DNA of 43,484 nucleotides from Phycisphaerae bacterium (lineage in GTDB: Bacteria; Planctomycetota; Phycisphaerae; UBA1845): positions 1-43,484 of the forward strand of contig JANQHN010000246.1 of NCBI GenBank assembly GCA_028282665.1, given 5' to 3'. Both the position numbers and the translations under genes were made by a program. The notes beneath the pieces are model-generated. The model worked only from the letters and a program-made list of their open reading frames with translations. It did not search any database and was not told the origin of the DNA. Shown piece by piece: positions 1 through 43,484 of the stretch; positions within the stretch are counted from its first letter, which is position 1; each line of letters begins with the position of its first letter.

Positions 1-1523
1 CTGGCTCGCCCCTTAGCCATACCCAGGCCTAACGTTGACCCGGCACTTGTTTGTTCTCCAACAAACTGTTTCGTTGTCAGCAGTGCTCGGGCGTAAGCAG
101 CCCTGCCGCGCGGCAGAATCCACGTCACCCAGGCGTCGCAGGACAACTCCGCCTCAAAATCAAGCCGACGACGAATCCACCAAACCAGCGGATGCCACCA
201 GTAAATGCTTCCAATCCAAAACTCGATCCAACGCACGAAGTGATCGCCGCGACGGAGATGGGCCAGTTCGTGGCAAATCACGGCCTTGCGGCTTGGCTCG
301 TCCAACTGCGACCACAATTCCTGCGGTAAAAGAAGTACTGGTTGACGATCGCAGCAAATCATTGGCGAAATGCGTGAATTACTCGTCATCACAAGAGGTA
401 GACGCTGCAACCCAAGCTGCTCGCCAATTTCGCGTACTGCAGTTTGTATTTCGCTGGATGCTCCCTGCGCTTTTGCCAAAAGCCGCCTTAAACGCAACAT
501 TCCAATCAATTTCGCACTTAAGCAAAGTGCTATGCCGATTATCCATATGCTCGAAGGCAATGCGGGTAAACTGCCCAAGGCATCCCTTACCCGCAGCATA
601 CCCAAGGCGTATGCCTGGATCGTGTCACTGGCCAGGATCCGTTGCCAGAGGATTGGTTGCTCTAGATTGGCGGGCTTGGACGCGGGCACGGGAACGAGTT
701 TGGTTGTTTCTTCCTCCCGCGGAGCATCCGTCGCCCCTCCCCCCGGCGAAAGGGCAACGGGCGCGGTCAAAGAAAACTGCGACTCAACCTGCTCCTTCAT
801 GCGGCGCGAATCGAACCACTTTCCGTCCCGATCCCGATACGCGTAACGCCCACGATCCTCGGTGAACCATGCTGATCGGTCCATCAGGCGACTGAAGCCC
901 CGATCCAATTCGCGACGCAGAGGCTCAAGCCCTAGTTCAACTTCTGTCGAATCCTGAAACTCTTTCGTAGTGTTTGATCCAATCGGCCATTGGTCGATGC
1001 CCAGCGGACCCGCACCTGAACCGGTCATCCGGGCGAGCGGATTGGATGAGCGCGGTTCAAGGTGGGGGCCTCTGTTGGAGACCGTCGTTGTATCCGCAAA
1101 ATCCGGAATCGAGGGCACAGCTCGAAGAGGGAGGTTTTCCATCCGCCTTGACCCCGGATCGAATTCAATTTCGTGCTGGCCGCTTTCAAATTCCAGGTTT
1201 GATATGGACGATAGAGGTTCGGAATGGCCGACAGGCGCCCAAATTAACGGCGGTTCTGAATACGTCGGCTCAAGAACAGCCGGTTTTTCTGCGTTGGAAT
1301 GGTCAGCAAGTGAGGCAAACTGCTCGCCAGTCGGATCGGGTGCAAGATTCAAGCTGGGCAAACATGGGGAAACAACCAGCCAGACGAGAACCATAAGCCA
1401 CAGACTGTGTCGCGTCGGCGCCCTCATAGGAAGAATCGCGCAAACAGCAGCGACAATCAAGGCAAGCGGGATTGCAGCGAGTGCTCCTCGCCACAAGTAA
1501 TCAACGAACTGTGTTTCCCACAT
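1..1523 (-). CDS. M56 family (BlaR1/MecR1-like) membrane metallopeptidase, partial
   Basis: The minus-strand frame is open from an ATG at 1523 to the left edge, about 507 codons with no stop, so the C-terminus is missing. The start is preceded by GGAGAGG. Two hydrophobic segments (about residues 8-30 and 38-58) are followed by a long polar loop, then another membrane segment near 325-345. The zinc-protease motif HELAH lies at about residues 418-422, followed by a typical M56 stretch (WWHPLVWW) and then EAELSCDAWV, which supplies a downstream metal-ligand Glu. Known for the family: signal-sensing membrane proteases that inactivate the partner BlaI/MecI repressor. The BlaI-type gene lies 50 bp upstream on the same strand, so the two probably form one operon. 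The roughly 270-residue loop between membrane segments 2 and 3 is much longer than in classical BlaR1. Its inducer cannot be told from sequence, and no beta-lactamase gene is visible. The family call is firm. Confidence 0.88.
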   Translation of the reverse strand, partial: MWETQFVDYLWRGALAAIPLALIVAAVCAILPMRAPTRHSLWLMVLVWLVVSPCLPSLNLAPDPTGEQFASLADHSNAEKPAVLEPTYSEPPLIWAPVGHSEPLSSISNLEFESGQHEIEFDPGSRRMENLPLRAVPSIPDFADTTTVSNRGPHLEPRSSNPLARMTGSGAGPLGIDQWPIGSNTTKEFQDSTEVELGLEPLRRELDRGFSRLMDRSAWFTEDRGRYAYRDRDGKWFDSRRMKEQVESQFSLTAPVALSPGGGATDAPREEETTKLVPVPASKPANLEQPILWQRILASDTIQAYALGMLRVRDALGSLPALPSSIWIIGIALCLSAKLIGMLRLRRLLAKAQGASSEIQTAVREIGEQLGLQRLPLVMTSNSRISPMICCDRQPVLLLPQELWSQLDEPSRKAVICHELAHLRRGDHFVRWIEFWIGSIYWWHPLVWWIRRRLDFEAELSCDAWVTWILPRGRAAYARALLTTKQFVGEQTSAGSTLGLGMAKGRA

Positions 1524-1573
1524 GGCCTACCCCATCCTCTCCGAAATCCAAATGCGGCAATCAACCAAATCAG

Positions 1574-1954
1574 CTATTCGCCATCATTCAGATCATTAAT
1601 GAGCTTTTGGAGCTCTTCTATTTCATCGTGCGTAAACCGCTCCGTTTTCACGAGTTGTAATACCAAGGGGCCCGCTGCACCGTCGTAGAGTTGACTGACT
1701 AAGTTCTTAAGACGCGATCGCGTTACCTTGTCGCGCGTAACCCGAGCACGGTACACAAACGCTAATCCTGACTTGTCACTGGTCACGAAGTTCTTCTGTT
1801 CCAAACGTGTCAAGAGTGTCTGAACGGTTGTGTAAGCAACACGCTTGCCTCGATCATGCAAGTGCTTGAGGACCTCACGAACGGTCGCCGGACCAACCTC
1901 CCACAACGCCCGAAGCACTCCAAGTTCTGCTTCACCTAGTTCGTATTGTTTCAT
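1574..1954 (-). CDS. BlaI/MecI/CopY family transcriptional repressor
   Basis: This 126-residue protein has the size and layout of BlaI/MecI repressors. The N-terminal winged helix spans about residues 5-75 and contains the family pattern 'LGEAELGVLRALWEVGPATVREV' in sense and 'AYTTVQTLLTRLEQK' around the recognition helix and wing. A C-terminal dimerisation helix carries the acidic 'DEIEELQKLINDL' end. Family members bind dyad operators as dimers and are released when the cognate M56 protease causes their cleavage. The gene precedes the M56 gene on the same strand. Two palindromes upstream (1984-2025) overlap its predicted promoter, which fits autorepression of the pair. The ATG at 1954 is the first in-frame start and gives a full-length domain. 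The regulated genes beyond this operon are unknown. Confidence 0.93.
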   Translation of the reverse strand: MKQYELGEAELGVLRALWEVGPATVREVLKHLHDRGKRVAYTTVQTLLTRLEQKNFVTSDKSGLAFVYRARVTRDKVTRSRLKNLVSQLYDGAAGPLVLQLVKTERFTHDEIEELQKLINDLNDGE

Positions 1955-1983
1955 TTCGGTTGATTATTCCGACAGGTTCGGTG

Positions 1984-2002
1984 TCCTACTACATGAGTAG
2001 GA
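1984..2002. promoter_or_regulatory. Operator-like palindrome 1 upstream of the BlaI-type gene
   Basis: This is a perfect inverted repeat, TCCTACT and AGTAGGA around the spacer ACATG. It lies 30 bp upstream of the repressor ATG, just downstream of the predicted -10 hexamer. Its TAC/GTA core resembles BlaI/MecI operator halves. I infer it is the autoregulatory site. Confidence 0.65.
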
Positions 2003-2005
2003 GGC

Positions 2006-2034
2006 ATCCTACTACACGTGTCGGAGAGATGCAA
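2006..2034 (-). promoter_or_regulatory. Predicted sigma-70 promoter of the blaI-type/M56 operon
   Basis: On the minus strand the -35-like hexamer TTGCAT (2034-2029) and the -10-like TAGGAT (2011-2006) are separated by exactly 17 bp. Transcription would start near 1998, inside palindrome 1, giving a leader of about 45 nt. The overlap with both palindromes supports repressor control. Prediction from sequence only. Confidence 0.5.
2007..2025. promoter_or_regulatory. Operator-like palindrome 2, overlapping the promoter
   Basis: TCCTACTACACGTGTCGGA is an imperfect copy of palindrome 1: its left half is identical, and its right half reads TGTCGGA. It lies 23 bp from palindrome 1 centre to centre, about two helical turns, and fills the predicted -10 to -35 spacer. 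Two dimers could therefore bind on one face of the DNA. Confidence 0.55.
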
Positions 2035-2465
2035 CCGCTTCGCCACCAACTCGACATTTTCATACAAACACCCGCCTCCATGGTCCGATAATATCTTCCG
2101 CGAGTAAAACAATCACAGCGTCCGCACTCACCTCCGATTGATGCAAAAACAATGAACTCGAAAAGCCATTCCTCACAAGTAAAGTGATCAATGAATCGTG
2201 TCTCCGCGTTGCCGTCTTCCATGCTTTGCCTTGTACGCCGGATGGTGTCGAAATGTTGCAAAAGAACCTGTTCGTTCACACGGCGCGAGTTGGATGTGAC
2301 GCCCGTGATGCAAATCGTGGCTTCTTTAATCTTGATTGTTGATCGTGTTTCCGCTACACGTGGTCTTCCTTCGGGCAATCAACCTATCACGCGACGAAAC
2401 AAGAAGTTATAAGCGCGTGCAGCCTGTTCAAGGTGACGACCGTTGATCTTTGGGAGCCGCTTGGC
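2035..2465. other. Intergenic region between the repressor operon and the cytochrome c genes
   Basis: These 431 bp separate two divergent operons. Open frames here, such as the minus-strand one at 1989-2378, have no recognisable domain and run through the operators. A weak -10-like TTATAA occurs at 2407-2412 without a good -35. No RNA gene or repeat was recognised. Confidence 0.4.
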
Positions 2466-4235
2466 GTGAATGAAAATCTTCTAATGACCCTACTGCGGGC
2501 GTTGGGCTCTTTACGACTCGCCGCCGCCCTGCTCATCCTTGTACTCGTAGCGATGGGTTTTGCCACCATCGCGGAGAAAAACCAAAGCACCGAATACGCC
2601 CTGGCCAACTACTATTTATCAAGTTGGTTTATTGCCTTGTTGACCATTATGTGCGTCAACATCCTCGCCGCCGTCATCGTTCGTTATCCGTTCCCTAAGC
2701 ACAAGATGGGTTTCATCATCACTCACCTGGGCATCATCCTGACGCTTGGTGGAGCGCTAATGACCTATTTTCTAGGCGTAAACGGGAATATTACCCTTGC
2801 GGAGGGCGAGCAACGGAGTGAGTTCGTCTTGTCGGGCGACCAGCTCAACATCTACCGAGGCAACACACTCATTTCGAAGATTGATCTGGGCGAGTACGGC
2901 ATGGGCGGGTTCGAGAGTGAGGACAACCTGTCGATCGAGCCGATCGCTTTCGCCGAAAACATGGCTATTGAGCCTTTGGCCTACCTGCCCCACTCGAAAC
3001 CGCGTAGCGTCGTCACCAACAACGCCCCACGCGAATCTCACGCTCTGCACGTCAAATTCATTCTCGGTGCGCACGAGCACGAAATGTGGCTTTTTGAAGA
3101 TCGTAAAGAAGTGGTTGATGGGTTAGGCGCTACTTACGTCGTCGCCAAGGATGACATCGAACTCGGACAACTTATGAGCCGGAAAGCATCAGGCGACGGC
3201 GTGAGCATAGGCCATGTTTACGTGACGATCAGCGGTAACCGGTACAAACTGAACGTTGAAGAATGCATGGATACTCCCAAATCCATCGAACAGACAGGCT
3301 ATTCGATTAAGGTTTTGCGCTACATGCCACAGGCGCGGGTAGCCGCTAAAGGTGGAGTGGAAAACGTCTCGGATAAACCGATTAACCCGGCTATTGAAGT
3401 CGAGCTAACCAGCGATCAGAGCAACGAAAAACGCATCGCTTTCGCCAAGTACCCAAATCTAGGTTCGATGCACGGCGAGGAAGATCCCGAGATTAAGGTT
3501 GTGTTTGAAGCAAGCGGTGCGTCGATGCCCGACTCGCCAATCGCCATCGTGCAAGGCCCGAACGGCGACCTGTACGGCCGTTTCACTCTTTCGCGCGGAC
3601 AGGTGGTGACGGCCGAACTGCCCCGACAAGAGCGCGTAAACACGCCGATTTCAGCGGTCAGCCTCGAGGTGCTTCAGCAATTCGATCGAGCGATGGCTGG
3701 TATTGAGATGGTAGAACCGGAAGGCATAGTCAAAAACCGCGTTCCCGCCGTGCAGGTGCGGATCACAGCGGGCGAGAATCCGCCATCCGAGTTGTGGCTT
3801 CGCAAATATCGCGCCATGCCCGTCAATATTGACGGTGTTTCGTACAATTTTGCTTACTTAACCAAACAGGCGGACCTGGGTTTTACGATCCGGTTAAATG
3901 ACTTCAAGAAGACCACGTACCCCGGTACGGGTGCTCCCCGATCTTTCGAAAGCAACATTACCATCATTGACCCCAGCAACGGAGAGGAGGAGACCCGTCT
4001 TATCAAAATGAATCACCCGACCGAGTACGGCGGATATACATTCTTCCAATCCAGCTACGACCAGTCACGGGATGCGGAAAGGTCGACACTGAGCGTCGCA
4101 CGCGACCCCGGCATGAACGTTGCCTTCGCCGGCTACATCGTGCTGATTGCCGGCATGATTATCGTCATGCTGACCCGGGCGCAGGAACATAAATTAGAAA
4201 TGGAACTTCTTGAAGCGATGGATCAAGGCGATTAG
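2466..4235 (+). CDS. ResB/Ccs1-like cytochrome c biogenesis protein
   Basis: About 589 residues with the ResB layout. Three membrane segments lie near the N-terminus (centred on LRLAAALLILVLVAMGF, WFIALLTIMCVNILAAV and MGFIITHLGIILTLGGAL), followed by a periplasmic region of about 430 residues and one C-terminal segment (AFAGYIVLIAGMIIVML). The stretch FLGVNGNITLAEGE after segment 3 is typical of the family. ResB/Ccs1 works with CcsA/ResC in System II, moving haem across the membrane and attaching it to apocytochromes c. The CcsA-like gene follows 116 bp downstream, which supports the call. The frame is open from a GTG at 2433 without a ribosome site; I prefer the GTG at 2466, which has GGGAG 9 nt upstream. 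The function call is firm, the start less so. Confidence 0.88.
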   Translation: MNENLLMTLLRALGSLRLAAALLILVLVAMGFATIAEKNQSTEYALANYYLSSWFIALLTIMCVNILAAVIVRYPFPKHKMGFIITHLGIILTLGGALMTYFLGVNGNITLAEGEQRSEFVLSGDQLNIYRGNTLISKIDLGEYGMGGFESEDNLSIEPIAFAENMAIEPLAYLPHSKPRSVVTNNAPRESHALHVKFILGAHEHEMWLFEDRKEVVDGLGATYVVAKDDIELGQLMSRKASGDGVSIGHVYVTISGNRYKLNVEECMDTPKSIEQTGYSIKVLRYMPQARVAAKGGVENVSDKPINPAIEVELTSDQSNEKRIAFAKYPNLGSMHGEEDPEIKVVFEASGASMPDSPIAIVQGPNGDLYGRFTLSRGQVVTAELPRQERVNTPISAVSLEVLQQFDRAMAGIEMVEPEGIVKNRVPAVQVRITAGENPPSELWLRKYRAMPVNIDGVSYNFAYLTKQADLGFTIRLNDFKKTTYPGTGAPRSFESNITIIDPSNGEEETRLIKMNHPTEYGGYTFFQSSYDQSRDAERSTLSVARDPGMNVAFAGYIVLIAGMIIVMLTRAQEHKLEMELLEAMDQGD

Positions 4236-4351
4236 ATCGAGTTTTATCGCGTGTAGTATTCAGCATCGCGTTTTGCACAGTACCAAATCGCCTTTGGGCG
4301 CTACGAATTGATTGCAACGACCAATAGACCAGGGTCGAACGGACATAGACC

Positions 4352-6250
4352 ATGAAGCACACGATAACGATGATCGCTCTTTTCCCGGTGTTTCTTGCGT
4401 TTGTCGGATTTGCGATTGGGCAGTCCGCCACCCCGGAAGTGCCAGCAGATACAACCGCCAAGACCGTAAATGCCGGTCCGACCATTCCGAAGAGTATCGA
4501 TATCAGTCCTCTCCGCGACCTGGTCGTTCAAAGCAGCGGGCGCTATCCCCCTCTCGACACGGTCGCAAGAAATTACGTATGGCGGATCACGGGCACGGAA
4601 ACTTTCCGCGGGCACGACGCCATCACCATTTTGCTCTCATGGACGTTTAATCCGGCCATCTGGATGGATGAACCGCTGATCAAAATTGGCAGTAAAGAAC
4701 TGCGAGGCTTGCTTGAACTGCCCTTAGACGAGCGCGTATTCTCGTACAACAAATTGATCAACCACCCCAAGTTTCTCGAGCTCCATCGCGAACGGATGCA
4801 GCATAGGGGCGAAAAACAGTCCAATCCGCTGCACAATAAAATCGACGAAATGAGCGAAAAACTCGTCACATTACAGTCAATCTTTGAGAACCGGGTCATT
4901 GCGCCGATCCCCAATTCCAACGACGCGAGGGGAACGTGGTTCCGTATCGCGCTACGCAGCAACGAGGGTGCGGCGTTTCCAGGATCGCCCGAGGACGCGT
5001 GGATGAAGATGCGTGACGCGTTCCTGGCAGATGACAACACAAAGTTCCAGGTACAGACTGCCCAGCTTAAGCAAGGGATTGGGCGTTTCGGCGGTGTATA
5101 CCGCCCGTCGCCCGAGCGAATCGCAACGGAATTGCGATTTAACAAAATTCAACCGTTTCGCACGGCTTGGATACTTATGGTCGCCGGGGCAATCCTCTCG
5201 GCCATCGCTTGCAGCGTCAGGAAAGGCTGGTTCGATTTTGTGGCTGTGTTGGGTCTCATCGCAGGCTTCGGCGTACTTTCATATGGACTGTATATGCGGT
5301 GGCAGATCGCCGGGCACATCCCCGCCTCCAACATGTATGAATCACTGCTGTTCCTCAGTTGGGGCATGGGTTTTTTCGCCATTTCCGCCATGCTGTTCAT
5401 TCGTAACCGTACCGTGCCTTTGACGGCTTCAGCCCTGGGGGCGGTTTCATTGATGCTCGCAGACATCCTACCGATGAACAGCTTTATCAAGCCTACACCA
5501 CCTGTGCTCCTCGACACTATCTGGATGTCGATCCACGTACCCATCATCATGGTTTCCTACTCGGTGCTTGCGCTCGCGATGCTTATCGCGCACGCCCAGC
5601 TCTTCATCATGGCGTTCAATCCGGGCGCGAAGAAGCTGATCCGTTCGGTCGACAGCTTTCATTACTGGTACGTTCATGTCGGCTCCTTGCTGCTTTTGGT
5701 GGGCATCATTACCGGCAGCATGTGGGCAGCTTCTTCGTGGGGTCGTTACTGGGGCTGGGATCCCAAAGAGGTATGGTCGCTGATCGCCTTCATGGCGTAC
5801 ATGTGCGTGCTGCACGTACGCATTGACAGGGAGAAAACGCCAACCTGGATCTACGTTTTGAGCATTCTTATCGGCGTATCCGTGTTTGCGTTATCGATGC
5901 ACTATTTATTCACACCGATGGGGGGACTAAGCCCACAAGCGATGGGAATCGTAGCGATGGTCGCCATCGTGGTGATTCTATTCATCGTAGCGGAAGGTCC
6001 TTTCGCCACCGCGGTGAAAAGTATCGCGGCGTTCTGGATGATTGTAATGACCTACGTGGGCGTGAATTACGTGCTGGGGATTGGCATGCACAGTTACGGT
6101 TTTGGAACCGGCGCAGTTGCGCGGTATATGCTCATTATAGGTATCGTCGAGTTCGCGCTGGTGTTCGTGTTGGCAATCGTGTACGGCATCCGCATGCTGA
6201 TGCAACCGAACACCCCAAAGCCTGCTAGAGCAAGCTCTAGCCAAGTGTAG
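4352..6250 (+). CDS. CcsA/ResC-like cytochrome c assembly protein with N-terminal periplasmic extension
   Basis: 632 residues. A signal-like N-terminal segment (MIALFPVFLAFVGFAIG) and about 250 mostly polar residues precede a membrane domain with several segments. The tryptophan-rich haem-handling motif WGRYWGWDPKEVW lies near residues 463-475. Flanking histidines occur in SIHVPIIMVSY and LSMHYLF, as expected for the external haem ligands of CcsA. Classical CcsA proteins are about 300-350 residues, so the soluble N-terminal half is an addition; long ResC-like proteins of this kind occur in several phyla. It pairs with the ResB-like protein upstream to form System II haem export and ligation. 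The ATG at 4352 has only a weak ribosome site, but the signal-like segment after it supports this start. Confidence 0.9.
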   Translation: MKHTITMIALFPVFLAFVGFAIGQSATPEVPADTTAKTVNAGPTIPKSIDISPLRDLVVQSSGRYPPLDTVARNYVWRITGTETFRGHDAITILLSWTFNPAIWMDEPLIKIGSKELRGLLELPLDERVFSYNKLINHPKFLELHRERMQHRGEKQSNPLHNKIDEMSEKLVTLQSIFENRVIAPIPNSNDARGTWFRIALRSNEGAAFPGSPEDAWMKMRDAFLADDNTKFQVQTAQLKQGIGRFGGVYRPSPERIATELRFNKIQPFRTAWILMVAGAILSAIACSVRKGWFDFVAVLGLIAGFGVLSYGLYMRWQIAGHIPASNMYESLLFLSWGMGFFAISAMLFIRNRTVPLTASALGAVSLMLADILPMNSFIKPTPPVLLDTIWMSIHVPIIMVSYSVLALAMLIAHAQLFIMAFNPGAKKLIRSVDSFHYWYVHVGSLLLLVGIITGSMWAASSWGRYWGWDPKEVWSLIAFMAYMCVLHVRIDREKTPTWIYVLSILIGVSVFALSMHYLFTPMGGLSPQAMGIVAMVAIVVILFIVAEGPFATAVKSIAAFWMIVMTYVGVNYVLGIGMHSYGFGTGAVARYMLIIGIVEFALVFVLAIVYGIRMLMQPNTPKPARASSSQV

Positions 6251-6252
6251 CG

Positions 6253-6268
6253 TCCGACACCGTGTTTT
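6253..6268 (+). repeat. Short dispersed repeat, copy A
   Basis: TCCGACACCGTGTTTT lies just after the CcsA-like stop. The same 16-mer with one mismatch occurs at 25561-25576, also just after a gene end. The core contains a partial GTC-GAC dyad, as in REP-like elements. Two copies in one window are suggestive only. Confidence 0.35.
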
Positions 6269-6498
6269 GTACTGCCGGAAAGTGGACATTCAGCGCTACG
6301 TTTGAATTGAAACTGCTATAAAGCCTAGGCCGCCTGGTTGTTGAACCGCTTACCGATCTTTGAATCGCCAGGGTTAGCTCGCCATTTAGAATACCAAGCC
6401 AACACAGGTCGCAAGATCATCGCTTTGGATGCTAAGCGCATCATCGCTGTTCAGGCAAAATCGGCCACAAGGATTAGATTTTCGCTTCGAGACCTCGA

Positions 6499-6669
6499 TC
6501 AATCGGCGAGCGCGTGATCGGTGGTTTCGACGTCAATCTCCTGTTCGGGCAGGTCTTCCAATTGGCGAAGGTAATCATGGAGATCAGTCATGGAGAATTC
6601 CGCGAGGAAATCGGGTCTGGCAGAGGGGTTAAGTTTGCGGATGGCCTCAATCGTTTCGGTCTTGGACAT
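6499..6669 (-). CDS. Small hypothetical protein of an 'AIRKLNP' type seen in planctomycetes
   Basis: 56 residues starting MSKTETIEAIRKLNPSARPD and continuing with two short helices rich in Leu and acidic residues (FLAEFSMTDLHDYLRQLEDL). I recognise this pattern (a helix with IRxLNP, then FLxxF and a YLxxL helix) from small uncharacterised proteins of planctomycetes. The function is unknown. The open frame extends upstream to 6828, but that part is Arg/Ser-rich and reads like non-coding sequence, so I place the start at the ATG at 6669. An ATG at 6717 is also possible. There is no signal peptide or metal-binding motif, and it stands alone on its strand. Confidence 0.55.
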   Translation of the reverse strand: MSKTETIEAIRKLNPSARPDFLAEFSMTDLHDYLRQLEDLPEQEIDVETTDHALAD

Positions 6670-7110
6670 TAGTGCGTACCCGTACTTTGGCTGACCCTGG
6701 CGCCACGAATCGGTCATGGCAAGACAGCTGCGAACCGATCCAGGAATACGCCGCGAACTGACAAACCGAGCAATCGGCCGCGCGATCCACTTCCGCGCCC
6801 TTTCATTTCGGCAGCTTTTGAACTCCATCTTGAGCCACTCATCGAATTGTGTGCGGCAGGTTTCGCGCGTTGTTTACTCTTTTTCGTGCGATTGCTGCGC
6901 GATGTCGATCGATCTCCACCTCACACCGCATCAAAGAGGCACCTTGAATCTCCTTTCGTGTTGGATCAAGCTGAGATTGCACTTGGGCTTTTGCCCAGGG
7001 TGCCGTGCATCCTGTTTGCGAGGACGAGGTCTGAGGGATTCCTGGCAGCGGTTCGAAAATGTGTGGCCGGTTGACCCCAACCCAAGACAAAAGCTATGAT
7101 CTCGACCGTT
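6670..7110. other. Intergenic region between divergent small genes
   Basis: 441 bp between the minus-strand small protein and the plus-strand zinc-ribbon protein. It probably holds both promoters, but no convincing -35/-10 pair stood out. Open frames on both strands have no recognisable domain. Confidence 0.3.
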
Positions 7111-7875
7111 ATGGCTATTCAGTTTTATTGTGCATCCTGTCGGCAGCCCATTGAGATCGACGACGAATGGGCGGAGAAAAATGTGGTCTGTCCGTACTGC
7201 CGCCACACGGTGTCCGCTCCGGCGATTTCGCAAATCGGGGAAGCACCTCCACCACAGGCAAGCGGCACGGATCGTGACACCGATATGCCAAGACCGGAAA
7301 CGTCCGGTTTAGAGGCACCCCAACACCTGATGACCGCGCCTTCCCCACCGCACTACGGCGAATACCCGCCCCAAACGGCCGTCCCCAAGCCGGCCCCTCA
7401 GGGCAACGCCATCGGATGGGTAGGTTTGTGTCTCACCATATCAGCGCTAATGCTGACCTTTGCGATGTTCGGGATCGCAGGTGCGAATTCCGACGAATTT
7501 GCCCAGTTCGCTACGGCACAGTCCGCAGAGCAAGAACGTCCCATGGCTGAGTTCGAGGAATCGTTTCCCGGCTGGTTCGTAGCCATGAGCTTAACGATCA
7601 TGGCAATAGTTCCTCTGTGGTTGGCGGGTTTAATCTGCTCGATCATCGGCGTCACGTCCCCGCACAAACAAGGCCCGGCTGTTATTGGCGTGATCCTTGC
7701 GTCTTTGTTGCCCATTTTTTTCTGCGTGGGACTCTCGATCATCGCCGCCATCGCTCGTGAACCTGCCGAACAGAACGGCTCCGCCCCCATCAAGGAATCC
7801 GCCTGCATCGACCACTGGGATGATCAGCGCGCAGCCTATAACCCCTTTTTGGTTTCCAAACACGACACTGTTTGA
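7111..7875 (+). CDS. Zinc-ribbon membrane protein, hypothetical
   Basis: About 254 residues. The N-terminus is a zinc ribbon with two CxxC knuckles (CASC near residue 7 and CPYC near residue 27). A Pro-rich linker of about 60 residues follows. Two hydrophobic regions come next (AIGWVGLCLTISALMLTFAMF and a longer double one from WFVAMSLTIMAIVP to GLSIIAAIA), resembling DUF4190-type membrane domains. Such ribbon-plus-membrane proteins are common in planctomycetes and have no known function. The frame is open from an ATG at 7096; I prefer 7111 because the family usually begins 'M-x-I-x-F-x-C-x-x-C'. Neither start has a clear ribosome site. The gene converges with another small zinc-ribbon gene 28 bp downstream. 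Confidence 0.7.
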   Translation: MAIQFYCASCRQPIEIDDEWAEKNVVCPYCRHTVSAPAISQIGEAPPPQASGTDRDTDMPRPETSGLEAPQHLMTAPSPPHYGEYPPQTAVPKPAPQGNAIGWVGLCLTISALMLTFAMFGIAGANSDEFAQFATAQSAEQERPMAEFEESFPGWFVAMSLTIMAIVPLWLAGLICSIIGVTSPHKQGPAVIGVILASLLPIFFCVGLSIIAAIAREPAEQNGSAPIKESACIDHWDDQRAAYNPFLVSKHDTV

Positions 7876-7903
7876 TTTTTACGAAAAAATGTTGGCGTGA
7901 TAA

Positions 7904-8101
7904 CTAGGCGTCTTTGCCGGATTCCGCGCTTTCCGGCTGTTTGGTACGCGGCTTTTTGTTATTGGTTTCCGAAGCTTGTGGCGCTGGGACGAAAAAAGCG
8001 ACCCCACACTCGGGGCACCGTACCTTTTTTCCGCGAACCCTGTCCGGGACGCGCAAGATTGCACGACACGTCAGCTTCGGGCATAGAAGTGTTACCGGCA
8101 T
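7904..8101 (-). CDS. Small zinc-ribbon protein
   Basis: 65 residues starting MPVTLLCPKLTC. Cysteines are arranged CX4C, then about 16 residues, then CPEC, followed by GVAFFVPAP and a Lys/Glu-rich tail. This is a single zinc ribbon, probably structural. The ATG at 8101 is preceded by GAGAG at 9 nt; a TTG at 8110 is less likely. It converges with the zinc-ribbon membrane protein on the other strand. The function is unknown. Confidence 0.6.
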   Translation of the reverse strand: MPVTLLCPKLTCRAILRVPDRVRGKKVRCPECGVAFFVPAPQASETNNKKPRTKQPESAESGKDA

Positions 8102-8438
8102 GAAAGCCAACTCTCAACATTAGACAGGGACGTACAGATACCTGACGTCATCCCAATCCGTATCGACCGTCGTGTGAGAGCACTTTACCTCACCAATTTG
8201 GACTTGCGTACGAGAACCTTCATTAACTGCTTACACCGCCGGAACAGACGTGTCCGATAATAACGACCGGCTCAAATCAAGCCAGGGTGAGCTTCAGGTA
8301 GTTTTGTACCCGCAGGCATGTCATACGGTATTAATTTGAAAAACCGCCGAATACGTCAATTCGTTCAGCTTATGGGACTTGCACGAGGAAGTGGCGTATT
8401 GACAGCCTGAACGGTCTACGTTCACCCGATCGAATCGA
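8102..8438. other. Intergenic region, nothing recognised
   Basis: 337 bp between two minus-strand genes. I see no domain-bearing frame, RNA gene or clear hairpin terminator. It should hold the promoter of the small zinc-ribbon gene. Confidence 0.3.
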
Positions 8439-8852
8439 TCACCGGCCAAGGTGAACTACGATCTTGCGATTTCCACCATTGTACCTGTGCTCCCACACGT
8501 AAATGCCCTGCCAAATTCCCAAACACAACCGACTTTGCTGAAACGGAATGGAGAGTGTTGTGGAGGTGAGTGCAGCCTTGATGTGCGCCGGCATATCGTC
8601 AGGGCCCTCTGACGTGTGGGTATACAACGGATCGTTGGGTTTGACCAATTGATCAAGCCAAGCTTGTAGGTCATGCTTCGCACTGGGGTCCGCGTTTTCC
8701 TGAATGGTCAAGCTTGCGGAAGTGTGCTGGATCAGAATCGTACAAAGGCCTGTACAAATTCCCGATTCGCAAACTACGTCCTGAACACGATCGGTGATCT
8801 CAAACAACCCCGCACCGGTTGTTTTACATTGAAAGCGTTCGATCACTAGCAA
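8439..8852 (-). CDS. YjbQ family protein (UPF0047)
   Basis: 137 residues, the full length for the family. The conserved features are present: CTILIQHTSASLTIQENADP, THTSEGPDDMPAHIKAAL, and GIWQGIYVWEHR near the C-terminus. The conserved His residues cluster in the trimeric YjbQ fold. E. coli YjbQ has been linked to thiamine phosphate synthase-like activity, but its physiological role is not settled. The gene lies 32 bp downstream of the EamA permease gene on the same strand, so they may be co-transcribed. The ATG at 8852 gives the usual N-terminus. Confidence 0.92.
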   Translation of the reverse strand: MLVIERFQCKTTGAGLFEITDRVQDVVCESGICTGLCTILIQHTSASLTIQENADPSAKHDLQAWLDQLVKPNDPLYTHTSEGPDDMPAHIKAALTSTTLSIPFQQSRLCLGIWQGIYVWEHRYNGGNRKIVVHLGR

Positions 8853-8884
8853 CCCACCTCCAGTACCATGACCGTCATATTAGA

Positions 8885-9850
8885 CTAACCGCCGCCCATA
8901 CCCCACGCCTCCAACGAAGGTCCGAGCGAGACTATCAACGCACCGGTAAACGCAAGCGTCAGCGCAATCACCTTGCGAAGCGTAAGCGCCTCTTTCAAAA
9001 TCAAGGCCGCAAAGAGCGTTGCGAAGATCACCGACATCTGGTTCAACACCGACACGACCGAAGCAGGTGCATACTTAAAACCAGCGACCCAAAACAACAT
9101 AGCCACATATGTCCCCAGAACCGACGCCGGCACACTTACGCGCCAACTGGCAGACGGTCTAAATGACTTCCAAAGCGCACTGCGATGCGGCGAGCCTGCC
9201 ATGTAAATTGCCAGCGCGATCGACCCCGCCCCCAAACGCATCGTCGTCGCCCAAACTAGCGGATAGTCTCCCCCCTCTAAAACAAGCTTGGCTGCAACAA
9301 TACCGATTGCCATCAGCGCCATGGCGAGCGCTCCAAGCAGGATGCCGGCGATGAGTTGTCCTTTAGTGCGATTGGGAGGAGGTGTGTGGCGCGATGAAGC
9401 AAACACACCGACCAGGATCAACGACGCACCAACAACCAGCGAAAGGCTAAGGTACTCCGGCAGAATAAGCAGTGAGAATAGAATCACGAACGGACTGTAA
9501 AGACAGTCCACGATCGAGAGGATACCAACTCCCACCAGATCGAGTGCATGGAGAAAGAGCGTATCCGCTAGCGCAATTCCGATTACACCGCTGACGATCA
9601 AGATGGCGTGATCGGTCAGAGGATGAGCCATGACAGCAGAGATGGACTCGCTAGTCCAAAAGAGTGGTGCGAACGCGAGTGTTGCGATAAGAAGGACTAG
9701 TCCAACGACGTTCTTGAATAGGTTCAGTGCGATCGGGCTTAGGGATTCGGTGCTCTTCTTGAACAATACCAGTGCCATCGCCCACGTGACGGCAGTTAGG
9801 AATGCACAAGCTTTTCCGATGATGCTTAGACTGATCAATTCAAAACCCAA
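8885..9850 (-). CDS. EamA/DMT superfamily transporter
   Basis: About 321 residues, forming two tandem EamA repeats of five membrane segments each. The first repeat starts at IIGKACAFLTAVTWAMALVLFKKS, and the second contains GSIALAIYMAG, VLGTYVAMLFWVAGFKYAPAS and AALILKEALTLRKVIALTLAFTGALIV. The ASVVSVLNQMSVIF stretch and the ending 'LILKEALT...GALIVS' are typical of drug/metabolite transporters of the inner membrane. The substrate cannot be inferred. The frame is open from an ATG at 9964, but that extension is Trp/Arg-rich and lacks a ribosome site. I favour the TTG at 9850, which has GGGAGAG a few bases upstream and places the first membrane segment near the N-terminus. Confidence 0.85.
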   Translation of the reverse strand: MGFELISLSIIGKACAFLTAVTWAMALVLFKKSTESLSPIALNLFKNVVGLVLLIATLAFAPLFWTSESISAVMAHPLTDHAILIVSGVIGIALADTLFLHALDLVGVGILSIVDCLYSPFVILFSLLILPEYLSLSLVVGASLILVGVFASSRHTPPPNRTKGQLIAGILLGALAMALMAIGIVAAKLVLEGGDYPLVWATTMRLGAGSIALAIYMAGSPHRSALWKSFRPSASWRVSVPASVLGTYVAMLFWVAGFKYAPASVVSVLNQMSVIFATLFAALILKEALTLRKVIALTLAFTGALIVSLGPSLEAWGMGGG

Positions 9851-10100
9851 GAGCTCTCCCGCCTTTTGCAACGAACGCCACAACCAAATTACGCAGCTGT
9901 TTAGCTGTACGCCAATTCCCGTCAACCCACGCCAGCCTGGGCGCGGGGTAGCTTTTTGTGGCATGGAGCATACCCGAGGGTAGGCGAGATTCCAGGCATA
10001 CGAAAGTCGTGGCGTCTAACAAGTCCGCCAGGAGCAGGCTGCCGGACGATTTTTCCATCGCGCAACCGTATGTAACCATGGCGCAACCCATCCAGTCCGG

Positions 10101-10129
10101 GTGCAATTGGAATCCCGTTTAGTTACAAT
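10101..10129 (+). promoter_or_regulatory. Possible promoter of the DUF1573 selenoprotein gene
   Basis: A good -10-like TACAAT (10124-10129) lies 17 bp downstream of a poor -35-like GTGCAA (10101-10106). A start near 10136 would give a leader of about 47 nt to the ATG at 10183. Confidence 0.3.
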
Positions 10130-10182
10130 GTTCAAATTGGTTGCATAACTTCGTCGATGAATTGGACGGAGTAAGCACGATC

Positions 10183-12684
10183 ATGTTGGTTGCCTCTGAC
10201 CGAGGCTTTCGAGGACTACTTACCATGTTGTTGAATCATCCGGATCCGGGCAGGTGGAGCGTCCGGTTTTGTCTCGTTGCGGTCTTAAGTACGTTTGTTT
10301 ACGGATCAACGGCTTTTGCACAAGCGCAGCGGTCCAGTCAGCGGGGAGCTTCCCAAAAAGCACAGGCGACTGCGCCTGCTAAAGCCGCTCAACCCGGAAA
10401 GGGGAAAACCGCAGCAAAAAACAACAAAGAAAAAGGCTGCGGCCCGAAGGCTACCTCGAACGAACCGATTACACCCAACCCTGAAGCCAAGTACTCCGTT
10501 CCGCAAGATACCATTGTGCACGAGCCCGTGTGGGAAGGCGAGAAGCTTCGTTTTTCCTTCCCAATTACAAATAAAGGGACGGCACCGTTGCGAATCCGCG
10601 CCAAAGGCGGGTGAGGCACGACCATTCTCGGTCAGGCTGACCGAACCATCGCTCCTGGTGAAACTTCCAACCTCGAAATTGATCTTAAGTCCACATCCCG
10701 GTTGGGCATGGTAAATCGCAAGATCGTCGTGAACACGAACGATCCTAAGAACGATCGCGCGATTCTCACGTGCAAAAGCAGAGTTCTCTCGCCGTTCAAA
10801 CTCGAACCGAGGATGTTGAAATTTCAGCGAATAAAACGCTCCTCCGAGAAAGCGACCTCCGAAATCACGATCAAGCGCGGCGACGGCGATCCGATTAAGC
10901 CGACTGTCGAGGGCGGTCTCCGAGCTGGGTTGCAGGCCGAAATTGAGGAAATTGCTGCCGGTGAAGAATACAAACTCAAGGTCACGCTGACCAAGCCCTG
11001 GCCCGCCCGCGAACTGCGAACCTCGCTCAGATTAGGCACGGGAATTACTCGTGTTCCTCACCAGAATGTGACCGTTTATGCACAAGTCGAACCGATCGTC
11101 AGTACTTCACCTGGAGTTATCAGTATCCCACCGAAACTAACGAGGGATTTCACGCGCGACATCAAGTTGTATTGGGCGACTAAAGAGCGTCCCAACATTC
11201 AAAGCGCGCGATGCACTTCTGAGGAAATCAAAGTCGAAATTAAGGAAGACGAATCGGGCGAGCAGTTTATTTCGCTGTTTGTCCCCGCAGATACGACGTT
11301 TAAAAAAACGTACGCATCGATCATCATACGAACGGATTACGCAGAATTCCCGGCTGTAACGGTGCCCGTTCGCGTTCAATCTTCGTTGCGATTTCCAAAA
11401 CGCGGAAACAACTTAAAGCGCTCCAGATCCATAACAAGCCCCAAAGCGACTCCGGTCAAGACTCGCAAACCTGCAAAGACGCCCGAAGATCCCCAGAAGA
11501 AATCAACGCCTGCGTCCCCCAACAAGCAGGCACAGCCCCCCGTTAAGGGCACGCCTCTTACTTTGCTCGACGAGGCACCCGGTAACGATCCCGAGCCGAT
11601 GGTTCACCTTGCTTCGTTTAACGTGCGATCTCAATCACCACAGCCAACTCGACCCGCGCCCGGCCCTGGAAAGGATAAGGAAAAGTGTGGTGCGGCTGAC
11701 GACGAAACGCCAGCAACCCCCAGGCCAGCCGAGCCGGGAACGGTGCCGGTTTTTGCCTGCCAAGCTCCGGCTTTCACGGCCAAACCCGTCTGGCTTGGAC
11801 AGCCCGCTTATTTCTCCTGGAAGGTAAGCAATCCCGGCACGGCTGATTTGCACTTACGCTTAAAAGGCGGGTGAGGCATGCGCATCATCGGTCGGTCCGA
11901 CCGAGTCATCAAGCCCGGGAAAAATGACGAAATCAAAGTCTCCATCACAACGTCGTTCAAATACGGCGAATTCTCGAGGCACATTCAGGTCACTACGAAC
12001 GATCCTAACAACGAAGTCGTTAGGCTCGAAGGCAAGGGTAAGGTGCTCGTGCCCATCAACGTGAAACCTCGCGCGCTCAACATGGGTAACATCGATCCGG
12101 AGTCCACGGTCTCCAAGGCATCCGTCAAGTTGCTTCGCGGCGACGGCGGACCGATCAAACCCGAGCTGAGCGATTTGGGCAAACCGAACATTGAGGCGAA
12201 GATCGAAGAAGTCAGGCCGGGCGAGGAATACAACCTGACGGTCACGGCCACCCCCCCTTGGCCCGCCAAGCCCATTCGACTCAGACCAAGCCTCAAAACC
12301 GGCGTCAAGGAAATGCCCAACCAATCCCTCTCGCTCTACATTGGGGTAGCCCCTCCCATCAAGGTGATCCCCAATCGTGTTCTTTTCCGCAAAGGCCTGG
12401 ACGAGGCGCAACCGCGCACTGTTCGCATCCAATGGCGAGGCAAACAGTTCTTCCGCATCACCAACGTTGAACTGGGTGACGCCAATCTCGATGTTACTAT
12501 TGTCAACGAAGGAACACCGGCACAGCGACTCGTCATCACGGCGCCCGCCAATTACAACCCTTCGTACGAACGCAATACGTTAACGATCTACACTGAGGAT
12601 CCGGAAAACCCAACCATTAAGGTTCCGCTCCAATTCCTCAAACCGTTGCCGAAGGCTAAAACGATCAAAACGAAGCGGGGCTAG
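10183..12684 (+). CDS. Secreted tandem-DUF1573 protein, predicted selenoprotein with two in-frame UGA (Sec) codons
   Basis: I read one gene of 833 residues through UGA at 10612-10614 (residue 144) and UGA at 11872-11874 (residue 564), ending at UAG. All three segments share one frame, and protein similarity continues across both UGAs. Each half holds a DUF1573/ASPM-SPD-2-Hydin-like beta-sandwich: 'NKGTAPLRIRAKGG-U-GTTIL...PGE...NTNDPKN' and 'NPGTADLHLRLKGG-U-GMRII...TTNDPNN', each followed by a second related domain. A Pro/Thr/Lys-rich linker (about 405-515) joins them. In the family the motif is usually CGCT, so U aligns with its first Cys. Each UGA is followed by a SECIS-like hairpin. A signal peptide ends near STAFAQ, so the protein is exported. 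The start has GGAG upstream; 10225 is an alternative. DUF1573 has no established enzymatic role, so the redox function is inference. The alternative is a nonsense-broken gene. Confidence 0.8.
10628..10644 (+). promoter_or_regulatory. SECIS-like hairpin 1, downstream of UGA 10612
   Basis: TCGGTCA and TGACCGA pair perfectly (7 bp) around the loop GGC; with the last A-U pair open the loop is AGGCU. The loop begins 20 nt after the UGA. Published bacterial SECIS models expect a short stem, a G among the first two loop bases and roughly 16-37 nt from the UGA; this hairpin meets all three. It lies inside the coding frame, as bacterial SECIS elements do. Confidence 0.7.
11888..11904 (+). promoter_or_regulatory. 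SECIS-like hairpin 2, downstream of UGA 11872
   Basis: TCGGTC and GACCGA pair around the loop GGTCC, which begins 19 nt after the UGA. The loop GGUCC closely resembles the GGUCU of the E. coli fdhF SECIS. The stem is the same as that of hairpin 1 while most of the surrounding coding sequence has diverged. Confidence 0.72.
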
Positions 12685-12825
12685 CCATGCAAACAGCAAA
12701 CGGTCGTGCAATGGGCCGGCGCCTACCGCCTATGCTTCCGCAACAAATCCGCTTCGTGTAGGGAATCAACTTGCTGATGACGTCGTTGAGAATCAGTGAT
12801 GCCCTCTTTTTTGAACCCGCTATCC

Positions 12826-14106
12826 TTATTTCGACCAGCGAAAGGTGCGCATGCCCAGCCCGAAGAACAATATGCCCACGCCGATGAGCACGGCGATCGG
12901 AGTGAACATTTCCCCTGCGGAGTAGTTGCGCCAAATCGCCCCTTCGAGCGCAACGATGCCCCAGCGCACCGGACTTATGATGCTGATCGCCTTCATGAAC
13001 CCTGGCATGAACACCACCGGAACCATGCCCCCACCGATCATCGCCATGATGAGCAATACCGCCCACGCGATGCTGCCCGCGGCCTGTTCGGTCTTGCCGA
13101 GGGTGGACAGGAACAACATAAGCCCCGAAAAGCATACACAAACAGCCCCTGCCGCGAGAAGAAGCAATGCGTAACTATCAGGCCTGACCTTAAACACAAT
13201 CATACTAAAGAGCAGCAGTAAAATGATCATGCCAAGCGTCGTCACGAAACAGGCGAGCATTTTCCCTGCTAAAATTCTCATCACACCGACCGGCGTCATG
13301 CGCAGTCGCACAAGCGTACCGTTGGTTCGCTCGATCACCAGCGACAACCCGAATGCCGCTGTACATCCGAGCACACCCCAGGCAATTCCTTGAGGAAAGG
13401 TGATTTCGAAGGAAGAGTTAGGCTGTCCCGTGCGATCGCGCTTGATTTCGGCGCGTTCGATCGAAGCCGGTGTTGCACCACCGATCTTGTTCAAATCTTC
13501 CGTCGGCGTCGTCTCGATGAACGCACGCAAAGCGGGCAGGAATGCCTGCATCGTTGCCTTCGTTAGTGGATTGACATCCTCGGATTCTGCCAAATTATCG
13601 AGTGAATCATCGATCATGCCCGACATTTTGTTTTTGTCCAGCAAAGACTCTTGAGCGTTGGCATAGAGATGCCGCGCCAGCAAACCTTCCAGCATTGCGC
13701 CTTCGGCACCCCGCGCAGGATCAATACCGACTTCGATGCTGGGTTTACCGCCAAAGAACACACAATCAGCCTCGACACCGAAATTCTCACCGAGAATGAC
13801 GTACGCAGCCCCCCCTTTACCACGCCTTACCGCGTCTTCTGCTTTTGCCCGATTCATCAGATTTACTTTAAGCTCTTCCGATGCTTCCAGCTTCGCGATA
13901 AATGCGCGCGAACCCTCACTATTATCCTCGTCGACAACCGCAACCTCGATTGCACTAAGCGCCTTGCCGCTACCTATGCCACTGAAAATCATGCCGAAAA
14001 AGGACGCATAGATCAGCGGGAAGAAAAAAGTGAAAAAGAAGCCCGCCTTGTCGCGCAAAAGCAGCCGAATGTCCTTACCTGCCAGAATGAACACGCTGTG
14101 CATCAT
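12826..14106 (-). CDS. ABC-2 type transporter permease
   Basis: About 426 residues. One membrane segment lies near the N-terminus (AGFFFTFFFPLIYASFFGMIF), followed by an extracytoplasmic domain of about 200 residues. Five segments follow (from FPQGIAWGVLGCTAAFGLSLVIE to VLIGVGILFFGLGMR). This one-plus-five arrangement with a large loop is typical of ABC-2 permeases of the YhgE/LinQ-like exporter group. It pairs with the ATPase gene upstream on the same strand (109 bp gap). The substrate is unknown. The frame is open from 14199, but GAGG lies just before ATG ATG at 14106/14103, and the loop-free start MMHSVFILAGKDIRLLLRD fits the family. The gene converges with the DUF1573 gene. Confidence 0.88.
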   Translation of the reverse strand: MMHSVFILAGKDIRLLLRDKAGFFFTFFFPLIYASFFGMIFSGIGSGKALSAIEVAVVDEDNSEGSRAFIAKLEASEELKVNLMNRAKAEDAVRRGKGGAAYVILGENFGVEADCVFFGGKPSIEVGIDPARGAEGAMLEGLLARHLYANAQESLLDKNKMSGMIDDSLDNLAESEDVNPLTKATMQAFLPALRAFIETTPTEDLNKIGGATPASIERAEIKRDRTGQPNSSFEITFPQGIAWGVLGCTAAFGLSLVIERTNGTLVRLRMTPVGVMRILAGKMLACFVTTLGMIILLLLFSMIVFKVRPDSYALLLLAAGAVCVCFSGLMLFLSTLGKTEQAAGSIAWAVLLIMAMIGGGMVPVVFMPGFMKAISIISPVRWGIVALEGAIWRNYSAGEMFTPIAVLIGVGILFFGLGMRTFRWSK

Positions 14107-14215
14107 GTAAACCTCGTTGCGGTCTATAACCGTTTTAGTCCAGGCGTAGTGTTCCAAGATGATTTTGGACAGTGCGAAACGCGGTGTCCGACGCGACATC
14201 CGGTTAGAGTTGGCT

Positions 14216-15067
14216 CTAATCGCGAAGCTGTTTGCCGGTCAGATTCAGAAAAACGCGCTCCAGATCTGGTCGATCCACCTCGAACCTAATCAAGCCATCC
14301 GCCTGCTGCGCTTTAGTGAGCGCTGCGACCGGATCATCCGTCTCGATCGCTCGCTTGCCCCGCGAATCCTCGATGCGAACGACGCTCCTTCCGCCGTGCG
14401 CATCGATCAGGGCACTGACCGTATCAAGAGCGAGAAGTTTACCCTTATCTATAATGCCCACACGATCGCAAAGTCGCTGCGCCTCCTCCATGTAATGCGT
14501 GGTGTAGACTACCGTACAGCCGTCAGCACGGAGCGCCTCAATGTTCTCGAAAATAGCGTTGCGGGATTGGGGGTCCACACCGACGGTGGGCTCGTCCAGA
14601 ATGAGCAACGGCGGATTGTGAACGATGGCGATCGCAAGATTCAAACGCCGTTTCATTCCGCCCGAGTACGTCCCTGCTCGATCTTTCGCACGATCCATGA
14701 GTCCAACGAATTCGAGTGACCGGGCAACTCGCTCGCGAAGGCATTGACCTTTCAAGCCAAACATACCACCAAAGAATCGCACGTTTTCCTCACCGGAAAG
14801 CTCTTCATACAAAGAAAGAGCTTGCGGCGCTACACCGATTTTGCTCCGTACCGCCGGATTGGTCGGACTACCCAAACTGACGAGTTCGACGTCGCCTGCG
14901 TCAGGAGACAACAAACCGATCGCCATGTTGACAGTCGTGGTCTTCCCCGCGCCGTTCGGCCCCAATAACCCGAAGACCTCGCCACGCTCAATAGTGAACG
15001 TCAGGCCATCGACTGCCGTGATATCACCAAACGCTTTTCGCAGACCTATCAATTGCAAAATCGCCAT
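14216..15067 (-). CDS. ABC transporter ATP-binding protein
   Basis: 283 residues. Walker A is GPNGAGKTT at 36-44, the signature is YSGGMKRR at 134-141 and Walker B is LLILDEPTVGVDP from 154. The H-loop is in VYTTHYMEEAQRL. A C-terminal tail of about 80 residues resembles the DUF4162-type end of CcmA/drug-exporter ATPases. It powers the ABC-2 permease encoded next on the same strand, forming a bacterial inner-membrane exporter of unknown substrate. The ATG at 15067 has GAGG at 6 nt. No regulator is visible nearby. Confidence 0.93.
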   Translation of the reverse strand: MAILQLIGLRKAFGDITAVDGLTFTIERGEVFGLLGPNGAGKTTTVNMAIGLLSPDAGDVELVSLGSPTNPAVRSKIGVAPQALSLYEELSGEENVRFFGGMFGLKGQCLRERVARSLEFVGLMDRAKDRAGTYSGGMKRRLNLAIAIVHNPPLLILDEPTVGVDPQSRNAIFENIEALRADGCTVVYTTHYMEEAQRLCDRVGIIDKGKLLALDTVSALIDAHGGRSVVRIEDSRGKRAIETDDPVAALTKAQQADGLIRFEVDRPDLERVFLNLTGKQLRD

Positions 15068-15238
15068 CGCTCGCCTCTACCTTGTGGGCTCATTTCACGA
15101 GTACGAGACTAGGTGGTGTAAGGAGTTTGAGCAAGCGTTGAGGCGAAAGCTGACGGAAGATTACACGCAGCCACTCCAAAAGCGCACCGCGACGGCAAAC
15201 CGCAACGCGGCGCGCACATGACATTGAGCTACGCAGCC

Positions 15239-16846
15239 CTAGCGCGAAGGTACGTACCTTTCGTAAGTGTACGCAATCGTCTTCTTCTCTTTCGGTGCGA
15301 GGGTGAGATTCCATCTTACGATGCCCTCTCGATCCTCGAGGCGTAGTTTGAGCGGATTGATAAGCAGCATTCCATCATCGGATGCGTCGACAGGCTTGCC
15401 GGGAACAACCGCGTCAATAATGATGCTCGTCTCCGTATCCTCAAAATTCTTCAGCTCAAGTTTACCTTTCAGCGTAACCAGATCCAGGAATGAATGGGGA
15501 TAAGGTTCGTGCGCCTTTAGCAAGCGGCCGTCTTCAGTTTCCGTCTTTGCGTGTGCCACGTTGATTGCCGTTGTAACCTCGACCTCACACTGTCCGCCCC
15601 TGGGCGTATACAACAACATCTGTTCGCTAAGTGGATTTTTGCCGCTAATCGTGAGTGCAGGCCCTGTGGTCCACGCCGTAGGCGTGTCGTTTTGCAATGT
15701 GAAGAAGTGACGCATTCGTTCCGGCGGCGACCAGCGGTACACGTGTCCGTATTTAATCTGACGGGTGAATAACGTCACGATCGCCTTCTCGCCGCGACGA
15801 ACCGTAAGGTCGTGCTTGGTATAAACCGTGTAATCCGTCCCCCCCGTTTCCGAGAAGGCAGGCAGGTTGCCCAAATCCGCGTTGCTCGAGCTACCAAGGG
15901 CCTCTGAAAACTGATCGGCTCCATCGCGGTTAGTCAAAGAAACAAAGCTGTTGCTGAACTGACTCTGCAAGAACGCCGGCGCAGTCGCGCTGCCGATAGC
16001 CCGTATCGCCTGTCCAACCGAAATAGGCGCGAGGTACTCGGTGTGCAGGAAGTTGGGCACACCAACCACAAAATGAACGTCACCGTGTACGATATCCTCC
16101 GCCTCGTTAATGAGTGTACCGCGCAAGCTGAGCTCTGCGGTTTCATCATCGATGATGCGAATGGTGTATTCAGGAACCCAAGTGATGCCTTTGCGTAAAT
16201 AGGCGATTCCAAGCCTGGATCGTCCTCCGGTATCACCATCTTCTGCGCTGACGTGAATTCGTAATGGCATCCCCTCATACTGTACCGATCGAATGGTAGC
16301 AATAGGAATGGCGACTGGCTTTGACCCGCTTTCCAAAATGACGTGCCGTTGTTCAACTGATGAAAGCTTTCCCGCATCCGTTTGGTACAGGCCGTTATAC
16401 ATGTAGGCGATTCGCACTTGCAGGTTGGTTAGTTTTGTCAAGCGTTCCCGCTTGGTTGCCTCATCACTCGCTGCGTCCACATCATCAAACTCGATCTTGT
16501 GCCCATCGCCCGCACCAACGATATCAACCGTCTCATTCTCGTCGTGAGAAAAGATAGCGAGTGTACCGAACACAGCGGGCGGAATTTCCCTCGCGCTGCA
16601 CCACCCATCGTCAAGATTAACCTCGCCTTCGCGCATGAAGAAACCAAGTCCATTCTTGAAGACCGCAACGGAGGTTGGCTTCGTATCCAGGACGTATTGG
16701 TTCCCATCGATTTCGTCGGATGCGGCGTTTGACGCCAATGCCGGCAAGGCCGGAACCAGCGCCAAAGTTACACCGGCCATCGCAAGAACGATTCTTGCTG
16801 TGTTACAGGTACTAATCAAACCAATTCGAGGCGTGAATGGGAACAT
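15239..16846 (-). CDS. Secreted DUF4139-like protein, function unknown
   Basis: 535 residues. A signal peptide (hydrophobic VLAMAGVTLALVPALPALAS) ends near residue 40. The central part, LRKGITWVPEYTIRIIDDE followed by 'SLRGTLINEAEDIVHGDVHFVVGVP', matches the pattern of DUF4139 domains, where a 'W-x-P-x-Y' strand is followed by an immunoglobulin-like region. The C-terminal 120 residues look like further beta-sandwich (TLKGKLELKNFEDTETSIIIDAVVPGKP...NLTLAPKEKKTIAYTYERYV). It is probably periplasmic or surface exposed. It has no catalytic motif that I recognise. It lies downstream of the ExeA-like ATPase on the same strand (184 bp gap) and may be transcribed separately. Confidence 0.65.
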   Translation of the reverse strand: MFPFTPRIGLISTCNTARIVLAMAGVTLALVPALPALASNAASDEIDGNQYVLDTKPTSVAVFKNGLGFFMREGEVNLDDGWCSAREIPPAVFGTLAIFSHDENETVDIVGAGDGHKIEFDDVDAASDEATKRERLTKLTNLQVRIAYMYNGLYQTDAGKLSSVEQRHVILESGSKPVAIPIATIRSVQYEGMPLRIHVSAEDGDTGGRSRLGIAYLRKGITWVPEYTIRIIDDETAELSLRGTLINEAEDIVHGDVHFVVGVPNFLHTEYLAPISVGQAIRAIGSATAPAFLQSQFSNSFVSLTNRDGADQFSEALGSSSNADLGNLPAFSETGGTDYTVYTKHDLTVRRGEKAIVTLFTRQIKYGHVYRWSPPERMRHFFTLQNDTPTAWTTGPALTISGKNPLSEQMLLYTPRGGQCEVEVTTAINVAHAKTETEDGRLLKAHEPYPHSFLDLVTLKGKLELKNFEDTETSIIIDAVVPGKPVDASDDGMLLINPLKLRLEDREGIVRWNLTLAPKEKKTIAYTYERYVPSR

Positions 16847-16940
16847 ACTAAGACTCCTTTACAACGATCCGGAAAGAGCGCCTTAGCGAGCGTGCACTCG
16901 CATTGATACAGTCTACCTTCAGGCAAGTGTCTTGCGCGCG

Positions 16941-16978
16941 TACCAAATTAGTAACGCTAAGGTTGTAACCGTTTGGTA
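16941..16978. repeat. Inverted repeat between two minus-strand genes
   Basis: TACCAAA (16941-16947) and TTTGGTA (16972-16978) could pair around a 24-nt loop. It lies 53 bp past the stop of the ExeA-like ATPase gene. There is no T-tract, so it is a weak terminator candidate or a regulatory site for the DUF4139-like gene. Confidence 0.3.
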
Positions 16979-17030
16979 TTAGTTTTGTTCAGGCAATAAG
17001 ATTCTACATGCAAGACCAACCGCCAAGATA

Positions 17031-19010
17031 TTACGATCTTGTTTCCACCAGATCGACGAGCGACTGCACTCGTTTGGCGAGCCGGTTAGTGGGTGGCGTG
17101 TTCGCAATGGCCCGGGCAGCGGATAGGTTTTGGTCGCTTTCACGTACCTGGCTCGTCTCACGGATCAACTCACGCAAATCGGTAAGGCTTTCCTTGCTGC
17201 TGTCGATCAAATGGGCGAGGCGTTCCACTCTACCGGTACGTCTGGGGGGACCAACAGGAAGCACGACTTCCTGCTGCAACGCCGCTTTCTCCTTGATAAT
17301 CCGTTCCTGTTGTTGAGCTTGCTCACCACGCTCTTCGATGCGATCAAGGATACGGCGAAGCACTGCCGTAAGTCGACCGGTACGTTCTGACTGCTTAGCA
17401 AGATTTGTCGTGATTTCCTTGGAGCGGCTTTGCGCTTTTTGGCTTGACTTTGTTTCCACTGCCAGACTTTCGAGAGTTTTTTTCGTATCGCCCAACATGG
17501 AACGAGCGATCTCCACGAGCGTTTTTACCTGTTCCTCTCGTTTGTTGAGGTCAGCGGAAACCTTAACGAACTCGCTGATTGACTCCCCAGCTGATCGGCA
17601 CATCAGTTCAAGCTGTGCTTTTAGCTCCTGTCCTTCCCGTAAATTCTTTTCAAGGTCATCGATGGGACGATCAACCGAGGCCAATCGTTCGCCCATCGCC
17701 GACAGCCGAGCGTTGATTTCCATTTGGGCAGCACGTAATTCATCACGTTGTACAGTGTTCGTTCCATTGCGATCAATCTTGTCGACACGGCGCGCCAGGA
17801 CGGTGATATCGCCGGTTAGTTCACGGCGCAATTCGCGGAGCGCTCCGCGGTCGCTATGATTCACTCCCGAACGTTCCATGCGTTCGACGCGGCCCGCAAG
17901 GTCTCTTAGCGTCGCAAGAATATCCGCTGCCTGCTCACGACCCAAACCACCTCCGCCTCCTCCGGTTATGTCTCGGCGGAAGAGCACACGGTCCAGCCGG
18001 TCTTCGATCATCAGCAAACGAGATGCGAGCGTGTAGTAGTCTGACGATCGACCGACCTGCGGCGAAGCGTCATGATCCTGCTCCGTATAGGCATCGTCAC
18101 AATGACGATCGCGGAGCCGATCCTCGCGAACTGCATTTGACAGCGAAGCGATCACGCGCGTCGAGGAACGCATCGACGGCACTTCGCCTCCCGCGGGCGA
18201 GCCTATGGTCATCATCTGATCGACTACCGAATCGACAAACCCGCCGTCGATCTTGTGGCGATCCGCCGAGTAGGCGCTGAGCATCGCGTTATCACAAATA
18301 GTGTTAATGACGCGCGGCAGTCCTTGCGATTCCTCATAGATACGATCGATGGCCGATGTCGTGAAGATGCTCAAATCGGTTGCGCCCGCCACAGACAGGC
18401 GGTGCTTGATGTAACCTTCCGCAAGCTTCCTACTCAATTGTGGCAGGTGAAAGCTGCGAAAGATGCGCTGTTTGAGCTGGCGCAATTCGCGCGATTCGAA
18501 TGTCGTGCGCAGTTCAGGTTGGCCTAGAATGACGATTTGCAACAGCTTTGCGTCATCGGCTTCGAGGTTCCCGATCATGCGCAATTGATCGAACACAGCG
18601 GGGGGTAGGCTTTGCGCTTCATCCAACACCAGCACCGTGGGCGTGTTTTGCGCGAACTGCGCTAACAAGTAGTCGTGCAGGATGCGAACCATCTGCGCAT
18701 TCGTTGCGTCTTCAGGATGTTGCAATTCGAACTCTGACAGGATGGTTTCCATCAGGTCAGACGGATCAGTCGTCGCGTGGTTGATCGTTGCGAAGCAGAT
18801 TTTCGTCCCAAAATGCCGGAGCATAAGCCTGGAGACCAGTGTCTTGCCGGCTCCCACTTCACCCGTAAGCAATACGAATCCTTTGCGTTCACTAACCGCA
18901 TAGATGAGTGACGCGAGCGCTTCCTCGTGATCCGGCGTCGAGAAAAAGAAACGCGGATCGGGTGTATTATTGAAGGGCAACTCCCGGAGTCCAAAAAAGT
19001 CCGCATACAT
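17031..19010 (-). CDS. ExeA/MshM-like AAA+ ATPase with C-terminal coiled coil, exosortase/EPS-associated type
   Basis: 659 residues. The start MYADFFGLRELPFNNTPDPR is the signature of ExeA/GspA-like ATPases. Walker A is GEVGAGKT at 50-57 and Walker B is VLVLDEAQ at 126-133. The AAA domain ends near residue 270 (LPRVINTICDNAMLSAY). The remaining roughly 390 residues are polar and predicted to form long coiled coils (LRDLAGRVERMERSG, IDDLEKNLREGQELKAQLELM, LDRIEERGEQAQQQER). ExeA in Aeromonas helps assemble a secretion pore; a related ATPase is a standard member of exosortase (XrtA)/EPS gene clusters. The divergent Wza-like gene and the PEP-CTERM protease in this window support the second context. 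The frame is open from 19100, but the family start at 19010 has AGAGAG upstream. It lacks the C-terminal peptidoglycan-binding domain of ExeA. Confidence 0.85.
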   Translation of the reverse strand: MYADFFGLRELPFNNTPDPRFFFSTPDHEEALASLIYAVSERKGFVLLTGEVGAGKTLVSRLMLRHFGTKICFATINHATTDPSDLMETILSEFELQHPEDATNAQMVRILHDYLLAQFAQNTPTVLVLDEAQSLPPAVFDQLRMIGNLEADDAKLLQIVILGQPELRTTFESRELRQLKQRIFRSFHLPQLSRKLAEGYIKHRLSVAGATDLSIFTTSAIDRIYEESQGLPRVINTICDNAMLSAYSADRHKIDGGFVDSVVDQMMTIGSPAGGEVPSMRSSTRVIASLSNAVREDRLRDRHCDDAYTEQDHDASPQVGRSSDYYTLASRLLMIEDRLDRVLFRRDITGGGGGGLGREQAADILATLRDLAGRVERMERSGVNHSDRGALRELRRELTGDITVLARRVDKIDRNGTNTVQRDELRAAQMEINARLSAMGERLASVDRPIDDLEKNLREGQELKAQLELMCRSAGESISEFVKVSADLNKREEQVKTLVEIARSMLGDTKKTLESLAVETKSSQKAQSRSKEITTNLAKQSERTGRLTAVLRRILDRIEERGEQAQQQERIIKEKAALQQEVVLPVGPPRRTGRVERLAHLIDSSKESLTDLRELIRETSQVRESDQNLSAARAIANTPPTNRLAKRVQSLVDLVETRS

Positions 19011-19325
19011 GTTGCATCTCTCTTGCGCGCAAAGGACTCGACCGGCCCGCAGGGGGCCTACCTGAAGAATATCGGTCCCAATGCAGCGATCCTTAAACAC
19101 GGTGAATGCAGTCGATCAGAGAGTGATCAGAGTTTATTCGGACCTTAGGGGTAGCTGAAATGTGCGCGCGGCACTTATTATCGCCCAGGTCTGAATAATC
19201 ATGCTCCGATAGATTCAGGCGTCCCCCTGGTAACCCGATAAGTCGAGCGTGGAGAAAGCAAGCCGATAACGTGCGGGCACCGGTCCGCGCACGGATCTTG
19301 ATGAATGCGTTGATCGGAGGCGATC
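19011..19325. other. Divergent promoter region of the EPS locus
   Basis: 315 bp between the ATPase gene and the divergent Wza-like gene. I saw no sigma-54 site with correct GG-N10-GC spacing and no strong sigma-70 pair. The +strand gene has GGAGG 6 nt before its ATG. Confidence 0.35.
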
Positions 19326-20120
19326 ATGACTGTCAAGCTTTGGTGGTTGCTGGCTTTAGCTGTGCCTGTCATGGCGGCCACAGGATGCGCCCCCTCCAAT
19401 AAAGATATGCTCCAATTTCTTCGTCAACATGAACACGAAGTCTCCGCCATCGAGTACCGGCTCGGAATTCCGGATGCGGTAGAGATTTCCGCACCGCGCG
19501 TGCTTGAAATCGACGGGCAATCTCAAACCCTCCAGCCTGACGGTAAGATCACACTCAAATTGTTAGGTGAGGTAAAAATCGTAGGGATGACCGCGAGGGA
19601 AGTCGCCGCCAAGCTAGAAGTTCTCTTAAGCAGGTACTATGTCGATCCCAAAGTTAGCGTGCGCGTCGCGGCCTACGCGAGCAAATCTTATTACGTATAT
19701 GGTCCGACGATTTCGGGCGGAGAAAAACCCTACACCGGCCATGATACTCTACTCGATGCCGTGTTGGCGTCTGGTGTTGATTATCGCGCATGGACAAGCA
19801 GGATCGAAGTCATCCGACCGACAGTCGACGCGGAAGATCCGAAACGCATCGTTGTGGATGTGAACAGGATGATCCGTGAGGGGGATTGGCGTCAGAACAT
19901 ACTGCTTGAACCGGACGATGTGGTCTACGTTCCACCTACACCGCTTGCTTGGGTCGGGCTTAAGGTGCGAGAGTTGCTCGATCCGGTATCGCCCGCGATA
20001 CAGGCTTATCAGGCACCGGCTACGCTGATGAATGCGAACGATGTGTACAATGATGACGACGATAACAACAATGCCTACCGGACGCGAGGCGCACGGTCTG
20101 TCATACGCAGATTGCGATGA
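19326..20120 (+). CDS. Wza-like polysaccharide export lipoprotein
   Basis: 264 residues. The lipoprotein signal ends in the lipobox AATGC (Cys near residue 21). The polysaccharide export domain follows (YRLGIPDAVEISAPRVLEIDG, LQPDGKITLKLLGEVKIVGMTAREVAAKLEVLLSR in sense), then an SLBB-like beta-grasp region (SYYVYGPTISGGEKPYTGHDTLLDAVLASG) and the typical end of the domain, LLEPDDVVYVPPTPLAWVG. Wza-type proteins form the outer-membrane channel for capsule or exopolysaccharide. At 264 residues it is shorter than E. coli Wza (about 380) and appears to have one SLBB repeat and a disordered Asp/Asn-rich tail. It heads a plus-strand run with the kinase gene 74 bp downstream. Confidence 0.88.
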   Translation: MTVKLWWLLALAVPVMAATGCAPSNKDMLQFLRQHEHEVSAIEYRLGIPDAVEISAPRVLEIDGQSQTLQPDGKITLKLLGEVKIVGMTAREVAAKLEVLLSRYYVDPKVSVRVAAYASKSYYVYGPTISGGEKPYTGHDTLLDAVLASGVDYRAWTSRIEVIRPTVDAEDPKRIVVDVNRMIREGDWRQNILLEPDDVVYVPPTPLAWVGLKVRELLDPVSPAIQAYQAPATLMNANDVYNDDDDNNNAYRTRGARSVIRRLR

Positions 20121-20194
20121 TTTTCAGAAAAGGGACAGGTGCCGGATGGTAAGACCGTTTCGCAATGAGGTAGTTTTAGGTGAGGTAGCCGTAC

Positions 20195-21112
20195 ATGGGT
20201 AGAATTGCCGACGCATTGAAACGAGCAGAGGAGGAACGGCGGCGCTCCACGGAGGATGTGATCCAAAAACCGAGCGGCGCTACGACCACCATGCTACCGC
20301 TCGAACCCGGCAAGTCACCGGAACTAAGCGCGGTGGATAACGACCTCGCGAACGATGAGGACGAACAGCCGGTTAAGTTGATCGACAGTATGAGCGAGGC
20401 TCTGGTTCCTTATTACGAACCCTCTTCGCTCATCAGCGAGCAGTACCGCGGTTTGCGAACGCGTCTTTTAAGCTCCAATCCACAGTACGAACACCGGATT
20501 GTCGCAATCACCAGCGGCGCTCCCAAAGAAGGCAAGAGTGTTACGACCCTTAACCTCAGTTCGATTCTTGCAGAAATACGCCACCTGAAGGTATTGGCGG
20601 TCGACGGTGACTTTCGGCGATCGAGCCTCGCGAAAATGCTGGGTCTGCCTGGCAAACCCGGACTCGCAGACGTGCTGGATGGACAGGCGACGTACGAAGA
20701 AGTAATTCAGGAAACGCCGATCCCTAACATGTACCTTATGCCTTCAGGCAGCAGAGGCGAACGGTCTGCGGCGGAATTGCTTTCGTCAACCAGCACGAGG
20801 CATATCTTCCGCCAGATGCAAAACGACTTTCATTACACCGTTGTCGATACGCCACCCGCAACCACAGTGACGGACGTAGGCATCATCGGACAGATGTGTC
20901 ACGGCGTCATCGTAATCGTGCGCATGAACAAATCACACCAGGCCGTCGCCAAACAGGCAGTGAAACTCCTCCAGGTAAACAACATTCCGATCCTTGGTTG
21001 TTTGGTCATCGGTCGGGATTCACCGGGCTCTCGCTATGGCTACGGGTACGGATATTATTATCGACGTTACTACAATTATTATAATTATTACAACAAACCG
21101 TCAAGCGACTAA
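20195..21112 (+). CDS. BY-type tyrosine kinase/CpsD-like ATPase for exopolysaccharide synthesis
   Basis: 305 residues. It begins MGRIADALKRAEEERRR, as do kinases of exosortase-linked EPS loci. Walker A is GAPKEGKS at 108-115, Walker A' is VLAVDGDFRRSSLAKMLG and the Walker B region is YTVVDTPPA. The C-terminus is a cluster of about 13 tyrosines (YGYGYGYYYRRYYNYYNYY), the expected autophosphorylation tail. Phosphorylation of such clusters controls oligomerisation and chain length of exported polysaccharide. The cytoplasmic kinase is not fused to a Wzz domain, and no separate Wzz-like gene is visible in this window, so a membrane partner must lie elsewhere. GAGG lies 9 nt before the ATG. Confidence 0.92.
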   Translation: MGRIADALKRAEEERRRSTEDVIQKPSGATTTMLPLEPGKSPELSAVDNDLANDEDEQPVKLIDSMSEALVPYYEPSSLISEQYRGLRTRLLSSNPQYEHRIVAITSGAPKEGKSVTTLNLSSILAEIRHLKVLAVDGDFRRSSLAKMLGLPGKPGLADVLDGQATYEEVIQETPIPNMYLMPSGSRGERSAAELLSSTSTRHIFRQMQNDFHYTVVDTPPATTVTDVGIIGQMCHGVIVIVRMNKSHQAVAKQAVKLLQVNNIPILGCLVIGRDSPGSRYGYGYGYYYRRYYNYYNYYNKPSSD

Positions 21113-21220
21113 TAAACGTCGAACGTGGATGGCTAAAGGGCAATCATAGCCTAGCGGCTTTACCAACGCGCAACAGCCAATTCGGCCCGAGCGAACATAC
21201 GCCCTGCTGGAGGAAAAATC

Positions 21221-22528
21221 GTGATTGAAGGACGCGTCATAATCTGTCTCGCAAGCTCGTGGGACTACGACCCCACAAGTAAGCATCAGATTATGAAGAT
21301 CCTCTCAAAGCGTAACTTTGTCCTTTGGGTCAACTACCACGGTACGCGCCCTCCCAAAGCCAACCTAAAAGACGCTCGCGCGTGTATCAAAGCACTAAAG
21401 CGTGTTTCGCAAGGACCTCGCCCAATCCACGAAACCATGGTGCAGTTCACGCCCCTAGTATTTCCCGGGGCGTCATCTGCACCTGTCCGGTTTGCCCAGA
21501 AGCACTTGCTGGTCACTCAGTTGAAGCGGGCGATTCGCAAGCTGCCCGTCCCGCGATCCATGCCTATCCAGATCTGGTCTTTTGCTCCCGATGTACCTTA
21601 TTTGATAGGCAGCCTCAACGAGGAACGGTTCGTCTATTATTGCGTGGACGAATACACCAAATTCGAAGGCTTCAACACAGACGCCATCCGCCGAGCTGAA
21701 GCGAAAATGCTCACCAACGCGGATGTCGTCCTAACAACATCGCAAAGCTTATACGAATCAAAAACCAAGGTCCGCCCGGACACCAGACTCGTCCGTCACG
21801 GCGTGGACTTTGAGCACTTTGCGAAAGCGTGGCGAGAGGACTTGAGCACGCCTGAAGACATCACGCACATCTGCGGGCCCGTCTTTGGATTTTTTGGTTT
21901 GATTCACCATTGGATTGACGTCGCGCTTATTGCCCGGGTGGCACACCTCAGACCCCAATACAATTTCGTACTCATTGGTGATTCAGGAGTGGATGTTTCG
22001 ACACTGGGCGATCTGCCTAACGTACATTTACTAGGCCGTAAACCTTACGAAATGCTGCCCGCGTATTGTGCGCATTTTGACGCCGGCCTCCTGCCTTTCG
22101 TGCGGTCAGAAATGACCGAAAACATCAACCCGATTAAGATGACCGAGTACCTTGCAGCCGGCCTGCCTATCGTATCGACCTCTCTACCGGAAGCGCGTCG
22201 CTATGGAAAAGCGATTCGGTTCGGCGAATCACCGGAGTCTTTCGCCAACGCCTGCGATCATGTTCTCGTAAATCAACCAAGTGACAAGATTCGAAGAACA
22301 CGCCGTCGGGAAGCAATCAGTAAGACAGTCCAAAACAACTCCTGGTCGGCTACCGTAGAGCAGCTTTCAGCTATCATTCTATCCGGCAGCGCCAACACGA
22401 AACAGCATCGCATTACCAAGAGGCTGCACACAAGCGCGTGGGAATTCGGCAATCCGGAACTATCTAACCTCACAGACCAAACAATGCAAAAACCGGAAGA
22501 AAAGCTCACTTCCCCGACGAATCGCTAG
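21221..22528 (+). CDS. Family-1/4-like glycosyltransferase (GT-B fold)
   Basis: 435 residues starting at a GTG with GGAGG 7 nt upstream. The N-terminal half has IICLASSWDYDPTSKHQIM and a donor-independent Rossmann-like region. The C-terminal half has the GT4-like pattern: VFGFFGLIHHWIDVALIARVA, YNFVLIGDSG, NVHLLGRKPYEMLPAYCAHFDAGLLPF, then NPIKMTEYLAAGLPIVSTSLPEARRYG. The E in MTEYLAAG corresponds to the nucleotide-sugar binding Glu. Proteins of this type with the N-terminal 'YYCVDEYTKFEG' motif resemble TuaH-like transferases. The position after the BY-kinase gene (108 bp gap) points to exopolysaccharide assembly at the inner membrane. Acceptor and sugar are unknown. The last 50 residues are low in similarity. 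Confidence 0.85.
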   Translation: MIEGRVIICLASSWDYDPTSKHQIMKILSKRNFVLWVNYHGTRPPKANLKDARACIKALKRVSQGPRPIHETMVQFTPLVFPGASSAPVRFAQKHLLVTQLKRAIRKLPVPRSMPIQIWSFAPDVPYLIGSLNEERFVYYCVDEYTKFEGFNTDAIRRAEAKMLTNADVVLTTSQSLYESKTKVRPDTRLVRHGVDFEHFAKAWREDLSTPEDITHICGPVFGFFGLIHHWIDVALIARVAHLRPQYNFVLIGDSGVDVSTLGDLPNVHLLGRKPYEMLPAYCAHFDAGLLPFVRSEMTENINPIKMTEYLAAGLPIVSTSLPEARRYGKAIRFGESPESFANACDHVLVNQPSDKIRRTRRREAISKTVQNNSWSATVEQLSAIILSGSANTKQHRITKRLHTSAWEFGNPELSNLTDQTMQKPEEKLTSPTNR

Positions 22529-22767
22529 AACAAGCGCCAGCCGGGCCAATGCCCTACATTGTGTTTTAATTGCTGCAATTTCGCCTAAGATTCGATTGAA
22601 ACGGCCATAGACGTCACAATCCCTAAAACACCTGTTTAAGTTCCTTCGGCACTTGTGTGCAAGAAAATCAGCCCGGTCCACCGATGTAGAGAGTAGAGAT
22701 AATCCAGGTGTGCCTACTCCTTGTGGAGCGCGGGTAGCATCATAAGTTTCGCGCAAACGGATTGAAA
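22529..22767. other. Intergenic region inside the EPS locus
   Basis: 239 bp before the large glycosyltransferase gene. It contains CGGCACTTGTGTGCAA at 22647-22662, which resembles a sigma-54 site, but the GG-GC spacing is 9 rather than 10. No terminator is seen. Confidence 0.3.
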
Positions 22768-25176
22768 ATGACTGGCACCGTATCGATAGGCCATTTTCGC
22801 GACCAGCTGCGGCAACTCCTCGCAACCGGAAAAACAGACGAGTTTATCAACCGGGCTCTGCCTTACGTGAATCAAATATCCGACGACCCTGAAATCCGAC
22901 TGTTGCTCGCTCAGGAACATCTCCGTATCGGATTGCTGGGACCCGCAGCCGATCTTCTTGGTGCCGAGGGAGTGGATTGGTCTGACGAAGTTATCTCGCT
23001 CCGCAAAAAGTTAGCAGCGCTGTCAACAGGATTGAAAACCTGGGATTCGCTATCAGCCATTTACGAAAGCAACCTCACAGCCCTGGGGAATCGCGGAGTG
23101 GATGTCGAGCTAGTCGAAAATTGCTGGGACAAAAGCAAGTGGCAGTACGAATTGTACAAAGACACTATGGGGCGGATTCATTTACGCAAACTCGGTCAAG
23201 AGGGACAGTGGCAGTGGGTGCCCACGTTTGGAGATCAGCACGCCATTGCGCAGCAAAACGATCTGCCACCTGACATCGACCAACTGCAACCCGGCCCCTA
23301 CTTGTTTGAAGGCGTGGACCTAGGGCACTATTTCGCGCGTGTTTACGAGCAAACGCTGGATACCTTCCTTGGATATAGCTGTGCTTTGTTTGTTGTCGAG
23401 CCCGATCCCGTAGTGTTTGCGATTGCGATGCACATCATGGATTGGCGAAAGATGCTAGCCGACGAAAGAGTTTATTGCTTCGTAGGCAAAAACGCGGCAA
23501 TGGACCTTGTCCGCGCTTTTGAAACGAACGTCAATCTTCCCTTTCCAAGCCACGCTTTCCAGCGAAGCCTGTTCCGCGATGAAACACCACCGAAAGCGGC
23601 GGAAGCACTAATAGACTTAGCGGAAAAACGGCAAGAACAGATTCGCAGATCAAAGGAGGATCTGGAGCAACTCTACGACGGGCGAGATGTCACGTATTGG
23701 GCAAACCGCTGGGAGGAAGCCTTAAAACCGGATGGCTCGAAACTGCGCATTCTCAGTTCCGTAAGTATACATACTTCATTTCTCCAGTACTCGATGCGTG
23801 ACGCAAAGCGAGCTTTCGAGAAGCTCGGGCACACGTGTGAAGTCATCACGGAAAAAACGAATCACGACGTAGTGGGCATTCTTACCTTGCACGATGCAAT
23901 CCGAAGATTCAAACCGGACCTCCTCTTCGTATTGGATCATCTTCGTTCTTCGTACCAGGGGATTGCACCCACGAACCTGCCCATTTTCACTTGGGACCAG
24001 GACCAACTACCGCACGTATTCACAAAGGAGAACATGAGAAAGATTTTCGAACACGATTTCATTGCGGGATGCTCCAAGGCTGTGTTTATCGGCGCCGGAT
24101 GCGACAAAAGGCAATACCTCGCCACGCGCATCCCTACCTGCCCTGAACAATTTGCCTTGACGGACTTAACGGACGAGGAGTGGCAGCGCTACGAATGTGA
24201 CGTATCTTTCGTCAGTCATGCCTCACAGACCCCCGAAGCATTTCACAACGAGCAGCGTGACGCACAAAATAACCCGCAAATTCAAAAGCTGCTTGACGTA
24301 CTGTTCGAACTCCTGCCTGATGCCCTTGTCGAGCATCGCGTCGTCGGTGCGGCTGTGCCCAGTATATTGTTAGCGGAAGCCTGTCGAAGATGTGGGATCG
24401 TTAGCGTGGACGATGCGCTAAGAAACTGGCTGGCCACTTGGTACTTATGGCGAGCGGGTGACCGAATGTTTCGCCATGAAGCGCTCGAGTGGGTCGCGTC
24501 GTGGGCGAAGCGCACGAACCGGACACTCCGTATCTATGGAAACGGCTGGGATAAACACCCGACACTTTCTGAATTCGCAGCCGGCCCGGCCGAGAACGGA
24601 CGCGAACTCGTTTGTATCTACAGAGCGTCCAAGATTAACCTTCAACTCATGCCTGCGGGCTTTATTCACCAGCGAGCGTTGGACGGACTCGCTTCAGGCG
24701 GCCTGTTCCTTGCCAGGCTTTCACCGCACGATCTAAAAGGCAACCTGCTCAAATCGCTCATGCATCGCTGTCGAGAATTGAACGTCGACAGCACTGAGAA
24801 ATTGCTTACCAGCAACGATCCGCAAATTCGCGACTTACTCAACCAATACGTCGGGCCTAGCCTTCAATACCTGTCACCAACGAACCCTCATTACTTCGCC
24901 AAATGCCTCGAAAACTCGGAGCTTTCGTTCCCGGATGAACTGTTTCCGCGTTTTGAAGAGATCGTGTTTGACAACACTCAGGAATTCGAACAAAAAGCGG
25001 ACCGCTTCCTGAAAAACCGGGAGTATCGAGAATCGATTGTCGAAGAAATGCGGAAAACCGTGCTAGATTGTTTCACGTACGAATCAACGATGAAGCGTTT
25101 CCTACATTCCATGCGTAACTACCTTCGGACCAAGGCCGATGAATGCGATAACTTAAACGAAAGCCCCGGCGATTGA
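22768..25176 (+). CDS. Large CgeB-like glycosyltransferase
   Basis: About 802 residues. Residues 1-110 look helical, possibly TPR-like (FRDQLRQLLATGKTDEFINRALPYVNQ; LLLAQEHLRIGLLGPAADLLG). The middle includes a first Rossmann-like lobe beginning LRILSSVSIHTSFLQYSMRDAKRAFEKLGH and DLLFVLDHLRSSYQGIAPTNLPIFTWDQDQLPHVF. The C-terminal lobe has TLRIYGNGWDKHPTL, CIYRASKINLQLMPAGFIHQRALDGLASGG, the Glyco_trans_1_2/CgeB pattern. It would act on the growing polysaccharide or on a surface protein; the sugar is unknown. The frame opens at a TTG (22762); I chose the ATG two codons later. The gene shares strand and context with the EPS genes upstream but lies 239 bp away. Confidence 0.75.
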   Translation: MTGTVSIGHFRDQLRQLLATGKTDEFINRALPYVNQISDDPEIRLLLAQEHLRIGLLGPAADLLGAEGVDWSDEVISLRKKLAALSTGLKTWDSLSAIYESNLTALGNRGVDVELVENCWDKSKWQYELYKDTMGRIHLRKLGQEGQWQWVPTFGDQHAIAQQNDLPPDIDQLQPGPYLFEGVDLGHYFARVYEQTLDTFLGYSCALFVVEPDPVVFAIAMHIMDWRKMLADERVYCFVGKNAAMDLVRAFETNVNLPFPSHAFQRSLFRDETPPKAAEALIDLAEKRQEQIRRSKEDLEQLYDGRDVTYWANRWEEALKPDGSKLRILSSVSIHTSFLQYSMRDAKRAFEKLGHTCEVITEKTNHDVVGILTLHDAIRRFKPDLLFVLDHLRSSYQGIAPTNLPIFTWDQDQLPHVFTKENMRKIFEHDFIAGCSKAVFIGAGCDKRQYLATRIPTCPEQFALTDLTDEEWQRYECDVSFVSHASQTPEAFHNEQRDAQNNPQIQKLLDVLFELLPDALVEHRVVGAAVPSILLAEACRRCGIVSVDDALRNWLATWYLWRAGDRMFRHEALEWVASWAKRTNRTLRIYGNGWDKHPTLSEFAAGPAENGRELVCIYRASKINLQLMPAGFIHQRALDGLASGGLFLARLSPHDLKGNLLKSLMHRCRELNVDSTEKLLTSNDPQIRDLLNQYVGPSLQYLSPTNPHYFAKCLENSELSFPDELFPRFEEIVFDNTQEFEQKADRFLKNREYRESIVEEMRKTVLDCFTYESTMKRFLHSMRNYLRTKADECDNLNESPGD

Positions 25177-25285
25177 CGGCCGATCGGCAAGCGCAAGGGC
25201 GAAGTAAACAATTGCCACACGAACAGGCCTTCACTACAATGCCCTCACGAGTAGACCATACCCTCCACAGGATGAGCGATACGCC

Positions 25286-25537
25286 ATGAAACGAACGAAT
25301 CCGACATTTTTTCTGCTTAGCGGCCTCGCGCTTCTCCATCCCGGATGCGTCATCGGAATCCCTCAAGGAAATCAGTTCCCCGACGCTATCCGCGCGAATG
25401 ACGGCAGCATCATCCTTCGCGAAGATCTCGAGGAAATCGCCAATGACGAAGACCTCACCGAGGAGGACAAGCGTCAAGCCATTATCGACCTTGGTATTGA
25501 AGATCCGGATCTGATTGAGGCGATTCTTGAACTGTAG
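25286..25537 (+). CDS. Small acidic lipoprotein
   Basis: 83 residues. The signal peptide MKRTNPTFFLLSGLALLHPGC ends in a lipobox-like LHPGC (Cys at 21). The mature part is strongly acidic (EDLEEIANDEDLTEEDKRQ) and probably helical. No family is recognised. It lies 109 bp after the large glycosyltransferase gene and may be part of its transcript. A short dispersed repeat follows its stop. Confidence 0.65.
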   Translation: MKRTNPTFFLLSGLALLHPGCVIGIPQGNQFPDAIRANDGSIILREDLEEIANDEDLTEEDKRQAIIDLGIEDPDLIEAILEL

Positions 25538-25560
25538 AACAAGTTCTGATCGGGTGTGGC

Positions 25561-25576
25561 TCCGACACCGTATTTT
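25561..25576 (+). repeat. Short dispersed repeat, copy B
   Basis: TCCGACACCGTATTTT matches copy A at 6253-6268 with one mismatch. It lies 23 bp after the stop of the small lipoprotein gene. Confidence 0.35.
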
Positions 25577-25825
25577 CCCATGATAACATTTCCTCTTGCA
25601 GGCGAGGTTCGTTCGTAAGACAATGGGGGGAGCATCACAAAAGAACCTCGTACTTAAAATCGGCATCACGGCCTTTTGCGGTACGTTCCTCCACTTTGGC
25701 GCAGCCAGCCACTTCAATTCTGATACAATAAACCGTGTTGATACATGATCAGGCCCCGTGATTGTACTCACGCATACTCTATATGCCTGTGTGAACCGGG
25801 TTCGATGCTGCCCTAATCGAACATC

Positions 25826-27907
25826 ATGAAACGGGAAAAAGACTTCACCTTCGACGATCAGCTCAAAGACACGCTGCTCCTGGCCGCGACGAGCTTAGGA
25901 GAAGTGCTTGACATCAAAATTGTTGTCGAACGTTTGCGAGAAATATTGTCCAGCGTGCCCGGCTTGCATCAGGGAGGCTTGGGCGTGTACGACATCGAGC
26001 GTAAAACGGTCACACTTTACAGCTTCAAACCAACGCAAGCCGCAGGTACCAAATCGAACGATGATCCGATCGAAGTTCGTGAAGAAGCGGGCGCAGACGC
26101 GGGTATTCACTACGTTGACCATCCCCCTGAGCTATATCTTTCTCCCGATCTTGTTTCGTTACGCACCCTGCCATTACAGGACCATTTGTTCGAATGCGGC
26201 GTGCGTCGCTATGCCAACGCAACCCTCATGGTCGAAAACCAATTGCTAGGAAGTGTCTACATCGGTTTTGCCGATTCTACATCATTGCAACAGGAAGTCG
26301 TCGAGTTTCTAAAACGCTTGGCGAAAATTCTCTCGCCGATATTGTGGAACTGCGAAAAACATATTCGCTTCAGTCACGGCGACGTTCGGCGCGACGCACT
26401 TATTAGGCTTGGCGATGCCATCAACCAGTCGCTGAAGATCGACACGATCCTCTCGTCCGCTCGGTCTGCCATAAAAACCCTCTCAGGGCACGTGCTCAGT
26501 TCCATCAACCTCCTCGTCAAGAATGGCGAATCGTTTCTCTCCTATGTCGACATCACCGGACCGACCGAGAAAAAACCAGGCGCAGAAACCGTAAATGTCG
26601 CTGGCACCGTTCTCGAATGGATTCAGAAGAATCGAGCGACCTACGAATCAGAGGATCTCGAAAAACAAACCGCGTTCGACCATGATACGTGGCTTGCTTC
26701 ACGTGGCGTGAGGCGTTACGTGGCTGCACCGATGTTCGTGCGCGGCAGGATCATTGGTTGTTTTCTGATGGGTTGCGCCGATCCCAGAAAAACACTGCAC
26801 ATCGATATTTGGCTTTACGAAAACATCGCCTTGCAACTAGCGCTGGCCATCGACAACGCCAGTCAACTGGAAGAAGTACAGCGCCTATCTTCCCGTCTCG
26901 CCCAACAAAATGTCTATTTGCGGGAGGAGATTGAGAGCGAGCATAACTTTACCGCCATGGTCGGTGAAACCCCCGAGATGCGCGCGATTCAAGAAACGGT
27001 GCGAAGGGTCGCCCCCACCAACTCCACCGTCCTAATACTTGGGGAAACCGGTGTGGGCAAGGAACTTGTCGCTCGCGCGATTCATGAGGCGAGTGACCGT
27101 TCGGCATCACCTATGGTGAAAGTCAACTGCGCCGCGATTCCCGAGGGCATGGTCGAAAGTGAGTTATTCGGCCACGAAAAGGGCGCATTTACCTCAGCCA
27201 TCCAGCGGCGCATCGGCCGGTTCGAACTCGCCCATGAAGGTACGATCTTCCTTGACGAAGTCGGCGAATTGCCATTGGCGGTGCAATCCAAACTGCTCCG
27301 CGTGTTGCAGGACATGCAGTTCGAACGCGTCGGCGGAACCAAAACCCTCACTACAGATGTCCGAATCATCGCCGCCACGAATCGCAACCTCCAAAAAAGC
27401 TCCGAACAGGGCACGTTTCGTAGCGACTTGTACTATCGACTGAACGTCTTTCCAATCACCGTTCCACCACTGCGCGATCGTGCAGGTGACGTACCGCTGC
27501 TGATCGAGGCTTTCATCTCACACTTCAATCGCCAAATGGGTAAGCGTGTCGAAAGCATCAGTCCCGAATCCCTCGAACTTTGCCTGCGGAAAGATTGGCC
27601 TGGCAATGTCCGCGAACTCCGCCACGAGATCGAACGGGCGATGATCCTCTGCGACGGCACGACCCTCACTCTTCGGCTGGACCAGTATCAGTCCACCCAA
27701 TCGGCGGTACCGCCCACGATCACCACATCCGACAAACTGATGACCCTAAGCGAAGCAGAAGCTGAGCACATCCGACGAGCTCTCGCCCATACCAACGGTG
27801 TGATCGAAGGACCGGGCGGGGCGGCTGCCCTTCTCGACATCAACCCATCCACACTGCGCTTTCGAATGAAGCGACTGGGCATCCGACGAGACAATTCTAA
27901 CCCGTAA
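25826..27907 (+). CDS. Sigma-54-dependent transcriptional activator with two GAF domains
   Basis: 693 residues. Two GAF-like sensory domains lie at about 10-175 and 190-355. The second contains a typical end, RRYVAAPMFVRGRIIGCFLMG. A short coiled coil leads to the sigma-54 AAA+ domain, with Walker A GETGVGKE (406-413), the loop-1 motif GAFTSA (453-458), Walker B GTIFLDEVGELPL and the sensor/arginine-finger region DLYYRLNVFPITVPPLRDR. The C-terminus is a Fis-type helix-turn-helix (AAALLDINPSTLRFRMKRLGI). This is the FhlA/NorR-like layout: ligand binding to GAF relieves AAA inhibition and opens sigma-54 promoters. Loop 1 normally reads GAFTGA; the G-to-S change is seen in some active members. 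A good -24/-12 promoter lies 159 bp downstream of its stop, before the HAF-repeat gene, a probable target. The ligand is unknown. Confidence 0.93.
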   Translation: MKREKDFTFDDQLKDTLLLAATSLGEVLDIKIVVERLREILSSVPGLHQGGLGVYDIERKTVTLYSFKPTQAAGTKSNDDPIEVREEAGADAGIHYVDHPPELYLSPDLVSLRTLPLQDHLFECGVRRYANATLMVENQLLGSVYIGFADSTSLQQEVVEFLKRLAKILSPILWNCEKHIRFSHGDVRRDALIRLGDAINQSLKIDTILSSARSAIKTLSGHVLSSINLLVKNGESFLSYVDITGPTEKKPGAETVNVAGTVLEWIQKNRATYESEDLEKQTAFDHDTWLASRGVRRYVAAPMFVRGRIIGCFLMGCADPRKTLHIDIWLYENIALQLALAIDNASQLEEVQRLSSRLAQQNVYLREEIESEHNFTAMVGETPEMRAIQETVRRVAPTNSTVLILGETGVGKELVARAIHEASDRSASPMVKVNCAAIPEGMVESELFGHEKGAFTSAIQRRIGRFELAHEGTIFLDEVGELPLAVQSKLLRVLQDMQFERVGGTKTLTTDVRIIAATNRNLQKSSEQGTFRSDLYYRLNVFPITVPPLRDRAGDVPLLIEAFISHFNRQMGKRVESISPESLELCLRKDWPGNVRELRHEIERAMILCDGTTLTLRLDQYQSTQSAVPPTITTSDKLMTLSEAEAEHIRRALAHTNGVIEGPGGAAALLDINPSTLRFRMKRLGIRRDNSNP

Positions 27908-27931
27908 TATACTACGGCCGCCCGCCAAATA

Positions 27932-27950
27932 CTGCGGATTGAATCCGCAG
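27932..27950. terminator. Hairpin after the sigma-54 activator gene, no T-tract
   Basis: CTGCGGATT and AATCCGCAG form a perfect 9-bp palindromic arm pair with a single central G, so in RNA about 7 bp with a 5-nt loop. It lies 25 bp past the stop. No T-run follows, so a rho-independent terminator is uncertain; it could also be a protein-binding dyad. Confidence 0.4.
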
Positions 27951-28065
27951 CATGTTACGGAATTGGTTGGTTCAGGCCAAGTAATCCCTCAAACAATGCC
28001 AACAAAAATCGCGTTTCAAATACTAAAATGGCGATTTTGATGTCTTTTTTGTCCGAATTCGGCCG

Positions 28066-28081
28066 TGGCATCCCCATTGCA
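28066..28081 (+). promoter_or_regulatory. Sigma-54 (-24/-12) promoter
   Basis: TGGCATCCCCATTGCA matches the RpoN consensus TGGCAC-N5-TTGCA with one change, and GG and GC are exactly 10 bp apart. It is followed by a T-rich stretch. Transcription would begin near 28092, giving a leader of about 160 nt for the HAF-repeat gene. The neighbouring sigma-54 activator gene makes a functional promoter likely. Confidence 0.72.
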
Positions 28082-28091
28082 TTTTTTAGAA

Positions 28092-28251
28092 AGGTGTCGA
28101 AGCGGCGAGTAATCGCTTCGATTCGCATCGCGGCGGAGTCACCCCAATTGGAATAATGAATCCTGGGGTGGATCAGTTCATGGGGTGATTCCCCCGTGGG
28201 CGGTTGGACAGAGAGTAAGAGTGCGTCCTTTTGAATATTGAGGAGGTAATG
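28092..28251 (+). promoter_or_regulatory. Structured 5' leader of the HAF-repeat gene
   Basis: CACCCCA (28140-28146) can pair with TGGGGTG at either 28164-28170 or 28181-28187. The two hairpins exclude each other. The leader ends in a very strong ribosome site, AGGAGGT at 28241-28247. I found no match to a known riboswitch class. Confidence 0.35.
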
Positions 28252-29511
28252 ATGAAAGCACAAGGAACAAGGCGAATTGCGTTAATGGCGATCCTGGGTC
28301 TGTTGGCAACGAACACAGCATCTACAAAGGCTGACGATTTTTCGTTCTCGAAGAAAAAAGCTGTTGCTCCGAATTTCAGTGTTCTGCGAATCGACGAACT
28401 GAGAAATGCTCAAACCATCCCCCTCGCTCTGAACGACAAGGGGGTCACCACGGGTCGTTCACAGGTGTATTACACCAACAACGCATTTCTAGCGCTATCC
28501 AATGGTGACATCGAAAACATTCAAACGGAAGAAGTCGAGTGGAGTTTAGGACAGGTCATTAACATCGCCGGTCAGGTTGGCGGATACATGGGGGTGTGGG
28601 AAAATGGGACGATCGTCAAGCGGCCTTTCCGATACAGCGAAGATGAAGGCATGATCGACTTGGGAACTCCCGAAGGCACAAATGCCAGCATCGTGGATAT
28701 CAATGACAAGGGCGAGGTATTAGGCTATTTCACCGAAATTGGTTCGCATTGGCCTCGACACGGGTTTATCTACACTGACGACGATGGCTTTCAGGCACTG
28801 GGGACGCTTCGCCAGAACGGTTCGACACAAGTCTTTGACATCAATAATCACGGTGACGTTGTCGGCACGACTACCGGTCCGAATTGGGAGACGCACGCAA
28901 TTCTGTGGAGCGGTGGCCAGATGATCGACCTTACCGATCTGGGCATGCCCGGCTACGTCACCACAATCAACGACAACGGTCTGATGGCAGGTACGTTCAA
29001 GATCGACTGGGCTTACACCCAGGCGATGACCTATTCACTGACTGAGGGGCTGAGCGTAATCCCCCTGCCTGAATGGGCCAACACCTCCGAAGCGAAATCG
29101 ATCGATGCCAACGGCACCGTTTACGGCGAGGTCAATTCTTCGTTTGACCACGACGGGTTTTACTACAACGAAACGGAGGGGTTCGTCCGGATGAACCTGC
29201 GGGAAAAAAACCAGTCGCTGTTCGGTGTGGCCATCGTAGGTAAAAACGGTTGGGTCGGGGCGCATCTCCATGACGGCACGGCGTATTCGACAGGACTGAT
29301 TTACTCGAAGGATTTCGGCGTCCACCGTCTGGATGAACTTGTAGGCGACCAGATTCCTAGCTCAGAAATGGAAATCGTGGGCATCAACGCCTCAGGTCAG
29401 ATCGCATTGAAGGTCTTTGACTTCGACAAAAACCAATGGACGGCGTTCCTTTTGACACCTCATGCCGAACCATCGATTAGCTCATCTCACAGGATAAACA
29501 ACCGCCGCTAA
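28252..29511 (+). CDS. Secreted HAF-repeat protein
   Basis: About 419 residues. A signal peptide (IALMAILGLLATNTASTKA) comes first. The rest is a series of roughly 45-residue repeats with the HAF pattern: 'x-D-I-N-x-x-G-x-V-x-G' strands (IVDINDKGEVLGYF, VFDINNHGDVVGTT, VTTINDNGLMAGTF, SIDANGTVYGEV, VGINASGQIALKV) and labels such as HGFIYTDDDG and HAILWSGGQMIDLTDLG. These form a beta-propeller-like extracellular domain of unknown function. Many homologues end in a PEP-CTERM anchor; here the tail is LLTPHAEPSISSSHRINNRR without a hydrophobic segment, so the protein is probably released. The start is the second of two adjacent ATGs, 4 nt after AGGAGGT. A sigma-54 promoter lies upstream and a strong terminator downstream. 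Confidence 0.82.
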   Translation: MKAQGTRRIALMAILGLLATNTASTKADDFSFSKKKAVAPNFSVLRIDELRNAQTIPLALNDKGVTTGRSQVYYTNNAFLALSNGDIENIQTEEVEWSLGQVINIAGQVGGYMGVWENGTIVKRPFRYSEDEGMIDLGTPEGTNASIVDINDKGEVLGYFTEIGSHWPRHGFIYTDDDGFQALGTLRQNGSTQVFDINNHGDVVGTTTGPNWETHAILWSGGQMIDLTDLGMPGYVTTINDNGLMAGTFKIDWAYTQAMTYSLTEGLSVIPLPEWANTSEAKSIDANGTVYGEVNSSFDHDGFYYNETEGFVRMNLREKNQSLFGVAIVGKNGWVGAHLHDGTAYSTGLIYSKDFGVHRLDELVGDQIPSSEMEIVGINASGQIALKVFDFDKNQWTAFLLTPHAEPSISSSHRINNRR

Positions 29512-29519
29512 CGAAAGCT

Positions 29520-29566
29520 ACCTCCTCACCTCTTGCTGGGCGAACAAGATCATCAAACGAGGAGGT
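29520..29566. repeat. Inverted repeat sequestering an extended Shine-Dalgarno-like sequence
   Basis: ACCTCCTC (29520-29527) pairs with GAGGAGGT (29559-29566). The right arm continues as GGAGGTGATC (29561-29570), the full complement of the usual 16S rRNA 3' end, yet no start codon lies 5-10 nt further on. It lies between the HAF-repeat stop and the terminator. Confidence 0.4.
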
Positions 29567-29599
29567 GATCACGAATCGCCCGACAAAGAGGCACCAAAG

Positions 29600-29645
29600 A
29601 AGGGACGAACCCCATCATGCAGGTTCGTCCCTTTTCTTTTGTTCG
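29600..29645 (+). terminator. Rho-independent terminator after the HAF-repeat gene
   Basis: AAGGGACGAACC (29600-29611) and GGTTCGTCCCTT (29622-29633) form a perfect 12-bp stem with a 10-nt loop, followed by TTCTTTTGTTC. It sits between convergent genes and may also stop minus-strand transcription weakly. Confidence 0.88.
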
Positions 29646-29664
29646 GTCGATGCCGACTGCCAAA

Positions 29665-31035
29665 CTACGCCTTCACGACGTTTTTCTTTGCACCGCGAAC
29701 ACCGTCGGTCGCGTTGCGGGTGTCGATGACCAGTTTCGAGTTTTTAACGATAAAATCGTAGTCATAGGACGTGTGATTCGTTGAAATCAGTACAGCGTCG
29801 TACGATTTGAGCATCGCAGCCGAAAGCTTCTTGCTTGCCATCCGCAAATCGTGCTCGCGCTGTTTGTGCGTACGTGGGATGTGCGGATCGTTGTAATCGA
29901 CTTTCGCACCGTGCTTCCGCAACAGCTCGATCAGTTCGATCGACGGCGATTCACGCAAGTCGTCAACATCCTTTTTGTAGGCAAGACCGAGAACGAGAAT
30001 TTTCGAGCCGTTGATCGGCTTTTTATGGTCGTTGAGTGCGAGGCTGAGCCGCTCGATGACGTATTCGGGCATTGACGTATTGACCTCACCGGCGAGTTCG
30101 ATAAACCGCGTCGGCATGCCGTATTCCTTCGCCTTCCACGTCAGGTAAAACGGATCGATGGGAATGCAGTGCCCGCCAAGACCCGGCCCCGGGTAGAACG
30201 CCTGAAATCCGAATGGCTTGGTTTTGGCAGCCTCGATCACCTCCCACACGTCGATACCCATTCGATCGAAGAGCATCTTTAGTTCGTTGACCATGGCGAT
30301 GTTAACCGCGCGGTAAACGTTTTCGAGGATTTTGGCTGACTCGGCGACTTCGCAACTGTTCGCACCGTGCACATTTGAAATCGCAGCCCCGTACAGCTTC
30401 GTGGAAACTTTGGTGCTTTTCGGCCCAAACCCGCCAACGACTTTCGTGATGGTTTCGGTCGTAAAGTCGGTGCGACCTGGATCTTCACGTTCGGGCGAAA
30501 ACGCGAGGAAGAAATCTTTCTCAGCCTCCAAACCCGATTTCTCGAGGATAGGCTTGACGAGTTCCTTGGTGGTTCCGGGATAAGTGGTGCTTTCGAGAAC
30601 GACAAGCTGACCCGGTCGAAGCTGCTTCGCAATCATTTCCGCCGTACTTACAACATAACTCATGTCCGGGTCGCGCATCTTCGTGAGCGGGGTGGGTACG
30701 CAGATCAGAATCGCGTCCACCTTGCGAAGGGTTTTCGGGTCACAGCTCGCTTCGAACATCCCCTTGCCCCGCATTTCCTTGATGAGTGAAGGCGGAATGT
30801 GCTGGATGTAGCTTTTGCCGGCGTTCAACGCCTTAACCTTTTCTTGATCAATATCAAAGCCGAGACACTTGAACCCCGCACTGCAAAACGTTCGCATAAG
30901 CGGCAGGCCTACGTATCCCATGCCGATGATACCAACGCGCGTCTTGCGATCTTCGATGTCCTTGACGAACGCGTTCGCATCCGCCGCTTTCGTGGTTTTG
31001 CGTGCTTTCTTGTTGCCTGCTGCTTTCCTGGCCAT
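29665..31035 (-). CDS. Nucleotide-sugar dehydrogenase (UDP-GlcNAc/ManNAc 6-dehydrogenase type)
   Basis: 456 residues. A Lys-rich N-terminal tail is followed by the NAD Rossmann motif VGIIGMGYVGLPL (34-46). The catalytic Cys is at about residue 290 in GLGGHCIPIDPFYL, the signature of the WbpA/TviB/WecC branch; UDP-glucose dehydrogenases more often read GFGGSCFPKD. The C-terminal UDP-binding domain contains KILVLGLAYKKDVDDLRESPSIELI. These enzymes oxidise C6 of a UDP-N-acetylhexosamine to a uronic acid, using two NAD+, for surface polysaccharides. A DegT aminotransferase is encoded divergently, and an EPS locus lies nearby, so a role in precursor supply is likely. The exact sugar is not determined. 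AAGGA lies about 10 nt before the ATG. Confidence 0.92.
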   Translation of the reverse strand: MARKAAGNKKARKTTKAADANAFVKDIEDRKTRVGIIGMGYVGLPLMRTFCSAGFKCLGFDIDQEKVKALNAGKSYIQHIPPSLIKEMRGKGMFEASCDPKTLRKVDAILICVPTPLTKMRDPDMSYVVSTAEMIAKQLRPGQLVVLESTTYPGTTKELVKPILEKSGLEAEKDFFLAFSPEREDPGRTDFTTETITKVVGGFGPKSTKVSTKLYGAAISNVHGANSCEVAESAKILENVYRAVNIAMVNELKMLFDRMGIDVWEVIEAAKTKPFGFQAFYPGPGLGGHCIPIDPFYLTWKAKEYGMPTRFIELAGEVNTSMPEYVIERLSLALNDHKKPINGSKILVLGLAYKKDVDDLRESPSIELIELLRKHGAKVDYNDPHIPRTHKQREHDLRMASKKLSAAMLKSYDAVLISTNHTSYDYDFIVKNSKLVIDTRNATDGVRGAKKNVVKA

Positions 31036-31363
31036 CTTTCGTTGATCCTTTTCTTCAGGTGACGCACGCCTGCCATCGCCGATTCACGAACCACACCAAC
31101 AGTCACCGCAGTGATGAATTGTGCATTCGCAGCAGCGTTTTTTTCCGATGATTCGGAAAGGCGTGCTTGCTTAGGCCCGCGCCTGCCTCTGCCGCACAGA
31201 ACGAGCAGCCCGGCTAAAGGCCAATGAAACCAACGCGGAAGACCGATAAGATCGCCGCGTGAAATCTCCACCGCCAGTCATATCGACGGGGGGCGTCGAA
31301 TACTATAATGTTCGCCTTCATTCGTACACGAGTTTTTGAAGGCTTTTTCGGGAATTTAGCGCT
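31036..31363. promoter_or_regulatory. Divergent promoter region with a consensus -10 (TATAAT, 31304-31309)
   Basis: The hexamer TATAAT at 31304-31309 matches the -10 consensus perfectly and lies 54 bp before the DegT-family ATG. The -35 region at 17 bp (TATCGA) is poor, so an activator or a different sigma factor may help. No clear promoter was seen for the minus-strand dehydrogenase gene. Confidence 0.5.
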
Positions 31364-32488
31364 ATGCCCAAGTACGACATCCCACTAGCCCGCCCTAACC
31401 TGACCAACGCCGAAACCGACGCCGTCGTCTCGGTTCTCCAGACACCCTACCTTAGCCTCGGGCCCAGGGTCACCGAGTTCGAGGAGGCATTCGCCCAGTA
31501 CTGCAAAACCCGATACGCCGTTTCCTGCTCCAGTGGGACCGCGGGCCTGCACATGCTGGTTACCGCAATGCATATTGGACAGGGGGACGAGGTCATCACC
31601 ACACCCTTCTCCTTCGTCGCTTCCGCCAATTGCGCTCTTATGGCCGGGGCGGATATCGCCTTCGCGGACATCGACCCGGAAACCTGGTGCATCGACCCGA
31701 AACGGTTCGAAGAGGCCATCACCGAGAACACCAAGGCGGTCATCCCGGTGGACGTATTCGGCGTCATCGCGGACATGGACTCCATAATCGACACCGCCCG
31801 TCGTAACGATCTCCGTGTGCTTGAAGACTCCTGTGAGGCGCTGGGCAGCGTGTATAGGGGCAAAATGGCTGGTGCTGTCGCGGATGCGGGCGTCTTCGGC
31901 TTTTATCCCAACAAACAGATGACAACCGGCGAAGGCGGAATGATCGTCACCGACGATGAAGAACTCGCGAATCTCTGTCGCTCGCTCCGCAATCAAGGCA
32001 GGGACACGATGGGCGGCTGGCTTGTCCACCCCAGGCTCGGCTTCAACTACCGTATGTGCGACATCAACGCGGCCTTGGGCACTGTTCAACTCTCTCGAAT
32101 CGAATCCATCAAAGCAGAGCGAACCCGTGTCCAAGATCTGTACCGCGCCCGCCTCGCAGACGAAAAGCGAATCCTGATGCAAAGAATAACCCCCGGCTGT
32201 AAGAACGTGAGCTGGTTTGTCTTCGTCATTCGATTGGACAACCGCTACTCGCAGGAGGACCGCGACAAAATCATCATATCGCTGCGCGAGATGGGCATCG
32301 GAGCGGCTAACTATTTCGCCCCTATCCACCTTCAGCCGTTCTACATGGAACGGTACGGCTTTAAAGAAGGCGATTTCCCCGTCTGCGAAGCGCTCGCCGC
32401 CCGCTCGATCGCCCTGCCCTTCCATCACCAGATGAACGAAGAAAAAGTCGACATCGTCTGTACGGAATTGCAGAAACTGTTGGATTAA
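31364..32488 (+). CDS. DegT/DnrJ/EryC1/StrS family PLP-dependent sugar aminotransferase
   Basis: 374 residues, the normal family length. It begins with the usual PLARPNLTNAETDAVVSVLQT pattern. The PLP site includes CSSGTAGLHM (phosphate binding), LEDSCEALGS (the Asp that contacts the pyridine N) and the Schiff-base Lys at residue 184 in FGFYPNKQMTTGEGG. RLGFNYRMCDINAALG and the C-terminal FAPIHLQPFYMERYG complete the signature. The family transaminates nucleotide-linked keto sugars, for example in bacillosamine, perosamine or uronic-acid aminosugar synthesis. With the divergent dehydrogenase it probably supplies a modified amino sugar for surface glycans. The substrate is not resolved. Confidence 0.94.
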   Translation: MPKYDIPLARPNLTNAETDAVVSVLQTPYLSLGPRVTEFEEAFAQYCKTRYAVSCSSGTAGLHMLVTAMHIGQGDEVITTPFSFVASANCALMAGADIAFADIDPETWCIDPKRFEEAITENTKAVIPVDVFGVIADMDSIIDTARRNDLRVLEDSCEALGSVYRGKMAGAVADAGVFGFYPNKQMTTGEGGMIVTDDEELANLCRSLRNQGRDTMGGWLVHPRLGFNYRMCDINAALGTVQLSRIESIKAERTRVQDLYRARLADEKRILMQRITPGCKNVSWFVFVIRLDNRYSQEDRDKIIISLREMGIGAANYFAPIHLQPFYMERYGFKEGDFPVCEALAARSIALPFHHQMNEEKVDIVCTELQKLLD

Positions 32489-32538
32489 GACACAACCTCG
32501 AATCTGCGACCGTTGACTTTTGCAAGACTATACACGAG

Positions 32539-33561
32539 CTATTTGGCCGTCTTGGTTTTTTCTTCTTCCGCAAGCTTCACGGGGTTGTAGTTCCGTGCGT
32601 GAAGATAGTCCGCCAAAGGGCGTTGCAGATGACGCAGATCCTCATGGGTAATGACAATCGCACGAGCCATTTTCTTCATAAACGGCGTAAGCTCCATGTC
32701 GCCGCTCTCCGTCATCACGATGATGCGATCGCGCACACCGGGCATGCGACGACGCACGCGATCCGGCGTACCCAACCCGTGTGAGACGTGCCCCGCACCG
32801 AGAATCACCACAACGACGCGATCCCGACCTTCTGGTGATTGCAAAAACTTCACAAGTCGATCCGCCATTGTCTCGTCGCGCGCCATTTGGGCTTTAGTCA
32901 CTCGGTCCATGAATGACTCGTCCATCGTCGCATGCACCATCATCTGCTTATTGAGGTGCTTCACGTACATCGGATCGTCAAAGACCATCTCTTCCGGAAG
33001 TTCCGCCCGCATCTCCTCGTCGAGCCCTTCGATTCCCTCGCGACCGATCGCCCGAATCGTTGCGGAGCGGGCATTTAACCCCACGATCGGAGCACCCGCC
33101 TCATGGGCTGCCTCCACCACGCCGCGATAGTCCAAGTAGTTATTCCACACCTTGCCCCAATTGATTTTCTCCGCAAGCGTTTCGAAGTCGATCTCGCCGG
33201 CGCTGTACTGGTCAAGCGTATTTTGGTGAACAAACTCCAACTGCTCCATAGCAACCGCCAACTCCACATCCCGTTTCACCAACTCACGCACAATTTGCTC
33301 CTGAATCGCGTGATGACGATCCAATGTGTGCGTCTCGCCCAAATAAATCACGCGAGACTCCGCCAAGTCCTCGATCATCTCGTCAAACTGAACCGGCTCG
33401 CCGCGATAGAGATCAATCCAGAACTCGCATCGATTTCGCTCCTGAGCAGGGCATACCTTCATCCTTGGGCAAACCTCCGTTCGCCGAGACTGACACCCCA
33501 TCGCTGCGATTAAAGGAACGGTCACTGCAATCGTAAGTAACAAGCAAGTCCCACGCGACAT
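32539..33561 (-). CDS. ChaN-like (DUF399) lipoprotein
   Basis: About 340 residues. A lipoprotein signal (CLLLTIAVTVPLIAAMGC) is followed by a ChaN domain. The hallmark YLGETHTLDRHHAIQEQIVREL lies near its start, and VVVILGAGHVSHGLGTPDRVRRR near its end. The histidines and glutamates in these two motifs match the TIKI/ChaN-type metal or haem-binding site. Campylobacter ChaR/ChaN homologues bind haem and are linked to iron uptake, but a protease-like fold relationship is also known. The frame opens at 33603; I chose the ATG at 33561, which has GGAG 9 nt upstream and leads directly into the signal. Its stop is 51 bp from the convergent DegT gene end. Confidence 0.85.
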   Translation of the reverse strand: MSRGTCLLLTIAVTVPLIAAMGCQSRRTEVCPRMKVCPAQERNRCEFWIDLYRGEPVQFDEMIEDLAESRVIYLGETHTLDRHHAIQEQIVRELVKRDVELAVAMEQLEFVHQNTLDQYSAGEIDFETLAEKINWGKVWNNYLDYRGVVEAAHEAGAPIVGLNARSATIRAIGREGIEGLDEEMRAELPEEMVFDDPMYVKHLNKQMMVHATMDESFMDRVTKAQMARDETMADRLVKFLQSPEGRDRVVVVILGAGHVSHGLGTPDRVRRRMPGVRDRIIVMTESGDMELTPFMKKMARAIVITHEDLRHLQRPLADYLHARNYNPVKLAEEEKTKTAK

Positions 33562-33720
33562 GACGCAATCTCCTCGATGCCGTTTTCCAGTAAAGCAATT
33601 CATATGAAATCGCCCAAAATTTTACCGCGATTTTTAGAGAAGACTAGTAAATAGGCGACGTGCGGACAAATCGAATGAAAATGGATTGGACTGCGCAATC
33701 GCGTCTTTTGATAATCAAAG

Positions 33721-34542
33721 TCATGCCGCCGGCTGGCAAGCCGGGCAAACGAAGCTTGAACGGCCCGCTACTTTGATCCGTTCGATCATCGTATCGCACC
33801 CTTTGCACGCCTGTCCCTCGCGATGATAGACACGGTGATACTTTTGGAAAGAGCCAGGCGCTCCCTCGGCCGAACGGTAGTCCATAAATGTCGTCCCGTT
33901 GAATTTGATCGCGCGTTTAAGGATCGTTTTAATGCTCCGCAACAGCTTGTCCCGCGCAGCGGGGTCCAGCGCCTGGGCGACTGCCGTCGGATGGATGCCG
34001 GCGCGATGCAGGGATTCGTCACAGTAGATGTTCCCGAGCCCTGCAATAATGGTTTGATCGAGTAGCAGCGCCTTGATCTGTCGCTTGCGATCGAGCATCG
34101 CGCGAAACTTCGCGGGTGCGAGTTCCAAAGGCTCCGCTCCAAGTCGACCAAGACGCCTGCCTACATGCACCTCGCCCCCATTGTCGAACCACACGCCGCC
34201 GAACCTGCGCGGGTCGCGAAAACGAAGTTGTTCGCTTCCCCCGCTAAGATCCAGGCACAAGTGCGTGTGCGCCTCTAGCGAATCTTCCTGCGGCACAAGC
34301 GTTAACCGACCGGACATACCAAGGTGAAATACCAACGACCCGCGCGGACTCAACTTCAGAAATATCCGCTTTGCCCGCCTGCGTACACTTTGAACCCGCC
34401 TGCCTTTGAGCAGCGCGCACAACGGACCGGGCTCGCCGTGCAGTATGTCTCCGCGATGCAGAAAGACATCCACCACACGCCGACCGCTGATTCGTTCATC
34501 CAGTTGCCGGGCGATGGTCTCAACTTCGGGGAGTTCAGGCAT
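33721..34542 (-). CDS. mutM: Formamidopyrimidine-DNA glycosylase Fpg/MutM
   Basis: 273 residues, the usual length. It starts MPELPEVETIARQLD, in which Pro2 is the catalytic nucleophile and Glu3 the acid. A conserved Lys lies in RRAKRIFLKL. The H2TH segment includes GLGNIYCDESLHRAGIHP. The zinc finger at the C-terminus is CKGCDTMIERIKVAGRSSFVCPAC, with the conserved Arg in GRSSFVCP. It removes 8-oxoguanine and formamidopyrimidines from DNA and cleaves the strand by beta,delta-elimination. The open frame extends to 34599, but the start must be at 34542 for Pro2 to be exposed. It lies upstream of the ChaN gene on the same strand, with a gap of 159 bp. Confidence 0.96.
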   Translation of the reverse strand: MPELPEVETIARQLDERISGRRVVDVFLHRGDILHGEPGPLCALLKGRRVQSVRRRAKRIFLKLSPRGSLVFHLGMSGRLTLVPQEDSLEAHTHLCLDLSGGSEQLRFRDPRRFGGVWFDNGGEVHVGRRLGRLGAEPLELAPAKFRAMLDRKRQIKALLLDQTIIAGLGNIYCDESLHRAGIHPTAVAQALDPAARDKLLRSIKTILKRAIKFNGTTFMDYRSAEGAPGSFQKYHRVYHREGQACKGCDTMIERIKVAGRSSFVCPACQPAA

Positions 34543-34941
34543 ATCGATGGACGATTGGAAAAAACACACAATAACCTGTCGCGAACTCCGCAACAGCAAG
34601 ATTTCGGAAGCGAACCTGGTGAGGGCTGGCCTTTGTCACCTCCACCCTACATCTTAGAATACTCAGCCACCCTGATACAACCCCATCCAAATCCGTTGCG
34701 ATTGAATACGTCAATCTGTGATCGCGCCGACAACCTGACGGCTTAAGCTCTTGACGCCCGATTTGCGTTTCTCGATCATCGCTATGGTAAATTCTCCAGG
34801 AGTGTCACGATACCGAGCGGATACCGCCTTTCACGAGATCCAACCATCGTGCCACTCCAAAAGGTAAACAGGCTCTCACTGCCCGAACCATCAACAGACC
34901 TGTCCATCGGGTGAGAATCGGCAACTGGAAAGGAACGCTGG
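34543..34941 (+). promoter_or_regulatory. Intergenic region with a possible promoter at 34751-34779
   Basis: TTGACG (34751-34756) and GATCAT (34774-34779) are separated by 17 bp and could drive the beta-propeller gene, leaving a leader of about 155 nt. The rest of the 399 bp shows no gene; a plus-strand frame at 34324-34746 is an antisense shadow of mutM. Confidence 0.35.
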
Positions 34942-36678
34942 ATGAATCCGATAACCATCGCAAAATGCACAAGCCAAGCCATGTTTGCGCTAGCACTCTT
35001 CGCGCCGGTTCTAAAGGCCTTGGGCAATGAAGCGTTCGAGATTGAACACAGACCGATTTCCTTCGAACTTCAAGGAGTTCCCACCGAATCCCTCCTTAGC
35101 CTGGACGGCAGCCGGTTCGCAGTCGTTTGCAAGCAGGACGATAAGCAGACCCTCTACCTGGACGGCAAGCCGATCAGAACATTCGATGAACTCGTATCTT
35201 CGCGACTTACGCGAATCCCCCGGGAATTCAGAATTTGGTTCTTCAGCGAGGACAACGAGTCCTTTGCGTTCGCCATTCGCGATGGGCAGGATCAGGTCAT
35301 GATCCGTGATTCGAAGGCAGGACCGCGCTACGAGGAAATCCAAACGCCGGCTAACTTCCTTCCGGGTACTGACAAACTCGCCTACCGCGCAAAGAAAAAT
35401 GGCCAATGGGGATTCGCGGTGGATTCACCGGGCAAATCGATCTTCAAAACGATCAAGCAAGATGAAACGCGAACCGTCATCGAAGATTCGCAGCGCATGA
35501 CAGCAGACGCAGTCACCCATATCTACGCCGTGCAGGCCTCAACTCCAGCAAAAGACCAGACCACGCCATCTAAGCGCGTGCAGATTCCCGTCGTCAACGG
35601 CGTGGACGGCCCGGTAATGCAAGAAGTGAAAGGAACGCTGGTCGCACCCCAAGGAGGCAAATACCTCATCCACGCCATTCAGCTCGAAAAGGACACGCCC
35701 CTAAATCGCGCCGCCATGAACGAGATTCTATTCGACGGAAAAAGCACATGGCGATTCCGGCAATTAAAATACTCACCCAAGTTCAGTGAGGACGGCAAGC
35801 ACTGGTGCGCCGCCGTCGACACGTTCCCCGCTGAGGCTAAGAAGGGCAAGCCAATGATGCGGACGCACCTACTTATGGACGGCAAACTCATCGGACCTTT
35901 CGACGACCTCGCTGATACGGATATCACGCTTTCCCCATCCGGTGGGCACTACGCGATTACCGTGCTCCATGAAACGAAAATCAACGGCAGCCGCCAAAAG
36001 CAGTACTTTGTCATTCATAACGGGAAAAAAGCCGGACCTTACAAAGCAGTGTTCCCGCACGTCTTCAGCCCCAACGGAGAACGACTCGCCTACGTGGCCA
36101 AACCCTGGGATTCCCCCAAATGGGTTGCGGTCATCGATGGCCAACCCGGCCCTGAATACGAGAGAATCCACTCGCCGATCTTCAGCGAAAACTCGAAGCG
36201 TATCGCGTATCAGGTGGAAACGCGCAATAAACAGGCGGTAGTGGTGGACGGCCGACTCGGTGATCCGGAAGAACACATCTTTGAATTCAACGGTCGCACC
36301 GGCGTATTCTTCAGCCCGGATGGAAAACGCTACGCCTACACGGCCGCGGACAAATCGCAAAACGTTTCACTCATCGTAGATGGCAAACAACGTATTAAAA
36401 CCGGACTTAGAGGCGGATGGAACGTACGGTTCACTGAAAATTCAAAACACATTTTCATCATCGAATCCAGATCCGGCGGGCAGTACCTGCACTTTAACGG
36501 AAAACAACTCGAACTTGGCGAACACAAATTCGTCGCACCGTTGCATGAGGTACTAAACACCATCACCCAAATGCCCGACGGCGGGTACTCGCTGATGACC
36601 TGGACAAAATCACACGGCGAAGGCCTGCAATACTACAATACTTCCATCAAACCGAAATCAGCCATGCCGACGAAATGA
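34942..36678 (+). CDS. Secreted WD40/TolB-like beta-propeller protein
   Basis: 578 residues. The N-terminus is a signal-like segment (AMFALALFAPVLKALG). Several blade motifs of the TolB/PD40 kind follow: LSLDGSRFAVVCK, SEDNESFAFAIRDG, SPSGGHYAITV, SPNGERLAYVAKPWDSPKWVAVIDG, SENSKRIAYQVETRNKQAVVVDG, SPDGKRYAYTAADKSQNVSLIVDG and TENSKHIFIIESRSGG. The blades recur about every 45-60 residues, consistent with one or two propellers. A recurrent 'x-x-V-D-G-x-x-G-P' strand (INGKLIGPFDDL, HNGKKAGPYKAV, IDGQPGPEYERI) marks a subfamily. No catalytic motif is seen. It probably lies in the periplasm or on the surface. AAGGA lies about 7 nt before the ATG. Function unknown. Confidence 0.78.
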   Translation: MNPITIAKCTSQAMFALALFAPVLKALGNEAFEIEHRPISFELQGVPTESLLSLDGSRFAVVCKQDDKQTLYLDGKPIRTFDELVSSRLTRIPREFRIWFFSEDNESFAFAIRDGQDQVMIRDSKAGPRYEEIQTPANFLPGTDKLAYRAKKNGQWGFAVDSPGKSIFKTIKQDETRTVIEDSQRMTADAVTHIYAVQASTPAKDQTTPSKRVQIPVVNGVDGPVMQEVKGTLVAPQGGKYLIHAIQLEKDTPLNRAAMNEILFDGKSTWRFRQLKYSPKFSEDGKHWCAAVDTFPAEAKKGKPMMRTHLLMDGKLIGPFDDLADTDITLSPSGGHYAITVLHETKINGSRQKQYFVIHNGKKAGPYKAVFPHVFSPNGERLAYVAKPWDSPKWVAVIDGQPGPEYERIHSPIFSENSKRIAYQVETRNKQAVVVDGRLGDPEEHIFEFNGRTGVFFSPDGKRYAYTAADKSQNVSLIVDGKQRIKTGLRGGWNVRFTENSKHIFIIESRSGGQYLHFNGKQLELGEHKFVAPLHEVLNTITQMPDGGYSLMTWTKSHGEGLQYYNTSIKPKSAMPTK

Positions 36679-37100
36679 TCGTTCCACAATGGTAGTGCGC
36701 TGGATTCGCTGTGCGGACTGAAAGTGTCGGATAGGCCGGCATTGAACGAAAACCGCCTTACCGGTTCCGTGACCCGCGAAACTCACCACGCTGCTTTGCG
36801 CAAACAGCCGCCATATCCAACGATAGTGGTCATGACATTTCCCTCCGCTCACTATTTTCTGGGATTTTCTGAAAGATCCAGCGGCCAAACGTGACGTACG
36901 TACGCAACGACCAGCGGTAAGTAACACTTGTTGCTCCGTGCAACCTCGAGGTGTCCGGGATGACATTGAACGCTTAACCGCCTCCGTAAAGCAGTAGTGA
37001 ATTCACTCCCGCAATGGCGAATGGGGAACTTGCGCGCTTACGGAGACGCCGCCCTCATATGCGGCATTGCCGCCTCTTGCGCTCCAGAGGAGAAGTAATC
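36679..37100. other. Intergenic region before the pseudopilin-like gene
   Basis: 422 bp without a recognisable gene. CTCCGTAA (36982-36989) and TTACGGAG (37038-37045) could form an 8-bp stem around a 48-nt loop in the leader. A GTACGTAC palindrome lies near 36896-36905. No strong promoter pair was identified. Confidence 0.35.
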
Positions 37101-38198
37101 ATGAATTCTGCAAAAAGACAACCTGTTCGAACGCTGTGTTCCGCGTTCACGTTGATAGAATTACTTGTAGTCATAGCTATAATCGCATTGTTAATTTCGA
37201 TCCTGCTGCCATCCTTGGAGAGAGCACGCAATGCCGCAAAGCGGTCAACCTGTCTCTCGCGTCTTAAAAGCATCGCCTCGACCAGCAGGGTCTACGACGC
37301 TGACGACCCCGGCGGGTTCTGCATTCCCGTGCATCCACTGCAACATGAACAGGATCCGGTAAACCCGACTTACATCGGCGCGTACGAATGGGGAGGCAAA
37401 AGTGGCATTGGCCGCGACGATTACCTGACCGGGCAGTCGGGGGATTCACTCAACAGCAAATACGGGACAAAAGCTGGTTTCGGACCGGCAGCCCGCCCAC
37501 TGAATGTCCTTCTTTACAAAAGCGGATTTAAGGACAATCTCGACGACGACAATACGGATGGCATGCTCCGGGATACGAAGCTGGACCTGGACTTATTTAA
37601 GTGCCCCGCGGACACCTTCCCGCCGCGCGGAGGCCACTGCCCTTCCTGGATCGCGAACCCGGAGCGATCCTCGTACGATCACTTCGGAAACAGCTACGCC
37701 GCCAATATCTTCATGACCGCAAAGAGATGTGGCGGATATATGTACAGCAATTCTCCCTATTTGAGGCCGACGACTCGTGTTCCTGCTCCGGCGCGCACGC
37801 TTTTGTACGAGGAGAACATCGGTCGATGGGCTTGGGCGTCGTACCGGGATCCATGCAATACGGTAGCAGGCATCGATCCCGGACCGACCAAAACCATTGA
37901 CGGGTGGCACGGTGATGCATGGACCTACAATCGCGCCTTCGTCGATGCACACGCCGAATATCAGCCTGTGATTATTCTTGGCACCCGCGATGAAAATGGC
38001 TATTACGAGCACTATCGCTCGGAACTGGTCGATAACATCGGCGAACCGGGGCAAGATTGCATATCGTTTAAGTGCATCATCGTTCGTGGTCCAGGCTGGG
38101 CCAAAGACTGCCTGCCCGCAGCGCGCATCTGGACGAACTTGCCTTATCCCGGAGGCCAATCGGGACGTCCCTCGTACGAGGATTGCGTCACGCCATGA
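37101..38198 (+). CDS. Type II secretion/type IV pseudopilin-like protein (prepilin N-terminus)
   Basis: 365 residues. The type III signal is [39 protein letters not shown]: cleavage is expected before the Phe of AFTLIELL, with the conserved Glu at +5 and a hydrophobic helix of about 20 residues. This form of the sequence is very common among planctomycete 'prepilin-type' surface proteins. The C-terminal part contains several cysteines, [11 protein letters not shown], and a [17 protein letters not shown]-like end similar in place to the H-X9-DG domain, although the exact motif is not clear. It is likely a secreted or surface protein that uses a pilin-like signal. The frame opens at 37014, but GAGGAG lies upstream of the ATG at 37101, which is the start I chose. 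Confidence 0.85.
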
Positions 38199-39164
38199 TC
38201 AACGCCGACGGATAAGAACAAACCAGCACGCACCGAGCAGCACGAATGTGCCAGGCTCAGGAATCGATGCAATCGTGTCGTCGATCCAGTCGTTGAATAG
38301 GGAAAGACGCATACCGGCTGTGGAGCCAAAGTAATTCGGTGCGCCGGACTGGAAGCTCGAAATCCCCATAAGCTGCATCTCGCCCTCGACATCGATATAC
38401 CACCCGCCGCCGGAATCCCCCGGGATTCCAATGCCACCCAGAGGTTGATACGCCGGGTGACCCGGCGGAACGAACCGCATCACCGCGAAGTGCTCGGCAG
38501 CGCCGAAAGGCGGAAAGCCGAATTCGGTAAGTAAATTCTGACATGCACGTAGCCGGCCTGGGTCGTCACCCACACCTCCCGATGGCGTGGCGTCAACGCC
38601 GAAACCCGCCATGTCGATAAGGTTGCCGATCTGGTCCGTTCCACGGAAACGGGTTGCAGGTTCGACGCCCACGATCGGATCATCAAAGTAGAGGAGAGCC
38701 AGATCAACACCGGTAACGGTGTAGTCCCAATCGGGATGCGAAAACCACTGGTCAGCGACGAAGGTTTGCCCCGGGTCGTCCCAGACGTGCGTGCCCGTGC
38801 CGATACGCGCCCCTATATGCTCGAACTGATTATCCTCATCGAAAAGCGTGTGGGCCGCAGTCAGCGCCCAATGCGGATCAATCACGACGGATGAGCCCTT
38901 CCAAACGTCACCGTCATCGTTGATGCCGGACAACCAAACCATCGAACTGAAATTCAGGCCGTGTTGCCGGTAGAGCAGATCATCCACGCCATCATGCCGC
39001 CCGATCCCCAGGCCGGCCGGAACAAACACACCCATGGAGAACCAAACCACCATAACGGTTCCAATCCGGGCGTAACGCTCAAAAGCGATTTTCCGGCAGT
39101 GCCAAACACGGTGTTGGAGGCTGGCTGGAGCTTGCTCTGGAAGAATTTTTGTTGGTGAATGCAC
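38199..39164 (-). CDS. Trypsin-like serine protease with PEP-CTERM sorting signal
   Basis: 321 residues from a GTG with AGGAG 7 nt upstream. A signal anchor lies at about 33-52. The catalytic triad is visible: His105 in LTAAHT, Asp154 in GVDLALLYF and Ser251 in GIPGDSGGGW. The C-terminus is a classical PEP-CTERM: IPEPGTFVLLGACWFVLIRRR, that is a PEP box, a hydrophobic segment and a basic tail. An exosortase would cleave at PEP and pass the protein to the cell surface or matrix, which links it to the EPS locus at 17031-25176. No exosortase gene is present in the window. It is convergent with the pseudopilin gene; the two stop codons abut in the palindrome TGATCA. Confidence 0.92.
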   Translation of the reverse strand: MHSPTKILPEQAPASLQHRVWHCRKIAFERYARIGTVMVVWFSMGVFVPAGLGIGRHDGVDDLLYRQHGLNFSSMVWLSGINDDGDVWKGSSVVIDPHWALTAAHTLFDEDNQFEHIGARIGTGTHVWDDPGQTFVADQWFSHPDWDYTVTGVDLALLYFDDPIVGVEPATRFRGTDQIGNLIDMAGFGVDATPSGGVGDDPGRLRACQNLLTEFGFPPFGAAEHFAVMRFVPPGHPAYQPLGGIGIPGDSGGGWYIDVEGEMQLMGISSFQSGAPNYFGSTAGMRLSLFNDWIDDTIASIPEPGTFVLLGACWFVLIRRR

Positions 39165-39382
39165 AACCCCACTCCTTGCTTTTTGGAATCTGTTTGCACC
39201 CCGGAAAGGAAAACCCGACTTACGCGCAGTATAGCAAATCGATTTTCGAATCAGAAACGATCCGATGCGTGAACCGCCACGCGAAGCATTAACTGCTTAA
39301 TTCAGAAGAGCTTAGAAAGCGCAACCGACGTTTGGGAGGACGTAGACGTTGTTTGCCGCCCATCCGGAGGGTTAATGGCGTA

Positions 39383-39697
39383 GCACCAGGCTAAGGTTTT
39401 GCGTCCCAAAAGGTCGGGTGCCTAGGATACGCTTCCCCGCCCGCGAGGATTCCACACACAAGATGCCGCTTGACCAGGATTTGACGGCGTTAGTCCAGGC
39501 AAGATTTTCCGCCCGAAAACCGGGTATCGAAGACGCGCTGTCCCACCCAAGGGGTCGAGTATCGACGATGCGCTTCTCCGCCTGAAGGTCAGGTATCGAA
39601 GACGCACCTCCCCGCCCAAGGAATCGGGAACCGAAGACGCGCTTCCCCGCCCGGAGGGCGGACGACGTTAGCCAGGGGCGCGGCGAAGCAAGCCCCT
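39383..39697. repeat. Degenerate tandem array of about nine 35-bp units
   Basis: Units start near 39383, 39418, 39453, 39488, 39523, 39559, 39593, 39628 and 39663, a period of 34-36 bp. Clear copies begin GTATCGAAGACGCGCT, GTATCGACGATGCGCT and GTATCGAAGACGCACC, each followed by CCCGCCC-like sequence and a purine run. Open frames crossing the array on the minus strand simply translate the repeat. Two GC-rich hairpins end it. Confidence 0.6.
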
Positions 39698-39738
39698 GGT
39701 TAGCGGGTGTGTTAAAAAACCACCGCCCGGCAGGGCGG
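39672..39738. repeat. Two GC-rich hairpins ending the array
   Basis: CCAGGGGC (39672-39679) pairs with GCCCCTGG (39692-39699). CCGCCC (39723-39728) pairs with GGGCGG (39733-39738); a copy of this second hairpin with a GGA loop lies at 39647-39661 inside the array. They could end transcription or be remnants of a mobile repeat. Confidence 0.5.
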
Positions 39739-39807
39739 ACGAACCGTTCGTAATGATTCAAGCGTCCGGCCTTCCGATCGACCGAACCAATCCTCTATGA
39801 TGCCATC

Positions 39808-40302
39808 ATGGACGAATTGAACATACGCTCCGCGGCCGCATCCGACGCGGCGGCGATCGCAGCGATCCTCAACGACGCGATCCTGCACACCACCGCCAGC
39901 TTCTGGACCACGCCGCGCGCGGACGCCGACATCAAGACCGCCCTCACCCAGGCAGGCGATGCGTATCCCTGGGTCGTCGCCGAAGCGGATGGCGAGGTCG
40001 TCGGCTTCGCCGAGAGCAAGCCGTGGAACCCAAGGCAGGCGTATCGCCGTACGGTGGAGGTCAGCATCTATGTCATCCGTTCGCATCAAGGACGGGGCGT
40101 GGGCAAGCGGCTTTACGGCGATCTGATCGAGCGCCTGCGCACGCTCGACTACGGACAGGCCCTCGCCGGTATTGCCCTGCCCAACGAAGCCAGCACCCGC
40201 CTCCACGAATCCGCCGGCTTCAAACCCGTCGGCATTTTCAAAAACATCGGCCACAAGTTCGGCCGGACCATCAGCGTAGGGTACTGGCAACTGGAACTGT
40301 AA
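39808..40302 (+). CDS. GNAT N-acetyltransferase, phosphinothricin acetyltransferase-like
   Basis: 164 residues. The acetyl-CoA motif RSHQGRGVGKRLYGDLIERLR matches GNAT motif A (Q/R-x-x-G-x-G/A). The N-terminal IRSAAASDAAAIAAILNDAILHTTASF, the later FAESKPWNPRQAYRRTVEVSIYV and ALPNEASTRLHESAGFKPVGIFKNIGHKFGR are typical of the PAT/Bar branch. Such enzymes acetylate phosphinothricin or methionine derivatives and other small amines; the physiological substrate here is unknown. It stands alone, with repeats upstream and the NACHT gene downstream. The ATG follows no clear ribosome site. Confidence 0.9.
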   Translation: MDELNIRSAAASDAAAIAAILNDAILHTTASFWTTPRADADIKTALTQAGDAYPWVVAEADGEVVGFAESKPWNPRQAYRRTVEVSIYVIRSHQGRGVGKRLYGDLIERLRTLDYGQALAGIALPNEASTRLHESAGFKPVGIFKNIGHKFGRTISVGYWQLEL

Positions 40303-40474
40303 AGAGCGGATACGGAACCGGCAGCCACGAGAAAGCTTCCACGCTTCGCCCGACCCCGCCGAAACGGCATGCGGACTTTCTTCCACCTATTCGACTGGCC
40401 GGAACCGCCGCCATAATTGGAATAAGACGCCGTATCGTCGTTTTCGAGCAGTTCGGAATTCAGACCAAACCAAT

Positions 40475-40503
40475 TTGTATTCGCCAAAGCACATACCCAT
40501 AAT
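40475..40503 (+). promoter_or_regulatory. Predicted sigma-70 promoter of the NACHT gene
   Basis: TTGTAT (40475-40480) and CATAAT (40498-40503) are separated by 17 bp, with 5 of 6 matches at -10 and 3-4 of 6 at -35. The leader would be about 83 nt to the ATG at 40593. Confidence 0.5.
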
Positions 40504-40592
40504 AAGGGTAGTCTATCCATTTGCTGGAAACCGACTTCGCGTCGCTTCTATGGATGTGGCAACTTCACTTCGCACACAGGACTCGAATCGGG

Positions 40593-43484
40593 ATGAACAA
40601 AGAAACCAGTCCTTTCTATCCATACATTCGCGCCATCGCCAAAGCACTGGAATTCCCCGGCACGAAGATCGGCCTGAGCGTCCTGACGGACCTTCAGGAC
40701 CAGCTCTCGCAAGACGAACACAATAAACGTGTCATCGCCGCCCTCGACGAAATCACCACCAACACCGCGGCCATCCACACGGAATTAAAACGCGACAACA
40801 TCACGGTCGCCGAAGCTGACCTGACCGCCGCCGGCCTTGAAATCGCCGAAGCGTTTTACCTCGATCAGGTCGCAAAGAAATTTCTCTATGCCGATTTCAA
40901 AGGCATGCTGGATTCCACGAAGGCGATCCCGCTGAAGCTCGATGACATCTTCGTGGATCTTCGCGTCGTGCGGGAGCGATCGTCGCGTGAAAGCCTGGAC
41001 AAAGAATCCGTGCTTCGAAAACGCTGGACACTGTTGGACGAAGAGGAGATGGACGGCGTCGAAGAGGAGATGGGCGGTGTCGAAGAGGAGATAGCCGAAC
41101 TCGATGCGGAACGCAGTTACGGCTACTTATCCGGCGGCGCAGAGGAAACGATCGACAAAATCCTCGCCGAACCCGGCGGCTTCGTGCTCTTGGGCGGCCC
41201 GGGCTCGGGCAAAACCACCCTCGTCAAACGCCTCGCCCGCAGCCTCGCACTGGGGCGCGAAACGTCCGCGAAACGTTACCCGCAAATGCCGTGGGCCTTC
41301 CCGTACATCAGCGCCGCTGCCCGATTCGACGATCAAAAAAACACCGAGTCGCTTTACGATTTCATCAAGGTGGACATGCGGGAATCCGGCGGCGAAGCAC
41401 TTGTCCGAAACTTCGAAGAGCATTGGGTGGCCGGCAGTTGCCTGATCCTGCTGGACGGCCTGGACGAAATCGCGGACACGGGACGGCGCATCCAATGCGC
41501 TCGCGCGGCGGAGGACCTCATCAAGTCCGCCGGAGACAACCGCGTCCTGGTAACGTCCCGACCGGTCGGCTACAGCATCACGCGCCTGTCCGTACCCGCG
41601 ACCCACGTCCACGTGCAGACCTTCGCGCGGGACGACATCGAAACCTTCGTTAGACAATGGCACCTCGCCTATGAAAAACAAACGCACGAGGAATCTCCGG
41701 ATTTAGCCCAGGCCGAGAAGGAAGCCGGCGAGCTTTTCGATGAAATCACCTCCAACCCGCGCGTCGAATCCCTCGCCACCAACCCGCTCATGCTGACCAT
41801 CATCGCGCTCATCAAACGGGCGCACGTCATCCTGCCGCAGCGACGAGCAAAGCTTTACGAAACCGCGCTGACCGCCCTCATCGACAGTTGGAACAAGGCT
41901 CGCAGCATGCACCGCCCCATCGGTCGCGAGCTGAGCGTCGAGGAAATGAAAAAAGCACTCGAAGAGGTCGCTTTCTGGATGCACGAAAACAAGACCACTG
42001 GCACCTGCCCGCGCGAGCAGTTGCAGGACCACCTTGTCGAATGGCTCAAAAACAAGATGAACATGAAGGAGATGGAGGCGACGAAAACGGCGGAAGGGTA
42101 CATCCAGACCGCCGCCGAATACGCAGGGTTGCTCGACGAACGCGGTCCCGGCGTTTTCGCCTTCATGCACCAGACCTTTCAGGAATATCTCGCCGCCCGC
42201 CACCTGGCCAGACAGTATAACAAGGAGCCTCAGAGTGTAATGAAACTGGAGAATGATCCGCGTTGGCACGAGGTCATCCGCCTCACCGCCGGCTACATCG
42301 GCGTAGTAAATGAATATGACGACGTGGCCTCGGAGTTGATCGAGGCCATGATTGATGAGCGTGAAGAGAATGATCCGCTCGAACCGTTTCTTTGCACGCG
42401 CCTTCGCCTCGCCGCGTCCTGCGTGGCGGACGACGTAGGTGTGTCACAGGAGGTGGCGGATCGCGTCGTCGCGCAAATCGCGGAACGAATCGTCGCTTCG
42501 CCTTATGAGCAACTTGTCAAGGGTCTGAATAACGCCCTGGCTTCTTTAACTTCGTATTGCCCTGGCAACCACGACACCCTGAACGGCCTCATAGACCTAA
42601 CTACGCACAATAACTGGTCTGCTCGAATGGAAGCGGCGCGTCTTTTGGCCCGCCGCGAAGACACGGAAGGACGGGTTGTGGGTACGCTTAGTCGCCTCTT
42701 TGAGGAAGATTCCGATCCTGATGTGCGAGCACACGCTGCCGTCGGAATCTGGCGTACAGGTCTACGTATCGATGCCCCGATCATGAATTCGATATTCCGG
42801 GGAATGGCAAGTGATAGCGCTAATTTGCAGATGTCGGCAACGGATGAACTCGTCGCTGCTGCGTTGAAGCTGTTGGAGGATAGAGATGCATATGTTCGCT
42901 TGGCTGCGGCAAAAGTTCTAGGTAGGTGGGATATTCCGTTCGAGGCGTTGTCGGCGTTGCTGAAGTTGTTGGAGGATAGGGATTTGAATGTTCGCTGGCG
43001 TGCGGCGGCAGTTCTGGGCGAGTGGGATCTTCAACCCGAGGCGTTGCCGGCGTTGCTGAAGCTGTTGGAGGATGAGGACACATATGTTCGCCAGCGCGCG
43101 GCGGCAGTTCTGGATAAGTGGGATGTTCAGTCCAAGGCGTTGCCGGCGTTACTCAAGCTGTTGAAGCATGAGGACACGCATGTTCGCTGGCGTACGGCGA
43201 CAGTTCTGGGCGAGTGGAATGTTCAGCCCAAATTGTTGCCAGCGTTGCTGAAGCTATTGGAGGATAGAAATGCGAATGTTCGCTGGCATGCGACAGCTGT
43301 TCTGGGCGAGTGGGATCTTCAGACCGAAGCGTTGCCGGTGTTGCTGAAGCTGTTGGAGGATAGGTATGCGTCTGTTCGCCGGCGTGCGGCGGAAGTTCTG
43401 GGCGAGTGGGATCTTCAGCCCGAGACGTTGCTGGCATTGCTGAAGTTGTTGAAGGATGAGGACGCGTATGTTCGCCTAAATGCA
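40593..43484 (+). CDS. NACHT-family STAND NTPase with C-terminal HEAT repeats, partial
   Basis: The frame is open from the ATG at 40593 to the right edge (964 codons, no stop), so the C-terminus is missing. Residues 1-190 form an N-terminal effector-like region of unknown fold (FYPYIRAIAKALEFPG, then NTAAIHTELKRDN) and an acidic 7-residue repeat. NACHT follows: Walker A GGPGSGKTT at 201-209, LILLDGLDE at 284-292 and the VTSRP motif, then winged-helix-type sequence (LSVEEMKKALEEVAFWMHENK, FAFMHQTFQEYLAARHLA). From residue 753 the protein is a series of 32-residue HEAT repeats. Known for the family: bacterial NACHT proteins (Avs and bNACHT types) act in antiphage defence, where the C-terminal repeats sense the invader and the N-terminus kills or halts growth. 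Here the N-terminal effector is unrecognised. The ATG lies 11 nt after AGGA. A defence role is inference. Confidence 0.88.
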   Translation, partial: MNKETSPFYPYIRAIAKALEFPGTKIGLSVLTDLQDQLSQDEHNKRVIAALDEITTNTAAIHTELKRDNITVAEADLTAAGLEIAEAFYLDQVAKKFLYADFKGMLDSTKAIPLKLDDIFVDLRVVRERSSRESLDKESVLRKRWTLLDEEEMDGVEEEMGGVEEEIAELDAERSYGYLSGGAEETIDKILAEPGGFVLLGGPGSGKTTLVKRLARSLALGRETSAKRYPQMPWAFPYISAAARFDDQKNTESLYDFIKVDMRESGGEALVRNFEEHWVAGSCLILLDGLDEIADTGRRIQCARAAEDLIKSAGDNRVLVTSRPVGYSITRLSVPATHVHVQTFARDDIETFVRQWHLAYEKQTHEESPDLAQAEKEAGELFDEITSNPRVESLATNPLMLTIIALIKRAHVILPQRRAKLYETALTALIDSWNKARSMHRPIGRELSVEEMKKALEEVAFWMHENKTTGTCPREQLQDHLVEWLKNKMNMKEMEATKTAEGYIQTAAEYAGLLDERGPGVFAFMHQTFQEYLAARHLARQYNKEPQSVMKLENDPRWHEVIRLTAGYIGVVNEYDDVASELIEAMIDEREENDPLEPFLCTRLRLAASCVADDVGVSQEVADRVVAQIAERIVASPYEQLVKGLNNALASLTSYCPGNHDTLNGLIDLTTHNNWSARMEAARLLARREDTEGRVVGTLSRLFEEDSDPDVRAHAAVGIWRTGLRIDAPIMNSIFRGMASDSANLQMSATDELVAAALKLLEDRDAYVRLAAAKVLGRWDIPFEALSALLKLLEDRDLNVRWRAAAVLGEWDLQPEALPALLKLLEDEDTYVRQRAAAVLDKWDVQSKALPALLKLLKHEDTHVRWRTATVLGEWNVQPKLLPALLKLLEDRNANVRWHATAVLGEWDLQTEALPVLLKLLEDRYASVRRRAAEVLGEWDLQPETLLALLKLLKDEDAYVRLNA
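41040..41096 (+). repeat. In-frame 21-bp tandem repeat in the NACHT gene
   Basis: About 2.7 copies of a 21-bp unit (41040-41060, 41061-41081, partial 41082-41096) encode EEEMDGV, EEEMGGV, EEEIA. It sits in the linker between the N-terminal region and NACHT and keeps the frame. Confidence 0.75.
42849..43484 (+). repeat. Tandem 96-bp HEAT-encoding repeats
   Basis: Six full units of exactly 96 bp begin at 42849, 42945, 43041, 43137, 43233 and 43329, and a seventh is cut by the edge at 43425. Each encodes 32 residues, with consensus 'ALPALLKLLEDxDxxVRxRAAxVLGEWDLQPE'. The DNA stays very similar between copies while positions after ED and after VR vary, as expected for an expanding array with variable surface residues. 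Confidence 0.9.

Follow-up and report, generated by a model that had tools for sequence, protein, structure and literature searches.

We identified a putative sigma-54 (-24/-12) promoter, TGGCATCCCCATTGCA, at positions 28066-28081 (+) of the analysed window (the whole stretch of 43,484 nucleotides), through which the adjacent activator probably drives a HAF-repeat gene in cis with the help of RpoN. The sigma-54 activator (bEBP; 693 aa) is encoded upstream at 25826-27907 (+) and the HAF-repeat protein (419 aa) downstream at 28252-29511 (+). A protein of this type is thereby given a promoter that can be checked, along with a probable regulator. According to the proposed mechanism, the cytoplasmic activator would sense its signal via GAF-type domains and contact upstream DNA with its HTH_8 domain, its AAA+ ATPase would open the promoter for the RpoN polymerase, and the polymerase would transcribe the HAF gene. 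The product would be a secreted beta-propeller-type protein acting in a cell-surface or polysaccharide context.

The position of the site between the activator gene and the HAF-repeat gene, as given in the preliminary description, was confirmed: it is intergenic, 158 nt past the stop of the activator gene, with the HAF start codon (ATG, 28252) following after about 171 nt, and is oriented toward the HAF gene within a gap of 344 nt. The exact GG-N10-GC spacing, which had been emphasised, is indeed present (GG at 28067-28068, GC at 28079-28080), but it is uninformative by itself because the window contains 420 such pairs compared with 451 expected. For the longer consensus TGGCAYN5TTGCW, TGGCATCCCCATTGCA is the only exact match in the window, and five matches with one mismatch were found versus 2.55 expected. 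The site also ranked first in a scan of the window with an approximate -24/-12 matrix constructed from the consensus, reaching 14.9 bits with the runner-up at 12.8 bits. Chance alone would give about 0.3 sites of this quality per window, counting both strands, and scores of 13-14.9 bits are attained by roughly 0.1-0.3% of random stretches 360 nt long. Judged from its sequence, TGGCATCCCCATTGCA looks like a genuine sigma-54 promoter, with a transcript start predicted near 28092, since transcription usually begins about 12 nt past the -12 element.

The region 25400-29700 yielded no sigma-70-like promoter, which favours use of the sigma-54 site. No terminator was found in the gap between the two genes either, so HAF mRNA could also arise by read-through that starts from the activator gene. 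The latter point favours an alternative that we consider quite improbable, namely that the match is due to chance and HAF transcription relies on read-through or on a sigma-70 or ECF promoter that went unrecognised. Against it stands that the best site of the entire window is found in the correct place and direction.

The gene rpoN, on which the preliminary description had made the promoter depend, is encoded on contig C317 of the genome (PF04552, E 6e-54). Genome-wide, 19 exact matches to TGGCAYN5TTGCW were counted versus 7 in a reversed control. The roughly seven exact matches per genome to be expected from this control and the several matches that fall within genes both lend some weight to a chance origin of the site. 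Other exact matches precede genes for alanine dehydrogenase, cytochrome bd oxidase, a pyruvate/ferredoxin oxidoreductase relative, a 2Fe-2S (NuoE-like) protein and a subtilase. The sigma-54-like sites before redox genes, together with at least seven further activator-like proteins in the genome, would fit a second alternative: the promoter is real, but mainly worked by another activator, and the neighbouring protein acts elsewhere, for instance at further sigma-54 promoters of the genome or within the polysaccharide cluster. We regard this as unlikely, since adjoining sigma-54 sites recur in orthologs as well as in other activator subfamilies and the pairing with a HAF gene recurs in another genome (see below). 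A second candidate activator-promoter-target pair of the same genome is present at L275 (contig C444), where a 14.1-bit sigma-54 site (L275:4050-4065) follows an activator with a GAFTDA loop and is itself followed by an ApbE-family gene.

The upstream gene had been described as coding for a GAF-type sigma-54 activator, and the profile searches bear this out. The protein matches PF00158 (AAA+, E 1.4e-71) and, at the C-terminus, PF02954 (HTH_8, Fis-type; E 4.7e-6), and a GAF domain was detected at approximately residues 242-343. This is the second GAF of a GAF-type N-terminus, in which a visible internal repeat suggests the first one. A receiver domain was not reported in the profile search. The order of a non-receiver sensor, AAA+ and HTH_8 is the same as in type Ib enhancer-binding proteins (NifA, FhlA, NorR), and the best NCBIfam matches are FhlA (PRK15429), NifA and NorR, all under their cut-offs. 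The window shares with type Ib systems the usual placement of the activator gene next to a -24/-12 promoter. In contrast to the NifA/FhlA/NorR type, the AAA+ loop of the window activator reads GAFTSA in place of the canonical GAFTGA. The serine is invariant in the clade (unchanged across 11 orthologs), and the other activators sampled in the same order mostly carry GAFTGA or GAFTDA. At position G5 of the loop, S is listed as putatively functional and D has been validated in FlgR (PMC3162934). The predicted targets differ as well, being a secreted propeller-type protein here and nitrogen, formate or nitric-oxide genes there. A further difference is that the clade was found only within one order, with no ortholog outside it among 397 genomes sampled from the class.

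Within the order, orthologs of the activator, recognised by the N-terminal half, are present in 10 of 114 genomes, and an eleventh genome (G095) was added by the HAF search; the clade support is 100/100, with a bootstrap that is not fully settled. At 4 of the 11 orthologous loci a site of at least 13 bits lies within 260 nt past the activator stop (p 5e-8), compared with 0.36% of matched random stretches. When the window is excluded, 3 of 10 ortholog 3' regions retain such a site (p 5e-6), and these strong sites at the same place in three orthologs argue against a chance match. Furthermore, TGGCAY occurs at 130-230 nt past the stop, a range picked after looking, in 7 of 11 cases versus 5% expected.

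L048, L051 and L311 have the -24 element, but their -12 element is degraded. The first and the last of these are the two most telling loci: L048 holds the nearest activator (62%) and has a degraded -12 element (TGGCATAACGCGTACA) and no adjoining HAF gene, while L311 is the other HAF pair (activator 58% identical, HAF protein 32%) and reads TGGCACACCGCGTGAC. The degradation at both loci speaks against the cis model and for a chance match, and the departure of GAFTSA from the canonical GAFTGA would likewise count against control by the neighbour. At two further loci, sites are found on the other flank: in L099 a 14.1-bit site precedes a divergent secreted gene on the opposite side of the activator, and L056 has a second site (14.2 bits) before the upstream propeller gene. 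Sigma-54 sites also adjoin other activator subfamilies, so the layout of an activator beside a promoter is in itself ordinary. In one such subfamily with a GAFTGA loop, L061 and L239 both have a sigma-54 site 136 nt past the stop, which in L061 precedes an HtrA-like secreted protease.

Dyads that could serve as activator sites had been anticipated at 27900-28040. A perfect 9+1+9 palindrome, CTGCGGATTGAATCCGCAG, does lie at 27932-27950, centred some 151 bp before the predicted transcript start, and we take it as a good candidate for the DNA bound by the HTH_8 domain, although it may instead be a hairpin formed in the RNA behind the activator gene. The palindrome is absent at the orthologs, where no dyad common to the promoter regions rose above shuffles, and it is not clearly found at the other sigma-54 sites examined. 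That the palindrome is not common to the orthologs speaks against the cis model, and the missing common activator site is compatible with another activator working the promoter. A role as a regulon-wide activator site was rejected, as the near copies examined elsewhere do not stand before sigma-54 sites. One near copy, on contig C291, lies just past a PEP-CTERM gene and resembles a terminator hairpin.

The predicted target carries a signal peptide by inspection and matches the TIGR02913 repeats with 67.4-67.6 bits (cut-off 22.65). An AlphaFold model of the protein (mean pLDDT 83.5) has an all-strand repeat architecture, and the closest structures in the PDB are beta-propellers, among them virginiamycin B lyase and TolB, at modest TM-scores (about 0.4-0.58); the predicted secreted protein is accordingly modelled as a beta-propeller. 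A GGAGG ribosome-binding site (Shine-Dalgarno) was read from the sequence at 28241-28245 (+). The predicted 5' leader of about 160 nt (28092-28251, +) contains hairpins at approximately 28096-28122 and 28123-28203 and folds strongly (z -4.2 for 28093-28254, and -3.2). Control at the RNA level through these hairpins is possible; in the predicted fold they leave GGAGG near the start codon. We rejected the leader as a conserved structured element, since only the window and L055 stand out among the ortholog leaders and Rfam gave no match.

As HAF-repeat proteins often carry PEP-CTERM, the preliminary description had raised the idea of a PEP-CTERM circuit in which a GAF sensor takes the place of a response regulator. 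The region 17034-21109 of the window encodes relatives of an XrtA/PEP-CTERM-associated ATPase (254.5 bits, cut-off 324.5) and of a tyrosine autokinase (129.4 bits, cut-off 230.65), and glycosyltransferases are also present, which places the window in a polysaccharide cluster of the XrtA type. RpoN together with a dedicated activator does control PEP-CTERM genes in other bacteria, as had been stated: a sigma-54 site is associated with 99 of 167 proteobacterial PEP-CTERM genes (Haft et al. 2006, PMC1569441), and Aquincola pepA is an experimentally RpoN-dependent case (PMC9850573). The system described here resembles PrsK/PrsR-RpoN in combining an RpoN promoter and a dedicated activator near surface or exopolysaccharide functions (PMC1569441, PMC9850573). 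A regulon of this kind would also be in line with 51 candidate PEP-CTERM matches in the genome, about 36 of them above the Pfam cut-off, with two to three exosortases and with the XrtA-associated genes within the window. The abundance of dockerin and PEP-CTERM sequences would also point to a planctomycete.

Nevertheless, the reading as a PEP-CTERM regulon is already contradicted, and we consider it highly improbable. The C-terminus of the HAF protein (...AFLLTPHAEPSISSSHRINNRR) lacks a PEP-CTERM helix, and its alignment with tailed HAF proteins stops short of the helix. No protein of the genome passes the PrsR model (TIGR02915), the best one scoring 415.9 bits against a cut-off of 502.6. The scan for the -24/-12 motif upstream of PEP-CTERM genes, which had been proposed as a check, covered the best 30 genes, 26 of them scorable, and 0 of these 26 reached 12 bits (highest 11.1 bits). 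Elsewhere in the genome, two HAF proteins that do have PEP-CTERM-like tails (contigs C151 and C362) show no such site in the available upstream sequence either, which in the case of C362 amounts to only 15 bases. A PEP-CTERM gene of the window itself, at 38202-39164 (-), is without a notable upstream sigma-54 site. In contrast to PrsK/PrsR, the window activator has no receiver domain, its target has no PEP-CTERM and the 26 scored PEP-CTERM genes have no preceding sigma-54 site. The analogy is right for the proteobacterial cases but wrong here, given the 0 of 26 sites and the missing PrsR, which indicates that this organism does not share the RpoN control of PEP-CTERM genes seen in proteobacteria. 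The combination of a sigma-54 promoter with a secreted or surface product near polysaccharide genes fits the broader view that sigma-54 controls the bacterial exterior, put forward by Francke et al. 2011 (PMC3162934) in a study whose main text makes no mention of planctomycetes.

Returning to control of the HAF gene by its neighbour, we looked at the genes beside the other activators of the clade. A secreted propeller-type neighbour (HAF, FG-GAP or YWTD) is present at 7 of 13 ortholog loci, an association that is to be read as a lead and not as a result because the category was picked with the data in view, the loci are related to one another and the genes were called mechanically. The neighbours are HAF proteins in the window and L311, FG-GAP proteins in L049 and L051, and YWTD/LDL-receptor-B propellers in L050, L052 and L056. 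The neighbour in L099 is similar by eye and matches no propeller model, and L048, L053, L054, L055 and L060 have no propeller neighbour, two of them being at contig ends. By comparison, a phmmer search with the propeller proteins found none among 63 proteins beside 32 other activators, and the 25 commonest families of these 63 control neighbours include no propeller model.

This suggests that one sigma-54 activator sub-clade controls secreted propeller-type surface proteins. We tentatively propose, as a possibility short of a firm expectation, that the order-restricted GAFTSA clade of GAF-type activators acts as an RpoN switch dedicated to secreted beta-propeller proteins that can be swapped (HAF, FG-GAP, YWTD), in which the activator and the promoter position persist while the neighbouring propeller family changes. 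The swappable propeller partners are the sole unusual aspect of the system.

Two further sites were observed during the survey of the ortholog loci. The first, a 16.5-bit match upstream of the activator in L050 (L050:5371-5386), was rejected as a promoter, as the bases concerned code for part of an IPTL-CTERM helix (MALVLL codons); sorting-tail helices can hence mimic -24/-12 sites and mislead promoter scans. The second belongs to L055 (L055:1788-1913), where a truncated activator ortholog is followed by a 13.7-bit sigma-54 site and then by a stretch of about 100 nt (fold z -6.2) that contains a U9 run as well as two strong hairpins. From its sequence, this element resembles a small RNA that is transcribed from a sigma-54 promoter next to its activator and ends at a terminator.
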